A stretch of 64,000 nucleotides of DNA from NCBI RefSeq assembly GCF_028596025.1, contig NZ_CP117167.1, positions 682,001 to 746,000 on the forward strand. Direction: 5' to 3'. The position numbers were made by a program, and so were the translations under genes. The DNA comes from Mucilaginibacter jinjuensis (GTDB lineage: Bacteria; Bacteroidota; Bacteroidia; Sphingobacteriales; Sphingobacteriaceae). The notes under the pieces are model-generated. The model did no database searches. It was not told the DNA's origin and saw nothing but the letters and a program-made list of their open reading frames with translations. This document shows, one piece after another, positions 1 to 64,000 of this stretch. The first letter of the stretch is position 1; each line of letters begins with the position of its first letter.

Positions 1-1648
1 CGTCATCGGCCCAGAGGTCAAACTTATGGTCTTCGGCAATTTGCTTGAGTGCAGTAACTGCGGTAGGGTAATCTTTTCGTTGGATGTAGATCCGTGCTTT
101 GGCCATCAGTATATCATCGGCCAGTGAATTGCCGGAATATTTTTTATCGATGCTATCTAATGTCGTCAATGCTTTTTCCTGCTGTTCCTTAAAAATCCAC
201 AGATCGGCACGGGCATACATGCGTAAGGCATTACCTGTAGTATCAAAAGTGGTATTATCCGTGATCATGAGCGACAGGTTAAGCGCATCATTGGCAATCA
301 GCTGTGAGGTAGCTGCTTTTAATACATCCAGCTGGCCTTTTGCCCAGGTAAAATCGCCCGTGTAATAAGCAAGCTTGGCATTTCTAAAGGTAGCATCCTG
401 CCCAATTGGTGTGCCCGGATTAGCTTTCTCAACCTGGCTGTATACCAATGTAGCTTCCCAGGGTTGGTTGTCCATCAGATAAATATCGCCCAGATCAAGC
501 TTGCATGCAGACAGCAATTGCGGGCGAAGATTAGGCAGGTTAATAGTTTCCTGCAGCAGCTTCTGTGCATCTTTATATTTATGCAGTTTAAAGGCTTGCA
601 GGTTGGCCATTCGCTGCATGGCAAAAGCAGTGCTGGCGTTTCGTCCAAATTCTTGCAACAGGTTGGCATAATCTTGTTCGAGGCCTAACAGATCGGCATT
701 GGTGTATTTGCCCGAGGTTATCTTCAGGTTTTTAACATCAATCAAATCAATTTTTGATGGGATGTAGTAAGGGTCTTCCTTAGTGCCTTTCTCAATGATG
801 AAGTTATATCCACGGATGGCCTCGTCATAAGCACCATCGCCGGTAAGGGTTCGGCAGAGCTCGTAAATACTGCTGCCTTTATCGTCGCGCCTGCGGCTGA
901 GCGCCAGTGCCTGGTTAAGCGCCTGGTCATATTGCTTTTGCTGCATATATTGCCAGGTAAGCAAATCGGCATAAATAGTAACCTCCGGTTGTTTCTGGAT
1001 GCGTTTCAGCAGTTCGAACTTCAGCACATTATAATCACCTTCACCTTCATAAACAGTGGCAAAAATGTTTTCGGCCTGGTTTAAGTAGCCGGGGTTAGCG
1101 GGTAAAAAATTGAGATACTCATTGGTTAAACCTTCCTTATCGCGTTTGTAGCGGTAAAGGTTAATAAGTTCCATCGTATACAGCTGGTCATTATGCAACA
1201 GTTTACGGCCTTGTAAAAATATCTTGATGGCATACTCCGCATTCTCGGCCTGGTAAAACTCGGCGGCAAGGCTGCTGATGAGCGACTGGTCGGGCGGCAG
1301 GTTTTTAATAAGATTATCATAAACCTCATCGGCTTTAGCAGTGTTACCTTGTTCGCGGTAAATGCGGCCGAGCACTACAGTGTACTGATAATCTGTGGGA
1401 TGTTTTTTTTGAAGCTTTTTGGTGATATTTTCGGCCTCGTCGAACTTTTTTAAACTGATGAGGCTGTTTACATAATAGCTGTAATAGTTCTCATTATCCT
1501 GTTTGTAAAGTTTTTGATAGATATCGAACGCTTTTTGCTGTTCGCCGTTAAGGTTATATTGCTGGGCCAGCTGTAAATCGCCGGTTTGTGCAAGTACCTT
1601 TAGGCAGGTAAGCAGGCTGAGGGCTATTAATGCGTAAAATCGCTTCAT
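1..1648 (-). CDS. TPR-repeat secreted/periplasmic protein (3' end cut by window edge)
   Basis: The reading frame starts with ATG at 1648 on the minus strand and stays open to base 1, so only about 549 N-terminal residues are seen and the C-terminus lies outside the window. The protein begins with a signal peptide (MKRFYALIALSLLTCLKVLA) and cleavage is likely after LAQ. The rest is helical, with repeated A/Y/F-rich pairs typical of tetratricopeptide repeats (for example QQKAFDIYQKLYKQD and TAKADEVYDNLIKNLP). Sphingobacteriaceae carry such proteins as exported scaffolds, but no partner is evident here. It is divergent from the S9-like gene, with a 149-bp shared upstream region. The TPR nature is well supported; the role is unknown. 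Confidence 0.85.
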   Translation of the reverse strand, partial: MKRFYALIALSLLTCLKVLAQTGDLQLAQQYNLNGEQQKAFDIYQKLYKQDNENYYSYYVNSLISLKKFDEAENITKKLQKKHPTDYQYTVVLGRIYREQGNTAKADEVYDNLIKNLPPDQSLISSLAAEFYQAENAEYAIKIFLQGRKLLHNDQLYTMELINLYRYKRDKEGLTNEYLNFLPANPGYLNQAENIFATVYEGEGDYNVLKFELLKRIQKQPEVTIYADLLTWQYMQQKQYDQALNQALALSRRRDDKGSSIYELCRTLTGDGAYDEAIRGYNFIIEKGTKEDPYYIPSKIDLIDVKNLKITSGKYTNADLLGLEQDYANLLQEFGRNASTAFAMQRMANLQAFKLHKYKDAQKLLQETINLPNLRPQLLSACKLDLGDIYLMDNQPWEATLVYSQVEKANPGTPIGQDATFRNAKLAYYTGDFTWAKGQLDVLKAATSQLIANDALNLSLMITDNTTFDTTGNALRMYARADLWIFKEQQEKALTTLDSIDKKYSGNSLADDILMAKARIYIQRKDYPTAVTALKQIAEDHKFDLWADD

Positions 1649-1797
1649 TGCAATCAAAAATACTTAATAAAATGCAATACATTCACCAGTAATTAATAAC
1701 GTTATAAACGGGTAAAATTGTAGTGACAATTTTGCAGCGATTAATTAAATTTACCTAATTTGACCTAATTGAATAAGAGCAGAGCCGGTAGTGCAAC

Positions 1798-3693
1798 ATG
1801 ATAAACCATTGTAAATTATTTTTTCTAAGCCTATTTATTGTCGCAATAAGCTCGTGCCATCAACAACAGGTTAGGCAAATACCCGTGCGTGATTTCTTTA
1901 AAACGCCCGAAGAAACCTACTTCAAGTTATCGCCAGATGGTAAGTATATTTCTTACTTAAAACCGTATAAAGAAAGGCAAAATCTATTCATTAAAACATT
2001 AGCAGATGGTAAGGAGGTGATGGCCACTTCGTTTACCGACTACGGCGTGCGCGATTATTCGTGGACCTATAATAACCAGATTGTAATAAGCCAGGATGTT
2101 ATTGCCTTAGACCAGCTGAAGATCTATGCCCTTGATTTAACTACGCTTAAACTGCGCGATGTGCTTTCATTTGGTACCAATGTGAGGTTTACCGTACTAA
2201 ACAGGGGAAGGTTTAACCCTGATATTTTGACCTGTAGCATTAATAAGCGCGACCCTGCCAATGCCGATGTTTACCGCCTCAATATCCGCACCGGCGAATT
2301 AAAACCATATTTGATTAACCCCGGTAATGTAACAGATTGGTTCCCGGATGCTGACGGAAGGATCAGGCTGGTGCAATCGTCTGACGGGGTAAATAAAACC
2401 ATCCTTTTCCGTAAGGATGATAACTCTCCGTTTAAACCTATCATCGTAAATAATTTTAAAGATCTGGTAAGGCCGATTGCATTTACCGGTGATAAAAATA
2501 ATTTCTACGCCATCTCTAACATTAACCGCGACAAGGCTGCACTGGTTGAAATAAATGCAGAAACCGGCCACGAAGAAAAAGTACTGTTTGCTACCGATAA
2601 AGGCGACGTGGAAGACTGGGGCTACTCGAAAAAAAGCCGACGGATTGAGTACGTAAGCTGGAACGATGATAAAGCGCAGATCCACTTTTTAAACGATAGC
2701 GCAGAGCATATTTATAACAACCTGATTAAGCAGTTGCCCGGCAATGATGTAAAGGTAGCCGACAGGGATAGTGCGGAGGAAAAGTTTATCATCAGTACCA
2801 GTACAGATATAAACCCTGGCTCGTTTTATTTATACGAGAGCAACAATCAGAAATTAACCAAGCTGGGCGATGTAAACTCGGACATTAAACCCGAAGAGCT
2901 TTGCAGTATGAAACCTGTAAGCTTTAAAGCATCAGACGGGCTTACAATTAAAGGATATTTAACCCTGCCGCAGGGCGAGAAGAAAACTAACCTGCCTGTA
3001 GTTGTATTGTTGCTGCGCAATAATTTATGGAGCCGCACCAGTTGGGGTTACAATGCCGAAACCCAGTTTTTGGCCAACCGCGGCTATGCTGTTTTCCAGA
3101 TTAACTACCGGGGCTGCGTGGGGTATGGTAAGGCTTTCCATAGTGCAGGCTTTAAGCAAGTGGGTGGCAAAGTGCAGCAGGATATTACCGATGGTGTACA
3201 TTGGTTAATTAAACAAAAAATAGCTAACCCTAAAAAGATCGGCATATTTGGGAGTGGTTTTGGTGGTTTCTCGGCTTTGTATGGCATGTCGTTCCACCCC
3301 GAGTTGTATAATTGCGGGGTGGTGCAATATGGGCTAATCAACTTTTTTACCTATATTAAGGATGCGCCGCCGTTTTTAAAACCGTATTTAAAAATGACTT
3401 ACGAGATGGTGGGTAATCCCGAAACTGATGCCGACCAGCTGCGGGCCATATCGCCGGTGTTTCATGCTGATAAGATAAAAGCGCCATTGCTGATATTCCA
3501 GGGAGCGAAAGACCCGAGGGCAAATATCAGTGAGCTGAACCAATATGTGCGCGAGCTAAAACGCCATAATGTACCCGTTACTTATGTGCTAAAGGAGAAC
3601 GAGCGGACCTATTTCCGCAGTGAACACAACCGGACACAAATGTATACTGATATAGAAAAATACCTTGATGATAATATGCGGGGAAAACCATAA
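1798..3693 (+). CDS. Prolyl-oligopeptidase (S9)-like lipoprotein, probably catalytically inactive
   Basis: This 631-residue protein has a signal peptide ending in a lipobox (AISSC), so it is probably lipid-anchored. An N-terminal beta-propeller-like half (SPDGKYISYL near residue 45) is followed by an alpha/beta-hydrolase half from about residue 370. The fold matches family S9 (NRGYAVFQINYRGCVGYG), but the catalytic motifs are altered. The nucleophile elbow reads GIFGSGFGG (482-490), which puts Gly487 where the Ser of GxSxGG belongs. The HGGP motif is replaced by LRNNL. The Asp is kept (D572), but the GHGF histidine position reads RTYF (603-606). It is probably a binding protein or pseudoenzyme. 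Ten bases separate it from a two-component pair, so it may supply that system with a signal. Loss of activity is inferred from motif alignment by eye. Confidence 0.85.
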   Translation: MINHCKLFFLSLFIVAISSCHQQQVRQIPVRDFFKTPEETYFKLSPDGKYISYLKPYKERQNLFIKTLADGKEVMATSFTDYGVRDYSWTYNNQIVISQDVIALDQLKIYALDLTTLKLRDVLSFGTNVRFTVLNRGRFNPDILTCSINKRDPANADVYRLNIRTGELKPYLINPGNVTDWFPDADGRIRLVQSSDGVNKTILFRKDDNSPFKPIIVNNFKDLVRPIAFTGDKNNFYAISNINRDKAALVEINAETGHEEKVLFATDKGDVEDWGYSKKSRRIEYVSWNDDKAQIHFLNDSAEHIYNNLIKQLPGNDVKVADRDSAEEKFIISTSTDINPGSFYLYESNNQKLTKLGDVNSDIKPEELCSMKPVSFKASDGLTIKGYLTLPQGEKKTNLPVVVLLLRNNLWSRTSWGYNAETQFLANRGYAVFQINYRGCVGYGKAFHSAGFKQVGGKVQQDITDGVHWLIKQKIANPKKIGIFGSGFGGFSALYGMSFHPELYNCGVVQYGLINFFTYIKDAPPFLKPYLKMTYEMVGNPETDADQLRAISPVFHADKIKAPLLIFQGAKDPRANISELNQYVRELKRHNVPVTYVLKENERTYFRSEHNRTQMYTDIEKYLDDNMRGKP

Positions 3694-3703
3694 ACGTTAG
3701 CTT

Positions 3704-5353
3704 ATGAAACCACAGCAACAGGGTTACCAGAAAAACTTCTCGCTGATTATCGCTTTCTTTGTTTTGATATCGATAACGCTTGTTGTGGCGCTTATTATCG
3801 TATACAACCTTACCGAACGTTATGTAGAAAATGAGTTTGCTTCCAAAAAAATAGATGTGCTGGAGCAAACCATTAAGCCCTATAATGACCTATATCTCAA
3901 CAAGGTTTACGAGATCACATCCTACCAGGGCTACCTCGATTCGGCATCGGCAGGCAAATATTCAACTACTGTATTTAAAGATTATCCTTTTGTAAAACGC
4001 ACCATCTTTTATGATGTACGTATTGGCAATGAGACGATAGAGCCGGGGTCTAAAAAGCATCGCCTGGGCATCAGCGTAAAATCTATTTACGAGTATAAGT
4101 TGAACAAAAATAACCGTGTAACCGGCATTCGTAAACCGGATGTGGAGGATATTGATTTCAGGCAAATGGCGGCTAAGTTTAGCTATTATATTGCCAATGC
4201 CGATACGTCAAGGGCACCCAATCCTGTTGAGATATTCAAGACTTTTTATGACATTAAACCGGATAAGGTAAGTTACCTCAACATACCCCGCAGGCAGGAA
4301 ATTAAGGCTTACCGCACACTACAGCAAACAGGCGAAACAACATCATTTTACAAACAAAACATGATGACGTTTTACTTGGATCCTTATGCGCTGCATGTTA
4401 CCAATAGCCACCCAGAACTGTATCAGAACATCAGCATAAAACCTGTAGTATATGACCCGCTTGATGATGAGAGCAAGCAATTGTTTGTTACCGAACTGGC
4501 TTTCCCGGGGGCATTGTCCGACTATAAGTTGTATTTTATGTCATCGGGCGATTATTTGCAGGCCGAGATCAACAGGCGGTTTATGCCTACTGCCGCTATT
4601 GTGTTTTTGATCTATTTCTTCCTGGTGTTTATCGGTTGGTTAATTTACCGTAACCTGAGCACCAACCTTAAACTGTTCAGGCTACAGTACGATTTCATTA
4701 ACAACTTTACCCACGAGTTTAAAACGCCTGTAAGCGTAATTAAAATTGCAGGCTCGAACCTGCGTAGTGAAGCAGAGCTAACCGAACGCCAGCGTAAGCA
4801 TTACGGCCGGATACTGGATGAGGAGGCCGATAGGCTTAATGACCTGATGAACAAGCTGCTTTCGTTTACCCAGATCGAAAACCGCTCGATCAATATTAAG
4901 CGCAAAGAGGTAAACCTCGAAGAATTTGTAACGGGTTACATGGAAACCTTCCGGATTAAATATCCCGATTTTAACATCCATTACCAGATAGATAACGTTT
5001 ATAACTTTTATACAGACCCCATTTTACTGGGCAGTATTTTTCAGAACCTGATAGAGAATGCGTATAAATATTCGCACCCTCAGCATAAAGAATTGTTCAT
5101 AAGGGTTATACATGAAAAACGGGATATTGTATTTACATTTATAGACAAAGGCATTGGGATCCCCAAAAGCGAGATCAAAAATATATTTAAGAAGTTTTAC
5201 CGGATAGAGAATAAATACAATCAGAACGGTAGTGTTGGCCTGGGTTTGGCATTTTGTAAAGAACTGGCTAATTTTATGAACGGAGATATTACTGTTAAAA
5301 GCGAACTTAACCAGGGATCGGAGTTTACGGTTACCCTGCCATACGAAATATAA
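3704..5353 (+). CDS. Membrane sensor histidine kinase
   Basis: The protein has 549 residues. A first membrane segment at about 14-36 and a second at about 293-314 enclose a periplasmic sensor region of roughly 250 residues with no recognised domain. The cytoplasmic part has a HisKA domain with the phospho-acceptor His337 in THEFKTP. An HATPase_c domain follows, with an N-box (QNLIENAYKYS), a G1 box (DKGIGIPKSE) and a G2 box (GSVGLGLAFCKEL). No HAMP domain is evident between the second membrane segment and HisKA. The gene starts 10 bases after the S9-like gene and ends 3 bases before the response regulator, so the three probably form one transcript. Confidence 0.93.
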   Translation: MKPQQQGYQKNFSLIIAFFVLISITLVVALIIVYNLTERYVENEFASKKIDVLEQTIKPYNDLYLNKVYEITSYQGYLDSASAGKYSTTVFKDYPFVKRTIFYDVRIGNETIEPGSKKHRLGISVKSIYEYKLNKNNRVTGIRKPDVEDIDFRQMAAKFSYYIANADTSRAPNPVEIFKTFYDIKPDKVSYLNIPRRQEIKAYRTLQQTGETTSFYKQNMMTFYLDPYALHVTNSHPELYQNISIKPVVYDPLDDESKQLFVTELAFPGALSDYKLYFMSSGDYLQAEINRRFMPTAAIVFLIYFFLVFIGWLIYRNLSTNLKLFRLQYDFINNFTHEFKTPVSVIKIAGSNLRSEAELTERQRKHYGRILDEEADRLNDLMNKLLSFTQIENRSINIKRKEVNLEEFVTGYMETFRIKYPDFNIHYQIDNVYNFYTDPILLGSIFQNLIENAYKYSHPQHKELFIRVIHEKRDIVFTFIDKGIGIPKSEIKNIFKKFYRIENKYNQNGSVGLGLAFCKELANFMNGDITVKSELNQGSEFTVTLPYEI

Positions 5354-5356
5354 TAT

Positions 5357-6046
5357 ATGAATCAAGAGATAAAAATTGCGCTGGTTGAAGATGATGAGAA
5401 CCTGCGCTTTCTGGTTGCAGAAAGATTACAGACCGAAGGTTACCGCGTTTTAGAAGCATCGAACGGTGATGATGCCGAAAAGATGATTATGGAAGAAAAC
5501 CCTGACATTGTATTGTTAGACTGGATGCTGCCCGGGAAACAAGGATCGGAAGTTTGTGAAAATATCCGCAAAAACGGTTTTGATAAGCTGGTGATTATGA
5601 TGACTGCCAAAGCGCAGGATGTGGATAAGATTGAAGCTTATAACTTCGGCGTATCAGACTATATTACCAAACCATACAATATGGATGTGCTGGTGGCGAT
5701 GATTGATAACAAGATCAAATTCTCGTTAAACAATGACAAGCCTGAGACTTACCGTTTTGCCAATATGGAGCACCATCCAAACACCCACCTTTTAATTAAG
5801 GATGGCAAAAAAATTGAGTTGACCATTTTGGAGAACCGCATTTTATTATACTTCCTGAAAAACCGCAACAAGGTTATTAACCGCGAAGAATTGATGATGG
5901 AAGTTTGGGGTTACAACGCCGACGTTAATACCCGTACGCTGGATATGCACATTGTAAGGCTCCGTAAAAAAATTGAAGATAACCCGGATTCGCCACAATA
6001 CCTGCAAACCGTTAGAGGGGTAGGCTATAAGTTTGCGCACGAGTAA
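5357..6046 (+). CDS. OmpR-family response regulator
   Basis: The protein has 229 residues. The receiver domain (about 5-120) has the acidic pair E11/D12/D13, the phospho-acceptor D55 in LLDWMLPG, T83 and K105 (ITKPYN). The C-terminal winged-helix Trans_reg_C domain (about 130-228) shows the usual ending, TRTLDMHIVRLRKKIEDNP and VRGVGYKF. It is the evident partner of the histidine kinase 3 bases upstream and should act as a cytoplasmic transcription factor. Target genes cannot be read from the sequence, although the S9-like lipoprotein and the GIN-domain gene are adjacent candidates. Confidence 0.95.
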   Translation: MNQEIKIALVEDDENLRFLVAERLQTEGYRVLEASNGDDAEKMIMEENPDIVLLDWMLPGKQGSEVCENIRKNGFDKLVIMMTAKAQDVDKIEAYNFGVSDYITKPYNMDVLVAMIDNKIKFSLNNDKPETYRFANMEHHPNTHLLIKDGKKIELTILENRILLYFLKNRNKVINREELMMEVWGYNADVNTRTLDMHIVRLRKKIEDNPDSPQYLQTVRGVGYKFAHE

Positions 6047-6056
6047 TAGAAGAAAG

Positions 6057-6135
6057 TTAATATCGAATAATGAATGTTGAATATCCAATATTGAAGTTTA
6101 TCCTTCATTATTCGAAATGCAATGTTCGGTGTTTG
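6057..6135. repeat. Dispersed intergenic repeat, family A (copy 1)
   Basis: This AT-rich, partly self-complementary stretch lies between the response regulator and the GIN gene. It shares TTAATATCGAA and TCCAATATTGAA, in the same order, with the stretch at 30685-30770. Neither has an open frame. The pair looks like a dispersed intergenic repeat of the kind common in Bacteroidota genomes. Confidence 0.6.
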
Positions 6136-6206
6136 ATGTTTTTTTGTCAGGATTGTAACCTCTTGTGGAAACAAGCGTCTTATTGTTATATAAAGATAAA
6201 AACACT

Positions 6207-6914
6207 ATGAAAGCACTGACCAAAATTTTATTTGCCCTGATACTAATAGCAGGCGTTAACAGCGCATTTGCCGATACACAAGACCGCCATTTAACAGGTT
6301 TTAAAGGCGTTGACGTACAAGGATCATTTGATGTGTATATTACCCAGGGCGCTAACGAATCTGTAAAGGTTGAAGCGCCCGGCGATATTATAGAACGCAT
6401 TAAGACCGAAGTTAACAGCGGTGTACTGAAGATCTATAACAAAGGCAACTCTTCCGACTGGAATTTTAACCTGTTCGGCAGCCATAAAAAAGTAGTTATC
6501 TATGTTGTTGCCAAAGACCTGAACTCAATTGGCGTTTCAGGCTCTGGTGATGTGTTTTTTAAAGGCGGTATTACCACACCATCCTTAAAATTACGTGTAA
6601 GCGGTTCTGGCGATGTAAACGGTAAAGTGCAGGTAAAAGAATTAGAAACCAGCGTTTCAGGCTCAGGCGATGTTCGTGTTACCGGTAGCGCTGCAAGCTC
6701 AGATGTACACGTATCAGGTTCAGGCGATTTCAGAGGCGGCGACCTGATCACCGTTAGCACAGCAGTCCGCGTATCGGGCTCAGGTGATGCTTCGGTAAAT
6801 GCAAGCACCAAGATTGATGCATCGGTATCTGGCTCGGGCGATGTTCGCTATAGCGGTAACCCTAAAAGCGTTTCAAAATCGAAATCAGGAAGCGGCGATA
6901 TAAGTGGACACTAA
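6207..6914 (+). CDS. Head GIN domain-containing secreted protein (DUF2807 type)
   Basis: The protein has 235 residues. The start at 6207 (MKALTKILF) is preferred over an upstream in-frame start at 6165 because it opens directly into a signal peptide ending in NSAFA. The mature part opens with DRHLTGFKGVDVQGSFDVYI, the typical start of the putative auto-transporter adhesin, head GIN domain. It then carries seven SGSGD motifs spaced about 15-20 residues apart, consistent with a parallel beta-helix or solenoid. Proteins of this family are exported in Bacteroidota, but no biochemical role is established. A strong terminator follows at 6965. Confidence 0.9.
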   Translation: MKALTKILFALILIAGVNSAFADTQDRHLTGFKGVDVQGSFDVYITQGANESVKVEAPGDIIERIKTEVNSGVLKIYNKGNSSDWNFNLFGSHKKVVIYVVAKDLNSIGVSGSGDVFFKGGITTPSLKLRVSGSGDVNGKVQVKELETSVSGSGDVRVTGSAASSDVHVSGSGDFRGGDLITVSTAVRVSGSGDASVNASTKIDASVSGSGDVRYSGNPKSVSKSKSGSGDISGH

Positions 6915-6964
6915 TGTTCAATTTGTTAATTAGCTAATTTGTCGATTCGGCAATTGACTGTAAA

Positions 6965-7003
6965 GAAGAAGGCCTCATATATTTGAGGCCTTCTTCTTTT
7001 TTT
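6965..7003 (+). terminator. Rho-independent terminator after the GIN gene
   Basis: A perfect 13-bp stem (6965-6977 with 6984-6996, core AAGGCCTCA) with a 6-base loop is followed by seven T residues. It lies 50 bases after the GIN-domain stop codon. Confidence 0.9.
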
Positions 7004-7017
7004 AACTTTTAGTTTTA

Positions 7018-7074
7018 GCAGAACTCTTCGAGAGATCCTACAGCGACAAAACGAAAGTTTTAAATTAGCTTTGT
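7018..7074 (+). repeat. Shared leader module, copy A (hairpin plus promoter-like box)
   Basis: The module contains a decayed hairpin (GCAGAACTCTTCGAGAGA then TCCTAC), then GCGAC, GAAAGTT and TTAGCTTTG. The last contains TAGCTTTG (7067-7074), an exact match to the Bacteroidota -7 box TAnnTTTG. The same order of blocks occurs at 7614-7656 before the next orphan gene. The start codon of the downstream gene is 24 bases after the box. Confidence 0.65.
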
Positions 7075-7098
7075 TCTACTTAGATCAATCTAACCCTT

Positions 7099-7590
7099 AT
7101 GGAAATTATCGACAACTATTCATACGTAAGCGACTATACCGTGGACGCAAATTTTTTTAAAAGGTTCTCGACGGTGAAATGTAAATGGAGAGGTTCCAGA
7201 TACTGGAAAGTGTTGAAGGATAATAGTTTTACTTTAGTAAATGATATAGCTTTTTTTGCTTTCGAGAGAGAATCGAAAGAAGTGTTTCTAAGATACGAAG
7301 GGAAGATGTTGCTTAATGTGGTTTTTGGCGAAACAGAAAACGATGTTGAGGAAGTTTTCGAGCAAATAAAAATGCATAATACCTCAATGAAGGATTTTAT
7401 TTTCAATAATTCGCTTACCTTCTATAACGAATTAAATGAGTTTATGCTCAATATTAAACCTGATGAGCAAGATTACCGTTTGCTAAGAGATGAGATTGAA
7501 CAGTTGAAATCGGGAAAAAAGTATGAGGAATTATCGGAGCATGAATTATACCATCAGGAAAATCGTCCAAGGTTTATAGTTAAGCTGTAG
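7099..7590 (+). CDS. Hypothetical protein (orphan, AT-rich)
   Basis: I do not recognise this 163-residue protein. It has no signal peptide or membrane segment. The N-terminal half is mixed and aromatic-rich (CKWRGSRYWKVLKD, DIAFFAFERESKE). The C-terminal half is acidic and helical (about residues 105-155), ending in a short charged tail. Base composition is visibly more AT-rich than neighbouring core genes, which suggests recent acquisition. It has its own promoter-like leader, shared with the next gene. Short, acidic, cytoplasmic and in tandem with another orphan, it resembles solitary immunity-type genes, but nothing in the sequence proves that. Confidence 0.75.
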   Translation: MEIIDNYSYVSDYTVDANFFKRFSTVKCKWRGSRYWKVLKDNSFTLVNDIAFFAFERESKEVFLRYEGKMLLNVVFGETENDVEEVFEQIKMHNTSMKDFIFNNSLTFYNELNEFMLNIKPDEQDYRLLRDEIEQLKSGKKYEELSEHELYHQENRPRFIVKL

Positions 7591-7613
7591 TAGTTGATCT
7601 GGATTTGATTATA

Positions 7614-7656
7614 GCAGGGGCCTCCTCGAGAGACCCTGCGGCGACGAAAAAGTTGA
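7614..7656 (+). repeat. Shared leader module, copy B (hairpin plus promoter-like box)
   Basis: The hairpin at 7614-7639 has arms GCAGGG and CCCTGC and an inner CTC/GAG pair. It is followed by GGCGAC, GAAAAAGTT and TTAGCTTTA. This is the same sequence of blocks as at 7018-7074, with small gaps. It ends 21 bases before the start of the second orphan gene. Confidence 0.65.
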
Positions 7657-7676
7657 CTTAGCTTTAATCTTACAGT

Positions 7677-8078
7677 ATGGAAGTAGCAACAATTATTACA
7701 TCTTCTAAAGATACCTGTGCTTTATTCGATGAGTTCATACACACATATCAAACTTTATATTTGACGGGAAAAGATAGTGATACAGTGTATTTTACTAGTG
7801 TTAATAATGACAAAGAAAGACTATTCTACCATTATAAACTTAATGATATAAAAGAGGAATTTAGCTACAATTATTCTGCTCAGGATATAATTAAGTTAAA
7901 GGAGTTTTACGGAGATAAACCTATTTTTATGTTTGATTTATCATATAGACCGGAAACTCTGCTTATAGAAATATTGAAAGCATTTAAGATTTATGTGGAA
8001 ATTCATAGGAACGAATTATTAAAAGATGTACTAATTAGCCATCCATTCGATGGGCTAAAGAGTTTAGAGGCCTTTTAA
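7677..8078 (+). CDS. Hypothetical protein (orphan, AT-rich)
   Basis: I do not recognise this 133-residue cytoplasmic protein. It is rich in aromatic and acidic residues (TYQTLYLTGKDSDTVYF, KPIFMFDLSYRPETLLIEI) and has a predicted C-terminal helix followed by DVLISHPFDGLKSLEAF. It has no similarity by eye to the 163-residue protein upstream, yet both sit behind the same repeated leader. It is AT-rich compared with flanking genes. A short acidic protein in such a setting could be an immunity or antitoxin-like protein; that is inference only. Confidence 0.7.
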   Translation: MEVATIITSSKDTCALFDEFIHTYQTLYLTGKDSDTVYFTSVNNDKERLFYHYKLNDIKEEFSYNYSAQDIIKLKEFYGDKPIFMFDLSYRPETLLIEILKAFKIYVEIHRNELLKDVLISHPFDGLKSLEAF

Positions 8079-8119
8079 TATCTATAAAATTGATCAAGAT
8101 TCAAACCTCTTTAGTCTCA

Positions 8120-8145
8120 GCAGGGTCTCTCGGAGGGAACCCTGC
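8120..8145. repeat. Hairpin repeat GCAGGGT...ACCCTGC (copy C)
   Basis: A 26-base stretch has perfect 7-base arms GCAGGGT/ACCCTGC and an imperfect inner stem (CTCTC/GAGGG). It is the cleanest member of the hairpin family that also heads the two orphan genes. Confidence 0.65.
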
Positions 8146-8175
8146 GATTTAGGACAGATAGCTGACCTGCAACTC

Positions 8176-8199
8176 GGGACCCTCTTCGAGAGACTCTGC
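8176..8199. repeat. Hairpin repeat (copy D, decayed)
   Basis: The sequence GGGACCCTCTTCGAGAGACT followed by CTGC carries the same CTCTTCGAGAGA centre as copies A to C. It lies 5 bases beyond the stop codon of the minus-strand pseudogene and could act as its terminator. Confidence 0.5.
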
Positions 8200-8204
8200 G
8201 AATC

Positions 8205-8527
8205 CTATTTGGTGAAATTAATTGTTGTGTGTGTCTTTTGTTTTATCAATACGTAAACGTCAGACCCTTTTCTTTTGATTATGGAATCACCTATTTCTAT
8301 TTGATGATTTGTATCATAACCACTGCCGATATAATAAGCTTTACCTCTTAATGTAATAGTCGGGAATTGCTTAATGTCACTCTCCCAGCGAAATCTACAT
8401 TTAAATTTTTACGAGCTTCTTCACGATTACGTATGATTGTATCAAATAACATAACAACGCTCACTATAGTAAATATAATTATCGCGACAACTGCGTACTT
8501 TTTGTTTACTTGTTGATATTCTTTCAC
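8205..8527 (-). pseudogene. Frameshifted small membrane protein gene
   Basis: On the minus strand a frame starting GTG at 8527 reads MKEYQQVNKKYAVVAIIIF, continues as one membrane helix, then NREEARKNLNVDFAGRV, and stops soon after in LSNSRLLH. The adjacent frame continues the protein as WESDIKQFPTITLRGKAYYI and ends GDSIIKRKGSDVYVLIK... with a stop at 8205. Total length is 323 bases, not a multiple of three, as expected for one frameshift near 8400. The build (single helix, then a short beta-rich domain with GDSIIK) resembles small membrane proteins that I believe are common in Sphingobacteriaceae. A sequencing error is possible. Confidence 0.6.
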
Positions 8528-8555
8528 GGGATGAAAAATATTAAATAATTCTTAA

Positions 8556-8652
8556 GTCATACTAAACTTGTTTCAGCACCCCACATGTTAGTTGTATACT
8601 TTGCATAATTTACAACCTGTCCTGTGGGATCCCGAAACAAGTTCGGGATGAC
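8556..8652. repeat. REPIN-like hairpin element, copy 1 (decayed)
   Basis: Imperfect inverted arms at 8556-8585 and 8623-8652 (right arm TGTGGGATCCCGAAACAAGT...) enclose a 37-base loop. The right arm itself holds ATCCCGAA/TTCGGGAT. The element at 45137-45255 has the same outer design, the same loop length and matching loop ends in opposite orientation. No coding potential. Confidence 0.65.
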
Positions 8653-8691
8653 GGGTTTTCGAAAGCATGACAAATTACTGTCACAAACAAG

Positions 8692-8848
8692 ACTTAAAAG
8701 TATGTTAAAAAAACTTTTAAGTATGAAAAGTGGAACATGGATGCCAATCGAAATTAGGCTAAAATTGGCTTTAATTTAGTTATAATCAATTTGTTAAAAT
8801 TATACCTACTGGTATAATAAATACTTTTAAGTCTGTAACGTGGAACAT
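8692..8848. repeat. Non-coding AT-rich stretch with a spaced direct repeat
   Basis: A 26-base unit, ACTTTTAAGTnTGnAAnGTG followed by GAACAT, occurs at 8713-8738 and again at 8823-8848 with 3 differences. An inverted copy of its first ten bases (ACTTAAAAGT) is at 8692-8701. I see no gene here: the only open frame from 8840 is a shadow of the minus-strand gene. Function unknown. Confidence 0.5.
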
Positions 8849-8885
8849 ATGGAACTTTCCACTATAATTATTCAAATAAGTGAGA

Positions 8886-8919
8886 ACTCAATCAACTACT
8901 CACCCAATCAACCACTCAC
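8886..8919. repeat. Dispersed intergenic repeat, family B (copy 1)
   Basis: AACTCAATCAACTACTCAC followed by CCAATCAACCACTCAC matches 36232-36266 with three differences. The other copy is part of a larger imperfect inverted repeat. It is a short dispersed intergenic repeat. Confidence 0.55.
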
Positions 8920-8922
8920 TGT

Positions 8923-8967
8923 AAAAATGCAGAAGGCCTCAATTTCATTGAGGCCTTCTGCATTTTT
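8923..8967 (-). terminator. Strong hairpin terminator of the beta-barrel gene
   Basis: A perfect 21-bp stem (8923-8943 with 8947-8967, core GCAGAAGGCCTCAAT) with a 3-base loop has A/T tracts on both sides, so it can work in either direction. The stop codon of the minus-strand gene lies at its edge. Confidence 0.9.
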
Positions 8968-10000
8968 ACTCCGTCTTAAACTTCACGAGCTTCTTTCGCC
9001 CGATATCATATTTGAGCCTGAAGGCCTGCTGGCTATCACCCCATTGTCCCGGCGACTGCATCAAACTCACAATAAACTGACCAGTTATGCCTTTAAACAG
9101 GAATGGCGAGTAGATAATATCCAACCTGTTATACATTTTCTTTTCGTAAAAAGCATCACCATAAGTAATGTGGTGACCCTGGCCGGCATAAAACTCATCG
9201 AAGAAAGCGAAACGGTGTAAGCCTGCATAAACGCTGGCTACAAAGCCTTTCGGTATTTTAAAGCCGCCGCCATCGTTAACACGGGTTCTTTCTAACGAGA
9301 TCATACCACCGGCTTCAACAGAGAGCGAATCGAAAGTGGTTTGCTTAAAGTTTAAACCACCTCGGATCTGCGCCGCACCATTATCGCGAATATGGTCGCC
9401 GGGGATTGATACTGCGGGGCCTGCATCGTGCAACATGGTAAAGTAGTTCATGATATAGAATGGGCCTGTAGGGTTTGGCAGGTATTTACCCAACATACCG
9501 AAGATAAACTGCTCGCGGTCTACCGCGGTTTGGCGGCTCACCCAATCGATAAATAAAGTCTGGTAACCATATTTGGTTTGGTATCGCGTAAGCAAACCTT
9601 CGATGTTAGGGCGGTAGTAAAGCAGGGTATCATTAAACATAGCCCTTGGAATTTGCGTTACCAGACCATCGCGCGGGAACATACCCGCATCAAATAACCA
9701 TTTGTGCGTTTCGTGACTGTAATAAGCAACCGGATCAACTTTTAAAAAGAAAGGCTGTGCACCATACTCGTGGATACCATTGGCACCAAAAATAAAGTGA
9801 TTTGTGCTGTCGAGGTTAACGCCGAGGTCCAATTCGGCACGTGTGCCCGAGTAAGTGCGGGATCGTTCTGTAAAAGCCTTGTATTCGCGGTTATCAAAAA
9901 AGCTGAAACCGTTGAAGTGTATATCGAGGCTGCCTTGCGCCTTTGCGCCAAGTACAGATAAAAAGAACAAGCTTAATACGAGGTAAAGTTTTTTATTCAT
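8966..10000 (-). CDS. Outer-membrane beta-barrel protein
   Basis: The protein has 344 residues with a clear signal peptide (MNKKLYLVLSLFFLSVLGAK, cut after AQ). The mature protein alternates short beta-strands with polar turns, with many aromatic residues at strand ends (LDIHFNGFSFFDNREY, HITYGDAFYEKKMYNRLD) and a basic-aromatic C-terminus, as in outer-membrane barrels. No specific family is recognised. It lies directly after the glycosyltransferase gene (8 bases between), so the two are probably co-transcribed; a role linked to a surface glycan is possible but inferred. Confidence 0.75.
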   Translation of the reverse strand: MNKKLYLVLSLFFLSVLGAKAQGSLDIHFNGFSFFDNREYKAFTERSRTYSGTRAELDLGVNLDSTNHFIFGANGIHEYGAQPFFLKVDPVAYYSHETHKWLFDAGMFPRDGLVTQIPRAMFNDTLLYYRPNIEGLLTRYQTKYGYQTLFIDWVSRQTAVDREQFIFGMLGKYLPNPTGPFYIMNYFTMLHDAGPAVSIPGDHIRDNGAAQIRGGLNFKQTTFDSLSVEAGGMISLERTRVNDGGGFKIPKGFVASVYAGLHRFAFFDEFYAGQGHHITYGDAFYEKKMYNRLDIIYSPFLFKGITGQFIVSLMQSPGQWGDSQQAFRLKYDIGRKKLVKFKTE

Positions 10001-10008
10001 TTAAAAGG

Positions 10009-11727
10009 TTATTGAACGGTGAAATTAATAATTCTGCTGTTGCGGCCACCAGGGAAAGGCCTTGTTCTGAGCGAAAATATCAGATCGTAATGCCCTTTCT
10101 GCATAGGTGCCTTTACAGCAAAAGTATAGGTTGTGCTTTGATGGGGTGCTAATTGTATATTGTAAAATGTTGATGGTGCGCGTTGTGCATAAACCTGGGT
10201 ATCGCCCTGTATAAAGGCCGCGCCTAAAATAAGCTCGTGCGATTGCCCGCTATTGCTGAAATTAATAGCATAAGGATACGGATTGGTAATGGTTAAATTA
10301 AATACCGTTTCCTGACCGGGGGCTGCGCTTGCTTTATAGGTATTACTTTGTATATCTACCTTTTGATAAGTGCGGGTATCATCTATCCACCCTGTATAAA
10401 GTCGGCCGTGTGTTGTGTGCAGCGTGGTTAGCTCGATGTTTTTATCAATGCCATTCAGAATTAGCAGGATGCGTTTATGCTGCAGGCTGTCTTCCAGCGG
10501 CCAGATATCAAACTGGGTGCGTCGGTAATAACGGGTATCGTAAGCAAAACCCTTGAGGCTTTTGGTGTAAAAATTATACTTGGATGGTTCCTGAAAACCT
10601 GCGGTAAATATTACATAGCTATCGCCTGCCCGCTGTTTAATTTTTTGTGCCCATTCCGGGTAACCGAAAAAGCTTTTAAATGCACCCATTTTGGTGATAA
10701 AAGGTACTTGCAAAATGAGGGACAAGCGAAGCAGAACAATCAGCACAATATTTACAACGGCCAGTTTGTTAAACCAAGCCGGAGGCTTAAAACCTTGTGT
10801 AAAGTAAATGAGAGCCAACATGCTTAAGGGTGCAAAAGCAATTAAAGTCCAGTGTGGTTGTACGTTGCCTTTGAGGGTGTTGATGAGGAAAAATACAAAT
10901 GTACCAATCGCATTAACCAACAGCGTGCGGATGAAGGCATCCTTAACGCGAACCTTAAATGCATAGTAAAACAAATTCCAACCCACCAACGGACCAGCCA
11001 TCAGCAATTGCCCTGGTATAAATTGATAGGTATGTGCAAAATCGTAAACTTCGGAAGAGCGCTCGAACAAGTGATACCTTACCGAAGGATAATCATGAAT
11101 TACTTGCCAGTAAATATGCGGAATGAACAGCAGGGTTGCCAGTACCGGAATCAGCCAAAATGATTTACGCGTAAGCAGTTTAATATTGGCCGCCAGTGTA
11201 AATGCGATTAGCAGTACAGCGTGATATTTACTGTAAAGCAGGCAGGCTAAGGTTAAGGCAAGCAATAAAGCCAGTTGCCATTTATCTGTTTTTAAATATT
11301 GCTGATAGAGGTAATAAAACAGTACGGTGAAAAAGAATAAAGGAGCATCAGGCGTGGTAATAAAGCCATATACATGAAATATGAGCATACTGCCCGCCAC
11401 TAGTATAAACTGCCGGGCATCAACACCATAATTGCGGAGGATAAGCCACAACAAACGCATGGCAAGCGTACTGCTGATTACAGTGATTAAACGTAACCCA
11501 AACTCGTTTTGAAACAGGGAATAACCGATGCGGATAAAAATGGCCACCATAGGTGGGTGGTCGTAATAACCCCAATCTAACAGGCGCGAGTAGATCCAGT
11601 AGTAAGCCTCGTCCGAGTGAAGGCCGAGGGTATAAGCTTGCAGCGCATTTAATACAGTCCAGCCTAAAAGAAAGAACCAGATGAGTTTTTCCTGATTAGC
11701 AGCTTTACTGGGGTAAGTTAAAGTCAT
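10009..11727 (-). CDS. Glycosyltransferase family 39-type membrane protein
   Basis: This is a 572-residue polytopic membrane protein. After a first helix (about 16-34) comes the acidic loop motif LHSDEAYYWIYSRLLDWGYY (37-55, D39/E40), typical of ArnT/PMT_2-type lipid-linked sugar transferases. HPPM and roughly ten further hydrophobic helices follow to about residue 350, and a soluble C-terminal domain of about 200 residues follows those. The family moves a sugar from a polyprenyl-phosphate donor to protein or lipid on the outer face of the inner membrane. Donor and acceptor cannot be read here. It ends 8 bases before the beta-barrel gene and likely shares its transcript. Confidence 0.85.
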   Translation of the reverse strand: MTLTYPSKAANQEKLIWFFLLGWTVLNALQAYTLGLHSDEAYYWIYSRLLDWGYYDHPPMVAIFIRIGYSLFQNEFGLRLITVISSTLAMRLLWLILRNYGVDARQFILVAGSMLIFHVYGFITTPDAPLFFFTVLFYYLYQQYLKTDKWQLALLLALTLACLLYSKYHAVLLIAFTLAANIKLLTRKSFWLIPVLATLLFIPHIYWQVIHDYPSVRYHLFERSSEVYDFAHTYQFIPGQLLMAGPLVGWNLFYYAFKVRVKDAFIRTLLVNAIGTFVFFLINTLKGNVQPHWTLIAFAPLSMLALIYFTQGFKPPAWFNKLAVVNIVLIVLLRLSLILQVPFITKMGAFKSFFGYPEWAQKIKQRAGDSYVIFTAGFQEPSKYNFYTKSLKGFAYDTRYYRRTQFDIWPLEDSLQHKRILLILNGIDKNIELTTLHTTHGRLYTGWIDDTRTYQKVDIQSNTYKASAAPGQETVFNLTITNPYPYAINFSNSGQSHELILGAAFIQGDTQVYAQRAPSTFYNIQLAPHQSTTYTFAVKAPMQKGHYDLIFSLRTRPFPGGRNSRIINFTVQ

Positions 11728-11766
11728 AGATAAAATGCCGATGCCTGCAAAGTTATATTAAAAATT

Positions 11767-11800
11767 AACGCCTGTTTACTAATTACAGTAAACAGGCGTT
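11767..11800 (-). terminator. Terminator after the PfkB-type kinase gene
   Basis: A perfect 14-bp stem (11767-11780 with 11787-11800, AACGCCTGTTTACT) with a 6-base loop is followed on the minus strand by TAATTTT. It separates the kinase gene from the glycosyltransferase gene. Confidence 0.8.
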
Positions 11801-11828
11801 TAAACGACATAATTATAGCAATTATTGC

Positions 11829-12749
11829 TTATGCAGTAATCTCAAATTTAGATAAGCTTACAAACTGTTGCACGCGGGCAGAAACTTCGTCAGCAGTCAG
11901 GTTCTTAATTTTCTCTGTTCCGAATTTTTCAACGCAGAAAGAAGCCAGTGCCGAACCGTATATGATGGCATTTTTCATGTTCTCGAAGTTTACTTCCCCA
12001 GCTTTGGCCATATAACCAATAAAGCCACCGGCAAAAGTATCGCCAGCACCGGTTGGGTCAAAAACTTCCTCAAGCGGCAGGGCAGGGGCTGCAAATATTT
12101 TACCTTCGCCGAATAATAAAGCACCGTGCTCGCCTTTTTTAATGATGAGGTATTTAGGCCCCATCGCCAAAATTTTGTTAGCAGCTTTTACTAAAGAGTA
12201 TTCGCCTGATAATTGGCGGGCTTCTGCATCATTGATAGTAAGCACGTCAACCATCTTAATGGTAGCCAGTAAATCGTCCATTGCAATGTCCATCCAGAAA
12301 TTCATGGTGTCCATTACAATTAATTTAGGACGATTGGTTAATCTTTTGATCACTGTTTGCTGAACCTGTGGTGTTAAGTTCCCTAACATCAGGTATTCGC
12401 AATCCTGGTAATTTGCCGGGATAATCGGATCGAAATCAGCCAAAACGTTTAATTCAGTAATTAATGTATCGCGGCTGTTCATATCGTTATGATACTTGCC
12501 ACTCCAGAAAAAAGACTTTTCTCCGGCTTTAACCTGTAAACCTTCGGTATCGATATGGTGTCTTCCGAAGTCAGCTATCTCATTCTCAGGGAAATCGTCG
12601 CCAACAACGGCTACAATTTTAACCTTATCATAGAAATAAGAAGCAGCAAGGCTTGCATAAGTGGCGGCGCCGCCAACAATTTTATCAGTTTTACCAAAAG
12701 GAGTTTCAATTGCGTCAAACGCCACAGTACCAATAACTAACAGACTCAT
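11829..12749 (-). CDS. PfkB-family sugar/nucleoside kinase
   Basis: The protein has 306 residues, a normal length for the ribokinase/PfkB fold. The N-terminal signature appears as VGGAATYASLAASYF (25-39) with VAVVGDDFPE (47-56). The C-terminal signature DPTGAGDTFAGGFIGY (231-246) contains the anion hole GAGD and the catalytic base Asp237. It should phosphorylate a sugar, sugar acid or nucleoside with ATP in the cytosol; substrate unknown. It is monocistronic, ends in its own terminator and starts back-to-back with the tRNA-Asn promoter region. Confidence 0.92.
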   Translation of the reverse strand: MSLLVIGTVAFDAIETPFGKTDKIVGGAATYASLAASYFYDKVKIVAVVGDDFPENEIADFGRHHIDTEGLQVKAGEKSFFWSGKYHNDMNSRDTLITELNVLADFDPIIPANYQDCEYLMLGNLTPQVQQTVIKRLTNRPKLIVMDTMNFWMDIAMDDLLATIKMVDVLTINDAEARQLSGEYSLVKAANKILAMGPKYLIIKKGEHGALLFGEGKIFAAPALPLEEVFDPTGAGDTFAGGFIGYMAKAGEVNFENMKNAIIYGSALASFCVEKFGTEKIKNLTADEVSARVQQFVSLSKFEITA

Positions 12750-12782
12750 GAAAAATTATTTTAAATTTTTTTTGTGCAAATA

Positions 12783-12813
12783 TTGTGAAATTACGGGAGA
12801 AATTATACTTTTG
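12783..12813 (+). promoter_or_regulatory. Promoter of tRNA-Asn (TTG-N20-TACTTTTG)
   Basis: TTG at 12783-12785 and TACTTTTG at 12806-12813 are separated by 20 bases. This matches the Bacteroidota sigma-ABfr consensus (-33 TTTG, -7 TAnnTTTG). Transcription would begin near 12820, about 17 bases before the mature tRNA. Confidence 0.7.
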
Positions 12814-12836
12814 CACCACTCCAAACGGAAAAAGAT

Positions 12837-12910
12837 TCCTGAGTAGCTCAGCCGGTTAGAGCATCTGACTGTTAATCAGAGGGTCGCTGGTTCGAGCCCA
12901 GCCTCAGGAG
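12837..12910 (+). tRNA. tRNA-Asn (anticodon GTT)
   Basis: The sequence folds into a full cloverleaf of 74 bases. The acceptor stem is TCCTGAG/CTCAGGA, the D stem GCTC/GAGC, the anticodon stem TCTGA/TCAGA with loop CTGTTAA (anticodon GTT), and the T stem GCTGG/CCAGC with loop TTCGAGC. The discriminator base is G and CCA is not encoded. A terminator follows directly. The 3' part is repeated in broken form at 13219-13276. Confidence 0.97.
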
Positions 12911-12913
12911 CAA

Positions 12914-12941
12914 AGCCCCGCACGTCCGCGGGGCTTTTTTT
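12914..12941 (+). terminator. Terminator of tRNA-Asn
   Basis: An 8-bp stem AGCCCCGC/GCGGGGCT with a 6-base loop and a T tract begins 3 bases after the tRNA. A near-identical copy lies at 13277-13304. Confidence 0.9.
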
Positions 12942-12945
12942 ATTT

Positions 12946-13223
12946 ATGAAATTTACGGTTTACATCTTGTATTCAGCGTCAATTGCAAAGTATTATATCG
13001 GTCAGACTCAAGATATAAATGAGCGATTAATACTGCATAATTCAGGAACATTTGCAGGTTCGTCAACAAAAGCAGGTATACCATGGGTAGTTTTTCACGT
13101 AATAGTATGTCCCAGGCATTAAAAATCGAAGATCATATTAAGCGTATGAAATCTGTAAAATATTTTCAATCACTTAATGCCTATCCAGAAATGTCCGAAA
13201 AATTAAAACAAAAATATAGTTAA
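12946..13223 (+). pseudogene. GIY-YIG nuclease gene with a frameshift, inserted behind tRNA-Asn
   Basis: The frame from ATG 12946 reads MKFTVYILYSASIAKYYIGQ and then TQDINERLILHNSG. This is the start of a single-domain GIY-YIG endonuclease (VYI...YYIG and a conserved R in the QxxxxR region). It runs into a stop after residue 57 (VCPRH). The next frame continues as SQALKIEDHIKRMKSVKYFQ..., the expected C-terminal half of the family, up to TAA at 13221-13223. The total of 278 bases is not a multiple of three, so one indel near 13110 breaks it. The stop codon lies inside the downstream copy of the tRNA anticodon region (AGTTAATCAGAG). Either a recent decay or a sequencing error. Confidence 0.75.
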
Positions 13224-13276
13224 TCAGAGGGTCGCTGTCCCGATAGCTATCGGGACGAGCCCAGCCTCAGGAGCAA
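13219..13276 (+). repeat. Broken second copy of the tRNA-Asn 3' half (att-like direct repeat)
   Basis: From 13219, GTTAATCAGAGGGTCGCT repeats tRNA bases 12871-12888, starting at the anticodon. In the T arm, GGTTC is replaced by the perfect 20-base palindrome GTCCCGATAGCTATCGGGAC (13237-13256), after which GAGCCCAGCCTCAGGAGC returns to tRNA sequence. Offset between copies is 348 bases. The copy cannot form a tRNA because the 5' half is absent. Confidence 0.9.
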
Positions 13277-13304
13277 AGCCCCGCATGTCCGCGGGGCTTT
13301 TTTT
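13277..13304 (+). terminator. Duplicated copy of the tRNA-Asn terminator
   Basis: The stem AGCCCCGC/GCGGGGCT with T tract is the same as at 12914-12941 except for one loop base (T for C). It is part of the direct repeat downstream of the GIY-YIG pseudogene. Confidence 0.85.
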
Positions 13305-13416
13305 ATACCTTTTATTTATTATGTGGCAGGTTGATAACAGTCACCACAAACTAAAACGGTAAACTTTCCTTTCTTTTTTCTTCACTACTTGTTGTTTATT
13401 AACGTTTGCATTGCTA

Positions 13417-13448
13417 TTGCAATTTGATATGGATCATTGTTAGATTTG
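13417..13448 (+). promoter_or_regulatory. Putative promoter of Crp/Fnr gene (TTG-N21-TAGATTTG)
   Basis: TAGATTTG at 13441-13448 matches the TAnnTTTG -7 box, with a TTG at 13417-13419. The start codon at 13457 lies only 8 bases further, so the transcript would be nearly leaderless. Confidence 0.45.
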
Positions 13449-13456
13449 CGTTTACC

Positions 13457-14038
13457 ATGTTTGACGTTTTTGAAAAGCACCTCCGAAGTCACGTAGATAT
13501 TTCAGATGAAGATCTGGAACTTATACGAGCGGGTAGTGTTAAGCGGGCTATGCGTAAGTGGCAGCCCGTTTTACAGGATGGTGAGGTATGGCGTATTAAT
13601 TGTTTTATCGCCAGCGGATGTTTTCGCTTATACCGGTTCGGAGAGGATGGTACTGACCACACACTCCGGTTTGGTGTGGATGGCTGGTGGATTAGCGACC
13701 AGGAAAGCTACAACAATGAAAAGCCTTCGGATTATAATATTGAAGCGCTCGCAGCAAGTACAGTGTTGATCTGGACAAAAGAAAAATGGACTGAATTAAT
13801 GGAGGAAATCCCTGCTTTAAAAAAGTTTAATGAGATTTTACTTGCTAAAAGCTACGAGGCAAGCCAGCGCAGGATCTTTTCATTAATCAGCTATTCGGCT
13901 GAAGAAAAATACAACGAATTTCAAAAAACATACCCAAGTGTTTTTAATCGCGTACCGTTGCACATGGTTGCTTCGTATTTAGGCATATCAAGAGAAACGT
14001 TAAGCAGGATACGAAAAGAATATACCAAACATCATTAA
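13457..14038 (+). CDS. Crp/Fnr-family transcription regulator
   Basis: The protein has 193 residues. The start at 13457 (MFDVFEKHLRSHV) is preferred over the in-frame ATG at 13406 because the family starts here and the longer N-terminus covers the promoter. An N-terminal cyclic-nucleotide-binding-type beta-roll (about 25-115, GWWISDQESY) is followed by a C-terminal helix-turn-helix whose recognition helix is in SYLGISRETLSRIRKEY. It lacks the Cys cluster of oxygen sensors and a clear cAMP signature, so the ligand is unknown. It is a paralogue of the regulator at 32778. It is convergent with the amidase gene, with a shared terminator between them. Confidence 0.9.
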   Translation: MFDVFEKHLRSHVDISDEDLELIRAGSVKRAMRKWQPVLQDGEVWRINCFIASGCFRLYRFGEDGTDHTLRFGVDGWWISDQESYNNEKPSDYNIEALAASTVLIWTKEKWTELMEEIPALKKFNEILLAKSYEASQRRIFSLISYSAEEKYNEFQKTYPSVFNRVPLHMVASYLGISRETLSRIRKEYTKHH

Positions 14039-14040
14039 AA

Positions 14041-14072
14041 AGCCCCCGCCGGTTTTCGCTGCGGGGACTTTT
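14041..14072. terminator. Terminator between convergent Crp/Fnr and amidase genes
   Basis: CCCCGC (14044-14049) pairs with GCGGGG (14061-14066), with A tract upstream and T tract downstream. It can serve both convergent genes. Confidence 0.65.
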
Positions 14073-14091
14073 CAACAAACACAATATAACT

Positions 14092-15516
14092 TTATGCTAT
14101 AGGATGAGTACCGTAAGCCGGGCTTGCTAATTGTATTTTTTCACCCAGTTCAAGCAGGGTAGCTTCATCAAACCATCTGGCTGCCAGTTGAACATTAATT
14201 GGTAAGTTTTCTGAACTTGCAGTAACCGGAACAGAAATAGCCGGTAAACCTGCAATGTTAAATGGTGCTGTGGCTGTATTTACGTGTAAGGCAGAAACCT
14301 TTTGGCCGTTAACCACAACTTCATCCAGCATGTGCGGTGTTGCAGTCATCGGGTTAACCGGCAGTAACAAAATGTCATATTTGGTAAAGTAGTTAGCAAA
14401 ATGGCTCCTTAATTCTTCCAGTTTATTTTCTGCCCTGGCGTATTCTTTTTCGCCCATTAATTTAACACCCATGGTAAACTTGCCCACAAAGTGCATGTCA
14501 TTTTCGCGGCCTTTGGTAAATTGTTCCATATAAGGAACCAGTTCTCCGTAAATTACAGCAAAATATAGTTTTACCCAGTCCATTCCCTGGCCATCCATAA
14601 AAGGAAGGCTTACTTCTTCAACCTGGTGCCCCATATCTTTCAATAAGGCAGCAGTACTTTTAACTGCCGCTGTAATTTCAGGATCAACCGGGGCGAAAGC
14701 TGGTTCTGATGCCCATCCAATACGCAATGGTGAACCCGGAATACGGAAGTTAGCCGGTTTAATATCATTGCCATAAATAGCGTAGCCATCTTTACCATCT
14801 GCTCCGTTAATAATGGAGTAGGCCAGGGCTACATCTTTCATGGTACGGGCCATAGGGCCAATATGCCACCACCTGCTTAATACGCGTGGAAAGTGCCCGG
14901 TATACGGTATGCGGCCATGTGTTGCTTTTATTGATGATATACCGGTAAAGGCTGCCGGGCCCCTAACAGAGATAGAAATGTCACTTCCCAAACCGATTGG
15001 GGAAAGACCGGCTGCAATAACAGCCGATTCGCCGCCGCTTGAACCACCCGGGGTACGGTCGGGGTTCCATGGGTTTAAGCTTCTTCCGGTAATTAGGTTT
15101 TCCGATTCCCAATACACCGCAAATTCAGGGATATTTGTCTTCATTAAAGGTATACCGCCTGCTTGTTTCATACGGGCCACAACCGTTGCGTCCTGGTCAG
15201 GAATATTACCTTCAAATATTTTTGAACCATATTGCGTTGGTACACCGGCTGTATCGATGCTATCCTTGATTGAAAATGGGACGCCGTGAAGCGGACCAAG
15301 TTTTTCGCCGGCTGCAACTGCTTTATCGGCAGCCGCAGCATCTTTCAAGGCCTGCTCGCCCATCAGGGTTACAACGCCGTTTATTTGAGGGTTAATAGCT
15401 GCTACACGATCAAGGTGTGCCTGAACAACTTCTACAGAAGTTATTTCTTTGTTGCGGATCATCTCAGCAAGCGCTGACGCTTCCTGGTAATAGATTGGGT
15501 CATTTTGATTTTTCAT
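14092..15516 (-). CDS. Amidase signature (AS) family hydrolase
   Basis: The protein has 474 residues, normal for the family. The Ser-cisSer-Lys triad is visible: Lys84 in GVPFSIKDSID, the cis-Ser in GGSSGGE (157-163), and the nucleophile Ser183 in GSDISISVRGPAA. The segment before the nucleophile normally reads DIGGSIR; here GG is replaced by SI, which may affect the oxyanion region. The family hydrolyses amides, and some members are the GatA subunit; no GatB/GatC neighbours exist here, so a stand-alone amidase is likely. No signal peptide. Substrate unknown. Confidence 0.9.
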   Translation of the reverse strand: MKNQNDPIYYQEASALAEMIRNKEITSVEVVQAHLDRVAAINPQINGVVTLMGEQALKDAAAADKAVAAGEKLGPLHGVPFSIKDSIDTAGVPTQYGSKIFEGNIPDQDATVVARMKQAGGIPLMKTNIPEFAVYWESENLITGRSLNPWNPDRTPGGSSGGESAVIAAGLSPIGLGSDISISVRGPAAFTGISSIKATHGRIPYTGHFPRVLSRWWHIGPMARTMKDVALAYSIINGADGKDGYAIYGNDIKPANFRIPGSPLRIGWASEPAFAPVDPEITAAVKSTAALLKDMGHQVEEVSLPFMDGQGMDWVKLYFAVIYGELVPYMEQFTKGRENDMHFVGKFTMGVKLMGEKEYARAENKLEELRSHFANYFTKYDILLLPVNPMTATPHMLDEVVVNGQKVSALHVNTATAPFNIAGLPAISVPVTASSENLPINVQLAARWFDEATLLELGEKIQLASPAYGTHPIA

Positions 15517-15709
15517 TGCTCGGATTAATTATTGCTTATTTTACAAGCTATCGTACTACCGATTGCCTGAACAAAATTGCTTATGGCCGGGCACCTATAA
15601 CGAAGTAATATGACACAATTTGGAATTGACATTTGTCACAACTTTTGGCCTTTGATGGCTCGATGAAAGTTTTGAAACTGATCGGTAACCTATTAGGAAG
15701 CGAGGGTTC

Positions 15710-16834
15710 TCAAAATCCAAACCCCTCTTTATTTCTTTTACGGATGGCTTCTTCAGTTTTCGGAATGAGCGCATCCATCCCAAAATCTACCACCTGCTTC
15801 TGCACTTCTTCTATAAAAGGGCGAAAGCTTTCATTATAATCATTGAAAGCTGATTCATAATCACCATTACATTTTTCAAAAGCATTTGCCAATGCTGCTG
15901 CCCCATCTATTGCCAATGAACCGCCTCTACCAGCCGCGGGTGAGGCGCAATAACCCGCATCGCCCACCAGCGCTACCCGGCCTTTGGTCCAGGATGGCAT
16001 TTTCATTTGGCAAAGCTTGTCAAAGTAAAAACCTGTGGTTTGCTGTACTTCTTCCAGTAGTTCATCTGTTCGCCAGCCGGTTCCTTTGAATTGATTTAGA
16101 ATGATGTTACGCATCTGCTCTTCGTTGCGATAATCATAAGGAATCTCCTGCCCCGAGAAAAAGGCGAGGCAAATATCAGTTTTGTTATTGTATGCATTTA
16201 GCATAATGGTTTTACCCGGTTCGCTGTACATCTGGGTAGTGTTTTCCGGTATCAGCAACTTATCTACGATGCTGATAGAAAAGTAGGTTTGCAGAAAATG
16301 TGAAAATAAAGATTCATCCCCAAACCAGTATTTTCGAACAGCAGAATGAATGCCATCACAGCCAAATACCAGGTCAAAGGTCTGCGTTGGCCCATTTTTA
16401 AAACAGACTTTCATATAGTCAGCTGTTTCTTTCAGGCCGGTAATGCTGTCTCCGAAAATAAACGTTGTATGATCTTTAACTACTTCATACAGCAACTGCA
16501 ACAGGAAATCACGTTCGACCTCGTATTCAATCTCGCCGCGTTCTGCCTGGTTTTTCTGATTATTGTCAATCCTTTCTGTCTCATCATCCGAATTTTTAAA
16601 CGCCATCGATTCCATGTGAAGCCTGTTGGCCTGGATCTGTTCCAACAAGCCCATACGTTTCACAATGTCAATGGTGTTTTCTAAAATGTTTACAGGTGTA
16701 CCGCCTTTCTTGAGGTTGGGAGCTATTTCAATGATCGTGACCTGATAACTCAATTTATCCATCCAATAGGCCATACAAAGCCCGGCGAAGCTGGCGCCAG
16801 ATATAAGTGCCCTTTTATGATTTGTTGTTTCCAT
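15710..16834 (-). CDS. FAD-dependent aromatic/antibiotic-type monooxygenase
   Basis: The protein has 374 residues. The N-terminal Rossmann motif reads ALISGASFAGLCMAYWMDKL and ends in an acidic residue at the second strand (TIIE). The middle DG motif appears as GCDGIHSAVRKYWFG, and the FAD ribityl motif as VALVGDAGYCASPAAGRGGS. This is the PHBH-like fold, including TetX-type enzymes, which use NAD(P)H and O2 to hydroxylate a substrate. Substrate unknown. The AraC regulator gene 76 bases upstream on the same strand is a likely controller. Confidence 0.88.
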   Translation of the reverse strand: METTNHKRALISGASFAGLCMAYWMDKLSYQVTIIEIAPNLKKGGTPVNILENTIDIVKRMGLLEQIQANRLHMESMAFKNSDDETERIDNNQKNQAERGEIEYEVERDFLLQLLYEVVKDHTTFIFGDSITGLKETADYMKVCFKNGPTQTFDLVFGCDGIHSAVRKYWFGDESLFSHFLQTYFSISIVDKLLIPENTTQMYSEPGKTIMLNAYNNKTDICLAFFSGQEIPYDYRNEEQMRNIILNQFKGTGWRTDELLEEVQQTTGFYFDKLCQMKMPSWTKGRVALVGDAGYCASPAAGRGGSLAIDGAAALANAFEKCNGDYESAFNDYNESFRPFIEEVQKQVVDFGMDALIPKTEEAIRKRNKEGFGF

Positions 16835-16910
16835 TTAATATGCGTTTTTTTAATACAAAAGAACCGCACATAAGGAAAAAGGAATAGGCAACAATGGTGT
16901 AAGACTTGGA

Positions 16911-17768
16911 CTAATCGCGGTTTTTATGACGGAAGGTTAAAGGGGCTATACCTGCGACTTTGATAAATAACCTGGAGAAATAGGGATAATCATCATAGCC
17001 TAACCCGGCAGCTATTTCTTTTAACGACTGGTTAGAATGATAGAGTAAACGTTTGGCTTCCAAAATTATGCGCTGTTGTATATGATAAGAAACAGGTTGG
17101 CCGGTTACGGACTTTACACATTCATTCAGATAGGCAGCGGAAAGGTGTAGTTTTTCCGCATAATCTGAGGGGCGTTTGTGCCGGGTAAAATGACGTGCCA
17201 GCTTTTCCCTGAATGCTTTGGTTACGAGTTCTGATCGGGTTAATTTATCTGTTGTTTTGGTTTGTGCGATATATGTTGCCATGATGAGGCCTACCAGAAC
17301 GTTAACATGGTCTTTGAGTAGTGATTGATAAACTGCGTCTCTTTTTCTTTCGGTTATTTTTATACAGAGTGAAGTAGCTTCATACAATAAGCCGAACGTT
17401 TCTGGGTTTAGTACAACCGGGGCTGCGGGACTGATATCTTCCAGTAATTGCAGATATTCGGATCTTAGTGATTCATTTGTGATGGCCCAGGCGGTTACGG
17501 TTACATTTTCAAATCCAATGATACGGTGTACCTGGTCGGGATGCATATAGATGGCACCCGGCGACTTAATGTGGTATCTTTCAAAATCAATTTCTATAGT
17601 TACGCTTCCTTTTTCCAGTAAGAAGAAAGAGTGCCGTTCATGCCGTTCAGGTTGTTGCCAATCCCCAAGATCAGGCAGGTCTTCAAAAGAAAGCCTTTCA
17701 ATGCTGATGCCAGCGCCGGATTCATCGCCGAAATGATTGACAGGTATGGCTTGGGTTTTTCTGGGCAT
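16911..17768 (-). CDS. AraC-family transcription regulator
   Basis: The protein has 285 residues. The N-terminal half looks like a cupin-type sensing domain (SFFLLEKGSVTIEIDFERYH, then IYMHPDQVHRI). The C-terminal half has two helix-turn-helix units: LHLSAAYLNECVKSVTGQPV and SLKEIAAGLGYDDYPYFSRL, ending in the family signature GIAPLTFRHK. It probably controls the monooxygenase gene downstream. Ligand unknown. Confidence 0.92.
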   Translation of the reverse strand: MPRKTQAIPVNHFGDESGAGISIERLSFEDLPDLGDWQQPERHERHSFFLLEKGSVTIEIDFERYHIKSPGAIYMHPDQVHRIIGFENVTVTAWAITNESLRSEYLQLLEDISPAAPVVLNPETFGLLYEATSLCIKITERKRDAVYQSLLKDHVNVLVGLIMATYIAQTKTTDKLTRSELVTKAFREKLARHFTRHKRPSDYAEKLHLSAAYLNECVKSVTGQPVSYHIQQRIILEAKRLLYHSNQSLKEIAAGLGYDDYPYFSRLFIKVAGIAPLTFRHKNRD

Positions 17769-17882
17769 TGTTGCTGTTTTACAGCATAAAGGTAAGTTTT
17801 TGGTTTAAATAGGTAGTTCACATCCAATGGCAATGTAGTCTTTATCTATATCGAAAATAGCTCCAGCGTTGCAGACTACAGT

Positions 17883-19448
17883 CTACTCAATAATCTGCTC
17901 TTCCTTAAATACCCCTCTAAGCAGCGACTGGCTTAATAACGGCGCCAGTTCTGATAGGCGCGCCACGCTTTCGAGGTGCCAGTAACGCAGGATGTCATTA
18001 ACGTTGCCGGCCAGTAAGGGGCCAATTACATAGAGGTTGGGCGAGGCTTCGAACTGGTTGTTTACCCAAATCCCTTTGCCCGAAATATTAATCCTGCATA
18101 AGCCTTTTGACAGGGCATCGGTAATGAGCGGATTGGTACATTCATCAAAAGTTTCAAACCCGCTGCATGATAATACGGCCTGGAATTTTGAAGGATACAC
18201 TGTTGATGTTGATTGCTTGTTCAGGTAATTCAAAGTCAACTCGTTGTTATCTCCAGTCGTTATACTTTCCAGTTTACCCGGCAAAACTTCGAGTTTCCCT
18301 TCAGCCTGTAAATTGTACGAACCGCTCAGATAATCTTTTCCTGCCCGGCGGATCCTTTTAGAGAAAATATGCTCATGCCGCATTAAAAAGTAAGTGTATT
18401 CGCGCGGGCTCATGTGCGGCAATAGTTGTTTGGTACGGCCCAGTAATTTGGCAACCTTAACAACAGATATTTCTGTGGTAAACTGTGTTTCAAATTCGCG
18501 TAACATGGCTTCGGCTACAGCTTCAGGTTCTGGCAGGTCGGCGCTAACCAGTTGATCTAAAAACGGAAATGTGGCTTCAACATCATCAGGTACGGTTGGC
18601 AGTGGTAAGGTACCGCTGCGCGATAGCACAACAACTTTGTTTAATAGTTGGTTTATCTCGTTCCGGTAGTACAGCAGATACAATAACTCCAGTGTGCCGG
18701 CGCTGCTGCCTATCACCAATATATTACGATTAGCAACATCTGTAGTTTGGGAAAGTAACAGCTGCACCTTAGCTAAAGCCTGTTCAACACCGGGTTCGTA
18801 AGCGGTTTCTATCAACCTGTCTGCCGGTACGGTTTGCAGTAGATTCAGTTTGCGATGTGGCAGGCTACCGGTAGCGATGATCAACTTGTGGGCAGATAAC
18901 CATTCCTTATTTCCATCGCAGGTTTCCAATAAAACATGGTAGCCTTTACCGGCTTGTTTTAAAGTTGCAGCCTGCGCTTTAATAGTGGTTAAGGTTACCA
19001 GCCCCTTATCTTCTACCTGTTTCAATAAATGGGTAAGCTGATCCCGTTTAAAGCGGCCGTAAATGTAGCGTGGTACCGGGATGGTGCGCAAGTGTTGGTA
19101 ATTCAGCAGGTGCTCGTTACGTCTGCACCAGTCCAGCGCAATGCTTCCGCCTAACTGTTTGTACTCTGTAACCCAGTCTTTATGCGTTAACAACCAGGCG
19201 ATAAATTCTTCCAGCTCTACAGTATCCGTCAGAAACTCAGTGAGCGGTGTAATGGTTAGCGAATTTACAGACGACTTTTCGCCGTAAGGCAAGCCTGTCC
19301 ATAGTTGGTCTTGTTTCTCAACAACGGCAATTTGAAGCGGTACCTGTAAACGAAAATCAAGCTGTAGCAGATCTCTAAACGTACTGATGAGCGAGGTAAC
19401 ACAAGCCATACCGCTACCTATAAAAGCGAGATCGTAAGTAATTATCAT
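17883..19448 (-). CDS. FAD/NAD(P)-binding protein (COG4529-type)
   Basis: I place the start at 19448 (MIITYDLAFIGSGMACVTSL), giving 521 residues. A longer in-frame version from 19625 adds about 59 residues without a fold signature and runs over the terminator of the next gene. The N-terminal FAD motif IGSGMA is followed by a LWTGLPYGEKSSVNSLTITP segment typical of the family, and a second dinucleotide site ILVIGSSAGTLELLYLLYY. The C-terminus has the usual NLYVIGPLLAGNVND. Function is unproven; members act near siderophore or secondary-metabolite oxidation and as stand-alone oxidoreductases. A second member is at 47616-49034. Confidence 0.8.
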   Translation of the reverse strand: MIITYDLAFIGSGMACVTSLISTFRDLLQLDFRLQVPLQIAVVEKQDQLWTGLPYGEKSSVNSLTITPLTEFLTDTVELEEFIAWLLTHKDWVTEYKQLGGSIALDWCRRNEHLLNYQHLRTIPVPRYIYGRFKRDQLTHLLKQVEDKGLVTLTTIKAQAATLKQAGKGYHVLLETCDGNKEWLSAHKLIIATGSLPHRKLNLLQTVPADRLIETAYEPGVEQALAKVQLLLSQTTDVANRNILVIGSSAGTLELLYLLYYRNEINQLLNKVVVLSRSGTLPLPTVPDDVEATFPFLDQLVSADLPEPEAVAEAMLREFETQFTTEISVVKVAKLLGRTKQLLPHMSPREYTYFLMRHEHIFSKRIRRAGKDYLSGSYNLQAEGKLEVLPGKLESITTGDNNELTLNYLNKQSTSTVYPSKFQAVLSCSGFETFDECTNPLITDALSKGLCRINISGKGIWVNNQFEASPNLYVIGPLLAGNVNDILRYWHLESVARLSELAPLLSQSLLRGVFKEEQIIE

Positions 19449-19613
19449 GGCCGGTACTGCATTATTTAAGGTATGGTTGAGTAAACGCAAGGCCAACCAG
19501 GTAAACCTAACGTTAATTATAAATGAACAGAGGAAATTACTATTTAATTTTAATAATATCTGTTTTGATGTAAAAACATTATAATCAGTTTGTTTGCCCG
19601 GTACGAACAACAA

Positions 19614-19639
19614 GAAGCCCCGCATATTTGCAGGGCTTC
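19614..19639 (-). terminator. Terminator of the DUF308-type membrane gene
   Basis: The 7-base arms GAAGCCC/GGGCTTC enclose a further GC pairing and a short loop, 30 bases beyond the stop codon on the minus strand. Confidence 0.7.
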
Positions 19640-19668
19640 TGTTGTTTATAGAATGTTACGATCTTAAC

Positions 19669-20256
19669 TTATGCAGCAGCAACCTGGTTAATTGTTTTAG
19701 ACAGGCGGAATGCGGTAAGCAGATAATAGAAAGCGCCAAAAGCAGCGTACTCAGCCAGGCTTGTAATTCCCTTGGTAGGGTCATGTGCAAGGATAATGAA
19801 AGAGCTGCCGCCTATCATAGATTGTGCACCGCTGATGATCATAGGCCATTGGCCACCTATGGTTTTCCTGCGTTTTAGGCCTAAAATTAATTGGATTAAT
19901 CCTGTTCCAATTGCCCAGGTGCCAAAAACGATTAGCGCTTCGGGTACGCCTTTTTGTAAAGCGATGCCGACAGCTATTGTGGTAATACTACTGATTACAG
20001 CGTTTACATATTGCGGTGTTTTAGAAATGCTATTGCGATTGGCGCGGATATCGAGGAATGTACCCACCACATCCCAGGCCGGGTAGATGATTAATAAAAC
20101 AGTAGCAAGTTCAGTAGATTTTTTGGCAAGAAGTGCCACCAGGATAACCCAAATCACTGAGAAAGTTGCACGGGTAAAATAGAGCTTACGTAATGATCTG
20201 GCAGTATCAACGGCTTGTGCGTCTGTAACTGTATTAGAATAAGAAGTTGATGTCAT
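19669..20256 (-). CDS. DUF308-like polytopic membrane protein
   Basis: The protein has 195 residues. After a short polar N-terminus (MTSTSYSNTVTDAQAVDTAR) there are about six hydrophobic helices in tandem pairs (for example FSVIWVILVALLAKK and ALIVFGTWAIGTGLIQLILG), the layout of DUF308/HdeD-type membrane proteins. Function unknown; HdeD members are linked to acid stress, which need not apply here. It is divergent from a Crp/Fnr gene, and the 211-bp region between them carries two identical palindromic operators, so it is very likely controlled by that regulator. Confidence 0.8.
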   Translation of the reverse strand: MTSTSYSNTVTDAQAVDTARSLRKLYFTRATFSVIWVILVALLAKKSTELATVLLIIYPAWDVVGTFLDIRANRNSISKTPQYVNAVISSITTIAVGIALQKGVPEALIVFGTWAIGTGLIQLILGLKRRKTIGGQWPMIISGAQSMIGGSSFIILAHDPTKGITSLAEYAAFGAFYYLLTAFRLSKTINQVAAA

Positions 20257-20311
20257 AATTTTAATTTATTGTTTTTGTTGAGCCAAAGTTGGATAGTATG
20301 GCTCAATGCGT

Positions 20312-20329
20312 TTTTCACTTAAGTGAAAA
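20312..20329. promoter_or_regulatory. Palindromic operator TTTTCACTTAAGTGAAAA, site 1
   Basis: This perfect 18-bp palindrome lies 56 bases upstream of the DUF308-type start codon. An identical copy lies 69 bp away. Length and dyad symmetry fit a Crp/Fnr-type dimer site. Confidence 0.75.
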
Positions 20330-20380
20330 CGGGAATAGAAGATTACGCTACGATTACAGTCTTTTTTTGTCTGAGATAAA

Positions 20381-20398
20381 TTTTCACTTAAGTGAAAA
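20381..20398. promoter_or_regulatory. Palindromic operator TTTTCACTTAAGTGAAAA, site 2
   Basis: This is the same perfect 18-bp palindrome, extended by one A/T pair on each side. Its centre is about 43 bases before the likely transcription start set by the box at 20419. That is near the position used by Crp-type activators that touch the polymerase. Confidence 0.75.
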
Positions 20399-20418
20399 TG
20401 ATTGTATCGTATTCGGGC

Positions 20419-20426
20419 TATATTTG
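20419..20426 (+). promoter_or_regulatory. -7 box TATATTTG of the Crp/Fnr gene
   Basis: It is an exact match to TAnnTTTG. No good -33 TTTG element lies upstream; the palindromic operator occupies that region instead, as expected for an activator-dependent or autoregulated promoter. Confidence 0.5.
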
Positions 20427-20467
20427 AACGGTACCGGGTTTGCCGCAACAATTTATACCACAACTAC

Positions 20468-21067
20468 ATGAATGATAAAAATGATATTGTTTTTGAGCAT
20501 CTGAGGAATTTTGCCCCATTAACCGATAAGGATATTAACGACAGCCAGCCATTTTGGAAGGCACGGAAAATGAGTAAGGGCGATTTCTTCAATATGCAAA
20601 AGATGGTTTGCAATGACCTCGGCCTGGTAGTAAAAGGCATATTCCGGATTTATTACCAGGACCCCGATACCGAAGAATATAAGAACATCTACTTTTTCTC
20701 AGAGAATCAGTTTGTGGTTTCGTTCAGAAGCTTCATATCACGCAACCCATGCTGGTATTTTATTGAAGCGATGGAAGATTCAGAAATTTTCTTCATCTCG
20801 TATCAGGACCTTAATGGCCTTTACGAAACCCACCCCAACTGGGGGAAATTTGGCAGACTGCTGGCCGAACTATTTTTCTCTGTCGCACAAACCCGCACCG
20901 AAGAGTTCATCTTTTTCTCGCATGAGGAACGATATGTTAGGTTACTGGAAGAACATCCTGATATTATTGAGCGAATTCCTGCTTATCATATTTCATCATA
21001 CCTGGGCATCACCAACCCTTCATTAAGCCGGATTAGAAAACGGATTGAAAGGAAGAAAGCGGAGTAA
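20468..21067 (+). CDS. Crp/Fnr-family transcription regulator
   Basis: The protein has 199 residues, starting at 20468 (MNDKNDIVFEHLRNFAPLTD). An in-frame ATG at 20402 is rejected because it lies upstream of the -7 box. The N-terminal beta-roll (about 30-125, GDFFNMQKMVCNDLGLVVKG) is followed by a C-terminal helix-turn-helix, ISSYLGITNPSLSRIRKRIE. Two perfect palindromes upstream make autoregulation and control of the divergent membrane gene likely. Ligand unknown. Confidence 0.92.
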   Translation: MNDKNDIVFEHLRNFAPLTDKDINDSQPFWKARKMSKGDFFNMQKMVCNDLGLVVKGIFRIYYQDPDTEEYKNIYFFSENQFVVSFRSFISRNPCWYFIEAMEDSEIFFISYQDLNGLYETHPNWGKFGRLLAELFFSVAQTRTEEFIFFSHEERYVRLLEEHPDIIERIPAYHISSYLGITNPSLSRIRKRIERKKAE

Positions 21068-21083
21068 GTAAAGTCTACAAAGT

Positions 21084-22070
21084 TTATGCCTTCAATTTCA
21101 ATAACTTATCTGCATTACCATGCGCAATTTGTGCTACCTGCTCCTCCGGCAGATCAATGGCGTTTAAAAATTCAATCCCCATTTCGTTGGTGCTGAAGGG
21201 ATAATCGACAGAGAACATGATATTATCAATACCGAAAGTATCTAAAGCAATTTTTAATGGCGGCTGGGTAAAAAAGCCACTGGTGGTGATGTGGACCTGC
21301 TGATGAAAGGTATCCGTAAGTGTACGCTGGTTAGCACCTCCGTTCCCAGGTTTAAAAGCCCTTTCTGATCTCACCATCATCATCGGCAACATTTCGCCCA
21401 TGTGGCCGATAATCAAATTCAGTTTAGGATACTGATCAAAGATCCCTGCGAAGAGCAGGCGTAAAACATGCAGTGCGGTTTCAGAATGCCAACCCCAGCC
21501 ATAACAGGCCAAAGCTTCGGACATGCCCGAATGATTGGGCAATCCGCTATAATAAATATCGGCTACACCTTTGGGCGGTAACCCGGGGTGGAGATAAATG
21601 GGTACGCCCAGCTTTTCGGCACGGTCAAATATCGGGGCAAATTTGGGGTGATCCAAAAACTGGTCCTGCGTTAACCCGCGGATCATGGCACCGCGAAAGT
21701 TGTATTCTTTTACGGTACGTTCCAATTCATCAGCGGCGGCCGTTGGGGCAGTCATCGGCAGATGGGCAAAGGCTGTAAAACGGTTTTCAAAACCTTTAAT
21801 CTTTTCGGCAATCAGGTCATTGTATTGCGTGGCGAAATCCGGGCCTGCTTCATGGCCTAACAGGTTTGCCCCAGAACTATCTACAGAAAGCACCTGCATG
21901 GTAATGCCGTTATCGTCCATTGATTTTAAACGTTCGCCGGTAATATCGGCAAGTTTGGGTGTAAGCTGCTGCATCCTTTCAGACTGGCCAAAACCGCCTA
22001 AAGCTTCTTTCGGTATCTTATTGGCCATTTCCGGAAAGGAAAGATGCTCCTCAAGTGTTACTATTCGCAT
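21084..22070 (-). CDS. Amidohydrolase 2 family metal-dependent hydrolase/decarboxylase
   Basis: The protein has 328 residues. Metal-ligand motifs of the ACMSD/gamma-resorcylate-decarboxylase group are present: E7-x-H9 in LEEHLSFPEM, H161 in IYLHPGLPP, H223 in IIGHMGEMLPM and D289 in FSVDYPFS. The usual reaction is non-oxidative decarboxylation of an aromatic or dienoic acid in the cytosol, using Zn or Mn. Substrate unknown. The gene is convergent with the Crp/Fnr gene (16 bases between stops) and ends without an obvious terminator. Confidence 0.88.
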   Translation of the reverse strand: MRIVTLEEHLSFPEMANKIPKEALGGFGQSERMQQLTPKLADITGERLKSMDDNGITMQVLSVDSSGANLLGHEAGPDFATQYNDLIAEKIKGFENRFTAFAHLPMTAPTAAADELERTVKEYNFRGAMIRGLTQDQFLDHPKFAPIFDRAEKLGVPIYLHPGLPPKGVADIYYSGLPNHSGMSEALACYGWGWHSETALHVLRLLFAGIFDQYPKLNLIIGHMGEMLPMMMVRSERAFKPGNGGANQRTLTDTFHQQVHITTSGFFTQPPLKIALDTFGIDNIMFSVDYPFSTNEMGIEFLNAIDLPEEQVAQIAHGNADKLLKLKA

Positions 22071-22330
22071 ATAAAATTGCTAGGTGAAATGTCTGTTTGT
22101 ATTACTAAAATATCTACAGGCAAATAAACACACTCAACATCCACGCCACAATGCATTATAAACGGCAATGATGGGATTATTTGAGGTTTAGTTATAATGA
22201 TGAATGCCCATTTTACCCGAGGCCATGTTTAGAAAAGGTTAAATCAGAATTAAGTTTTCTGCGGTGTTGTAAATGTTACCTCATTAAATCGCAGCTTTAC
22301 GGTCGAAATGGTTTAAACATTCAACTATCG

Positions 22331-22702
22331 ATGCAAAAAACCGGACTGATAAAATATCTGTTTCTTACATTAAGTATTTTCTTACTTATTGTAAACCCTG
22401 TTTTGTCGGTATTTTCCGGTAATAGCCGTCACCTCCATGTAGGCAATACCGGGCATCAGCATCATTTCGCACAAGCAAATGTTCATAACAACTACTGGGG
22501 GCTCATCGCCAACCGGCAGCTTATAAGCCCGCCACATATTCAAAAAGTGGGCGATATGGCTAACCTGATCTTTGCAGCTGGCTTTTTATTTTTCCTTCTC
22601 AGTATTAGTTCAGAAACTGTAAGGGTTGTTGCTATCAACAGGCTTTCCGTATCCGTACATGCGCCTCCCTTATACCTGCTAACCCGAACGCTTCTCATCT
22701 GA
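22331..22702 (+). CDS. Small membrane protein with a His-rich loop, function unknown
   Basis: The protein has 123 residues, starting at 22331 (MQKTGLIKYLFLTLSIFLLI). The frame is open further upstream to 22181, but the added part is Cys/Arg-rich and unlike a protein N-terminus. Two hydrophobic helices (about 8-28 and 78-95) flank a loop with a histidine cluster (RHLHVGNTGHQHHF). Such clusters can bind Zn, Cu or Ni, but no metal gene is adjacent. It precedes the MarR/Xre regulators on the same strand. Confidence 0.65.
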   Translation: MQKTGLIKYLFLTLSIFLLIVNPVLSVFSGNSRHLHVGNTGHQHHFAQANVHNNYWGLIANRQLISPPHIQKVGDMANLIFAAGFLFFLLSISSETVRVVAINRLSVSVHAPPLYLLTRTLLI

Positions 22703-22806
22703 TTTTTAAGCAATAAATACTTTTAATACCCCTAAGCGTATTATTTTATTGTTTAATCAATGCTCTGTATTGCCAAGCGGTAATAGGGCTGTCTATTCAT
22801 ATACTA

Positions 22807-23301
22807 ATGAATTTCGGAGAAGAGTTCAGCCTGCAGGTTATGCTGGCTAATAAGTCGTACCATCAATATTTATACAAGTTTCTGGAGCAGGTAGATGTGC
22901 AGCATCATTACCAGATCATCTTGCTGCTAACCCGGTTTAATGGCAAAGCCACACAGAAAATGCTTTGCGAGCACCTGAGCATCGAAAAATCGAACATGGC
23001 TGCCATTATAGATTCGCTTGAGGCCAAAGGCTATGTTACCCGCGAGGTAAATTATAAAGACAGGCGGGGCAAGTTGGTTGTACTAACCGCAAAAGCTACC
23101 GAGGTTATAGAGGGGCTGGAAGCAACCTTTGAGCATTTTGAAGCCAATATTACCCATGAAATTACCTGGCAAGAAATGTATAACTGCCTGCGGGTTTTAA
23201 AGTTGATTAACAACAACCTGCACGTGGTAAACCGCCAGCCTGATCTGCTAAATAGGTTGGCCGGAAATGTACCTGTTTTAACAGCAAGCCATGGCGACTA
23301 A
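22807..23301 (+). CDS. MarR-family transcription regulator
   Basis: The protein has 164 residues. The winged helix-turn-helix core is clear: LLLTRFNGKATQKMLCEHLS, then EKSNMAAIIDSLEAKGYVTR, and a wing NYKDRRGKLVVLTAKATEV with the conserved DRR motif. MarR dimers usually repress efflux or oxidative genes in response to small phenolics; no effector can be named. The 3' end overlaps the next gene by 11 bases, so the two regulators are translated from one mRNA. Confidence 0.92.
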   Translation: MNFGEEFSLQVMLANKSYHQYLYKFLEQVDVQHHYQIILLLTRFNGKATQKMLCEHLSIEKSNMAAIIDSLEAKGYVTREVNYKDRRGKLVVLTAKATEVIEGLEATFEHFEANITHEITWQEMYNCLRVLKLINNNLHVVNRQPDLLNRLAGNVPVLTASHGD

Positions 23302-23614
23302 AGATATGTACCCTTTCGGCGAGTTTATAAAACAGGGCCGCAAACGTAATTATCTTTCGCAAACTGAGCTTGCAGAAAAATTGGGGATAGAAAGAGCGCA
23401 CCTAAGCAGGATAGAATCGGGCAAAAAGAAATTTAAGATTGAGAATCTGGAAAGCCTGGCAATGGTTTTAAAAATTGATCTGGCCGAACTTAAAAAAGAA
23501 TTTTACAGCGATGTTTTTGCCGAGCAGATCTATATCCATAATTGCCCGGAAGGTGTGCTCGAAATTACCCGGCAAAAAGTAGACATGATACGCTCTTTGA
23601 AATTGGTTGTTTGA
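23291..23614 (+). CDS. Xre-family helix-turn-helix regulator
   Basis: The protein has 107 residues. A Cro/C1-type helix-turn-helix covers about 10-66 (FIKQGRKRNYLSQTELAEKL, GIERAHLSRIESGKKKFKIE). The remainder is a short helical tail that may dimerise. Its start lies within the last codons of the MarR gene, which suggests translational coupling. The pair lies 106 bases upstream of the TonB receptor gene, which it may control. No toxin gene is next to it. Confidence 0.9.
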   Translation: MATKDMYPFGEFIKQGRKRNYLSQTELAEKLGIERAHLSRIESGKKKFKIENLESLAMVLKIDLAELKKEFYSDVFAEQIYIHNCPEGVLEITRQKVDMIRSLKLVV

Positions 23615-23720
23615 ATGAACCATTGCTAACTGTGGGTTAAGAAACACTTGTTTTATTAGTAATGATAATTTATCGTTAATCGGTTTTGGGCGAAATAGTT
23701 TTGTGGCAAACTATTTAAGC

Positions 23721-26555
23721 GTGAAAAGATTAACCCACATTTTAGCAATTGTTTTAATTGTAATATCCAGTATTAACAACGTAAAAGCACAATCAACCGG
23801 CAAAATAAGCGGTAAAATAACCGATAAAAAAACAGGCGAAACATTAATTGGCGCAACCGTTTTGATACAAGGAAGCACTAAGGGAGTAGCAACTAATGTT
23901 AACGGTAATTACATATTAGCGGGCCTTGCACCGGGCACTTATACTTTGCTGGTAAGGTATGTGGGCTACAATACCAAATCAATCAGCGAGGTTGAAGTTA
24001 AGGCTAACGAAGTAACTTCGCTTAGCGTAGTTTTAGAGGCCAGCGCCGGTAATTCGCTTAATGAAGTTACAGTAACGGCTACTTATAAACGCGAATCTGT
24101 AGCGGCACTTTATGCCCAGCAAAAAAGTAACGTGCAGATCAGCGATGGTATTTCGGCAGATGTGATCCGTCGCTCGCCCGATCGTAATACGGGTGAGGTA
24201 TTGAAACGTGTGAGCGGTACAACCATACAGGATGGTAAATTTGTGGTAGTGCGTGGTTTGGCCGACAGGTATAACAGTAACCTGCTTAACAGCGCCACTT
24301 TGCCAAGTACCGAACCCGATAAAAAAGCTTTTGCTTTCGACATTATCCCCTCAACCTTTGTGGATAATATTGTGGTTTACAAAACGGCTACGCCAAACCT
24401 ACCCGGCGATTTTGCAGGTGGTGCAATTAACACCATTACTAAAGATTTGCCAGATAGCAAATTTTTTGATGCGACAGTAGGTGTGGGATATAATTCTAAA
24501 ACCACTTTTAAAAGCAATTTTATCGACCCGCAACCACATGGTAGTTTAGATTTTTTGGGTTATGATGATGGCTCACGTAAACTGCCCGATGCTTACTCGA
24601 ATGTAAAATCGAACTATACTGCGGGACAGAGCAACGCACAGAAGATTGCCATTGCGCAGCAGTTCCCTAATACATTCGGGTACCAAACAGGCCAGTTTAA
24701 TTTGCCGAATATTGGTTTGCAACTTTCGGCCGGTAATTCAAAAACTACCAAAAACAATAACCGTCTGGGCTACTTGTTTGCGTTTAATTACCGCACCGCT
24801 CACCAGGTAACAGATGGTAACCGTACAGAATACAATCCGTCTAATACAGGCCCGGCCAATAACCTCATCAATTACCAGTACGATCGCGGTAATTTTATCA
24901 ATACTAAAACCCTCGGAGCTATCCTGAACCTTGCCTATATCTATGGCAAAAACAAGATCGTTTGGCGCAACTTATACAATAACGATTTCACCATTAATTT
25001 TGAACAAACCAGCAACGGCCGTAATTACGAGGCCAGCAATGATGACCCGTTAAGGTATCGTGGTTACTCGAACGAAACCACACAGAATGGTTTATACTCA
25101 TCAGTTGTGGAGGGTAAGCATACCTTGGGCAGCAAGAGTAATTTAATTGTAGACTGGAATGCTTCTTACGGCCTCTCGTACCGCAACCAACCTGATCAGC
25201 GGATCGTAACCATTTACACGCCGCTTAATCAGCCCGAATATATTTCGTTATCGAGTGAGAACAGTCCTAAGCCTAATGACCTGGGCCGGATCTACTCTAA
25301 ACTGCACGAGAATATTTATGGTGCAGTTGCCAATGTGACTTACCTGTTTAAATGGCTAAACCAATCGCAGCAGTTTAAGGCTGGTGGTTTGTTTAACTAT
25401 CGCGATCGCTCGTTCTCGATAGATGCATTAGGTTATGTAGACCAGATTGGTTTTGGTAACAAACCCATCCAGTTTACAAATGGTGTAAATATCGATAATG
25501 TATTCAGCCCAACCAGTATCCAGCAAAATGGTATCGCCCTTGCTCGCCTCGACCTAAGTTCGACCGATTACACCGGTAAAGCCAACCTAGATGCCGGCTA
25601 TTTGATGCTCGAAAATAACTTCAGCAATAAATTACACCTCACCTGGGGTGCAAGGCTCGAATATTATAATCAGCAATTAAAAGCAGCAGGTAAGGCGCAG
25701 CAGGATTATATCAATACTGATGTATTACCATCTGCGAACCTGACTTATAATTTGACAGAGAAAACCAACTTACGCTTATCATATTATGGTTCGGTTAACC
25801 GCCCCGAGTTCAGGGAACTGGCCGATTACCAGTATTACGATTATCAGAATAACTTCAACATCAGGGGTAACCCCAATTTAACCCGCAGTACTATTTCAAA
25901 TGCCGATTTCAGGATCGAGTATTATCCATCTGGCGGTGAAATTATTTCGGCTTCGGTATTCTACAAAAAGTTTAACAACCCGATAGAGCAGATTAACCTG
26001 GGTAACGATAACCTGTCGTTCGCCAATGCCAACAGCTCGAGAGATTTTGGTGTGGAGATGGAGATCAGGAAGAAGTTGAACTTTATTAACGACAATAATT
26101 TCCTGCGGAATTTAACCCTGTACGTAAACGCCTCATACATCAACGCATCGGTTAGTCTGCCAAACCGTAATGTTTCTACACCGCTTCAGGGCCAGTCGCC
26201 ATATATTATTAATGGCGGGTTATTTTATTTAACCAATAGTGGTCTGTCATTTAATGCCTTGTATAACAGGATTGGTCAGCGTTTGGCGTTCAGGGGGCAG
26301 GGCGATGCTATTGATATTTATGAGAAGCCAAGAGACGTGATCGACTTCCAGATCGGTAAAACAATTATGCATAAACGCGCCGAAGTAAAGTTAACTGTGT
26401 CTGATATGCTGCACCAGGCAACTTCATTGTACTATAACTACGGATCACTTGATAAAACGGCGTTTAAGGCCGGTGAGGATAAGATTATACAGAACCGTTA
26501 TGCGGGTTTTGGTACGGCAATATCGTTCAAATACAATTTTGGTTCAACCAGGTAA
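23721..26555 (+). CDS. TonB-dependent outer-membrane receptor with carboxypeptidase-like N-terminal domain
   Basis: About 944 residues. There is no ATG start; GTG at 23721 (MKRLTHILAIVLIVISSINN) gives a compact signal peptide, and GTG at 23703 would add six residues but overlaps a TAGTTTTG promoter-like box. After the signal peptide comes a CarboxypepD_reg-like domain (GKISGKITDKKTGETLIGAT), then a TonB plug (about 120-230, VVVRGLADRYN, DFAGGAINTITK) and a 22-strand barrel with RPEFRELADYQYYDY near 690. The receptor imports a large substrate with TonB energy. The lipoprotein gene downstream is probably its partner. Confidence 0.93.
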   Translation: MKRLTHILAIVLIVISSINNVKAQSTGKISGKITDKKTGETLIGATVLIQGSTKGVATNVNGNYILAGLAPGTYTLLVRYVGYNTKSISEVEVKANEVTSLSVVLEASAGNSLNEVTVTATYKRESVAALYAQQKSNVQISDGISADVIRRSPDRNTGEVLKRVSGTTIQDGKFVVVRGLADRYNSNLLNSATLPSTEPDKKAFAFDIIPSTFVDNIVVYKTATPNLPGDFAGGAINTITKDLPDSKFFDATVGVGYNSKTTFKSNFIDPQPHGSLDFLGYDDGSRKLPDAYSNVKSNYTAGQSNAQKIAIAQQFPNTFGYQTGQFNLPNIGLQLSAGNSKTTKNNNRLGYLFAFNYRTAHQVTDGNRTEYNPSNTGPANNLINYQYDRGNFINTKTLGAILNLAYIYGKNKIVWRNLYNNDFTINFEQTSNGRNYEASNDDPLRYRGYSNETTQNGLYSSVVEGKHTLGSKSNLIVDWNASYGLSYRNQPDQRIVTIYTPLNQPEYISLSSENSPKPNDLGRIYSKLHENIYGAVANVTYLFKWLNQSQQFKAGGLFNYRDRSFSIDALGYVDQIGFGNKPIQFTNGVNIDNVFSPTSIQQNGIALARLDLSSTDYTGKANLDAGYLMLENNFSNKLHLTWGARLEYYNQQLKAAGKAQQDYINTDVLPSANLTYNLTEKTNLRLSYYGSVNRPEFRELADYQYYDYQNNFNIRGNPNLTRSTISNADFRIEYYPSGGEIISASVFYKKFNNPIEQINLGNDNLSFANANSSRDFGVEMEIRKKLNFINDNNFLRNLTLYVNASYINASVSLPNRNVSTPLQGQSPYIINGGLFYLTNSGLSFNALYNRIGQRLAFRGQGDAIDIYEKPRDVIDFQIGKTIMHKRAEVKLTVSDMLHQATSLYYNYGSLDKTAFKAGEDKIIQNRYAGFGTAISFKYNFGSTR

Positions 26556-26666
26556 CCATTGATAACTGTAACTATACAATAAGTAAAGTTAACAATAACT
26601 GAATGTTAAAACAGGGTTAACAAGGTTCGGGCATCTTTGTATCAATCAAATTACAGATTAGGAAAC

Positions 26667-28034
26667 ATGAAAAAACAACTTTACTTTTTATTGTCACTTG
26701 CGGCCGTTACAGGCCTGGCATCTTGCAGTAAAAACAACGACTCTGGCACTACTCCGCCTCCAACAAGTACTAACGTCGACATCAGGGGCACAATTAAAAG
26801 CAGCCAGCACTGGACTAAAGACAAAACCTACCGCTTAAGAGGTTATGTTTATGTGGATGGTAACTCTACCTTAACTATCGACGCCGGAACTAAAATTGTG
26901 AGTAACAAAGATTCGGCCGGTGTATTGGTAATTTACAAAGGCAGCAAAATTCAGGCTATAGGTACTGCCGATAACCCGATTGTTTTCACATCTAACGAAA
27001 CTGATAAAAAACCAGGCGATTTAGGTGGTATAGTAATTGTTGGCCAGGCAATAGGCAACGGTAACCACGCTGTAATAGAAGGTGGTGTTGATGCAGCCCA
27101 CCAAACATTTGGTGGTACCAATGATGCTGATAACTCTGGTAATTTACAATATGTACGCATTGAGTATGGAGGTAAAGCTGTTAACCCGGGCGATGAAATT
27201 AACGGTTTAAGTATGTACGCTGTAGGTAGCGGTACTACTGTAGATCATATTGAGATTGTACGCGGTTTGGATGATGCTTTCGAATTTTTCGGTGGTTCAT
27301 TTAACGCTAAATATCTTATAGCTTATAACTGTGCTGATGACGATTTTGATTTGGACGATGGATACCACGGTAAAATTCAATTCGCAGTATCAGTAAAAGA
27401 CCCTGCATTTACCGACAACAAAGGTGCAACAGGCGATATTTCAAACAACTTTGAGGTTGATAACACTACAGATGCTAATGGTTATTTAAAAACACCAATT
27501 ACGTTCCCGTTATTATCAAACTTTACAGCAATTGGCCCTAACAACGCAGCAGGTACATCTGCCGATTATGGTTACGGTATGCGCTGGAGAAGAGGTTCTA
27601 AATTTATTTTAGCTAACACCATTGTAATGGGTGGCCAAAAAGCAGGTTTAGATATAGATAACGACCCTACTGCTACTTATTACATCAATGGCGAAAGTGG
27701 CTTTAAAAACAGTTTATTACATGCTGTAACTGCTACTTACAAAACAGATAAATTATCTGCCGTAGTATTTACCGATGTTACCTTAAAATCATTAGCCGAA
27801 GGCCGTGATGGTTCAAAATCATTCACTTCTGCTGCTGATATCGGTTTAACAGATCCGTTTAACAACGCAGCGCCAAACTTATTACCTAAATCGGGTTCAG
27901 CAGCAGCTACTACAACTGCTAAGTTTGAAGGCTCATTAACCGATGCTTTCTTTACCAAAGTTAATTATGTTGGCGCACTTGATCCATCTGCAGCAGATTG
28001 GACCAAAGCTGCATGGGTAGCTTGGGGTAAATAA
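26667..28034 (+). CDS. Surface lipoprotein, beta-helix-like, partner of the TonB receptor
   Basis: The protein has 455 residues, starting at 26667 (MKKQLYFLLSLAAVTGLASC), which gives a lipobox signal peptide with lipidated Cys20. A Ser/Asn/Thr/Pro-rich linker follows. The mature part repeats short strand-turn units (DAGTKIVSNKDSAGVLVIYK, GGIVIVGQAIGNGNHAVIEGG), pointing to a right-handed beta-helix. Asp-rich stretches such as NCADDDFDLDDGYH could bind calcium. It follows the TonB receptor by 111 bases and is likely co-expressed, presumably as a substrate-binding surface protein. Ligand unknown. Confidence 0.8.
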   Translation: MKKQLYFLLSLAAVTGLASCSKNNDSGTTPPPTSTNVDIRGTIKSSQHWTKDKTYRLRGYVYVDGNSTLTIDAGTKIVSNKDSAGVLVIYKGSKIQAIGTADNPIVFTSNETDKKPGDLGGIVIVGQAIGNGNHAVIEGGVDAAHQTFGGTNDADNSGNLQYVRIEYGGKAVNPGDEINGLSMYAVGSGTTVDHIEIVRGLDDAFEFFGGSFNAKYLIAYNCADDDFDLDDGYHGKIQFAVSVKDPAFTDNKGATGDISNNFEVDNTTDANGYLKTPITFPLLSNFTAIGPNNAAGTSADYGYGMRWRRGSKFILANTIVMGGQKAGLDIDNDPTATYYINGESGFKNSLLHAVTATYKTDKLSAVVFTDVTLKSLAEGRDGSKSFTSAADIGLTDPFNNAAPNLLPKSGSAAATTTAKFEGSLTDAFFTKVNYVGALDPSAADWTKAAWVAWGK

Positions 28035-28077
28035 TTAATTCCAACGAAACTCAAAAGGTTTATTAATACGTTTTTAG

Positions 28078-28104
28078 GCCGGCTATTTATAGTCGGCTTT
28101 TTTG
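28078..28104 (+). terminator. Terminator after the TonB receptor/lipoprotein unit
   Basis: The near-palindrome GCCGGCTATTTATAGTCGGC is followed by a run of six T, 43 bases after the lipoprotein stop codon. Confidence 0.75.
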
Positions 28105-28165
28105 TTGATAAAACAACAGGTTTTATTTATTGAGCAAAAGCAGTAATTTAGCGCAGTTTCAAAAT

Positions 28166-29578
28166 ATGACCTTTACTTCCCTCCAGTTTCTCCTTTTCTA
28201 CATCATTGTAACTTTAGGGTATTACCTGTTAAACCATAAACAGCGCTGGATCTTGCTCTTAGTGGCAAGCTGCTATTTCTATATGGCGTTTTTGCCCATT
28301 TACATGCTGGTGTTGGGAGGTACCATTGTAATAGATTATTTCGCCGGTATTTATATCGAGCAGGCAAAAGATCCGATCATTCGTAAACGATACCTGCTGC
28401 TCAGCATTATTGCTAACGTAGGTGTGCTGGTGGTATTTAAATATTATAACTTCTTTGCCGCTAACATTAACCAGGCTATAGGTTCGCCAGATAGTCACTG
28501 GCAGCTTTTTTATCTGAAGATCTTGCTGCCGATCGGCCTTTCGTTCCATACGTTTCAGGCTATGAGCTATACCATTGAAGTATACCGGGGTAACCAGCGT
28601 GCCGAAAGGCATTTTGGCATTTACGCCTTATACATTATGTTTTACCCGCAACTGGTTGCCGGGCCGATAGAAAGGCCGCAGAACGTATTGCACCAGTTTA
28701 AAGAGGAGCATCAGTTTGATTGGGAAAACTTTAAATCGGGCCTGCTGCAAATGGCTTTCGGTTTATTTAAAAAGGTGGTTATTGCCGATAGGATTGCCCT
28801 ATTGGTAGATAATGTTTATGCCGATCCGGCAAATCATTCGGGCAAGGCATTGTTAATCGCTACCTTTTTGTACAGCTTTCAGATCTACTGCGATTTCTCC
28901 GGATACTCTGATATGGGTATCGGTGCAGCACGCACCATGGGTATTGATTTGATGACCAATTTCCGGTCGCCTTACTTAGCCCGCTCGGTTAACGAGTTCT
29001 GGACACGCTGGCACATCTCGCTTTCTACCTGGTTTCGCGATTACGTTTACATCCCGCTGGGGGGTAACAGGGTAGGGATGCCGCGTTGGTTTCTGAATTT
29101 GTTCATCGTATTTATGCTCAGCGGCCTGTGGCATGGCGCCAACTGGACCTTTATAGTCTGGGGTGCATTGCACGCTGTTTTTATGATCATCGAGATCATC
29201 AAAAACCTATGGCTCAAAAAAATGAATTATTCATTTAAGCCCAACCTGCTGAAAAGCGCCCTGCAAATTGTAATTACGTTTTGTTTGGTATCATTAGGCT
29301 GGGTGTTTTTCAGGGCCAGTGATGTGCATACGGCCTGGTTTATCGTACAACGGATATTTTCGACAGCCTTTAACGGGCCGCTTCATTTTGCAATTAATAA
29401 TTTTGAGATAGGTTTTTCTGTGGCGCTTATTGCCGTGATGATGTTGAAGGAGTATTTCTTCCCCACTATCCGTTTAAAAAGCAATGTTCAGTTTTTCGTG
29501 CTTCTCATTGTATTGCTCGTTGCCTCTTATGCCTTTGGGGTATTTAATAATAAACAGTTTATCTACTTTCAATTTTAA
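28166..29578 (+). CDS. MBOAT-family membrane O-acyltransferase (AlgI/DltB type)
   Basis: The protein has 470 residues; ATG at 28166 (MTFTSLQFLLFYIIVTLGYY) is preferred over a TTG at 28130. About ten membrane helices are visible. The catalytic His323 lies in LSGLWHGANWTFIVWG and the upstream conserved segment reads FWTRWHISLSTWFRDYVYIP. Enzymes of this group pass an acyl group, usually acetyl, across the inner membrane for O-acetylation of an exopolysaccharide or teichoic-acid-like polymer. The adjacent gene encodes a SGNH-like partner, so the pair probably acetylates a cell-surface glycan. Confidence 0.93.
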   Translation: MTFTSLQFLLFYIIVTLGYYLLNHKQRWILLLVASCYFYMAFLPIYMLVLGGTIVIDYFAGIYIEQAKDPIIRKRYLLLSIIANVGVLVVFKYYNFFAANINQAIGSPDSHWQLFYLKILLPIGLSFHTFQAMSYTIEVYRGNQRAERHFGIYALYIMFYPQLVAGPIERPQNVLHQFKEEHQFDWENFKSGLLQMAFGLFKKVVIADRIALLVDNVYADPANHSGKALLIATFLYSFQIYCDFSGYSDMGIGAARTMGIDLMTNFRSPYLARSVNEFWTRWHISLSTWFRDYVYIPLGGNRVGMPRWFLNLFIVFMLSGLWHGANWTFIVWGALHAVFMIIEIIKNLWLKKMNYSFKPNLLKSALQIVITFCLVSLGWVFFRASDVHTAWFIVQRIFSTAFNGPLHFAINNFEIGFSVALIAVMMLKEYFFPTIRLKSNVQFFVLLIVLLVASYAFGVFNNKQFIYFQF

Positions 29579-29581
29579 GCT

Positions 29582-30658
29582 ATGAAAAAGATTGTAGGCA
29601 TAACCGTTGTAATACTAACGCTGATTATATTGATCATCTCATCCATCGATGATGTTACCAAATCAATAGCCGATCTTCGGTATGAATCCAAAGGCTGGTG
29701 GGGGTCGGACAAGTATATCTATGGCGACCTTTACGGGTTTTCATATCTCCCTCATTTCAGGATGAAGGACCAAAAAGGGAAAAGAAATTTTATTACTTTC
29801 CAAACACCTCAACAATTTAAGGATATTGATATATACGCTATGTGCGATAGCTATACCGGGGAGTTGTTTAGTGAGCCATCCTTGTTTTATCATGTTGATA
29901 AAACACAGTTCGCGGTGCTAAGCAACAGGCAAACTGTACCGGCAAAACTGGATCCGCATAAAAGAAATATACTGGTTTTAGAGACCAGCGAACGTAACGT
30001 GAGGCCTGTGTATAAAGACACGGCTTACTTAACCCATTTTCTGGATTTTAATTCCGGCGAGCAAAATAACGATCAGGCAGGTGGGGCTAAACCGGCAAAA
30101 AAGATCAAACTAAAATTTAAGCTGAAAGATATCGACCCGAATATTGAATTTAACATTTGGGATTACCGCTTTTTAACACCATTTAAAGAACTTAAGGCCC
30201 AGGTGTCATACAGTATGTTTAACCGGGTCAATCACGATGTGTACGTATCAGACGACCAAAAGTATTTGCTGTTTGCCAAAACCATTGATACCGTAAACCT
30301 CGAAAGTGCCTTTAAACCCATTGGGAAACCCGAGCTAAACGACATTATAAACACCATGAACAGGGCTTATGATTATTACAAATCCAAAGGTTTCGACGAG
30401 GTGTATATAGCCATTATCCCTAACCCGGTTACCATATTGTACCCACATTACAAGGGCAATACTTATAACGAGCTGATCCCGCTTATTCAGAATAACAAAG
30501 CGCTAAAATGTAAGGTGATTGATGCTTATACACCGTTCAAATCTTCTAAAGCGCATTTGTACAGCTACTCTGATACGCATTGGACCTTTGATGGCGAAAA
30601 GGTGTGGCTATCATTATTGAATAAAGAATTGAGAGCGGGAGAGAAGTTTCAGAAATAA
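29582..30658 (+). CDS. SGNH/AlgX-like membrane-anchored acetyltransferase partner
   Basis: The protein has 358 residues with an N-terminal membrane helix (5-24) and a periplasmic domain. The nucleophile block reads MCDSYTG (Ser90), where the family usually has GDS, so Gly is replaced by Cys. The C-terminal block reads YSDTHWTFDGEK (Asp331, His333), matching the DHHW/AlgJ-AlgX DTHW motif. The gene lies 3 bases after the MBOAT gene. The expected job is to transfer acetyl groups from the MBOAT protein to a periplasmic polysaccharide. Polymer identity unknown. No terminator is evident. Confidence 0.75.
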   Translation: MKKIVGITVVILTLIILIISSIDDVTKSIADLRYESKGWWGSDKYIYGDLYGFSYLPHFRMKDQKGKRNFITFQTPQQFKDIDIYAMCDSYTGELFSEPSLFYHVDKTQFAVLSNRQTVPAKLDPHKRNILVLETSERNVRPVYKDTAYLTHFLDFNSGEQNNDQAGGAKPAKKIKLKFKLKDIDPNIEFNIWDYRFLTPFKELKAQVSYSMFNRVNHDVYVSDDQKYLLFAKTIDTVNLESAFKPIGKPELNDIINTMNRAYDYYKSKGFDEVYIAIIPNPVTILYPHYKGNTYNELIPLIQNNKALKCKVIDAYTPFKSSKAHLYSYSDTHWTFDGEKVWLSLLNKELRAGEKFQK

Positions 30659-30684
30659 CATACGCGATATGATTAAGCTAAGAA

Positions 30685-30770
30685 TTAATATCGAACACAG
30701 AATGTCCAATATTGAATAATGAAGGCAATACCTTCGATGTTGGAAATTCAAAATTCGTTATTATTCAATC
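30685..30770. repeat. Dispersed intergenic repeat, family A (copy 2)
   Basis: It carries TTAATATCGAA, GAATGT and TCCAATATTGAA as in 6057-6135, followed by AATAATGAAGG and its imperfect complement further on. No open frame. It fills much of the gap after the SGNH-like gene. Confidence 0.6.
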
Positions 30771-30872
30771 CTGGCGCAATTACATTGTGCCTTTTAAACA
30801 AAGCAAATTAGCCTTTTAAACAAAACACCCGCTTGTTTTTAGACCGAATTTTGTTGCATCAATTTTATTAAG

Positions 30873-31919
30873 ATGACAACAAATTCAAATTCCGAAAAAT
30901 TAGTACTCGTAACAGGCGGCGCCGGTTTTATTGCGGTGCATTGCATCCTGCAATTATTAAATGCCGGTTACCGGGTAAGGGCAACCCTGCGCTCGTTAGC
31001 CCGCGAACCACAGGTAATAGCTATGCTGAAAGAGGGCGGGGTAAACGCAGGAGACAATCTCACTTTTATACAGGCCGATCTTTCGGCTGATGATAATTGG
31101 AAAGAAGCCGTAGATGGCTGTACTTATGTTATCCACGTAGCTTCGCCAACACCCAAATTAGATTTTAAACATGAGGACGAAATGATCATCCCGGCGCGGG
31201 AAGGTGTTTTACGCGTTTTGCGTGCCGCGAGAGATGCAGGTGTTAAACGCGTGGTGCTGACATCGGCAATAGGAGCTATCATTTATGGACACGCCGCCAA
31301 CCAAACAACGCCTTATGATGAAACCTGGTGGACGGAAACTGTGAATGCACCGGCTTACCAGAAATCTAAAACACTGGCCGAAAAAGCTGCCTGGGCATTC
31401 ATTGAGCAGGAAGGAAATGGCATGGAGTTAACGGCTGTAAATCCAACAGCAGTAATGGGGCCGGTACTGGGCGCTGATTATTCGCACTCCATCGATATTA
31501 TTAAAAATATGCTGACCGGTAAAATGACGGGCTGCCCTAAAATTAATTCTTGTTTTGTTGATGTGCGTGATGTGGCCGATCTGCACCTGCGCGCCATGAC
31601 CAACCCGGCAGCTAATGGAGAGCGTTTTATTGCTACGGCAGGCGAAAGTATCTGGATGGTTGATGTGGCGAAGATCCTGAAAGCAAATCTTGGTGAGGCG
31701 GCTGCCAAAGTAAGCACCAAACAATTACCTACTACCTTGCTACGTGCCCTGGCGATGACAGATTCGAAGATAAAAAGCATCGTTCCTTTACTGGGTATTA
31801 ATATGAACACCACCAGCGCCAAAGCAATCAGCTTACTGGGTTGGTCACCGCGTTCGAGAGAAGAAGCAATTGTGGCTACAGCAGAGAGCCTGATCAGGTT
31901 GGATCTCCTCAATAAATAA
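30873..31919 (+). CDS. NAD(P)-dependent extended SDR (dihydroflavonol-reductase/aldehyde-reductase type)
   Basis: The protein has 348 residues. The Rossmann motif VTGGAGFIAVHCILQLLNAG (14-33) and the catalytic YxxxK in APAYQKSKTLAEKAAW mark the extended short-chain dehydrogenase family. RATLRSL after the second strand suggests NADPH preference. The closest groups reduce aldehydes or ketones such as dihydroflavonols; substrate unknown. An AraC regulator follows 18 bases downstream. Confidence 0.9.
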   Translation: MTTNSNSEKLVLVTGGAGFIAVHCILQLLNAGYRVRATLRSLAREPQVIAMLKEGGVNAGDNLTFIQADLSADDNWKEAVDGCTYVIHVASPTPKLDFKHEDEMIIPAREGVLRVLRAARDAGVKRVVLTSAIGAIIYGHAANQTTPYDETWWTETVNAPAYQKSKTLAEKAAWAFIEQEGNGMELTAVNPTAVMGPVLGADYSHSIDIIKNMLTGKMTGCPKINSCFVDVRDVADLHLRAMTNPAANGERFIATAGESIWMVDVAKILKANLGEAAAKVSTKQLPTTLLRALAMTDSKIKSIVPLLGINMNTTSAKAISLLGWSPRSREEAIVATAESLIRLDLLNK

Positions 31920-31937
31920 TTACTTAAATTTACATTG

Positions 31938-32744
31938 ATGGAAATAGCGGGCGCGGCTAATATTGGGGATATCTTTATTTCGTGCAAGAAAGAGAAGCAT
32001 TACAGCCGGGAGGTAATTTTGCCGCGACCCGCATTGGTGCGGGTATATGCCGGTGAAATGCGGATTGCCTCTGCCGATAGGGTGTTTACTTTTTATGCGG
32101 GTGATACCATATTGCTGCCCCGTAACCAATTGGGTAGGTTAAGTAAGCTGCCTTTAAACGGGGAGCCATTTAAGTCTATATCTATTGTTTTTAGTCGCGA
32201 AAAGCTTCAACAGTATTACAGCACCCATCAAATTAACGTTGTACAGGAAAATATTCCGAAGCTCAAGGTATTGCCTGAGCATCCATTGTTGGATAGTCTT
32301 TTCGATTCCCTTTTACCTTACTTTAAACTAGCCGATGTATTACCGCCAGATATCGCTGTTTTTAAAGTAGAAGAAGCCATCCGCGTGCTGCGTGCTGTTG
32401 ATGAAAATGTTGATAGCATGCTTGGCCAATTTGAAGAGCCTGGCAAAATTGACCTGGTTGATTTTATGGACAAGAACTACATGTTCAACCTCTCCCTCGA
32501 AAAATTTGGCTACCTAACCGGCCGAAGCCTCACTACATTTAAAAAGGATTTTAAAAAAGCATTCAAAATTACGCCCGGCAAGTGGCTTACCCAAAAACGC
32601 CTGCAACTGGCACACTACCAGATCGTCGAAAAAAACAGGAAGCCATCAGAGGTTTATTTTGATGTAGGCTTCGAGAACTTGTCGCACTTCTCGTTCGCTT
32701 TTAAAAAGCAGTTTGGGTATAATCCATCTGCATTAGGCTATTGA
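31938..32744 (+). CDS. AraC-family transcription regulator
   Basis: The protein has 268 residues, starting with ATG 31938 (MEIAGAANIGDIFISCKKEK). The N-terminal half is a sensing domain with a cupin-like pattern (GEMRIASADRVFTFYAGDTI). The C-terminal half has two helix-turn-helix units (LSLEKFGYLTGRSLTTFKKD; KPSEVYFDVGFENLSHFSFA) ending in KKQFGYNPSAL. It probably controls the SDR gene just upstream or the Crp/Fnr gene 33 bases downstream. Confidence 0.92.
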   Translation: MEIAGAANIGDIFISCKKEKHYSREVILPRPALVRVYAGEMRIASADRVFTFYAGDTILLPRNQLGRLSKLPLNGEPFKSISIVFSREKLQQYYSTHQINVVQENIPKLKVLPEHPLLDSLFDSLLPYFKLADVLPPDIAVFKVEEAIRVLRAVDENVDSMLGQFEEPGKIDLVDFMDKNYMFNLSLEKFGYLTGRSLTTFKKDFKKAFKITPGKWLTQKRLQLAHYQIVEKNRKPSEVYFDVGFENLSHFSFAFKKQFGYNPSALGY

Positions 32745-32765
32745 TTTTATATCGGCTTTATCTTC

Positions 32766-32773
32766 TAAATTTG
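32766..32773 (+). promoter_or_regulatory. -7 box TAAATTTG of the GTG-initiated Crp/Fnr gene
   Basis: TAAATTTG fits TAnnTTTG exactly and lies only 4 bases before the GTG start at 32778. This resembles the paralogous gene at 13457 and would give a leaderless mRNA. Confidence 0.4.
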
Positions 32774-32777
32774 CGAA

Positions 32778-33344
32778 GTGGAAGATATCCTGAGAAATCA
32801 AATAGAAAAGATTGTAAAGCTAACAGACGAGGAGTTTCAATTTGTATTGTCGCATTTTTCAACCAAAACCTTCAGGAAGCATCAGTATGTTTTACAAGCG
32901 GGCAACCCTGCCCCTAATGACCATTTTGTTGTAAAAGGGTTACTTAAGTCGTTTTATTTGGACGAAACAGGCAAAACCCATATTCTGCAATTTGCGATGG
33001 AAGACTGGTGGATCTCCGATCCGCAAGCTTATCACAACGCACTTACTGCAACCTTGAATATTGATTGTCTTGAAGATACGCAGGTTTATATAATTTCTTT
33101 GGATAACCGGGAGAAACTTTGTGCCGAATCCCGCAAAATGGAATACTTCTTCAGGAAAAAGACACAGGCCGGATACATTGCCTTGCAAAAGCGCATTCAA
33201 TCATTAATGACCTTAAGCGCCAAAGAGCGGTACGATCAATTTATCCAGCTATATCCCCAACTTTCACAACGCCTCCCAAAATCGCTGATCGCTTCTTACT
33301 TAGGTATTTCGAGAGAAACATTAAGTCGTATGTCTGATCATTGA
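32778..33344 (+). CDS. Crp/Fnr-family transcription regulator
   Basis: The protein has 188 residues and starts with GTG (MEDILRNQIEKIVKLTDEEF); no ATG is suitably placed. The cyclic-nucleotide-binding-like beta-roll covers about 25-115 (FAMEDWWISDPQAYHN), with the helix-turn-helix at the very C-terminus (IASYLGISRETLSRMSDH). It shares WWISD and SYLGISRETLSR with the regulator at 13457, so the two are paralogues. The tail is a few residues shorter. An SDR gene follows 98 bases downstream and may be a target. Confidence 0.9.
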   Translation: MEDILRNQIEKIVKLTDEEFQFVLSHFSTKTFRKHQYVLQAGNPAPNDHFVVKGLLKSFYLDETGKTHILQFAMEDWWISDPQAYHNALTATLNIDCLEDTQVYIISLDNREKLCAESRKMEYFFRKKTQAGYIALQKRIQSLMTLSAKERYDQFIQLYPQLSQRLPKSLIASYLGISRETLSRMSDH

Positions 33345-33442
33345 TGTGATCTACCGCACATGCATTTTGTGAGGTATGTCCTGTGTTGTCAGTTATGCGT
33401 TAGCCAATTTTGCATTGTCAAAAAAATCTAACGAATAACATC

Positions 33443-34516
33443 ATGAATCAAATAGCATTAGTAGTTGGGGCAAGCGGCATAGCAGGCAGTAACCTGGCCG
33501 AAAAACTAATCTCGAAAGGCTGGGCCACCTACGGTTTAGCCCGTAACCCAAATCAAGAAATTAAAGACCTTCAACCAATAGCTGCAGATCTGTTAAGTGT
33601 CGATAGCCTGAAATCTGCACTGGCTGGTATATCTCCAACGCATGTTTATATTACCAGCTGGATGCGCAACGATACCGAAGCAGAAAACATTAGGGTAAAC
33701 AGCCTGATGGTGCGTAACCTGTTGGATGTATTGTCTGCCAAAAAATCAGTTCAGCACGTTGCATTGGTTACCGGTTTAAAACATTATCTCGGCCCGTTTG
33801 AAGCTTACGCCCAGGAAGGCTTTTTACCCGAAACACCCGTGCGTGAAGAGCATCCGAGACTGGATATCGAAAACTTTTATTACGCCCAGGAAGATGAAGT
33901 GTATGCTGCCGCAGCCCGCGATGGTTTTACGTGGAGCATCCACAGGCCACATACCGTTATTGGTAAAGCTGTAGGCAATATGATGAATTTGGGTACAACC
34001 TTGGCCGTGTATGCTACCATTTGTAAAGAAACCGGCCGGCCGTTTATTTGGCCGGGTTCGGCAGCGCAGTGGAATGGCCTTTCGGATGTTACCGATGCAC
34101 GGGTATTAGCGGAACAATTGATTTGGGCATCGACTACAGATACTGCCCGAAATGAAGCCTTTAACATTGTAAATGGCGATGTGTTTCGTTGGAGTTGGTT
34201 GTGGAAGCAAATAGCAGCCTATTTTGGAATAGAGGTAAAAGGCTTTGACGGCACCATACATCCGCTGGAGGAAGAGATTGCTAACGATGCTGCATTGTGG
34301 CAGCAAATAGCAGAAAAATATAATCTGAAAGAGAAAGATTTGAACCGCCTGGCATCTGCATGGCATACCGATTTGGATTTAGGCCGACCAATTGAGGTAA
34401 TGACTGATATGTCGAAAAGCCGGAAACTCGGATTTAATGTTTTCCAGAAAACTGATGAATCATTCTACGATCTGTTTGAACAATTACGTAATGAGCGATT
34501 GATACCATCTTATTAA
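33443..34516 (+). CDS. NAD(P)-dependent SDR of the PRISE/progesterone-5beta-reductase-like group
   Basis: The protein has 357 residues, starting at 33443 (MNQIALVVGASGIAGSNLAE). The cofactor motif GASGIAGSN and the segment GLARNPN are followed by VTGLKHYLGPFEAY and FYYAQEDEVYAAA, which fit the PRISE group (plant-type iridoid synthase/enone reductases), in which the Tyr of this segment is catalytic. The reaction would be reduction of an enone with NADPH; the natural substrate in bacteria is unknown. A terminator follows. Confidence 0.88.
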   Translation: MNQIALVVGASGIAGSNLAEKLISKGWATYGLARNPNQEIKDLQPIAADLLSVDSLKSALAGISPTHVYITSWMRNDTEAENIRVNSLMVRNLLDVLSAKKSVQHVALVTGLKHYLGPFEAYAQEGFLPETPVREEHPRLDIENFYYAQEDEVYAAAARDGFTWSIHRPHTVIGKAVGNMMNLGTTLAVYATICKETGRPFIWPGSAAQWNGLSDVTDARVLAEQLIWASTTDTARNEAFNIVNGDVFRWSWLWKQIAAYFGIEVKGFDGTIHPLEEEIANDAALWQQIAEKYNLKEKDLNRLASAWHTDLDLGRPIEVMTDMSKSRKLGFNVFQKTDESFYDLFEQLRNERLIPSY

Positions 34517-34540
34517 ATTTTATCAGTGATATTGATACAT

Positions 34541-34566
34541 ATAGCCCCGCATTTGCGGGGCTATAT
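34541..34566. terminator. Terminator between the SDR gene and the DUF4440 pseudogene
   Basis: A perfect 10-bp stem ATAGCCCCGC/GCGGGGCTAT with a 4-base loop lies between two convergent genes. T residues after it are few (TATATTT). Confidence 0.75.
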
Positions 34567-34593
34567 ATTTGGAGTTAATTTTTCTCTGGCAAA

Positions 34594-35076
34594 TTATTTA
34601 ATCCCTTTCTCCAGTTTCGCATTTTGCCCTGCCTGGATAAGCCACACGCCATCTATTCTGGTTAACACAATCATCCTGCGAAACTCAAATGTTTCACCGG
34701 GGTAGCGGGCATCATCCGTTAAGCCAGTCCGCACATGTGCAATGGCAACATCGGGTTTCAGGTATTGTATATCTTCTACCGCACGGGTATAATAGTGGCT
34801 TGGTTTAAAGTAGGTGTTGTGCGTGGTACGATAATGATCTTCAATATCCTGCCTGCCAATATAATAGGCACCAAACCAGTTTACCTAGGTTGCATCAATT
34901 CGGTAGTTGGCAGCAAGCGCTTTTGGGTCATGGCGGTTCCAGGCATCTTCGTAGTTTTTAACCAGTTGGCGGATAGCCCGGTTTTCTTTGGCGGTATCAA
35001 TTTGTTGTGCTTTTATACTTAAGGAAGCAACACTTAACAATACGGTGCAAAAAAATAATATTAGCGTATTTTTCAT
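34594..35076 (-). pseudogene. SnoaL/DUF4440-like secreted protein gene broken by one nonsense codon
   Basis: On the minus strand ATG 35076 opens a signal peptide (MKNTLILFFCTVLLSVASLS ... KAQ), then AIRQLVKNYEDAWNRHDPKA, a typical SnoaL/DUF4440 start. TAG at 34885-34887 stops it after 63 residues. Past the stop, the same frame continues without a shift as VNWFGAYYIGRQDIEDHYRT and ends in VWLIQAGQNAKLEKGIK at 34594, giving the usual full length of about 160. The context DAT-stop-VNWFG fits a lost Trp (TGG to TAG), since DATWVN is common in the family. One base change would restore it, so a sequencing error or recent inactivation are both possible. Confidence 0.8.
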
Positions 35077-35215
35077 GATAATAGTTGATGGCGATAACTA
35101 AAAATAAAGTTTATTTCCTTAAATATCAATTTATTGCAGTTTTAGGCCGATTCTGATTTTAACCTCTCGTTAATTCAGAGTCAACTTATGTCAGTATCCG
35201 CTTATTAATAAATTA

Positions 35216-35245
35216 TTGATCTTCTGAATCAATAAGATACCTTTG
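35216..35245 (+). promoter_or_regulatory. Putative promoter of the SDR gene (TTG-N19-TACCTTTG)
   Basis: TTG at 35216-35218 and TACCTTTG at 35238-35245 are 19 bases apart, a good fit to the Bacteroidota consensus. The coding start is about 100 bases further, so the mRNA would have a leader of roughly 98 bases. Confidence 0.55.
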
Positions 35246-35350
35246 TTTTTAGAAAGTTTTGAGTAATTTTCGCCATAATTTCAATCTGTAACCAATGTAA
35301 CTTGGCAAGGCTCAGTTAATTAGTAAAATGGGCCTGTATTAACGATATAT

Positions 35351-36160
35351 ATGAAAAAAGTAATTCTTGTAACCGGCGCATCGTCTGGTTTAGGGCTGGC
35401 TACGGCCAATGGTTTAACCAGCGAAGGCCATATTGTTTATGGTGCAAGCCGTAACATTGACAAAGTAAGCGGTGCAAACTTTAACCGTTTGCAGATGGAT
35501 GTTACCGATGATGCTTCTGTAAAAGCAGCAATCGATCAAATTATCCAGAAAGAAGGCCGCATTGATGTGCTGGTTAACAACGCAGGTAACGGTATTACCG
35601 GCCCGCTTTATGCCACGCCGGTTGATGCTGCGAAGAAACAATTTGAGGTTAACTTTTTCGGTGTAGTGCGTGTAAGCAGTGCCGTATTGCCGGGTATGAT
35701 CGAGAAAAAATCGGGCTTAATCATCAACATTGGTTCACTGGCAGGTTTATTCGGATTGCCTTACCAGGGTTTATACAGTGCATCTAAATTTGCTATCGAA
35801 GGTTATTCGCAAAGCTTACGTATGGAGCTCCAAAACACAGGTGTTAAAGTATCTGTAGTAAACCCAGGCGACTTTAAAACTGACTTTACCGCAAGCCGCG
35901 AAAAGTTGCCATTCACCTTACCAAACGAGCAATTGAAAGCCGAATTTGAAGCCGCCGTTGCCAGCATGGAAAAAGATGAAAGCATTGGTGCCGATCCATC
36001 TAAACTGGCTGCACAGATCTCTAAGATCATCAACAAATCAAAACCGGCGCATAATTACCTTGTTGGTGCATTAGGCCAAACCATTGTACCTACATTGAAA
36101 GCCATATTGCCGGGTTCGATATTTGTGAAGTTGATGAACGATCATTACGGGATAAAGTAG
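35351..36160 (+). CDS. Classical short-chain dehydrogenase/reductase
   Basis: The protein has 269 residues. Motifs in order are TGASSGLGLATANGL (cofactor), NNAGNG, IGSLAGLFGLPYQGLYSASK with the catalytic Ser and Tyr-x-x-x-Lys, and NPGDFKTDF. These mark a classical SDR of the NADP-preferring kind (GASRN after the second strand). Substrate unknown. No partner gene lies close by. Confidence 0.93.
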   Translation: MKKVILVTGASSGLGLATANGLTSEGHIVYGASRNIDKVSGANFNRLQMDVTDDASVKAAIDQIIQKEGRIDVLVNNAGNGITGPLYATPVDAAKKQFEVNFFGVVRVSSAVLPGMIEKKSGLIINIGSLAGLFGLPYQGLYSASKFAIEGYSQSLRMELQNTGVKVSVVNPGDFKTDFTASREKLPFTLPNEQLKAEFEAAVASMEKDESIGADPSKLAAQISKIINKSKPAHNYLVGALGQTIVPTLKAILPGSIFVKLMNDHYGIK

Positions 36161-36162
36161 TT

Positions 36163-36267
36163 ATTGGTTATTAAGTTATTAGTTGATTGAGTGATTAGTT
36201 GATTAGGTTATTACTTCTAATTTAGAAAGATAACTCAATCAACTACTCACATAATCAACCATTCACT
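36163..36267. repeat. Imperfect inverted repeat, dispersed family B (copy 2)
   Basis: The left arm (TTAGTTGATTGAGTGATTAG, from about 36179) is an imperfect complement of the right arm at 36232-36267 (AACTCAATCAACTACTCAC...). The right arm matches 8886-8919. It fills the gap between the SDR and MFS genes. Confidence 0.55.
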
Positions 36268-36274
36268 CCCCTCC

Positions 36275-37591
36275 ATGCAAGCTAAAAACGATAAAAAGAC
36301 CATCTGGGCCTGGGCTATGTTCGATTGGGCAAACCAGTCGTACAATATGGTGATCACCTCAACTATATTCCCTGCGTATTACGTGGCTATTACAGCCAAT
36401 AAGCAAACGGGTGATATGGTATCTTTCTTTGGGCACCAGTATGTTAATACGGTGCTGTCTAACTATATCCTGGGTTTATCATACCTCATTATTGTAGTTC
36501 TACTTCCTATTTTAACTTCTATTGCCGACTACAAAGGGCACAAAAAATTGTACATGCAATTGTTTACCTGGCTTGGTAGTCTGGCTTGTGCGGGACTATT
36601 CTTTTTCACCATGAAAACTTTTGAGTTCAGCATGATTTGTTTCGGTTTGGCTTCAATTGGTTATTGCGGCGGCTTTGTATTTTATAACTCCTACCTGCCC
36701 CAGATTGCCACGCTCGATCAGCAGGATGCCGTGAGTGCCAAAGGTTTTATTTATGGTTTTGCCGGCAGCATCGTGGTGCAGGTACTGTGCTTTGTGTTCG
36801 TGCTTTCGCCCGCTACTTTTGGTATTACTGATGATGTTGCCGCGCGTTTGTCATTCCTTATTGTAGGTATATGGTGGATAGGCTTTTCGCTCATCCCATT
36901 CTACCTTTTACCCAAAGGGCAACCCAATGCCGGCTCACATACCGACAGTGTTTTAACCGGAGGTTTTAAGGAACTGGCCAAGGTTTGGAAAAAGGTAAAA
37001 CAACTGCCATTATTGAAAAGATTCTTGCCTGCCTTTTTCTTCTACTCAGTAGGGGTACAAACCATCCTGCTGGTGGCTGCCAATTTCGGTGCCAAAGAAT
37101 TAAAGATGCCGGAAGAAAACCTCATCGCCATTATCCTAATTATCCAGGTGGTGGCTATTATTGGCGCGGCTATTACGGCTAAAATGTCAGCTAAATATGG
37201 TAATACGCCTGTACTAGCAACTATAGTTGGTATCTGGTGCCTTATCTGCGCTGCGGTTTATTTTGTGGCTAATGCACAACAATTTTATGTAGCCGCAGTG
37301 ATAGTAGGTTTGGTAATGGGCGGGGTGCAATCTTTGTCGCGGTCAACCTATTCTAAATTTATTCCACAGAATATACCTGATACAGCTTCTTACTTCAGTT
37401 TTTATGATGTAACCGAAAAGCTGTCGATCGTTGTCGGACTATTTACCTTCGGTTTCGTAGAGGCTGTAACCCATAAAATGCGTGATTCGGCGTTAGTGCT
37501 CGATTGTTTTTTTGTGATCGGGTTATTACTGCTGTTATCATTGGTAGCTATGCAGGCTAAGGCAAAATCGGCAGAAACAGCTGTGGCATAA
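36275..37591 (+). CDS. MFS transporter, UMF1/Atg22-like
   Basis: The protein has 438 residues with about 12 membrane helices. The start (WAWAMFDWANQSYNMVITST) and the central segment PQIATLDQQDAVSAKGFIYG are typical of UMF1/Atg22-like permeases, in which DWANSAY is the hallmark. The fungal relatives export amino acids from the vacuole; bacterial substrates are unknown. A terminator follows at 37613. Confidence 0.92.
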   Translation: MQAKNDKKTIWAWAMFDWANQSYNMVITSTIFPAYYVAITANKQTGDMVSFFGHQYVNTVLSNYILGLSYLIIVVLLPILTSIADYKGHKKLYMQLFTWLGSLACAGLFFFTMKTFEFSMICFGLASIGYCGGFVFYNSYLPQIATLDQQDAVSAKGFIYGFAGSIVVQVLCFVFVLSPATFGITDDVAARLSFLIVGIWWIGFSLIPFYLLPKGQPNAGSHTDSVLTGGFKELAKVWKKVKQLPLLKRFLPAFFFYSVGVQTILLVAANFGAKELKMPEENLIAIILIIQVVAIIGAAITAKMSAKYGNTPVLATIVGIWCLICAAVYFVANAQQFYVAAVIVGLVMGGVQSLSRSTYSKFIPQNIPDTASYFSFYDVTEKLSIVVGLFTFGFVEAVTHKMRDSALVLDCFFVIGLLLLLSLVAMQAKAKSAETAVA

Positions 37592-37612
37592 TCAAAAAAT
37601 TTATTAAATAAT

Positions 37613-37647
37613 AAAAAGCCATCGGTATAATTCCGGTGGCTTTTTGT
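37613..37647 (+). terminator. Terminator of the UMF1-type MFS gene
   Basis: The stem AAAAAGCCA-CGG pairs with CCG-TGGCTTTTT around an AT loop, followed by further T residues. Confidence 0.75.
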
Positions 37648-37795
37648 TTTAAATGGCTTAGAATGACAATAATAAACCTTTAGGTAATTAATTGTTAATC
37701 AGGTTTAAAAATTATTTTTTGCTGGATATATTTAAAATCTTTTGCAGATTTATGTTATAAACCAACATCATTTTCACAATTAAACCTTATTAATC

Positions 37796-39085
37796 ATGCT
37801 TCTCAGCTTAATTCCCATTAATGTGCGGTTAATCTTCGCACTATCTATGTTGTCCAACATCCCGGCAGCAACCACCGGTAACAGTGAACAAATTGTAAAA
37901 TATGCTAAACCCAAAATTCAGCAAGCGCTTGCCTCGGCACCAAGTGTTGATAGTGTGCAGTTAAGCGGCTGGCAACTGGTTTGGGGGCCGGCTGTTATTG
38001 CCAAACCCGGTTCTAAACAAGTGGATAAAGAACTGGTTGCCTCTAATGCCATGAGCATATTTAAGAATGGAAATACTTATGTTATTGGCATACAGGCCAC
38101 CAATTCCAACAGTACTTACGATTGGCTGGTTGAAGACGGTAACGTACGCGCAACCGTACCATGGAACGTACTTAGCCCGGCAACCAAAGCCCCGGCTACT
38201 GCCGTGGTATCAAAAGGTACCAGTATCGGTTTAAATACCCTGCTTGATTCTCTTCAGGATGATTCATCGCATTTATCGGCGGTTCAATATCTGCAAGGGC
38301 AGAAACTGAATCAACAATCAGGTGCGCAGGTTATTGTGACCGGACATAGCCTTGGAGGCGCTTTATCACCGTCATTGGCTTTATACCTTAAAGATAATCC
38401 GGCAGCCTGGAACGCAGGCAATACAGCTGTATATTGCCTTTCAACAGCCGGCCCCACTCCTGGCAATGGCGATTTTGCGACTTATTATAATGCACAGCTT
38501 CAAAACAACACGCAAAGGATCTGGAATGATCTGGACGTTGTACCGCGCGCCTGGGTGCAAAGTTTACTTACCCAGGTTCAAAGCAATGTTTTAGCAAAAG
38601 GGGGGCTTTACAGTGCCGCAGGTGCCAGTATTGTAGGCGATTCGGTTTATTGCTCGCCTTACAAAAAAGGTGCTTATTGCGGTTCACTGGCTACATTTAA
38701 TCCTTTAGGAACACCCCTTGATGTGGATGCCCTTATTGAAGGAGCCAAAAAGTGGAGCGGCGATAAATACATGCATATATGCGGTAACGGCCTCTCATTT
38801 CATGGTGTGCAGAATGGGCCTTATATTGATGTTATAGTAGGGGCTAAAGGATACCCAAAAGGCATTGGGCTTTTTATGCAGCAAATGGCACAACAGCATG
38901 TAATAGTATATAATTTTTACTTTAACATAATGCCTATACACGAGTATGTGCGTACAATGGTTGAAAAGGATCCTAAGAGTGTTGTGAACAGAAACTTCAA
39001 TAACAAACAGTCAGAAGATGCTTCTGCCATAACAAGCTTTCCGGAATTGCTGGGCAGGATGTCTCAGTATGCCTGGGCCTGGTAA
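37796..39085 (+). CDS. Lipase (class 3)-like alpha/beta hydrolase
   Basis: The protein has 429 residues. The nucleophile elbow VIVTGHSLGGALSPSLALYL places Ser185 in GHSLGG, as in class-3 lipases, followed by an Asp region (WNDLDVVPRAW) that fits the triad. The N-terminus is hydrophobic (MLLSLIPINVRLIFALSMLS) and could act as a weak signal or anchor. Four Cys residues cluster around 265-290. The substrate, presumably an acylglycerol or ester, is unproven. It has its own terminator. Confidence 0.8.
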   Translation: MLLSLIPINVRLIFALSMLSNIPAATTGNSEQIVKYAKPKIQQALASAPSVDSVQLSGWQLVWGPAVIAKPGSKQVDKELVASNAMSIFKNGNTYVIGIQATNSNSTYDWLVEDGNVRATVPWNVLSPATKAPATAVVSKGTSIGLNTLLDSLQDDSSHLSAVQYLQGQKLNQQSGAQVIVTGHSLGGALSPSLALYLKDNPAAWNAGNTAVYCLSTAGPTPGNGDFATYYNAQLQNNTQRIWNDLDVVPRAWVQSLLTQVQSNVLAKGGLYSAAGASIVGDSVYCSPYKKGAYCGSLATFNPLGTPLDVDALIEGAKKWSGDKYMHICGNGLSFHGVQNGPYIDVIVGAKGYPKGIGLFMQQMAQQHVIVYNFYFNIMPIHEYVRTMVEKDPKSVVNRNFNNKQSEDASAITSFPELLGRMSQYAWAW

Positions 39086-39104
39086 ATAGAACCGCAGAAT
39101 ATTT

Positions 39105-39139
39105 AAAAGCGGATAGCCAAAGGGTTATCCGCTTTTTTT
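39105..39139 (+). terminator. Terminator of the lipase gene
   Basis: AAAAGCGGATA pairs with TATCCGCTTTT around a short loop, followed by T residues. Confidence 0.85.
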
Positions 39140-39248
39140 ATGCATTATTCATAATTGTAATTGGTTGAAGTAGAGCTGACTATTTATTTAAACGAAAAAT
39201 GTTGTAAGGAATGGAAATTCAGTGCGACAAACCGGGAAAATATATAAA

Positions 39249-40556
39249 ATGAACTACTTGAAAAACAACAAAAGTGTGGCAGTAATCGCCCTGCTGTCAT
39301 TAGCATTTGCAGCTTGCAAAAAGGATAACAATAATAATTCAACGGCGCCATCTACCAAGTCAACCATTACGGTAGAGAATGTGCTTAACTCACAACCATT
39401 GGTAGAGTCGGGCACGTTTCAGGGCACAGGCTCGCCAGCTTTGATTCAACCCGGTCAATCAACCACTATTCAGTTCTCGGCAGCGAAGGGCGAAGCCATT
39501 TCATTTGCCACCATGTACGGCTGGTCTAACGATTTATTCTTTGCACCCGCCAACCCGGGTATCCTGGTTTATGATGCCAATGGCAACCCTATCGAAGGTG
39601 ATGTTTCTGCCCAGGTAAAACTTTGGGATAACGGCACGCGCATTAACCAGGCACCCGGCGCTAATGTTAACCACCCTGGTGTAGCAGACAGCAAACCTAT
39701 AACCGAAGTAAAAGGAACCGATGCACAGGGCAACAGCTATCTGCCGGCATCATCATTGGTTAAGGCAACCTTAAAATACAATGGTAATTCTGTATTTACA
39801 TTAACGCTGCAAAATACATCTGGCAATACGGCAAACCCAACGCCATTAAGCCCTGGTGTTTGGGCTGTATCGTACATTGTGGGTGGTACTTTACAAAACC
39901 CGGCCCCATTGTATACCAGCGGACAAGTTACGGCTAACGGCCTTACCGGTATTGCGGAAATGGGCGATAACACCCAACTGAGCGCTTATGTAAAAGGCAT
40001 AACCGGCATCTTCACACCGCTATCACCTATATTGGTGGTGGTTTATAATGGCGTTGATAACCCTATTTATAAAGTTGGCGAAAACGATCGTGGCCAGGGT
40101 TTAAAACCATTGGCACAACAAGGTAATGCAGATACTTTAGCTGCATATTTAAAAGGAAAACCGGGTATAAAGGCAGTTTACGTATTACCTGCCCCAACCA
40201 CCAAAGTATTATTGCCGGTAATTGGCGCGCAAGCGGGCGGCATTGTTTCGCAGGACATCACAGTTTCGAGCGGCGACCGATTGGCCATTGCTACAATGTA
40301 CGGTTTCTCTAACGACTGGTTTTTCGCTTCAGCCGATAATGGTGTTGATGCTACCACCAAGGGGGACATATCATCAACCATTAAATTATATGATGATGGT
40401 ACGGCTATTAACCAGTTCCCGGGTGCGGGTATAACCCAGTTTAATTTGGCAGGTACGCCACTTAAAACAAGCCAGCCTATTGCGGTTGTGCCTAACCCTA
40501 ATCCGTTTACTACGCTACCCGATATCAGCAAGATAATTAAGGTAACCATTAAATAA
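39249..40556 (+). CDS. Spondin-domain lipoprotein (two repeats)
   Basis: The protein has 435 residues. The start at 39249 (MNYLKNNKSVAVIALLSLAF) gives a lipobox (AFAAC) followed by a KKDNNNN linker, so it is a lipoprotein. Two copies of a spondin_N-like unit are visible: TMYGWSNDLFFAPANPG with VKLWDNGTRINQAPG, and TMYGFSNDWFFASADNG with IKLYDDGTAINQFPG. The conserved Asp-rich motifs may hold a cation. Bacterial spondin-domain proteins are uncharacterised. A terminator follows. Confidence 0.82.
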   Translation: MNYLKNNKSVAVIALLSLAFAACKKDNNNNSTAPSTKSTITVENVLNSQPLVESGTFQGTGSPALIQPGQSTTIQFSAAKGEAISFATMYGWSNDLFFAPANPGILVYDANGNPIEGDVSAQVKLWDNGTRINQAPGANVNHPGVADSKPITEVKGTDAQGNSYLPASSLVKATLKYNGNSVFTLTLQNTSGNTANPTPLSPGVWAVSYIVGGTLQNPAPLYTSGQVTANGLTGIAEMGDNTQLSAYVKGITGIFTPLSPILVVVYNGVDNPIYKVGENDRGQGLKPLAQQGNADTLAAYLKGKPGIKAVYVLPAPTTKVLLPVIGAQAGGIVSQDITVSSGDRLAIATMYGFSNDWFFASADNGVDATTKGDISSTIKLYDDGTAINQFPGAGITQFNLAGTPLKTSQPIAVVPNPNPFTTLPDISKIIKVTIK

Positions 40557-40575
40557 TTGTAATACTTTTTTGAAG

Positions 40576-40609
40576 CGGCCCCAGGTTAATGTATCCGGGG
40601 CCGTTTTTT
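40576..40609 (+). terminator. Terminator of the spondin-domain gene
   Basis: A 7-bp stem CGGCCCC/GGGGCCG is followed by a run of T. Confidence 0.85.
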
Positions 40610-40825
40610 ATGTCAAAATTTAAGGTCAATTAACTCAACCTTTCTAATTTGTTTGCGTAAAAGTTAATAGTGTGCATTAAGCGAAAGTTTTAAATAATAT
40701 ATAAATATCCTAAATCTGTTTACTGCCACGATAACGTAATTACGTGCGATTGGAGCATCGTAATAGCCAATTATGTATATAATTTACTTATTTTTATAAT
40801 TTGCTATATTTCCCCTATATATTAA

Positions 40826-43800
40826 ATGACTTATCACTGTTCGTTGCGATACCGTTGTCTGATACCATCTTTTGTTAAAGGGTATTTTCTTTTATTGCTG
40901 TTTTTTATTCCCTTATTTTCTTCGGCACAAATATCCGATGTCAGGTTTCGGCATATCAGTAATGAGCAGGGCTTATCAAACAGTACCATCACCTGTATTT
41001 TTCAGGATAGCCGGGGGTTTATGTGGTTTGGCACGCGCGATGGTTTAAATAAATACGATGGTGTTAAGGTGGTGACCTACAAAAACGATCCCAAAAACAA
41101 AAACAGCATTAGCGATAATTTTATTAATTGTATTTACGAAGACAGTGACCACCAGCTCTGGATCGGTACACCTTTCAGCCTCAACAAGTTTAACCCACTT
41201 ACCAATTCATTCACTAAAATCAATATCCACGTTAGCGATAGCATAACGGCGTTGAGCGGGTACGATCGTAACCATATCTGGATGGGTACCCTGGGCGGTG
41301 GCGTTGATTTGCTGGATACCCGCACCAATAATGTAAGGCACTTTATCCATCATAACAAAAATAATGCATCGCTAAGTTCAGACAGTGTTAACTGTTTTTT
41401 TGAAGACGCGAATAAAAATCTTTGGGTGGGCACGCAAAAAGGGTTGAATATTTTAGATGCCCATAACTTAAGCTTTAAACCTTATTTAATAGATAGCGTA
41501 AATAACTGCAGCGTGGTAAGTATTGCCGCCGATCATAAAAATAATTTATGGCTGGGGCTTAGCGGTATTGGTGCAGGCGTGTATAACCTGCAAAGTAAAA
41601 AACTCCAACTGCTTAGCCATAACGAACACGATCCGGGTAGCCTGTCTGGTAATTTGATATTGCAAATACTGGTTGATAAAAAAGATAACGTTTGGATAGG
41701 CACTATTAACCAGGGCATGAACCTGTTTAACCCTGCCAACAACAGTTTCTTTAAATACCGCCCCAAGCCTGATAATACCGGCAGCCTATCGAACATGACG
41801 GTTTCGGCTATTTTTGAGGATAACCAGGGCGACCTTTGGGTAGGCACGCATCGCGGAGGGATTAATCTTTATACGGCAGAATCTGACAAGTTTAAGCTCT
41901 ATAAACAAAGTCTCGATGATAAGAGCTTAAGTTATAATGACGTAAAGTGTTTTTTTGAGGATCACAAAGATAATTTGTGGATTGGTACCGATGGCGGCGG
42001 CCTCAACCTGTTTGATCGTAAAACCAACCTGTTTAAACATTACAAAAATATACCGGGTGATAAATCAAGCTTATCCGGCGATGCCATACAGGATATAGCC
42101 GAAGATGCATCCGGCAATTTGTGGGTGGGCACCTGGGGAGCAGGTTTAAACCTGATGGACAGGGCAAGTGGAAAATTTACCCGGTTTAAGAATAATAAGT
42201 CAGATCCAAATTCTTTGAGTTCTGATTTTATGCAGAGTATGCTGCTGGACAGTAAAGGCAATTTCTGGGTAGCAACCTACTATGGTGGTATTAATTTACT
42301 TGATGCCAAAACGCATCAGTTTAAACGCATTACTAAAAGCCCAGATGGTAAAACCAGTTTTAAAGGTAATAACGTAGTATCTGTAAATGAAGATAAAGCC
42401 GGTAATGTGTGGTTTGGTACTGACGATGGCGGGCTGAATTGTTATAACCTAAACACGCAGCAGTTTTCTCATTATTTTGATAAAGAAGCTAAACGTACCG
42501 ATTCGCGCGTAATATTTACCGATAGCAAAGGACAGGTTTGGATTGGCATGGCTGGTTTATACCGTTTTGATAAAGCGCGTAACGACTTTAAGATATTTAC
42601 TCAAAAAGCAGGCTTAGGTACCGATTTTATTAAAGGTATAACGGAAGATGAACGCCATAATCTGTGGATCTCAACATCAAACGGTATCACTCGCCTCAAT
42701 CCGGCAACGGGCGAGGTTAAGCAGTTTAATACGTATGATGGCTTGCAGGGGATGGAGTTTGAAGCTAACTCGTACCTGAAAACCCGTGATGGCGAAATGT
42801 ATTTTGGCGGCATTAAAGGTTTCAACCGGTTTTATCCTAATGAAATTATAACCAACAAATTTTTGCCGCCGGTTTATATTACCGATTTTCAGGACCATAA
42901 TAAAAACGTGATTCCGGGCGACCCTGATTCGATATTAAAAACAGATGTTAGTTATGCCAAAACCATCAGGCTTAATTACGATCAGGCTTCTTTCTCTTTT
43001 AACTTTATTGGCTTAAGCTATATCATCAGCCGCAATAATCTGTACGATTATAAGCTTGATGGCCTCGACCATGAATGGACAAGAGCCGGTATGGAACGCA
43101 AGGCCAGCTACACCAACCTCGACCCGGGGACTTATACCTTCAGGGTAAGGGCCTCTAATAACGATGGAGTTTGGAACGAGCAAGGCGCATCAATTACCAT
43201 TATAATTACGCCGCCTTTCTGGGATACATGGTGGTTCAGGCTGCTGGTAATACTGGCTATAGTTGCTATTGTTTACAGTATTTACGCCTATCGCATTAAC
43301 GCCATTGAAAAACAAAAGGCCGAACTGGAGAAACAGGTAGAAGAGCGTACGCATGAGGTTGTGCAAAAAGCACATGAACTGGAGATCAAGTCCGACGAGT
43401 TGCAGGCAGCCAATGAGGAATTGCAGGTACAATCAGAAGAGTTGCTGTCGCAATCAGAAGAGCTCATGTCTCAGGCGGAGCATTTGCACGAGCTGAATAA
43501 CGAATTAAACATCCAGCGGAAACAAGAACAGGAGGCGCGAGAAGAAGCCGAAAAAGCCAACCAGGCTAAGAGCATATTTTTAGCCACAATGAGCCACGAG
43601 ATCAGGACACCGATGAATGGTGTGATCGGGATGGCTTCGCTGCTTGCAGAGACAGAACTGAACCTGGAGCAACGTGAATACACCGACACTATTATCAATA
43701 GCGGCGAAGGTTTGCTGAATGTGATTAACGATATTCTGGATTTCTCGAAGATAGAATCGGGCAAAATGGATATTGAGCATGAGGATTTCGACCTGCGCAA

Positions 43801-45088
43801 TACCGTGGAAGAGGTGATGGATATCTTCGCCCCGAAAGCTGCTGAGCTAAAAATAGATCTGATCTATCATTTGGATGAGGATGTACCGGTACATATTGTT
43901 GGGGATAGCCTGCGTGTTAAACAGGTGTTGATCAATTTGATTAGTAACGCCATGAAGTTTACTTCAAAAGGCGAGATATTTATTAAAGTATTTATTGTTA
44001 AGCAGGTTGGCGAAGAAGTACAAATTGGCTTTAATGTAAAAGATACCGGCATAGGTATCCCCCAGGAAAAACTATCGAAGCTGTTTAAGGCCTTCTCTCA
44101 GGTTGATTCATCAACCACGCGTAAATACGGTGGTACCGGTTTAGGTTTGGCTATTTGCGAGCGCCTGGTGCAGTTGATGGGCGGCGAAATCTGGGCAAAA
44201 AGCCAGTTTGGCCAAGGATCTGAATTTAGCTTCTCCTTTAAAACCATCCGAAGTAAAAACCCGGTGAGTACGCCGCTAATTTGCGATTTAAGTGCGCTTA
44301 GAGGCTTACGGGTATTAATTGTAGATGATAATAATACCAACCTGTTTATCCTTAAAACCCAGTTGGAGCATTGGAAACTTGCCCCGGTTACTGCAGTATC
44401 TGCCATTAATGCGCTTCATATCCTGGAAACCGACAGTAATTTTAAACTATTGATCACCGATATGGAAATGCCATTGATGGATGGTGTTGGCCTGGCTAAA
44501 GAGGTAAAAGAGAAATATCCTGAGTTGCCAATCATTATGCTAAGCTCAATAGGAGATGAAACCAAGAGCAAATTTCCGGGGATATTTTCGTCCATCTTGG
44601 TTAAGCCGGTTAAGCTGCACCACTTATGCCAGGGCATTAGTGCAGCGTTTAATAAGCAGCAGGCAGGTGTTAGCACAAAGGTGAGCAACAATATACTTTC
44701 GGCCGATTTTGCTACGGAACATCCACTACGGATATTGGTTGCTGAGGATAACACCATTAACCAAAAACTAATAGAGCGTGTATTAAATAAGCTTGGCTTT
44801 AAACCAGATATTGTACAAAACGGTATCGAGGTGTTGGACAAGCTAAAAGAACAGACCTACGATATTATATTGATGGATATCCAGATGCCCGAAATGGATG
44901 GTTTGGAAACAACCGGAATTATCCGCACCCTGCCAGGCACCCAGCCCTACATTGTAGCCATGACTGCCAACGCCATGGCCGAAGACCGCGAAATATGTAT
45001 GCAAGCCGGTATGGACGACTACCTCTCGAAACCAATGCGCCTCGAAGACCTGGTGGTTATATTGAAACGCACCAAGGTGATAGAATAG
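40826..45088 (+). CDS. Hybrid two-component sensor kinase with reg_prop propeller and two receiver domains
   Basis: The protein has 1420 residues. The domains in order are a signal peptide; about 13-14 reg_prop beta-propeller blades (each like [20 protein letters not shown], residues 40-660); a Y_Y_Y domain (about 720-790, [20 protein letters not shown]); one membrane helix near 795-815; and a coiled coil rich in [11 protein letters not shown] (to about 905). HisKA with His924 ([11 protein letters not shown]), HATPase_c, and two receivers with Asp1212 and Asp1351 complete the chain. Unlike many Bacteroides hybrid systems, it has no AraC DNA-binding domain at the end, so it must signal through another protein. 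The ligand is probably a periplasmic glycan or breakdown product. Confidence 0.95.
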
Positions 45089-45136
45089 TTATAATGAGTG
45101 GCAGAGGTTAGTAGCAGTGGCAGTTTTCTTCCTGCC

Positions 45137-45255
45137 CGTCATGCCGTCCCGACTATCGTTGGGATCGGCACCCCACAGGACAGGTCGCAGACTTAGCTTT
45201 ACGTATATTTAGCATGTGGGATGCCGATCCCAACGATAGTCGGGACGGCATGACG
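45137..45255. repeat. REPIN-like hairpin element, copy 2 (nearly intact)
   Basis: The arms are 41 bases each (45137-45177 and 45215-45255, CGTCATGCCGTCCCGACTAT...) with one mismatch, around a 37-base loop. It occupies much of the 336-base gap between the hybrid kinase and the YceI gene. It shares design, loop length and loop ends (TG[CT]TA and ACCTGTCC on one strand) with 8556-8652. It could also act as a terminator. I see no gene in this gap. Confidence 0.8.
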
Positions 45256-45424
45256 TGTGGAGACTGCTGCTGCTACTAAACACTGCCACTTATATTGGCC
45301 TTTTAGTAAATATCTTTTTGGTTAATAAATATTACCGGCTGGCAACCTCTTTGTTATAGTAAGCGTATTTTATATAAATACCTCTTACCGCGAGGTCTAT
45401 CTATGAAAAACTAAAAAGAATTGT

Positions 45425-45949
45425 ATGAAAAAACTGATTTATCCTGCACTTATTGCAGTAGTTGTAAGCCTGTCGGCATTTGCGTATTTCGCAAGCGATT
45501 GGAAAGTTAAGAGTGATGCCGCCTCGGTAAAGTTTACCAGCAGTAAAGCCGATGGCCAATTTACAGGCTTAAAAGCTGAGATCCAATTTGATAAGGCACA
45601 GCCTGAGCAATCCAAAATTTCGGCTACTATTGATGCTACCAGCCTTAAAACAAACTTCTTTATCAAAACTAACCACGCTAAAGATGCCATAGGTGCCGAT
45701 AAGTATGCAACTATTAAGTTTGTATCAACCTCGGTAAGTAAAGATGGTAACGGTTATGCGGCTAAGGGAAATCTTACCCTTAAAGGAGCAACTAAACCAG
45801 CCGTTATTCATTTTACATTTGAAGATAAAGGCAGTGAAGGCGTATTTAAAGGCCAATTTCAAATCCATCCTAAAGAGTTTGGTATAGATAGAGCCGGTAC
45901 ACCAGACGACGTTGATATTGAATTGGTAGTACCAGTTGCCAAAGGATAA
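45425..45949 (+). CDS. YceI-family polyisoprenoid-binding-like protein
   Basis: The protein has 174 residues with a signal peptide (MKKLIYPALIAVVVSLSAFA). The lipocalin-like YceI pattern is clear: DAASVKFTSSK, FDKAQPEQSKISATIDATSL, AIGADKYATIKFVST and GNLTLKGATKPAVIHFTFE. Family members bind long isoprenoids such as quinones in the periplasm and are often stress-induced. The gene stands alone and ends in a terminator. Confidence 0.93.
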   Translation: MKKLIYPALIAVVVSLSAFAYFASDWKVKSDAASVKFTSSKADGQFTGLKAEIQFDKAQPEQSKISATIDATSLKTNFFIKTNHAKDAIGADKYATIKFVSTSVSKDGNGYAAKGNLTLKGATKPAVIHFTFEDKGSEGVFKGQFQIHPKEFGIDRAGTPDDVDIELVVPVAKG

Positions 45950-45977
45950 AGTATAGTTTTAATTGTGTGATAATAGT

Positions 45978-46014
45978 GAAGCGCCTTCGTTTTAATAATG
46001 AAGGCGCTTCTTGT
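45978..46014 (+). terminator. Terminator of the YceI gene
   Basis: An 11-bp stem GAAGCGCCTTC/GAAGGCGCTTC with an AT loop is followed by TTGTTTT. Confidence 0.85.
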
Positions 46015-46102
46015 TTTAAATGATAAATAAGAATTAATATGAATGGGCTTCTTTTATAATGAGTAAAAAGTATCTTTAAGCATACCAGTTTAAGTAACCT
46101 TT

Positions 46103-47647
46103 ATGGCAACAGTAGCGCTTCGCAGTTCTGAGGGCAAGTGGATTATGGGCTCGGCCATACTGGCTTCGGCTATGGCTTTTATTGATGGTACTGCTTTAAA
46201 TGTAATATTGCCATCCCTGCAACAAAGCCTTAATGCTAGCGGAGCAGATCTGTTCTGGATCCTGAATGCTTACCTGTTAATGCTGGCTGCACTGATATTG
46301 ATCGGAGGTTCACTGGGCGACCAGTTAGGCCGCAAGAAGGTCTTTATGATCGGCATCTTTATTTTTATAGCCGGTTCTTGTGCCTGCGGTATCGCAGGTA
46401 GTGTTACGCTGTTGATTTTGTTCCGAATTATACAGGGTGTTGGCGGTGCGCTGATGATACCGGGAAGCTTATCGCTCATTTCAGCTTCGATTGATGTAAA
46501 GGAGCGGGGCAAGGCCATCGGCACCTGGTCGGCAATTACCACGATGGTAACCATTGGCGGCCCGATTCTGGGTGGTGCATTGGGCGATGCCGGCTTGTGG
46601 CGTTATATCTTCTTCATCAATATACCTATCGGACTGATTGCATTACTCATCCTCGGTTTCAAAGTAAAAGAAAGCCGGGATGAAGATAAAAATCGCAGTA
46701 TTGATTACGGAGGAGTTGTCACCATTGCACTGGGTTTAGCTATGCTAACTTTTGGTTTTTTACGTGTGCCTGCTATGGGCTGGGCTAACTGGCAGGTATA
46801 TATGACTATTACTTTAGGCGTACTGTTTTTGGCAACTTTTATTATGATAGAAGCCAAAAGCAAACACCCGATGATGCCTTTGCAGCTATTCAGCAACCTC
46901 ACATTCAGTGGTGCTAACCTGCTTACACTTTTCCTGTATGCCGGTCTTGGGGCAGGGATGCTGTTTTTATCCCTAAACCTGGTACAGGTGCAGGGGTACG
47001 ATCAATTACAATCGGGGCTTACTTTTTTGCCTTTTACAATACTCATGGTTAGTGTATCCCGCTTTGCCGGTGCACTGTCTGATAAATATGGTCCGCGTTT
47101 CTTACTTATCGGCGGCCCGGCTACGGCAGGTTTGGGTTTCCTGCTGCTTTCATTAGTAAAGCAAACCAACGGGCCGCATGAATATTGGACAACCTTTTTT
47201 CCCTGTGTGGTGGTGCTGGCTATCGGCATGTCGTTCACCGTGGCACCGCTTACCACGGCTGTAATGGGTTCTGTGAGCGATCATTTTTCGGGCACGGCAT
47301 CGGGTGTTAATAATGCTATAAGCCGTATAGCTAATGTTTTTGCCAATGCCATATTTGGTGCACTGGCGGTGCTGCTTTTCTCGGGTGCTTTGCAAAAAGA
47401 GCTAAAGCAGATGCCATTGAAAGAGAAAGATAAACAAGCAGTAATGGCATCGGCAGTAAACCTGGGCAATGCCAAAGTACCTAAGGGTATCGACGATAGT
47501 CATAAATCTATGGTGATAAAAGCCTATCACGAAAGCTTCATCAGTACCTATGCTATGATACTGCGTATTGCCGCATGTCTCGGTTTTTTAGCAGCTTTGA
47601 TGGCATTTGTATTTATCAGGAATAGTGCGGTGAAGAAAGCGGGTTAG
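46103..47647 (+). CDS. MFS drug transporter, DHA2 (14-helix) type
   Basis: The protein has 514 residues and about 14 membrane helices. Family motifs are present: LGDQLGRKKVFMIGIFIFIA (motif A), LILFRIIQGVGGALMIPGSL (motif B) and WRYIFFINIPIGLIALLILG. The usual job is proton-driven export of drugs or metabolites from the inner membrane. Its last 32 bases overlap the stop region of the convergent flavoprotein gene. Confidence 0.93.
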   Translation: MATVALRSSEGKWIMGSAILASAMAFIDGTALNVILPSLQQSLNASGADLFWILNAYLLMLAALILIGGSLGDQLGRKKVFMIGIFIFIAGSCACGIAGSVTLLILFRIIQGVGGALMIPGSLSLISASIDVKERGKAIGTWSAITTMVTIGGPILGGALGDAGLWRYIFFINIPIGLIALLILGFKVKESRDEDKNRSIDYGGVVTIALGLAMLTFGFLRVPAMGWANWQVYMTITLGVLFLATFIMIEAKSKHPMMPLQLFSNLTFSGANLLTLFLYAGLGAGMLFLSLNLVQVQGYDQLQSGLTFLPFTILMVSVSRFAGALSDKYGPRFLLIGGPATAGLGFLLLSLVKQTNGPHEYWTTFFPCVVVLAIGMSFTVAPLTTAVMGSVSDHFSGTASGVNNAISRIANVFANAIFGALAVLLFSGALQKELKQMPLKEKDKQAVMASAVNLGNAKVPKGIDDSHKSMVIKAYHESFISTYAMILRIAACLGFLAALMAFVFIRNSAVKKAG

Positions 47648-49034
47648 TTTCCTTAATCTGCGCTAATAATTTCACAGCAACATTTTCTGCCTGGGCACGT
47701 ATTTCGGGCACGCCGGTAGTTTCCCACAAAATACCTTTCATGTTATTGCCGAGTGTGTACATGTTGGGCGAGATGTTGCCGCTACGGTCAATCACCCGGT
47801 TGGTTACGGCATCGGCATTAAGCGAAATTTTTAGAGGATCAGCATCAATTAAACCTTTAATATATAGTGTGTTCAGTAGAGAGCCTGGTAGGTTTACATC
47901 AATTTGCGAACCGGTGCAGTTAATTACGCGCTCTACATCGAGCGTTATTTCTTTGCTGGCTTTTTTATCCTTAATGGTAGCTTCTACATAACCATCTTTC
48001 TCGATTAGGCTTAAAAGGCGGCCGGTAATTGGAGTAAGCTTTCCGGAGTTAATGAGCTTACTGATTCTTTCATACATCCCGGCAGGTGTACGGTGCCGCC
48101 AGGCGTTCCATATTGAGCTAACCCTTTTCAGAAAGTAGCGCTTGTCTTCGAGCGTAAAATCGAACCAGATATTTTGCAATTGGTATCTGATAGAGTTTAC
48201 AACGGCAACTTTGGAGATGCCTTCGCGTTCGCAACGTTTGATATGTTTATTGATCACCTTAACCAGGTCATATAACCGATATGGACGAGAAATTTCGCTC
48301 AGTATATCCACATCATAAGGCGGCACGGTTGCATCTGGCATAATGGCAAAGCCATGCGGCGACATGGTGTAGATTTTTTTGGAAAAGCCTTTAGACTGAA
48401 GCGAGATCACCGCATCAATCATCGTGAGGCTATTGCCGATGATCAGAATATCCCGTTCCGATTTCAAATCCTGCATGCAGGTATCATCCCAGGGGTTTTT
48501 GAAATAAAGTTTGCTGTCGTAAAATGAATTATCAGCTATAGGAATGTTTTTGGGTATGGCATTACCCGTAGCTAAAACCACGTAATCGGCTTTTATGGAT
48601 GCTGCGTTTTTCAGTTCGATATCGAAGCCCTTATTATTAGATATTACGTTTATTACCTCGTCTTCTACCAACTGGAAAATAACCCGCTCGCTTTTATTTT
48701 CAAGCGTTGTTGTCCAAACGGTATTCAGATACTCGGCGTAAACTTTTCGGGGGGCGAAACTATTTTTTAGTGTTTCAGCAGGTACATCCTTAAAATCATT
48801 ATGTTGCTGTAGCCAGTTAAAAAAGTGATCAGTATGCTGGCTAAAAGCACTGATACTGCTTACCGGTACATTCAGTAAATGTTCGGTGTAGGGGGTAGCG
48901 TAGGCAATGCCTTTTATAAGCGGGAAGCGGTTATTTATAAGGATGATATTCAGAGGAAAGTCTGCCTGCTGCATCAAATGTACAGCAGTCATGGTGCCTG
49001 CAAAGCCGCCGCCAACAATGGCAATAGTACGCAT
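47616..49034 (-). CDS. FAD/NAD(P)-binding protein (COG4529-type)
   Basis: The protein has 472 residues. The FAD motif IAIVGGGFAGTMTAVHL is followed by PLIKGIAYATPYTEHLLNVP, the family-specific segment, and by a second dinucleotide motif ILIIGNSLTMIDAVISL. The C-terminus carries NMYTLGNNMKGILWETTGVP. This is the shorter relative of the protein at 17883-19448. Role unproven, probably an NAD(P)H-dependent oxidoreductase. It is convergent with the DHA2 transporter gene, with a 32-bp overlap of the coding ends. Confidence 0.88.
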   Translation of the reverse strand: MRTIAIVGGGFAGTMTAVHLMQQADFPLNIILINNRFPLIKGIAYATPYTEHLLNVPVSSISAFSQHTDHFFNWLQQHNDFKDVPAETLKNSFAPRKVYAEYLNTVWTTTLENKSERVIFQLVEDEVINVISNNKGFDIELKNAASIKADYVVLATGNAIPKNIPIADNSFYDSKLYFKNPWDDTCMQDLKSERDILIIGNSLTMIDAVISLQSKGFSKKIYTMSPHGFAIMPDATVPPYDVDILSEISRPYRLYDLVKVINKHIKRCEREGISKVAVVNSIRYQLQNIWFDFTLEDKRYFLKRVSSIWNAWRHRTPAGMYERISKLINSGKLTPITGRLLSLIEKDGYVEATIKDKKASKEITLDVERVINCTGSQIDVNLPGSLLNTLYIKGLIDADPLKISLNADAVTNRVIDRSGNISPNMYTLGNNMKGILWETTGVPEIRAQAENVAVKLLAQIKETNPLSSPHYS

Positions 49035-49177
49035 GGGATATAAATTGCTTTTATTAGATTTTGTTATAGGTTATAACCTTTTAAATAGCTATAACCCTTT
49101 TTTATAACCACGATTATAGGCAATATTTTCTAATCCCTAATGTAAAAAAGGTGTAACGAAATAATGTGTTAGTCTAC

Positions 49178-49447
49178 TTATTCGTACTCGGCAAATGACT
49201 CATCAGGATAGCACCAAAGCCATTTTTCGCCAGGTTGGGCCGAGCTGATCACCGGGTGATGCTCAGCATGATAATGCGCCGTCATGTGCTTCATGGGCGA
49301 ATCGTCGCAGCATAAAGTAACGCCACAGGTTTGGCATACGCGCAGATGTACCCAGTCGCTGCCTATTTTAATGCACTCGGCACATACATGGGTATCGGTG
49401 GTTTTTACTTCGGTAATGGCATTAATATGCTGGCACACTTCGTTCAT
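49178..49447 (-). CDS. UBP-type zinc-finger protein
   Basis: The protein has 89 residues. The zinc-finger ligands run CAECIKIG ... CQTCGVTLCCDD ... HMTAHYHAEHHPV, the ZnF-UBP pattern known from ubiquitin hydrolases. Small stand-alone bacterial versions are common, but their partner is unknown and no ubiquitin system is nearby. It sits between the flavoprotein gene and a beta-barrel gene. Confidence 0.9.
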   Translation of the reverse strand: MNEVCQHINAITEVKTTDTHVCAECIKIGSDWVHLRVCQTCGVTLCCDDSPMKHMTAHYHAEHHPVISSAQPGEKWLWCYPDESFAEYE

Positions 49448-49552
49448 GGCAGGTAGTTTTTTACTAAAATAACATAAATTTTTGTTAAGAAATGTTAAGT
49501 CTTTTCTCTCACTAAGAAATTAGTTATATATTGTGGCGACTAAACCTTATTA

Positions 49553-52327
49553 ATGAAAATCACAATTTCCACCCTGATTCTCTGCTTCCTGTGTTCCTTA
49601 AGTATAATGGCCCAAACGCCTTATGCGGTTAAAGGCATCGCGGCAGATAGTTCATCAAACCTAAAATTACATAACACATCTGTAGTAATTTTAAACGCTA
49701 AGGACTCTACCTTAAAAGCATTTACACGTGCAGGAACTGATGGTTCTTTTACTGTTAACGGGCTTGCTAAAGGCAAATATATTTTGCTGCTTACTTATCC
49801 CAACTATGCAGATTATGTAGAGAACTTTGCTTTAGATTCTGTAAACCATGAGCACAGTTTCGGTAATATCAATCTGCTTTTAAAGTCAAAACTACTGGCC
49901 GATGTTATTGTAAAAGGCAAAAAAGCTGCCATTAAAATTAAAGGCGATACGACAGAATTTAATGCCTCGAGTTACGAAATTCAGCCTAACTCGAAGGTTG
50001 AAGACCTGTTGAAACAGCTGCCCGGTATACAGGTAGATAAAGACGGAAAAATTACCGCCCAGGGCCAGACCGTAAACAAAGTATTGGTTGATGGCGAAGA
50101 GTTTTTTGGTGACGACCCAACGCTCGTTACCAAAAACATCCGTGCCGATATGGTTGATAAAGTGCAACTCTATGATAAGAAAAGCGACCAGGCTACCTTT
50201 ACCGGTATTGATGACGGGCAGAAGACAAAGACCCTCAACATTAAATTAAAGGCCGATAAAAAGAACGGAACTTTTGGTAAAGCAGATGCCGGTGTAGGTA
50301 CAGATGGTTATTACCAGGGACAATTATTGTACAATACTTTTAAAAATAAACTGAAGTTTTCGGCTTATGGCACAATCTCCAATACCAGTAAAACAGGTTT
50401 AAGCTGGGACGATAGCCAGAAACTTGGGGCATCAAACAATGTTGAGGCTTTTGATGGCGGGTTTTACGTTACCAATGATGATTTTAACAGCGGGGGATAT
50501 AACGGCGAAGGTTTACCTAAGACACGCTCTGGAGGTTTGCATTTTGATAATAAATGGAATGCGGACAAGGAATCGATCAACACCAATTATAAGGTGAGTT
50601 CGACAGATATTGAGGGTACTAAAAACATTCAGACGCAAAACAGCCTGCCAACAGGTACCATTAATACAAACAGCAATGAGCGCTTCAGCAACAACTCTTT
50701 GCGGCAAAAACTGGATGCCACTTACCAGGTTGCACTTGATACCACATCAAACTTAAAGCTCTCTGTTGATGGCACGAAGAAGGATCTTGATAATAAAAGC
50801 GATTTTGATGCCACCAGCTTAAGGGGTAATGATGTGATGCTGAATAAGCAGATCAGGTCCTTAACCAATAAAGGCGATCAGGATGTGCTTAATGCATCGG
50901 CCTTTTATACCAAAAAGTTTAAAAAGCCCAGTCGCACGTTATCTATCAATTTAACAGAGGCCTATAACAAAAGCGATACCCACGGCTATCTTAATTCTGA
51001 AATTGATTACTATAATGATCTGGGGCTGCAAGACAGTACCCAAAAGGTTAACCAGTTTAAAAAGAACGACGTAACAACTTCGGCATTTACCAGTAATATA
51101 GCTTATACCGAACCTTTCTCGAAATTTACATCCATTATTATTAACTATGGTATTGGCTTTAATAATAGCAATGCCGACAGAAGATCATACAACCAGGCTG
51201 GCAATGGTTTATATACCGACCTCGATTCAACCCTCAGTAACCATTACAAGTTTAACCAAACCATTAACCAGGGTGGTGCGGTATTCAACTATAAGAAAAA
51301 GAAAACCACCTTTAACTTTGGTACCAAAGTGGCCGCAGTAAGCTTTAACCAGTTGAATGAGTACAATGGCATAAACTTTAAACGCAGCTTTGTAAACTGG
51401 TTGCCCCAGGCGCTTTATCAATACAAATTTTCGCAGCAGGCAGGTATTTATTTAAACTATAACGGCCGTACCACGCAGCCAACCATCGATCAGATTAACC
51501 CGTTAAGGGTTAATACCGATCCGCTGAACATTACCCTGGGTAACCCGCTGCTTAAACCATCATTCCGCCATAGTTTTAGTGCTAATTATAACTCGTACAA
51601 AGTACTAAGCGATCAATATATTTATTTGGGCGGTAACTACTCATTTACTACCAGCGCCATTGTAAATAATACGGTTACAGACTCGGCCGGTAAAAGCACA
51701 TATCAGGCCATAAACCTGCCTAATAAAAGGCCGGCCAACTACTATTTATACGGTAATTATGGCCGCACGTTATTTGCTGGTATTAACGGGGGAATAAACA
51801 TTAATCTTAATGGCAACGACTCATATAATTATGTGAATAACATATTAAATGCATCAAAATCTCAAACCTATTCGGTAGCGCTTAACTTTCGTAAATACAA
51901 GGCCAAAAAATATAGTTTTTATTTTGGAGGAGGCCCCAATTATACCATCAGTAAAACATCATTACAGAGCCAGATCAATAACAATGGCCGCGGCTTTACA
52001 TCTTATGGTTATGTAGATCTGTATTTACCCGGCAAAATTCAGATCTCACCTAATGTTAATTACGAGTTTAGGGCCAAAACAGAAACCTTTAGTGATGATT
52101 ACCACCGTACCCTGCTGAATGCCACGATAAGTAAGGCCTTTCTTAAACAGGATAATTTGAAGTTTTCTATAACAGGGAATGATCTGCTAAACCAAAATAC
52201 CGGCTTTAACCGCTCGGCCTTTGGTAACCAGATTACCCAAACAACCTATACCACTATTAAAAGATATTTCATGTTCTCTATCACCTATGATTTTAATAAA
52301 ATGGGTGGCGGTGCACCTCAAAAATAA
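49553..52327 (+). CDS. Outer-membrane beta-barrel protein (TonB-receptor-like, PF14905 type)
   Basis: The protein has 924 residues. A signal peptide (ILCFLCSLSIMAQ) is followed by a carboxypeptidase-regulatory-like domain (about 22-110), a plug-like domain with VEDLLKQLPGIQVDKDGKIT and KVLVDGEEFFGDDPTLVTKN, and then a C-terminal barrel of about 700 residues. This is the OMP_b-brl_3 group. Seven bases separate it from the GLPGLI gene, a pairing that is common in Bacteroidota. Cargo unknown. Confidence 0.92.
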   Translation: MKITISTLILCFLCSLSIMAQTPYAVKGIAADSSSNLKLHNTSVVILNAKDSTLKAFTRAGTDGSFTVNGLAKGKYILLLTYPNYADYVENFALDSVNHEHSFGNINLLLKSKLLADVIVKGKKAAIKIKGDTTEFNASSYEIQPNSKVEDLLKQLPGIQVDKDGKITAQGQTVNKVLVDGEEFFGDDPTLVTKNIRADMVDKVQLYDKKSDQATFTGIDDGQKTKTLNIKLKADKKNGTFGKADAGVGTDGYYQGQLLYNTFKNKLKFSAYGTISNTSKTGLSWDDSQKLGASNNVEAFDGGFYVTNDDFNSGGYNGEGLPKTRSGGLHFDNKWNADKESINTNYKVSSTDIEGTKNIQTQNSLPTGTINTNSNERFSNNSLRQKLDATYQVALDTTSNLKLSVDGTKKDLDNKSDFDATSLRGNDVMLNKQIRSLTNKGDQDVLNASAFYTKKFKKPSRTLSINLTEAYNKSDTHGYLNSEIDYYNDLGLQDSTQKVNQFKKNDVTTSAFTSNIAYTEPFSKFTSIIINYGIGFNNSNADRRSYNQAGNGLYTDLDSTLSNHYKFNQTINQGGAVFNYKKKKTTFNFGTKVAAVSFNQLNEYNGINFKRSFVNWLPQALYQYKFSQQAGIYLNYNGRTTQPTIDQINPLRVNTDPLNITLGNPLLKPSFRHSFSANYNSYKVLSDQYIYLGGNYSFTTSAIVNNTVTDSAGKSTYQAINLPNKRPANYYLYGNYGRTLFAGINGGININLNGNDSYNYVNNILNASKSQTYSVALNFRKYKAKKYSFYFGGGPNYTISKTSLQSQINNNGRGFTSYGYVDLYLPGKIQISPNVNYEFRAKTETFSDDYHRTLLNATISKAFLKQDNLKFSITGNDLLNQNTGFNRSAFGNQITQTTYTTIKRYFMFSITYDFNKMGGGAPQK

Positions 52328-52334
52328 TTACAAG

Positions 52335-53093
52335 ATGAAAGTTACATTAACCATTATAGGCTTGCTGATAAGCCACCTTTTAATTGCCCAGGGCGTGCGC
52401 TTTACCACTGCCGGCATTATTGAGTTTGAAAAGAAAGTAAATATGTACGCAATACTGCAAAAGCGGGTAAATAAAGAAAATGAAAGCTTTTATGCACCAT
52501 ATATAGAAAGCTATAAAAAGAAAAATCCGCAATTTAAGATCTTAAAAAGCACGCTCAGCTTCTCGCAAAATAAAACATTGTTTACACCCATAGAAGATGA
52601 AACCGGTGGCACTTTTATGGGAAGCTACAGTAACCAGCCCAATACCATTTTTACCGATTTAGCCACCAAAAGCAGCACAATGCATAAAGAAGTATTTGAA
52701 CAGGCTTTTTTGGTGAAAGACAGCACCCGTAAAATAAACTGGAAATTCACCAGCGAAACCCGTGAGATAGCCGGATACACCTGTCGCCGTGCTAATGCAC
52801 TGGTAATGGATTCTATTTATGTGGTTGCATTTTATACCGATCAGATCCCTGTATCGGGCGGGCCGGAGACTTTTACCGGCTTACCGGGTATGATACTGGA
52901 GGTGGCTTTACCGCACGAAAATGTATCATGGATTGCCACCAAAGTAACTGATATGCCCGTTGCCGAAACTGCTTTAAAGGTACCCACAAAAGGGAAGCCT
53001 GTGAACAATAGGCAGTTAAAAACCACGCTCGAAGCCGCCTTGAAAGATTGGGGCGATTATGCGAAAGAAACATTTAAGGCGCTGCTGTTATAA
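52335..53093 (+). CDS. GLPGLI-family protein
   Basis: The protein has 252 residues, starting at 52335 (MKVTLTIIGLLISHLLIAQG), which opens a signal peptide; an in-frame upstream start at 52221 lies inside the barrel gene. The family motif reads FTGLPGMILEVALPHENVSW, preceded by REIAGYTCRRANAL. GLPGLI proteins are exported, uncharacterised, and usually next to a TonB-type barrel, as here. Confidence 0.93.
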   Translation: MKVTLTIIGLLISHLLIAQGVRFTTAGIIEFEKKVNMYAILQKRVNKENESFYAPYIESYKKKNPQFKILKSTLSFSQNKTLFTPIEDETGGTFMGSYSNQPNTIFTDLATKSSTMHKEVFEQAFLVKDSTRKINWKFTSETREIAGYTCRRANALVMDSIYVVAFYTDQIPVSGGPETFTGLPGMILEVALPHENVSWIATKVTDMPVAETALKVPTKGKPVNNRQLKTTLEAALKDWGDYAKETFKALLL

Positions 53094-53309
53094 TTTTTCG
53101 ATAGAATTATACACAAGCACTCCATTTTGATAATCCTACTATTTCAAAATGAAAAACAAAACGCAGGCTTTGTAAAGTGTTTGTCTAATTATAGGGCTTG
53201 TTTAAGGCCAATGTCTTAAAAATACAGCCCGCAGCATTTGTGGCATGTGTTTTGGATTATGTGTACCGTAAAGCGTAAAAACTTTACACCGACACATAAT
53301 TTTTTAGTA

Positions 53310-53498
53310 ATGATAGCATTTTACATAGCGCTTAAAGTAAGCGCTCTATTAGCGGTTATGATATTGCCGTTAATTGGTCCCTCAAAAAAGAAACAAATAC
53401 GCATCCCGGCACCAGCGTTAAGCCGTTTAGTTATAACCGAGAATGGTTACATGCATTACCTCAGCAATACTTCGGTTAAAGCACAGCCGGTTAGCTAA
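53310..53498 (+). CDS. Small membrane protein, hypothetical
   Basis: The protein has 62 residues, starting at 53310 (MIAFYIALKVSALLAVMILP). One N-terminal membrane helix is followed by a basic stretch (GPSKKKQIRI) and a short polar tail. The frame is open upstream to 53238, but that part looks non-coding. A terminator follows 20 bases after the stop, which supports real transcription. Function unknown; it lies just before the NtrC-type regulator of the Kdp locus. Confidence 0.5.
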   Translation: MIAFYIALKVSALLAVMILPLIGPSKKKQIRIPAPALSRLVITENGYMHYLSNTSVKAQPVS

Positions 53499-53518
53499 TT
53501 AAAAATTACCAAATTATA

Positions 53519-53543
53519 AAGCCTCTGTATCAGGGGCTTTTTT
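53519..53543 (+). terminator. Terminator after the small membrane gene
   Basis: GCCTCTG pairs with CAGGGGC (one G-T pair) around TAT, followed by six T. Confidence 0.75.
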
Positions 53544-53639
53544 CATTACGTTTATATTATTTAATTAGGATATTTGCACCGGAGTTTAAACACGTAAAAC
53601 GGTGCTTCATCACATCAATCCTACACCATATTTAAAGCA

Positions 53640-54974
53640 ATGCAACAAACAGTATTAATTATTGATGACGAAAAGAAGTTGTGCGGGTTGCTTGCGCGGA
53701 TTATTGAATTGGAGGGCTACAAAGCCCTGCAAGCCTATACCGGTAAAGAAGGCCTCAAGATACTGGCTAACGAAAACGTACAGGTTGTACTAAGCGATGT
53801 TAAACTGCCCGATGTTAATGGCGTTGAACTGGTAAAACAGATCAAAGAGAAAAAGCCCTTTGTTGAGGTAATCTGCCTCACCGCTTACGGCACCATTCAT
53901 GATGGTGTTTTAGCCATTAAAAACGGAGCTTTTGACTACATAACCAAAGGCGACGATAACGACAAAATTTTACCCCTGCTGGCCAAAGCAACCGAAAAAG
54001 CCAACCTGCAATACAAACTATATCAGATAGAAAACAAGGTTATCAGTCAGCATAGTTTCGAATCTATTATTGGTACTTCGCGCAGCATTAAAGATGCTGT
54101 GAGCCTGGCCCGCAAGGTTTCAACAACAGATACTACCGTATTATTAACCGGGGAAACTGGTACAGGTAAAGAAGTTTTCGCACAATCAATCCACTATAAC
54201 AGCAACCGTAAAAACAAAAGCTTTGTAGCAGTAAACTGCAGCGCCTTTGCACGTGATATTCTGGAGAGCGAATTATTCGGGCATAAGGCGGGTGCTTTTA
54301 CCGGTGCGCTGAAGGATAAAAAAGGGCTTGTTGAAGAAGCCGACGGCGGTACGCTTTTCCTCGATGAGATCGGCGAAATGAGCATCGATTTACAAGCCAA
54401 ATTGCTGCGCGTGCTCGAGTCGGGCGAGTTTATTAAGGTGGGCGATACCAAAACTCAAAAGGTAAATGCCCGCATTATAGCCGCCACTAACCGCGAACTA
54501 CAAGGCGAGATAAACAAAGGTCATTTTCGTGAGGATCTTTTCTATAGACTTTCTGTATTCACTATTCAGCTGCCATCGCTTAACCAGCGTAAAGAGGATA
54601 TCAAGCCGTTGGCCGAGCATTATCTCAAAGAGTTTTCGGACAAAACCAACCGTAACATTACCGGCTTCGATGCCAATTTTATTCCACGCTTGGAAACTTA
54701 CAGCTGGAAGGGAAACATCCGTGAGCTAAAGAACCTGATAGAACGTGCTGTAATTTTATGCGATGGCAATATACTAACAGTCGATCTATTACCGCTTGAT
54801 CATCGCCTGGAAGAAGAATCATCAGAAGCCGTATTTGAGATGGCTGTGATCGAAAAAAATCATATCCGTAAAATCCTTAACTATACCAAAGGCAACAAAA
54901 CCGAGGCTGCACGATTAATGAATATCGGCCTAACTACTCTTTACCGCAAAATAGAAGAGTATCATTTGGTATAA
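53640..54974 (+). CDS. Sigma-54-dependent response regulator (NtrC family) of the Kdp locus
   Basis: The protein has 444 residues. The receiver (1-115) has the acidic pair D9/D10, phospho-acceptor D53 (LSDVKLPD), T81 and K103. The AAA+ domain has Walker A GETGTGKE, the sigma-54-contact loop GAFTGA, Walker B GGTLFLDEI and an R-finger region. A Fis-type helix-turn-helix ends the protein (TEAARLMNIGLTTLYRKIEE). It should activate sigma-54 promoters when phosphorylated, probably by the kinase at 61991. It takes the place of the OmpR-type KdpE usually found with Kdp. Confidence 0.93.
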   Translation: MQQTVLIIDDEKKLCGLLARIIELEGYKALQAYTGKEGLKILANENVQVVLSDVKLPDVNGVELVKQIKEKKPFVEVICLTAYGTIHDGVLAIKNGAFDYITKGDDNDKILPLLAKATEKANLQYKLYQIENKVISQHSFESIIGTSRSIKDAVSLARKVSTTDTTVLLTGETGTGKEVFAQSIHYNSNRKNKSFVAVNCSAFARDILESELFGHKAGAFTGALKDKKGLVEEADGGTLFLDEIGEMSIDLQAKLLRVLESGEFIKVGDTKTQKVNARIIAATNRELQGEINKGHFREDLFYRLSVFTIQLPSLNQRKEDIKPLAEHYLKEFSDKTNRNITGFDANFIPRLETYSWKGNIRELKNLIERAVILCDGNILTVDLLPLDHRLEEESSEAVFEMAVIEKNHIRKILNYTKGNKTEAARLMNIGLTTLYRKIEEYHLV

Positions 54975-55029
54975 TATGGCTTGTATACCACTGCCGTAAT
55001 TATCATAACAGCGCACTCTTATGAAAAAC

Positions 55030-55055
55030 AACCCTTCCAAAATGGAAGGGTTTTC
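55030..55055 (+). terminator. Terminator after the NtrC-type regulator
   Basis: AACCCTTCCA pairs with TGGAAGGGTT around a short A loop, followed by TTC and more T residues. It separates the regulator from the kdp operon. Confidence 0.8.
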
Positions 55056-55175
55056 TTGTTTATGGCCAGGCTGTTTTCTTTTTTAAATTATGCAATTAGC
55101 TAATAATTAATAACTTATAACTGAAAGCTACCAACGTGGTACATCATTTGGCAATGTGTCAGAAACTAAAAAGAT

Positions 55176-55259
55176 ATGAATACGATCATCCTGTTTCTGG
55201 CCATACTGCTGTGCAGCTGGTTAATTTTTAAATCTATTGACTGGTTCGAAAAAATCTAA
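55176..55259 (+). CDS. 27-residue membrane microprotein ahead of KdpF
   Basis: The frame reads MNTIILFLAILLCSWLIFKS then IDWFEKI, followed by TAA. It is one hydrophobic helix with a short charged end. It lies 6 bases before the kdpF start and is on the same strand. The layout looks like a second Kdp-associated small subunit, but no such function is established. A chance short frame cannot be excluded. Confidence 0.5.
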   Translation: MNTIILFLAILLCSWLIFKSIDWFEKI

Positions 55260-55265
55260 AAGATC

Positions 55266-55343
55266 ATGATAGCCTTATTTGTTGTTTCCATCGCAGTTTT
55301 TGTATACATGGTATACGTGCTGCTTAAACCCGAAAAATTTTAA
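55266..55343 (+). CDS. kdpF: KdpF, small subunit of the K+-transporting ATPase
   Basis: The frame encodes 25 residues: MIALFVVSIAVFVYMVYVLL then KPEKF. A single membrane helix followed by LLKPEKF matches the KdpF family (usual end YxLLxPExF). KdpF stabilises the KdpFABC complex in the inner membrane. It ends 13 bases before kdpA. Confidence 0.85.
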   Translation: MIALFVVSIAVFVYMVYVLLKPEKF

Positions 55344-55356
55344 CCCTTAACCCGCA

Positions 55357-57075
55357 ATGAACACTGAACTATTTGGAATAGTAGCCTCGTTTGTAATCAC
55401 CCTGGTGATTGCCATTCCACTGGGCAAGTACCTGGCAAAAATGTTTGCCGGCGAAAAAGTCTGGACCGATTTTCTGAAACCGATTGAAACCGGAATTTTT
55501 AAGCTATCGGGCATCAACCCTAAAGAACCGATGAACTGGAAACAGTTTTTAAAAGCCATGATGACCATCAACATCCTGTGGTTGGTTTACGGTTTCTTTG
55601 TTTTAATATACCAGGATAAGCTGCCCCTTAACCCCGATGGTAACCCCGGCCAAAGCGCCGACCTGGCTTTTAACACCATTATCAGCTTCGTGGTAAACTG
55701 TAACTTACAGCATTACTCTGGCGAAACCGGTGCTACTTACCTTACCCAGCACTTTATATTTATGTTTCTGCACTTTACCAGTGCTGCAACAGGTATGGCT
55801 ACTGCGGTTGCCGTATTCAAAGCATTTAAAGATAAAACCACTACAGATCTGGGCAACTTCTGGGAGTTTTTTGTAAAATCAATTACCCGTGTGTTGCTGC
55901 CACTATCAATTGTGGTTGCCATTATATTAACTTTTAACGGTACGCCAAGCAGCTATGCAGGTAAAGACAAATTTATATCACTGCAAGGCGATACCGTAAA
56001 TGTATCACGCGGCCCTGCTGCTGCATTCATTGCCATAAAACACATCGGGACGAATGGTGGCGGTTGGTTTGGCGCCAACTCTGCCCACCCGCTCGAAAAC
56101 CCTAACTACTTAACCAACATGGTTGAGGTTATAGCGCAGGTAATATTGCCGGTTGCTATGGTATTGGCTTTCGGTTACTACATCCGCCGTAAAAAACTGG
56201 CCTGGATCATATTCGGGGTAATGACCACTGGTGTATTTATGCTGATGATCCCAACCCTAACCAGCGAATTGGGTGGTAACCCGCTCATCGCCAAAATGGG
56301 TGTAAGCCAGGTTACAGGTGCGATGGAAGGCAAAGAAGTACGTTTCGGCCCTACAGCTACCGCTTACTGGAGCACCATGACCACCGTAATTTCTACTGGT
56401 TCTGTAAACGGGATGCATGATAGCACCATGGCCCTAACCGGTTTATGGCAATTGCTGGCTATGATGATTAACTCGCTTTATGGTGGTTGCGGTGTTGGGG
56501 TGCTGAACTACTTCATCTACCTAATCATCGCCGTATTTATCTCTGGACTGATGGTTGGCCGTACACCTGAGTTTCTGGGCCACAAGGTTGAAGCTCGTGA
56601 AGTAAAGATCGCTGCGCTGATTACCCTGCTAAGTCCGTTCTTGATTTTGGCTGGTACTGCAATTTCCAGCTATGTGTTCACCAACCACCTGGGTGGCGAT
56701 TGGGCTGTTAAGCCATCAACCTGGTTAAATAATCCAGGCTATCACGGTTTTTCAGAGATGTTGTATGAATACACTTCATCAAATGCCAACAACGGTTCGG
56801 GTTTTGAAGGCTTGGGCGATGGTAATATCTTCTGGAATGTAACCACAGGTATAGTGCTCATCATGGGTAGGTTTCTGCCGATTATCGGTCCGGTTGCCAT
56901 TGCCGGGTTACTGGCTCAGAAGAAATACATCCCTGAAAGTGCCGGTACTTTAAAAATCGATACCAAAACTTTTGGACTGATGACCTTTGCCGTAATCATC
57001 GTATTAAACGCCTTATCATACTTCCCTGCACTCGCTTTAGGCCCGTTGGCAGAATACTTCTCAATGCTTAAATAA
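55357..57075 (+). CDS. kdpA: KdpA, K+-binding channel-like subunit
   Basis: The protein has 572 residues. About ten membrane helices carry the repeated selectivity-filter-like loops of Kdp[43 protein letters not shown] and [12 protein letters not shown]. It binds and passes potassium in the inner-membrane KdpFABC pump. The length is slightly greater than the Escherichia coli protein. Two bases separate it from kdpB. Confidence 0.97.
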
Positions 57076-57077
57076 CA

Positions 57078-59105
57078 ATGAAAAATCAATCAAATAAATT
57101 ATTTGAGCCTGCCCTGGTGCAGACTGCATTAAAAGAATCTTTCATAAAACTTGATCCTCGCGCCATGGTGCGCAACCCGGTAATGTTTACCGTGGAGATT
57201 GGTACCATTGTGATGATCCCGGTTACTATATACAGCCTTTCACACCATGGTCAGGGTTCGTTCGCTTATAACTTCGCGATATTTCTGATCCTGTTTTTAA
57301 CCGTACTGTTCGCCAATTTTGCCGAGGCCATTGCCGAAGCACGCGGTAAAGCACAGGCCGACAGTTTACGTAAAACCCGTGAGGAAACACCGGCCAAAGT
57401 GGTAATGAGCGATGGCAGTATTGTAACCAAATCATCGAGCGAATTACGTAAAGGTGATGTGTTTGTGTGCGAAACAGGTGACACCATCCCAACCGATGGC
57501 GAGATCATTGAAGGTATAGCTACCATTGATGAATCGGCCATTACAGGTGAATCGGCCCCGGTTATCCGTGAATCGGGTGGCGATAAATCATCGGTTACTG
57601 GTGGTACCAAGGTATTATCAGACGAGATCAAAGTTTTGGTAACCACCCAACCAGGCGAAAGCTTCCTGGATAAAATGATTGCCCTGGTAGAAGGAGCATC
57701 TCGCCAGAAAACACCTAACGAAATTGCGCTGACTATCCTGCTGGCAAGTTTCACCCTGGTGTTCATCATCGTATGTATCACCCTGAAACCATTTGCAGAT
57801 TATGCCAATACGCCTATCACTATCGCGGCATTGATCTCTTTGTTCGTATGTCTAATCCCAACAACTATTGGCGGTCTGCTATCAGCCATTGGTATTGCCG
57901 GGATGGACAGGGCTTTGCGTGCCAACGTAATCACCAAATCTGGTAAAGCGGTTGAAACTGCAGGCGACATCGACGTATTGTTGCTGGATAAAACCGGAAC
58001 CATCACCATTGGTAACCGTAAAGCTACTCAGTTTTGGCCTGCAGCGTCTGTTGGACCGGATGATTTGATCACTGCCTGTGTACTCTCATCGCTGGCTGAT
58101 GAAACTCCAGAGGGTAAATCGATCATCGAACTGGCATCGCATCATTTTGAATTGCCGACTGCACCTGCAGGTTCGGAGTTCGTGAAGTTTACTGCCGAGA
58201 CCCGTTCAAGCGGTATTAATACGCCGCAAGGCTTACGCATCCGTAAAGGCGCTTTTGATTCTATCCGTAACATCGCCCAAAAGGCAGGCAACCCTTTCCC
58301 TGAGGAAGTGGAGGAACGTGTGAAGATCATTTCTTCAAATGGTGGTACGCCGCTGGTGGTATCGCAAAATGAAGTGATTCTGGGTGTGATTGAACTACAG
58401 GATATTATTAAAACCGGCATCTCTGAGCGTTTTGAGCGCCTGCGTAAAATGGGTGTGAAAACGGTAATGGTGACTGGTGATAACCCATTAACTGCCAAAT
58501 TTATTGCAGAAAAAGCGGGTGTGGACGATTTTATTGCCGAGGCCAAGCCCGAAGACAAAATGAACTACATTAAAGCCGAGCAAAATACCGGCAAGCTGGT
58601 AGCCATGATGGGCGACGGTACAAACGATGCCCCCGCATTGGCCCAGGCCGATGTTGGTGTAGCCATGAACAGCGGTACCCAGGCCGCTAAAGAAGCAGGT
58701 AACATGGTGGATCTGGATAACGACCCAACCAAGCTGATCGAAATTGTTGAAATCGGTAAGCAATTGCTGATCACTCGCGGTACACTCACCACGTTCTCTA
58801 TCGCGAATGATGTGGCCAAATACTTCGCCATCGTGCCTGCACTGTTTATCGCTTCAATCCCGGCATTGCAAAGCATCAATATCATGAAACTGCACAGCCC
58901 CGAGTCGGCTATATTATCAGCGGTAATATTTAACGCCATTATTATCCCGATGCTGATACCATTGGCATTGAAAGGTGTAGAGTACAAACCAATTGGGGCC
59001 AGTGCGCTGTTACGCCGCAACTTGCTCCTGTATGGCGTAGGTGGTGTAATTGCACCATTTATCGGTATCAAATTAATTGATTTGGTAGTAGGCTTAATGT
59101 TCTAA
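57078..59105 (+). CDS. kdpB: KdpB, P-type ATPase subunit
   Basis: The protein has 675 residues. Signature motifs are TGES ([13 protein letters not shown]), the phosphorylation motif DKTGT with Asp304, the hinge [20 protein letters not shown] and an N-domain with FTAETRSSG. It hydrolyses ATP to drive potassium uptake through KdpA. The start is close behind kdpA, as expected in the operon. Confidence 0.97.
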
Positions 59106-59127
59106 TAAAGTTTAAAGAATAGAAATC

Positions 59128-59691
59128 ATGAAAAAGTTCATTATACAATCCATCAGGTTAACATTAGTACTTACAGTACTGTTATGTGTGATATACCCAC
59201 TGGGCATTATGCTTATCGGCAAAGCATCAAAGGGGGCCGGCAACGGCGAAACTATTGTAGTAAATGGCAAAGTGGTTGGTTATGCAAACATCGGCCAAAG
59301 CTTTACAAAACCTCAATATTTCTGGGGAAGGCCATCTGCTGTGGCTTATAACGCAGCAGGTTCGGCAGGTTCAAACAAAGGCCCAAGTAACCCGGACTAT
59401 TTAAAGGATGTAAGCAACCGTATTGATACCCTGCTTAAATATCATCCATACCTAAAACGCAGCGATATCCCTGCCGATCTGGTTACTGCTTCAGGAAGCG
59501 GCCTTGATCCGGATATTTCTCCTGATGCTGCCAAAATTCAGGTAGAACGTGTGGCCAAATACCGCAAACTCGACGAAAATAAAGTAGCTGCCTTATTAAG
59601 CAACAATATCGAGAAACCACTTTGGGGCGTATTCGGTCCATCAAAAGTAAATGTGCTGAAATTGAACATCGCGCTCGACCAATTAAAATAA
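59128..59691 (+). CDS. kdpC: KdpC, accessory subunit of the K+-transporting ATPase
   Basis: The protein has 187 residues. One N-terminal membrane helix (10-29) is followed by a periplasmic domain. Family motifs are GQSFTKPQYFWGRPSA and SGSGLDPDISPDAAKIQVER. KdpC stabilises the pump complex. A perfect 8-bp hairpin follows 10 bases after the stop codon. Confidence 0.96.
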   Translation: MKKFIIQSIRLTLVLTVLLCVIYPLGIMLIGKASKGAGNGETIVVNGKVVGYANIGQSFTKPQYFWGRPSAVAYNAAGSAGSNKGPSNPDYLKDVSNRIDTLLKYHPYLKRSDIPADLVTASGSGLDPDISPDAAKIQVERVAKYRKLDENKVAALLSNNIEKPLWGVFGPSKVNVLKLNIALDQLK

Positions 59692-59701
59692 CACGTCTAA
59701 C

Positions 59702-59733
59702 CACTGCGGTGCTGCACCAACAGTGCCGCAGTG
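59702..59733 (+). other. Intercistronic hairpin between kdpC and the porin gene
   Basis: CACTGCGG and CCGCAGTG form a perfect 8-bp stem with a 16-base loop. There is no long T run, so it may be an RNA-processing or partial-termination site that lowers expression of the downstream genes. Confidence 0.5.
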
Positions 59734-59745
59734 TTAAAATACAAA

Positions 59746-60825
59746 ATGAGAAGATTACTAATTATATCCCTGCTGATGTTAACCATAGCCACCGTAAAAG
59801 CACAGGATATCACCCGCAACGGCAAACTAACCATTAGCGGCTATACCGAACTGTACTACAGCTATGCGTTTAACAAACCGGCAGACCATACCATGCCTCC
59901 GTTTGTATACTCATACAACCGCACTAACGAGGTTAATTTAAACCTGGGTTTTATAAAGGCTAATTATACCAGCGATAACATCAGGGCTAACCTGGCTTTA
60001 ATGGCGGGTACGTATGCCAACGCAAACCTGGCTGCCGAGCCGGGTGTGCTTAAAAATTTGTACGAAGCAAATGCCGGTATCAAACTATCCAAAAGCGCAA
60101 ACCTGTGGGTTGATGCAGGTGTATTTGCTTCTCACATTGGCTTTGAGAGTGCAGTTGGTAAAGATTGCTGGGTTTTAACCCGTGGTATCTTGTCTGATAA
60201 TACACCTTATTATGAGGCTGGCGCTAAATTAACTTACACTACCGCTGATGGTAAGCTGACTGCATCTGCCTTATACCTAAACGGCTGGCAGCGCATTCAG
60301 CGGCAGGATGGCAACAATAAACCTGCGGGAGGAGTACAGTTAACCTGGCAGCCAACAGAAAATATCACATTTAATTATAGTAATTACCTGGGTACAGAAG
60401 GCGCAGATTCGGTAGGGGTAAGGCGCTTTTACCATGATTTTTATACCATTATACAGCTTACGCCTAAGTTTGGTATTACTGCGGCTATTGATTATGGCAC
60501 CCAGCAAAAATCTAAAACGGATAAAAGTAGCAACCATATTATATCGCCTGTATTTATTGCCCGTTATAAATTGGCAGAGCAATGGGCAGTTGCAGGCCGG
60601 ATTGAATATTACCGCGACCCGAACGGAATGATTATAAGCACCGGGACACCGAACGGGTTTAAAACAACAGGATATTCGGTAAATTTAGATTATAGTCCTT
60701 TCCCTAATGCGGTGATCCGTTTGGAGGGGAAAGTTCTGAATAGTAAAGATCCCATTTTTATGAAGGATAATATGCAGGTGGCGGCCAACCAGGTTATTAC
60801 AACAAGTTTAGCGGTTTCATTTTAA
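59746..60825 (+). CDS. Outer-membrane beta-barrel porin-like protein of the Kdp operon
   Basis: The protein has 359 residues, starting at 59746 (MRRLLIISLLMLTIATVKAQ), a signal peptide. The mature part opens with NGKLTISGYTELYYSYAFNK and continues as alternating strands with aromatic ends, finishing in ITTSLAVSF with a terminal Phe, the usual end of a barrel. No family is certain. Its position between kdpC and the KdpD-type sensor suggests an outer-membrane route for potassium or a related solute. Confidence 0.8.
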   Translation: MRRLLIISLLMLTIATVKAQDITRNGKLTISGYTELYYSYAFNKPADHTMPPFVYSYNRTNEVNLNLGFIKANYTSDNIRANLALMAGTYANANLAAEPGVLKNLYEANAGIKLSKSANLWVDAGVFASHIGFESAVGKDCWVLTRGILSDNTPYYEAGAKLTYTTADGKLTASALYLNGWQRIQRQDGNNKPAGGVQLTWQPTENITFNYSNYLGTEGADSVGVRRFYHDFYTIIQLTPKFGITAAIDYGTQQKSKTDKSSNHIISPVFIARYKLAEQWAVAGRIEYYRDPNGMIISTGTPNGFKTTGYSVNLDYSPFPNAVIRLEGKVLNSKDPIFMKDNMQVAANQVITTSLAVSF

Positions 60826-60835
60826 ACAGTGAGTG

Positions 60836-61960
60836 ATGGCAGAGCAGGATAGCACCGTAAAAACGTTTATCGAACTGGTAAAAAAGTCGAGGCGTGGTAA
60901 GTTTAAGATTTACATTGGCATGAGTGCCGGTGTGGGTAAAACTTACCGTATGCTGCAGGAAGCCCATGCGCTTTTACGTAACGGCATCGATATCCAGATC
61001 GGTTATATTGAAACGCATAACCGTGCCGAAACGCAGGCTTTGGTTGCGGGCATCCCATTAATACCACGCCGTAATGTATTTTACAAAGGCAAGGAGCTGG
61101 AAGAGATGGATCTGCACGCCATCCTGAACCGGCATCCCGAAGTTGTTATTGTTGACGAACTGGCCCATACCAATATCGAGGGAAGCAAGAATAGCAAACG
61201 CTGGCAGGATGTACTGGATATTTTAGAGGCAGGAATCAGCGTGATTTCGGCAGTGAATATCCAGCACCTCGAAAGCATGAACCAGGAGATTGAGTCCATT
61301 ACAGGTATTGCTATTACTGAACGGATCCCTGATAAGGTTTTGGAGCTTACGGACGAGATCGTAAACATTGATTTAACTGCCGATGAACTGATTGACCGCT
61401 TGAAGGATGGCAAGATCTACACCAAAGATAAAGTGAACATCGCGTTGAAGAATTTCTTTCAGCCCGATAAAATTTTGCAGCTACGGGAGTTGGCTTTGAA
61501 AGAAGTTGCCCACCATGTAGAGCGGAAGATTGATATTGAGGTACCAAAACAAATTAAGCTTCGGCCCGAAAAGTTTTTGGCTTGTATATCATCCAATAAT
61601 GACACGGCGAGGGTGGTGATCCGTAAAACGGCGAGGCTGGCATCTTATTATCGCTCGCCCTGGATAGTTTTATATGTACAGAGCAGCGGTGAGAGCGGTG
61701 ATAAAATTAAGCTGGATAAACAACGCCATCTCATTAATAACTTCAAACTGGCTACCGAACTGGGCGGCGAAGTTGTAAAAATTAAAAGCGACCAGATAAC
61801 CCAAGCCATTATACAATTGGCCGATGAAAGGGAGATTACAACTATTTGCATTGGCAAACCACACCTCAATTTATTCCAGGTGATACTGCGAACGGCAATA
61901 TTTAATCAGCTGTTAAAACATATCGCAGCCAAAGAAACCGACTTAGTGATCTTATCCTGA
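60836..61960 (+). CDS. KdpD N-terminal sensor protein (no kinase domain)
   Basis: The protein has 374 residues, starting with ATG 60836. The KdpD N-terminal domain is clear: GKFKIYIGMSAGVGKTYRML with Walker A GMSAGVGKT (28-36), then GYIETHNRAETQAL and VDELAHTNIEGSKNSKRW. A C-terminal USP-like domain spans about 245-374. The membrane and histidine-kinase regions of full KdpD (about 890 residues in Escherichia coli) are absent. It probably senses potassium or turgor state in the cytosol and passes the signal to the separate kinase downstream. Confidence 0.92.
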   Translation: MAEQDSTVKTFIELVKKSRRGKFKIYIGMSAGVGKTYRMLQEAHALLRNGIDIQIGYIETHNRAETQALVAGIPLIPRRNVFYKGKELEEMDLHAILNRHPEVVIVDELAHTNIEGSKNSKRWQDVLDILEAGISVISAVNIQHLESMNQEIESITGIAITERIPDKVLELTDEIVNIDLTADELIDRLKDGKIYTKDKVNIALKNFFQPDKILQLRELALKEVAHHVERKIDIEVPKQIKLRPEKFLACISSNNDTARVVIRKTARLASYYRSPWIVLYVQSSGESGDKIKLDKQRHLINNFKLATELGGEVVKIKSDQITQAIIQLADEREITTICIGKPHLNLFQVILRTAIFNQLLKHIAAKETDLVILS

Positions 61961-61990
61961 TAAAACCATTTATATTTAACGATTATAGCC

Positions 61991-63766
61991 ATGAAAATAA
62001 AAAATAAACTTCGACTCGGATTCGGCTTCCTTTTCGTCGTAGTGATGTTCTTCGGAGCAGTGTCCATATTCTACATCCATCAGATCTCAGATAGCGCAAA
62101 GGTTATCCTTAAAAATAATTATGAGTCGCTAAGCTTTGCCCGCGAAATGCGCACGGTGCTGGATGAAAACAAATTGCCGTTGACCAATGGTGCACAGGCA
62201 CAGTTTGGCAAACAATTGCAATTGCAGGAAGCCAATATTACCGAAGTTGGCGAGAAAGAGGCTACTGAAGCTTTAGAGAAAGACTATGATGTGCTGCAAT
62301 CTACAACAGCTGCTGCCGCACCACAATACCAGGCGCAATACGATGCCCGCGCCCAGTTGCGCAAGATTGAGCAGGTAAATATGCGTGCTATTGTGCATAA
62401 AAACGAACGTGCGCAGGCATCTGTAAAAGAGGCTACTTTATTTCTGGGTTTTGTAGGTTCGTTTACGTTTTTGGTGCTGTTTAGCTTTAGTGTAAACTTT
62501 CCGGGATTTATTGCTAACCCACTAAGAGAGTTGATTGATGGTATCCGCGAAATCAGCCACAAGAATTATAACCAGCATTTAAATTTTAATAAGAACGATG
62601 AGTTTGCCGAAGTAGCCACAGCTTTCAACGATATGGCCGACCGGCTGAACGAATGGGAGAATACCAACCTGGCCAAGGTTATGTCTGAAAAGCAACGGAT
62701 CGAAACCATTATTGAGCAAATGCAGGATGCCATTATCGGTTTAAATGAGAAGCAGGAAATTTTGTTTATCAATACCGTTGCCGAAAATATTCTCAACATT
62801 AACGAGCAGAAGATAGTAGGACAACCTGCTGAGAAATTTACGGCGACCAACGATCTCTTTAAATCTATACTGGCCAGCAATGGAGGTATTAAATCATTTA
62901 AAATTGCGCTGGCAGGCAAGGAAGCCTATTTTCAATTAGAGAGTAGAGAGATTGTGATCCCGAACCTGAGCCCGCAAACATCGGATGTGCTGAGCGTAGC
63001 CAGCAGGTCGGCCGGTAAGGTTTATATATTGCGTAATATTACCGAGTTTAAGGAGCGCGACGAGGCTAAAACCAATTTCATAGCTACCATATCGCATGAG
63101 TTGAAAACGCCGATCTCATCCATTAAAATGAGCCTTAAGCTATTGAGCGATGAGCGGGTAGGGGTATCAAACCCACAGCAAATAGAACTGCTGGAACATA
63201 TTAAAGACGACAGCGACCGCCTGCTGAAAATCACTAGTGAGTTGTTAGATCTGTCGCAGGTAGAAACCGGTAATATCCAGCTCAATTTCGTGGTATCAGA
63301 CCCGGTTGAAATTGTGGATTATGCCCTTAATTCTGTAAGGTTTAATGCCGAACAAAAGGGTATTAACTTGCAAGTGATCGCCCATCCAAACCTATCGAAA
63401 GTACATGCCGATATGGAAAAGACCGCCTGGGTACTGGTCAACTTTTTGTCGAATGCCTTACGCTACAGTCCCGAAAAATCTAAAGTGGTGATCCAGGTAT
63501 CAGAAAAAAACAAGCAAGTGATCTTCTCGGTAAAAGACTTTGGTAAGGGTATTGATGAGCAATATCAGAAACGCCTCTTTGAACGCTATTTTCAGGTGCC
63601 TACTGATGGTCAAAATAAATCGGGTTCAGGCTTAGGATTGGCGATATCTAAGGATTTTATTGAGGCTCAACAAGGGAAAATTTGGGTTGAAAGTGCGATT
63701 GGGGAGGGGAGTATGTTTTGCTTTTCGTTACCAGCGCATAAAATGGATATGGGACAGAAGGCATAG
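61991..63766 (+). CDS. HAMP/PAS sensor histidine kinase, probable partner of the KdpD fragment
   Basis: The protein has 591 residues. The domains in order are a first membrane helix (about 12-31); a short periplasmic four-helix-type domain; a second helix (about 152-172); HAMP (about 178-225); a PAS-like domain (about 235-345); HisKA with His369 in TISHELKTPISS; and HATPase_c with NFLSNALRYSPEK, KDFGKGID and GSGLGLAISKDFI. It lies 30 bases after the KdpD fragment. It is the only kinase in the locus and so the likely phosphodonor for the NtrC-type regulator at 53640. Confidence 0.92.
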   Translation: MKIKNKLRLGFGFLFVVVMFFGAVSIFYIHQISDSAKVILKNNYESLSFAREMRTVLDENKLPLTNGAQAQFGKQLQLQEANITEVGEKEATEALEKDYDVLQSTTAAAAPQYQAQYDARAQLRKIEQVNMRAIVHKNERAQASVKEATLFLGFVGSFTFLVLFSFSVNFPGFIANPLRELIDGIREISHKNYNQHLNFNKNDEFAEVATAFNDMADRLNEWENTNLAKVMSEKQRIETIIEQMQDAIIGLNEKQEILFINTVAENILNINEQKIVGQPAEKFTATNDLFKSILASNGGIKSFKIALAGKEAYFQLESREIVIPNLSPQTSDVLSVASRSAGKVYILRNITEFKERDEAKTNFIATISHELKTPISSIKMSLKLLSDERVGVSNPQQIELLEHIKDDSDRLLKITSELLDLSQVETGNIQLNFVVSDPVEIVDYALNSVRFNAEQKGINLQVIAHPNLSKVHADMEKTAWVLVNFLSNALRYSPEKSKVVIQVSEKNKQVIFSVKDFGKGIDEQYQKRLFERYFQVPTDGQNKSGSGLGLAISKDFIEAQQGKIWVESAIGEGSMFCFSLPAHKMDMGQKA

Positions 63767-63780
63767 GCCTACACCCGGCA

Positions 63781-63808
63781 CGTCATTGCGAGGTACGAAG
63801 CAATCTCA
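63781..63808. repeat. Short dispersed repeat (CGTCATTGCGAGG type)
   Basis: CGTCATTGCGAGGTACGAAG followed by CAATCTC resembles a repeat that is frequent between genes in Bacteroidota, known from experience rather than a search here. The rest of the window to 64000 holds AT-rich sequence (AAAAAAGTAACCAAAGAAAA) and no gene that I can support. Confidence 0.45.
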
Positions 63809-64000
63809 GACCGATTAGCATTAACGTTGGTTAACGCAGAATCCGTTTTTCATTAGGAAGGGGTGGGGTAGTAAAGTGAATCGTCAGTGGATGTACTTTC
63901 TTTTTTCTCTCAAAAAAGTAACCAAAGAAAACTCGTGGCTGCTCAATTTTCTTTGAAAGTGTGTGCTGTGGCTAATATTGTGCTGTCCGAAAATTAAGAT

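Follow-up and report, generated by a model that had tools for sequence, protein, structure and literature searches.

How does a nuclease reading frame come to lie between a tRNA gene and a partial second copy of that tRNA, and can such an arrangement be a mobile unit? The question arises at the tRNA-Asn locus of Mucilaginibacter jinjuensis, in a stretch of 64,000 nucleotides (hereafter, the window) whose contig belongs to a 6.16-Mb genome; ARAGORN calls a single tRNA in the 64-kb window, tRNA-Asn(GTT). An initial annotation had taken the locus for a minimal mobile cassette, in which a GIY-YIG nuclease cuts the anticodon arm and the tRNA is made whole again by the 3′ half that the element carries. 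The features of the locus are listed in Table 1.

Table 1. Features of the tRNA-Asn locus (window coordinates)
Feature	Position	Strand	Remarks
tRNA-Asn(GTT), intact	12837..12911	+	ARAGORN and genome search; sole full-length match in the genome
Terminator hairpin and T run of tRNA-Asn, copy 1	12912..12943	+	
GIY-YIG nuclease pseudogene	12946..13223	+	Asn-type lineage
tRNA-Asn broken copy, first part	13219..13237	+	tRNA nt 35-53
18-bp perfect palindrome TCCCGATAGCTATCGGGA	13238..13255	.	Replaces T-loop GTT; TCC(C)G...C(G)GGA hairpin class
tRNA-Asn broken copy, second part	13256..13274	+	tRNA nt 57-75
Terminator copy 2	13275..13306	+	One mismatch

The duplication of the tRNA 3′ half and its terminator behind the nuclease frame was borne out. 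It comprises two direct repeats, one of 19 nt at 100% identity (12871-12889 and 13219-13237; spacing, 348) and one of 51 nt at 98% identity (12893-12943 and 13256-13306; spacing, 363), the latter taking in the terminator hairpin. The spacing shifts from 348 to 363 because the palindrome TCCCGATAGCTATCGGGA replaces the T-loop GTT in the copy; this palindrome occurs 14 times in the genome, compared with 0 occurrences of a reversed-pattern control. Since 70 nt are repeated with one mismatch and the same layout is seen at many other tRNA genes, a chance origin of the repeat is excluded. Pfam PF01541 (GIY-YIG) matches frame 1 of the nuclease (E value, 3.6e-8; 34 bits against a cut-off of 22.6), which is open for 58 codons from 12946 and meets a stop at 13122. 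The C-terminal half lies in a different frame, with about 10 nt absent relative to an intact relative (L091), and ends with the TAA at 13221-13223, inside the repeated GTTAATCAG, so that the stop codon does fall within the repeated anticodon region, as first noted. Thus, the assignment to the GIY-YIG family stands but the frame is broken: the window nuclease is a frameshifted pseudogene, and this copy of the cassette is dead or decayed. There is no integrase between the repeats: the 275 nt that separate the terminator from the tRNA copy contain the GIY-YIG frame alone.

Related arrangements are present elsewhere in this genome. Behind tRNA-Met come its terminator and then an intact 88-codon GIY-YIG gene, the stop codon of which sits within a tRNA-Met copy having TCCGCCCACCGGCGGA for the anticodon 3′ stem; another copy of the TCCGCCCACCGGCGGA type comes after the first, and two further copies lie upstream. 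The broken copy behind tRNA-Val (L002, C1:5704807-5705015) is an orphan: it has two hairpins and no nuclease. At a distance of 28 kb from the intact cassette there is a truncated tRNA-Met terminator with the start of a nuclease (L015, C1:5287718; L005, C1:5259241), as if an island had inserted between the two. As a separate observation, TCCCGANNNNNNTCGGGA occurs 27 times in this genome, compared with once for a control pattern, and its sites are also found inside other repeat families, for example, in place of the REP loop at L017 and L023.

Searching related genomes for a tRNA followed by a GIY-YIG frame and a second tRNA piece, as the initial annotation had suggested, revealed the layout at many tRNAs and in many species. 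Across the genus, GIY-YIG frames lie beside tRNA-Met, Asn, Leu(caa), Leu(taa), Val, Ala, Arg, and Ser, usually 35 to 55 nt past the tRNA and with a partial copy of that tRNA behind; at five loci (L087, L088, L091, L092, and L115) the order is reversed, from broken copy through nuclease to intact tRNA. Of 296 genomes from across the phylum, 194 were matched by a profile of the tRNA-type proteins, with up to 18 matches per genome. In the best 30 loci of this search, a tRNA was found within 300 nt in 26 and a partial tRNA copy in 27, and these fractions, taken from the top matches to the tRNA-type profile, hold for that branch rather than for all GIY-YIG genes. The phylum search added Asp and Pro, bringing the tally to at least 10 kinds. 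The point at which the broken copy starts varies among families, from tRNA nt 5 to 45, and units often stand in tandem, in arrays of two to five (two at L106, three at L078 and at L217, and five at L206); hairpin-marked copies without an adjoining nuclease also occur (L002 and L034). The recurring unit is a single-domain GIY-YIG gene with a 3′ (sometimes 5′) tRNA piece that has a TCC(C)G...C(G)GGA hairpin in place of one arm, and with a terminator copy, beside an intact tRNA. We read these tRNA-nested, hairpin-marked nuclease cassettes, of about 350 bp each, as a real class. At L214 (127-1440) there is, in addition, a long tandem run of tRNA-Asp bodies, three of them with anticodon GCC (read as tRNA-Gly), interspersed with hairpin-marked 5′ copies.

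The hairpin is a constant mark of the broken copies. A TCC[CG]...[CG]GGA hairpin lies near the nuclease stop codon at 43 of 74 tRNA-type loci, compared with 37 of 697 control windows (P = 1.6e-28); of 80 loci of the REP type described below, 6 have it. It occupies the anticodon arm in Val and Ala, the 3′ side of the anticodon in Met, the D-arm in Leu(caa), the T-arm in Asp, and the D-loop or T-loop in Asn, and its base is conserved across the phylum. Among 18 distinct Met hairpins, 97.2% of cells are paired, and 15 two-sided changes were counted, compared with 5.7 in shuffled data (0 of 500 shuffles as high). Stem changes are nearly all two-sided and G-U pairs are very few, a combination suggesting that the hairpin is maintained at the DNA level. 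Furthermore, stem classes are alike among copies in nearly every genome and unlike between species, which suggests turnover of units. These properties bear on the idea that the tRNA piece with its hairpin is transcribed and serves as a decoy or regulatory RNA with the nuclease as its partner, for instance, in phage defense. Copies at L089, L097, and L102 are indeed placed between the promoter and the tRNA, and their folding is good enough for a tRNA call; nonetheless, the arm that bears the hairpin varies among families, the hairpin stems are almost devoid of G-U pairs, and most 3′ copies have no acceptor 5′ strand, so that a role at the RNA level seems very improbable. ARAGORN calls hairpin-bearing broken copies tRNA-Stop, tRNA-Ile, or tRNA-Lys (L089, L097, L102, L209, and L210), and such false calls probably inflate the tRNA annotation of Bacteroidota. 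This matters for annotation: tRNA finders label such broken copies as tRNA-Ile, tRNA-Lys, or suppressor tRNAs, and nuclease frames run on into tRNA sequence.

The nucleases form a maintained, isotype-bound protein family. dN/dS values of about 0.08 (range, 0.07 to 0.15) indicate that intact tRNA-type nucleases are under purifying selection, and in their alignment (A2) the catalytic-type residues Y, Y-x-G, R, H, and E are invariant. When isotype labels were placed on the nuclease tree, 18 changes were needed, compared with a shuffled mean of 44.8 and a minimum of 40; the signal was weaker once pseudo-replicates were removed by dropping most genus members (15 changes versus 19.5; minimum, 17). 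By this measure, nuclease lineage follows tRNA isotype. The closest solved structures are those of UPF0213 proteins and of SLX1, a structure-specific nuclease (1zg2, 1ywl, and 7cq2). Proteins of the tRNA type are 80 to 95 amino acids long and consist of the catalytic domain alone, with no separate DNA-binding module. Their match to the NCBIfam model for group I intron endonucleases is far under its cut-off, and the enzyme of the cassette is a GIY-YIG nuclease in place of an HUH/Y1 transposase.

Occupied and empty sites were then compared, as the initial annotation had also proposed, and empty sites were found at both the tRNA-Asn and the tRNA-Met loci. tRNA-Asn exists in at least five states in the genus: the window type, shared by M. 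jinjuensis (G000) and G094 (L101, where the nuclease is also broken); an upstream type (L091 and L092); a type with a different nuclease lineage (L032 and L037); a hairpin-marked copy that lacks a nuclease (L034); and empty (L031 and L035). Of 30 tRNA-Met loci located by way of a neighboring conserved gene, most are empty, including that of the near relative G016. Thus, empty sites exist and cassettes sit at other tRNA genes, two things whose absence the initial annotation had named as arguments against mobility. The promoter-side terminator at tRNA-Asn is of the type found at empty sites, and in L101 the distal terminator alone differs; the cassette therefore seems to have entered next to the tRNA, bringing the broken copy with it, which speaks against the proposal that the element restores the tRNA with its own 3′ half. 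Downstream flanks at tRNA-Asn are not conserved among the genomes compared, which leaves the boundaries between occupied and empty states approximate. At tRNA-Met, nuclease identity between species (65 to 78%) does not exceed that of the neighboring conserved gene (about 79 to 83%), which fits vertical descent with loss, and this comparison gave no sign of recent transfer between species.

tRNA-Asn 3′ halves starting at nt 28 to 36 lie far from the tRNA in G011, G026, G017, G006, and G033, the pattern that attachment sites of large islands would give; the distal half of G011 is followed by a nuclease remnant. tRNA-Asn is thus an island target in several species of the genus, and the window locus might be conceived of as an attachment site whose island has lost its interior. 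We consider this origin barely credible: there is no integrase, the isotype-matched nuclease and hairpin copy are seen again in L101 and at other tRNAs, and the terminators of empty and occupied sites do not differ in type. A simple integrase scar was rejected on the first of these grounds and on the recurrence of the nuclease-plus-hairpin layout at many tRNAs.

The intact tRNA is identical at occupied and empty sites (19 of 20 for tRNA-Met, and likewise for tRNA-Asn), so a nuclease reading tRNA sequence alone would cut its own host; this weakens the claim that the enzyme cuts the anticodon arm. The same finding weighs on classical homing, in which the nuclease would cut the uninterrupted tRNA of a cassette-free genome, repair from a cassette-bearing copy would use the duplicated tRNA piece as homology arm, and the hairpin would make the copy uncuttable. 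Isotype-matched lineages, empty sites, and tandem arrays all fit this scheme, and phage SegB, a tRNA-associated GIY-YIG homing endonuclease, sets a precedent with its tandem amplification of a tRNA segment (PMC13096335). However, the host tRNA would be cut as well unless the site extended into the flank, as it may, and the downstream flanks are not conserved. Moreover, a protein of 80 to 95 amino acids leaves no space for the DNA-binding module of such homing enzymes, and a Val-type nuclease query found no match in the phage and plasmid collections searched. We therefore regard homing of this kind as unlikely, if still a serious contender.

Relatives of the cassette nuclease that are not associated with tRNA genes have hairpin repeats of another kind. 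In the M. jinjuensis genome, all six small non-tRNA GIY-YIG genes (L006-L011) have GTCA-tagged palindromic repeats on both flanks, and non-tRNA relatives from many phyla (L120-L199) have GTCA/CGTC-tagged REPs on both sides, with tags mostly outward. Using a scan with a 5-bp stem, adopted after a strict 6-bp-stem scan proved too narrow, GTCA REPs were detected on both sides of 48 of 75 testable nuclease loci, compared with 6 of 309 other open reading frames (P = 7e-35) and 7 of 1128 control windows. Inverted repeats between the flanks exceeded the 99th percentile of the 1128 control windows in 60% of the 75 loci (P = 2.8e-30), and none of the control tags CTGA, GACT, TGAC, and GTAG was enriched on both sides of the non-tRNA genes. 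No tRNA lay near any of 80 REP-type loci. The GTCA-REP test is unsuited to the tRNA branch, since tRNA sequence itself contains GTCA. REP stem type tracks the nuclease tree (22 changes versus 33.1; minimum, 29), with a contribution from taxonomy. Flanking repeats are direct in the tRNA branch and inverted in the REP branch, so the two may not work alike. On these sequence patterns, we regard the tRNA cassettes as belonging to a wider nuclease-plus-hairpin-repeat system, of which they form one branch and the biochemistry of which is presumed in both branches.

Membership in such a system also bears on a passive origin, namely, repeated tandem duplication of tRNA regions that happened to carry a small UPF0213-like DNA-repair nuclease, with hairpins arising by template switching. 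The repeats are indeed direct and tandem, relations between species look vertical, and the long array of tRNA copies at L214 would fit. On the other hand, each nuclease lineage is tied to a specific isotype, the base of the hairpin is kept throughout the phylum, and elsewhere this protein family is bracketed by REPs; a passive origin is, in our judgment, improbable.

Altogether, the class recurs at many isotypes in Bacteroidota and shows lineage-isotype match, purifying selection, covarying stems, tandem amplification, and empty sites; nuclease activity and mobility we infer. The best explanation for the window locus, to which we give an even chance of being right, is that it is a decayed member of this class, whose structure-specific nuclease acts on the marked tRNA repeat. 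The protein would be an SLX1/UPF0213-like enzyme that nicks DNA at the hairpin-marked repeat when the latter is single-stranded or extruded; repair against the neighboring intact tRNA or the sister chromosome would then duplicate or spread the unit of nuclease and marked tRNA, with one tRNA remaining functional throughout. The tRNA cassettes would be the tRNA-based branch of a wider system whose other branch uses CGTC-tagged REPs. Against this explanation, some marked copies are without a nuclease, identities between species fit vertical descent, the window copy is dead, the flanking repeats of the two branches differ in orientation, and the isotype signal weakens when pseudo-replicates are removed. 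Of the minimal mobile cassette first proposed, what holds is a tRNA-tied nuclease cassette without integrase, repeated in the same layout at other tRNAs and in other species; its nuclease in the window is broken, and its mobility is conjectural.

A literature search, mostly of open-access papers, found no paper that connects bacterial GIY-YIG genes with either REPs or broken tRNA copies, and the cassette class, which is widespread in Bacteroidota, is apparently undescribed. CGTC-tagged REPs have been published as elements without a dedicated transposase (Di Nocera 2013, PMC3733652). A candidate enzyme can now be placed beside these repeats, which have been without one in the more than ten years since they became known. 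Another branch of this enzyme family is lodged in essential tRNA genes, where each isotype has its own lineage. More tentatively, and with more doubt than confidence, this GIY-YIG family may comprise the missing mobilizing enzymes of a bacterial hairpin-repeat superfamily, that of the CGTC REPs, one branch having settled in tRNA genes, where one tRNA is kept functional while hairpin-marked copies multiply. If so, it would represent a new kind of selfish element, anchored on an essential tRNA gene.

Several known systems resemble the cassettes in part. The nearest proteins of solved structure, UPF0213 and SLX1, have to our knowledge no tie to tRNA genes or hairpin repeats. RAYT transposases with GTAG REPs likewise combine a small nuclease gene with short palindromic repeats on either side, which are also found without the gene, but the enzyme there is of the HUH/Y1 type, whereas here it is a GIY-YIG protein with CGTC-tagged REPs or hairpin-marked tRNA pieces. 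The repeats flanking non-tRNA GIY-YIG genes fit the CGTC/TGTC-AT... design of the CGTC-tagged REPs, with tags mostly outward, although the GIY-YIG link is absent from the report on them (PMC3733652). Integrative islands that target tRNA genes share the duplication of the tRNA 3′ end; in contrast, the cassettes have no integrase, measure about 350 bp, lie beside an unaltered tRNA and terminator, and contain a hairpin in the copy. SegB is a larger protein than the cassette nucleases. It is the best functional precedent, being a free-standing GIY-YIG homing endonuclease of phages T4 and T6 whose gene lies beside tRNA genes and which drives tandem amplification of the segment containing tRNA and nuclease (PMC13096335). 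SegB is phage-borne and has no isotype preference, whereas the cassettes are chromosomal, encode the catalytic domain alone, keep to one isotype per lineage, and are flanked by a hairpin-marked partial copy of the tRNA beside which they lie.
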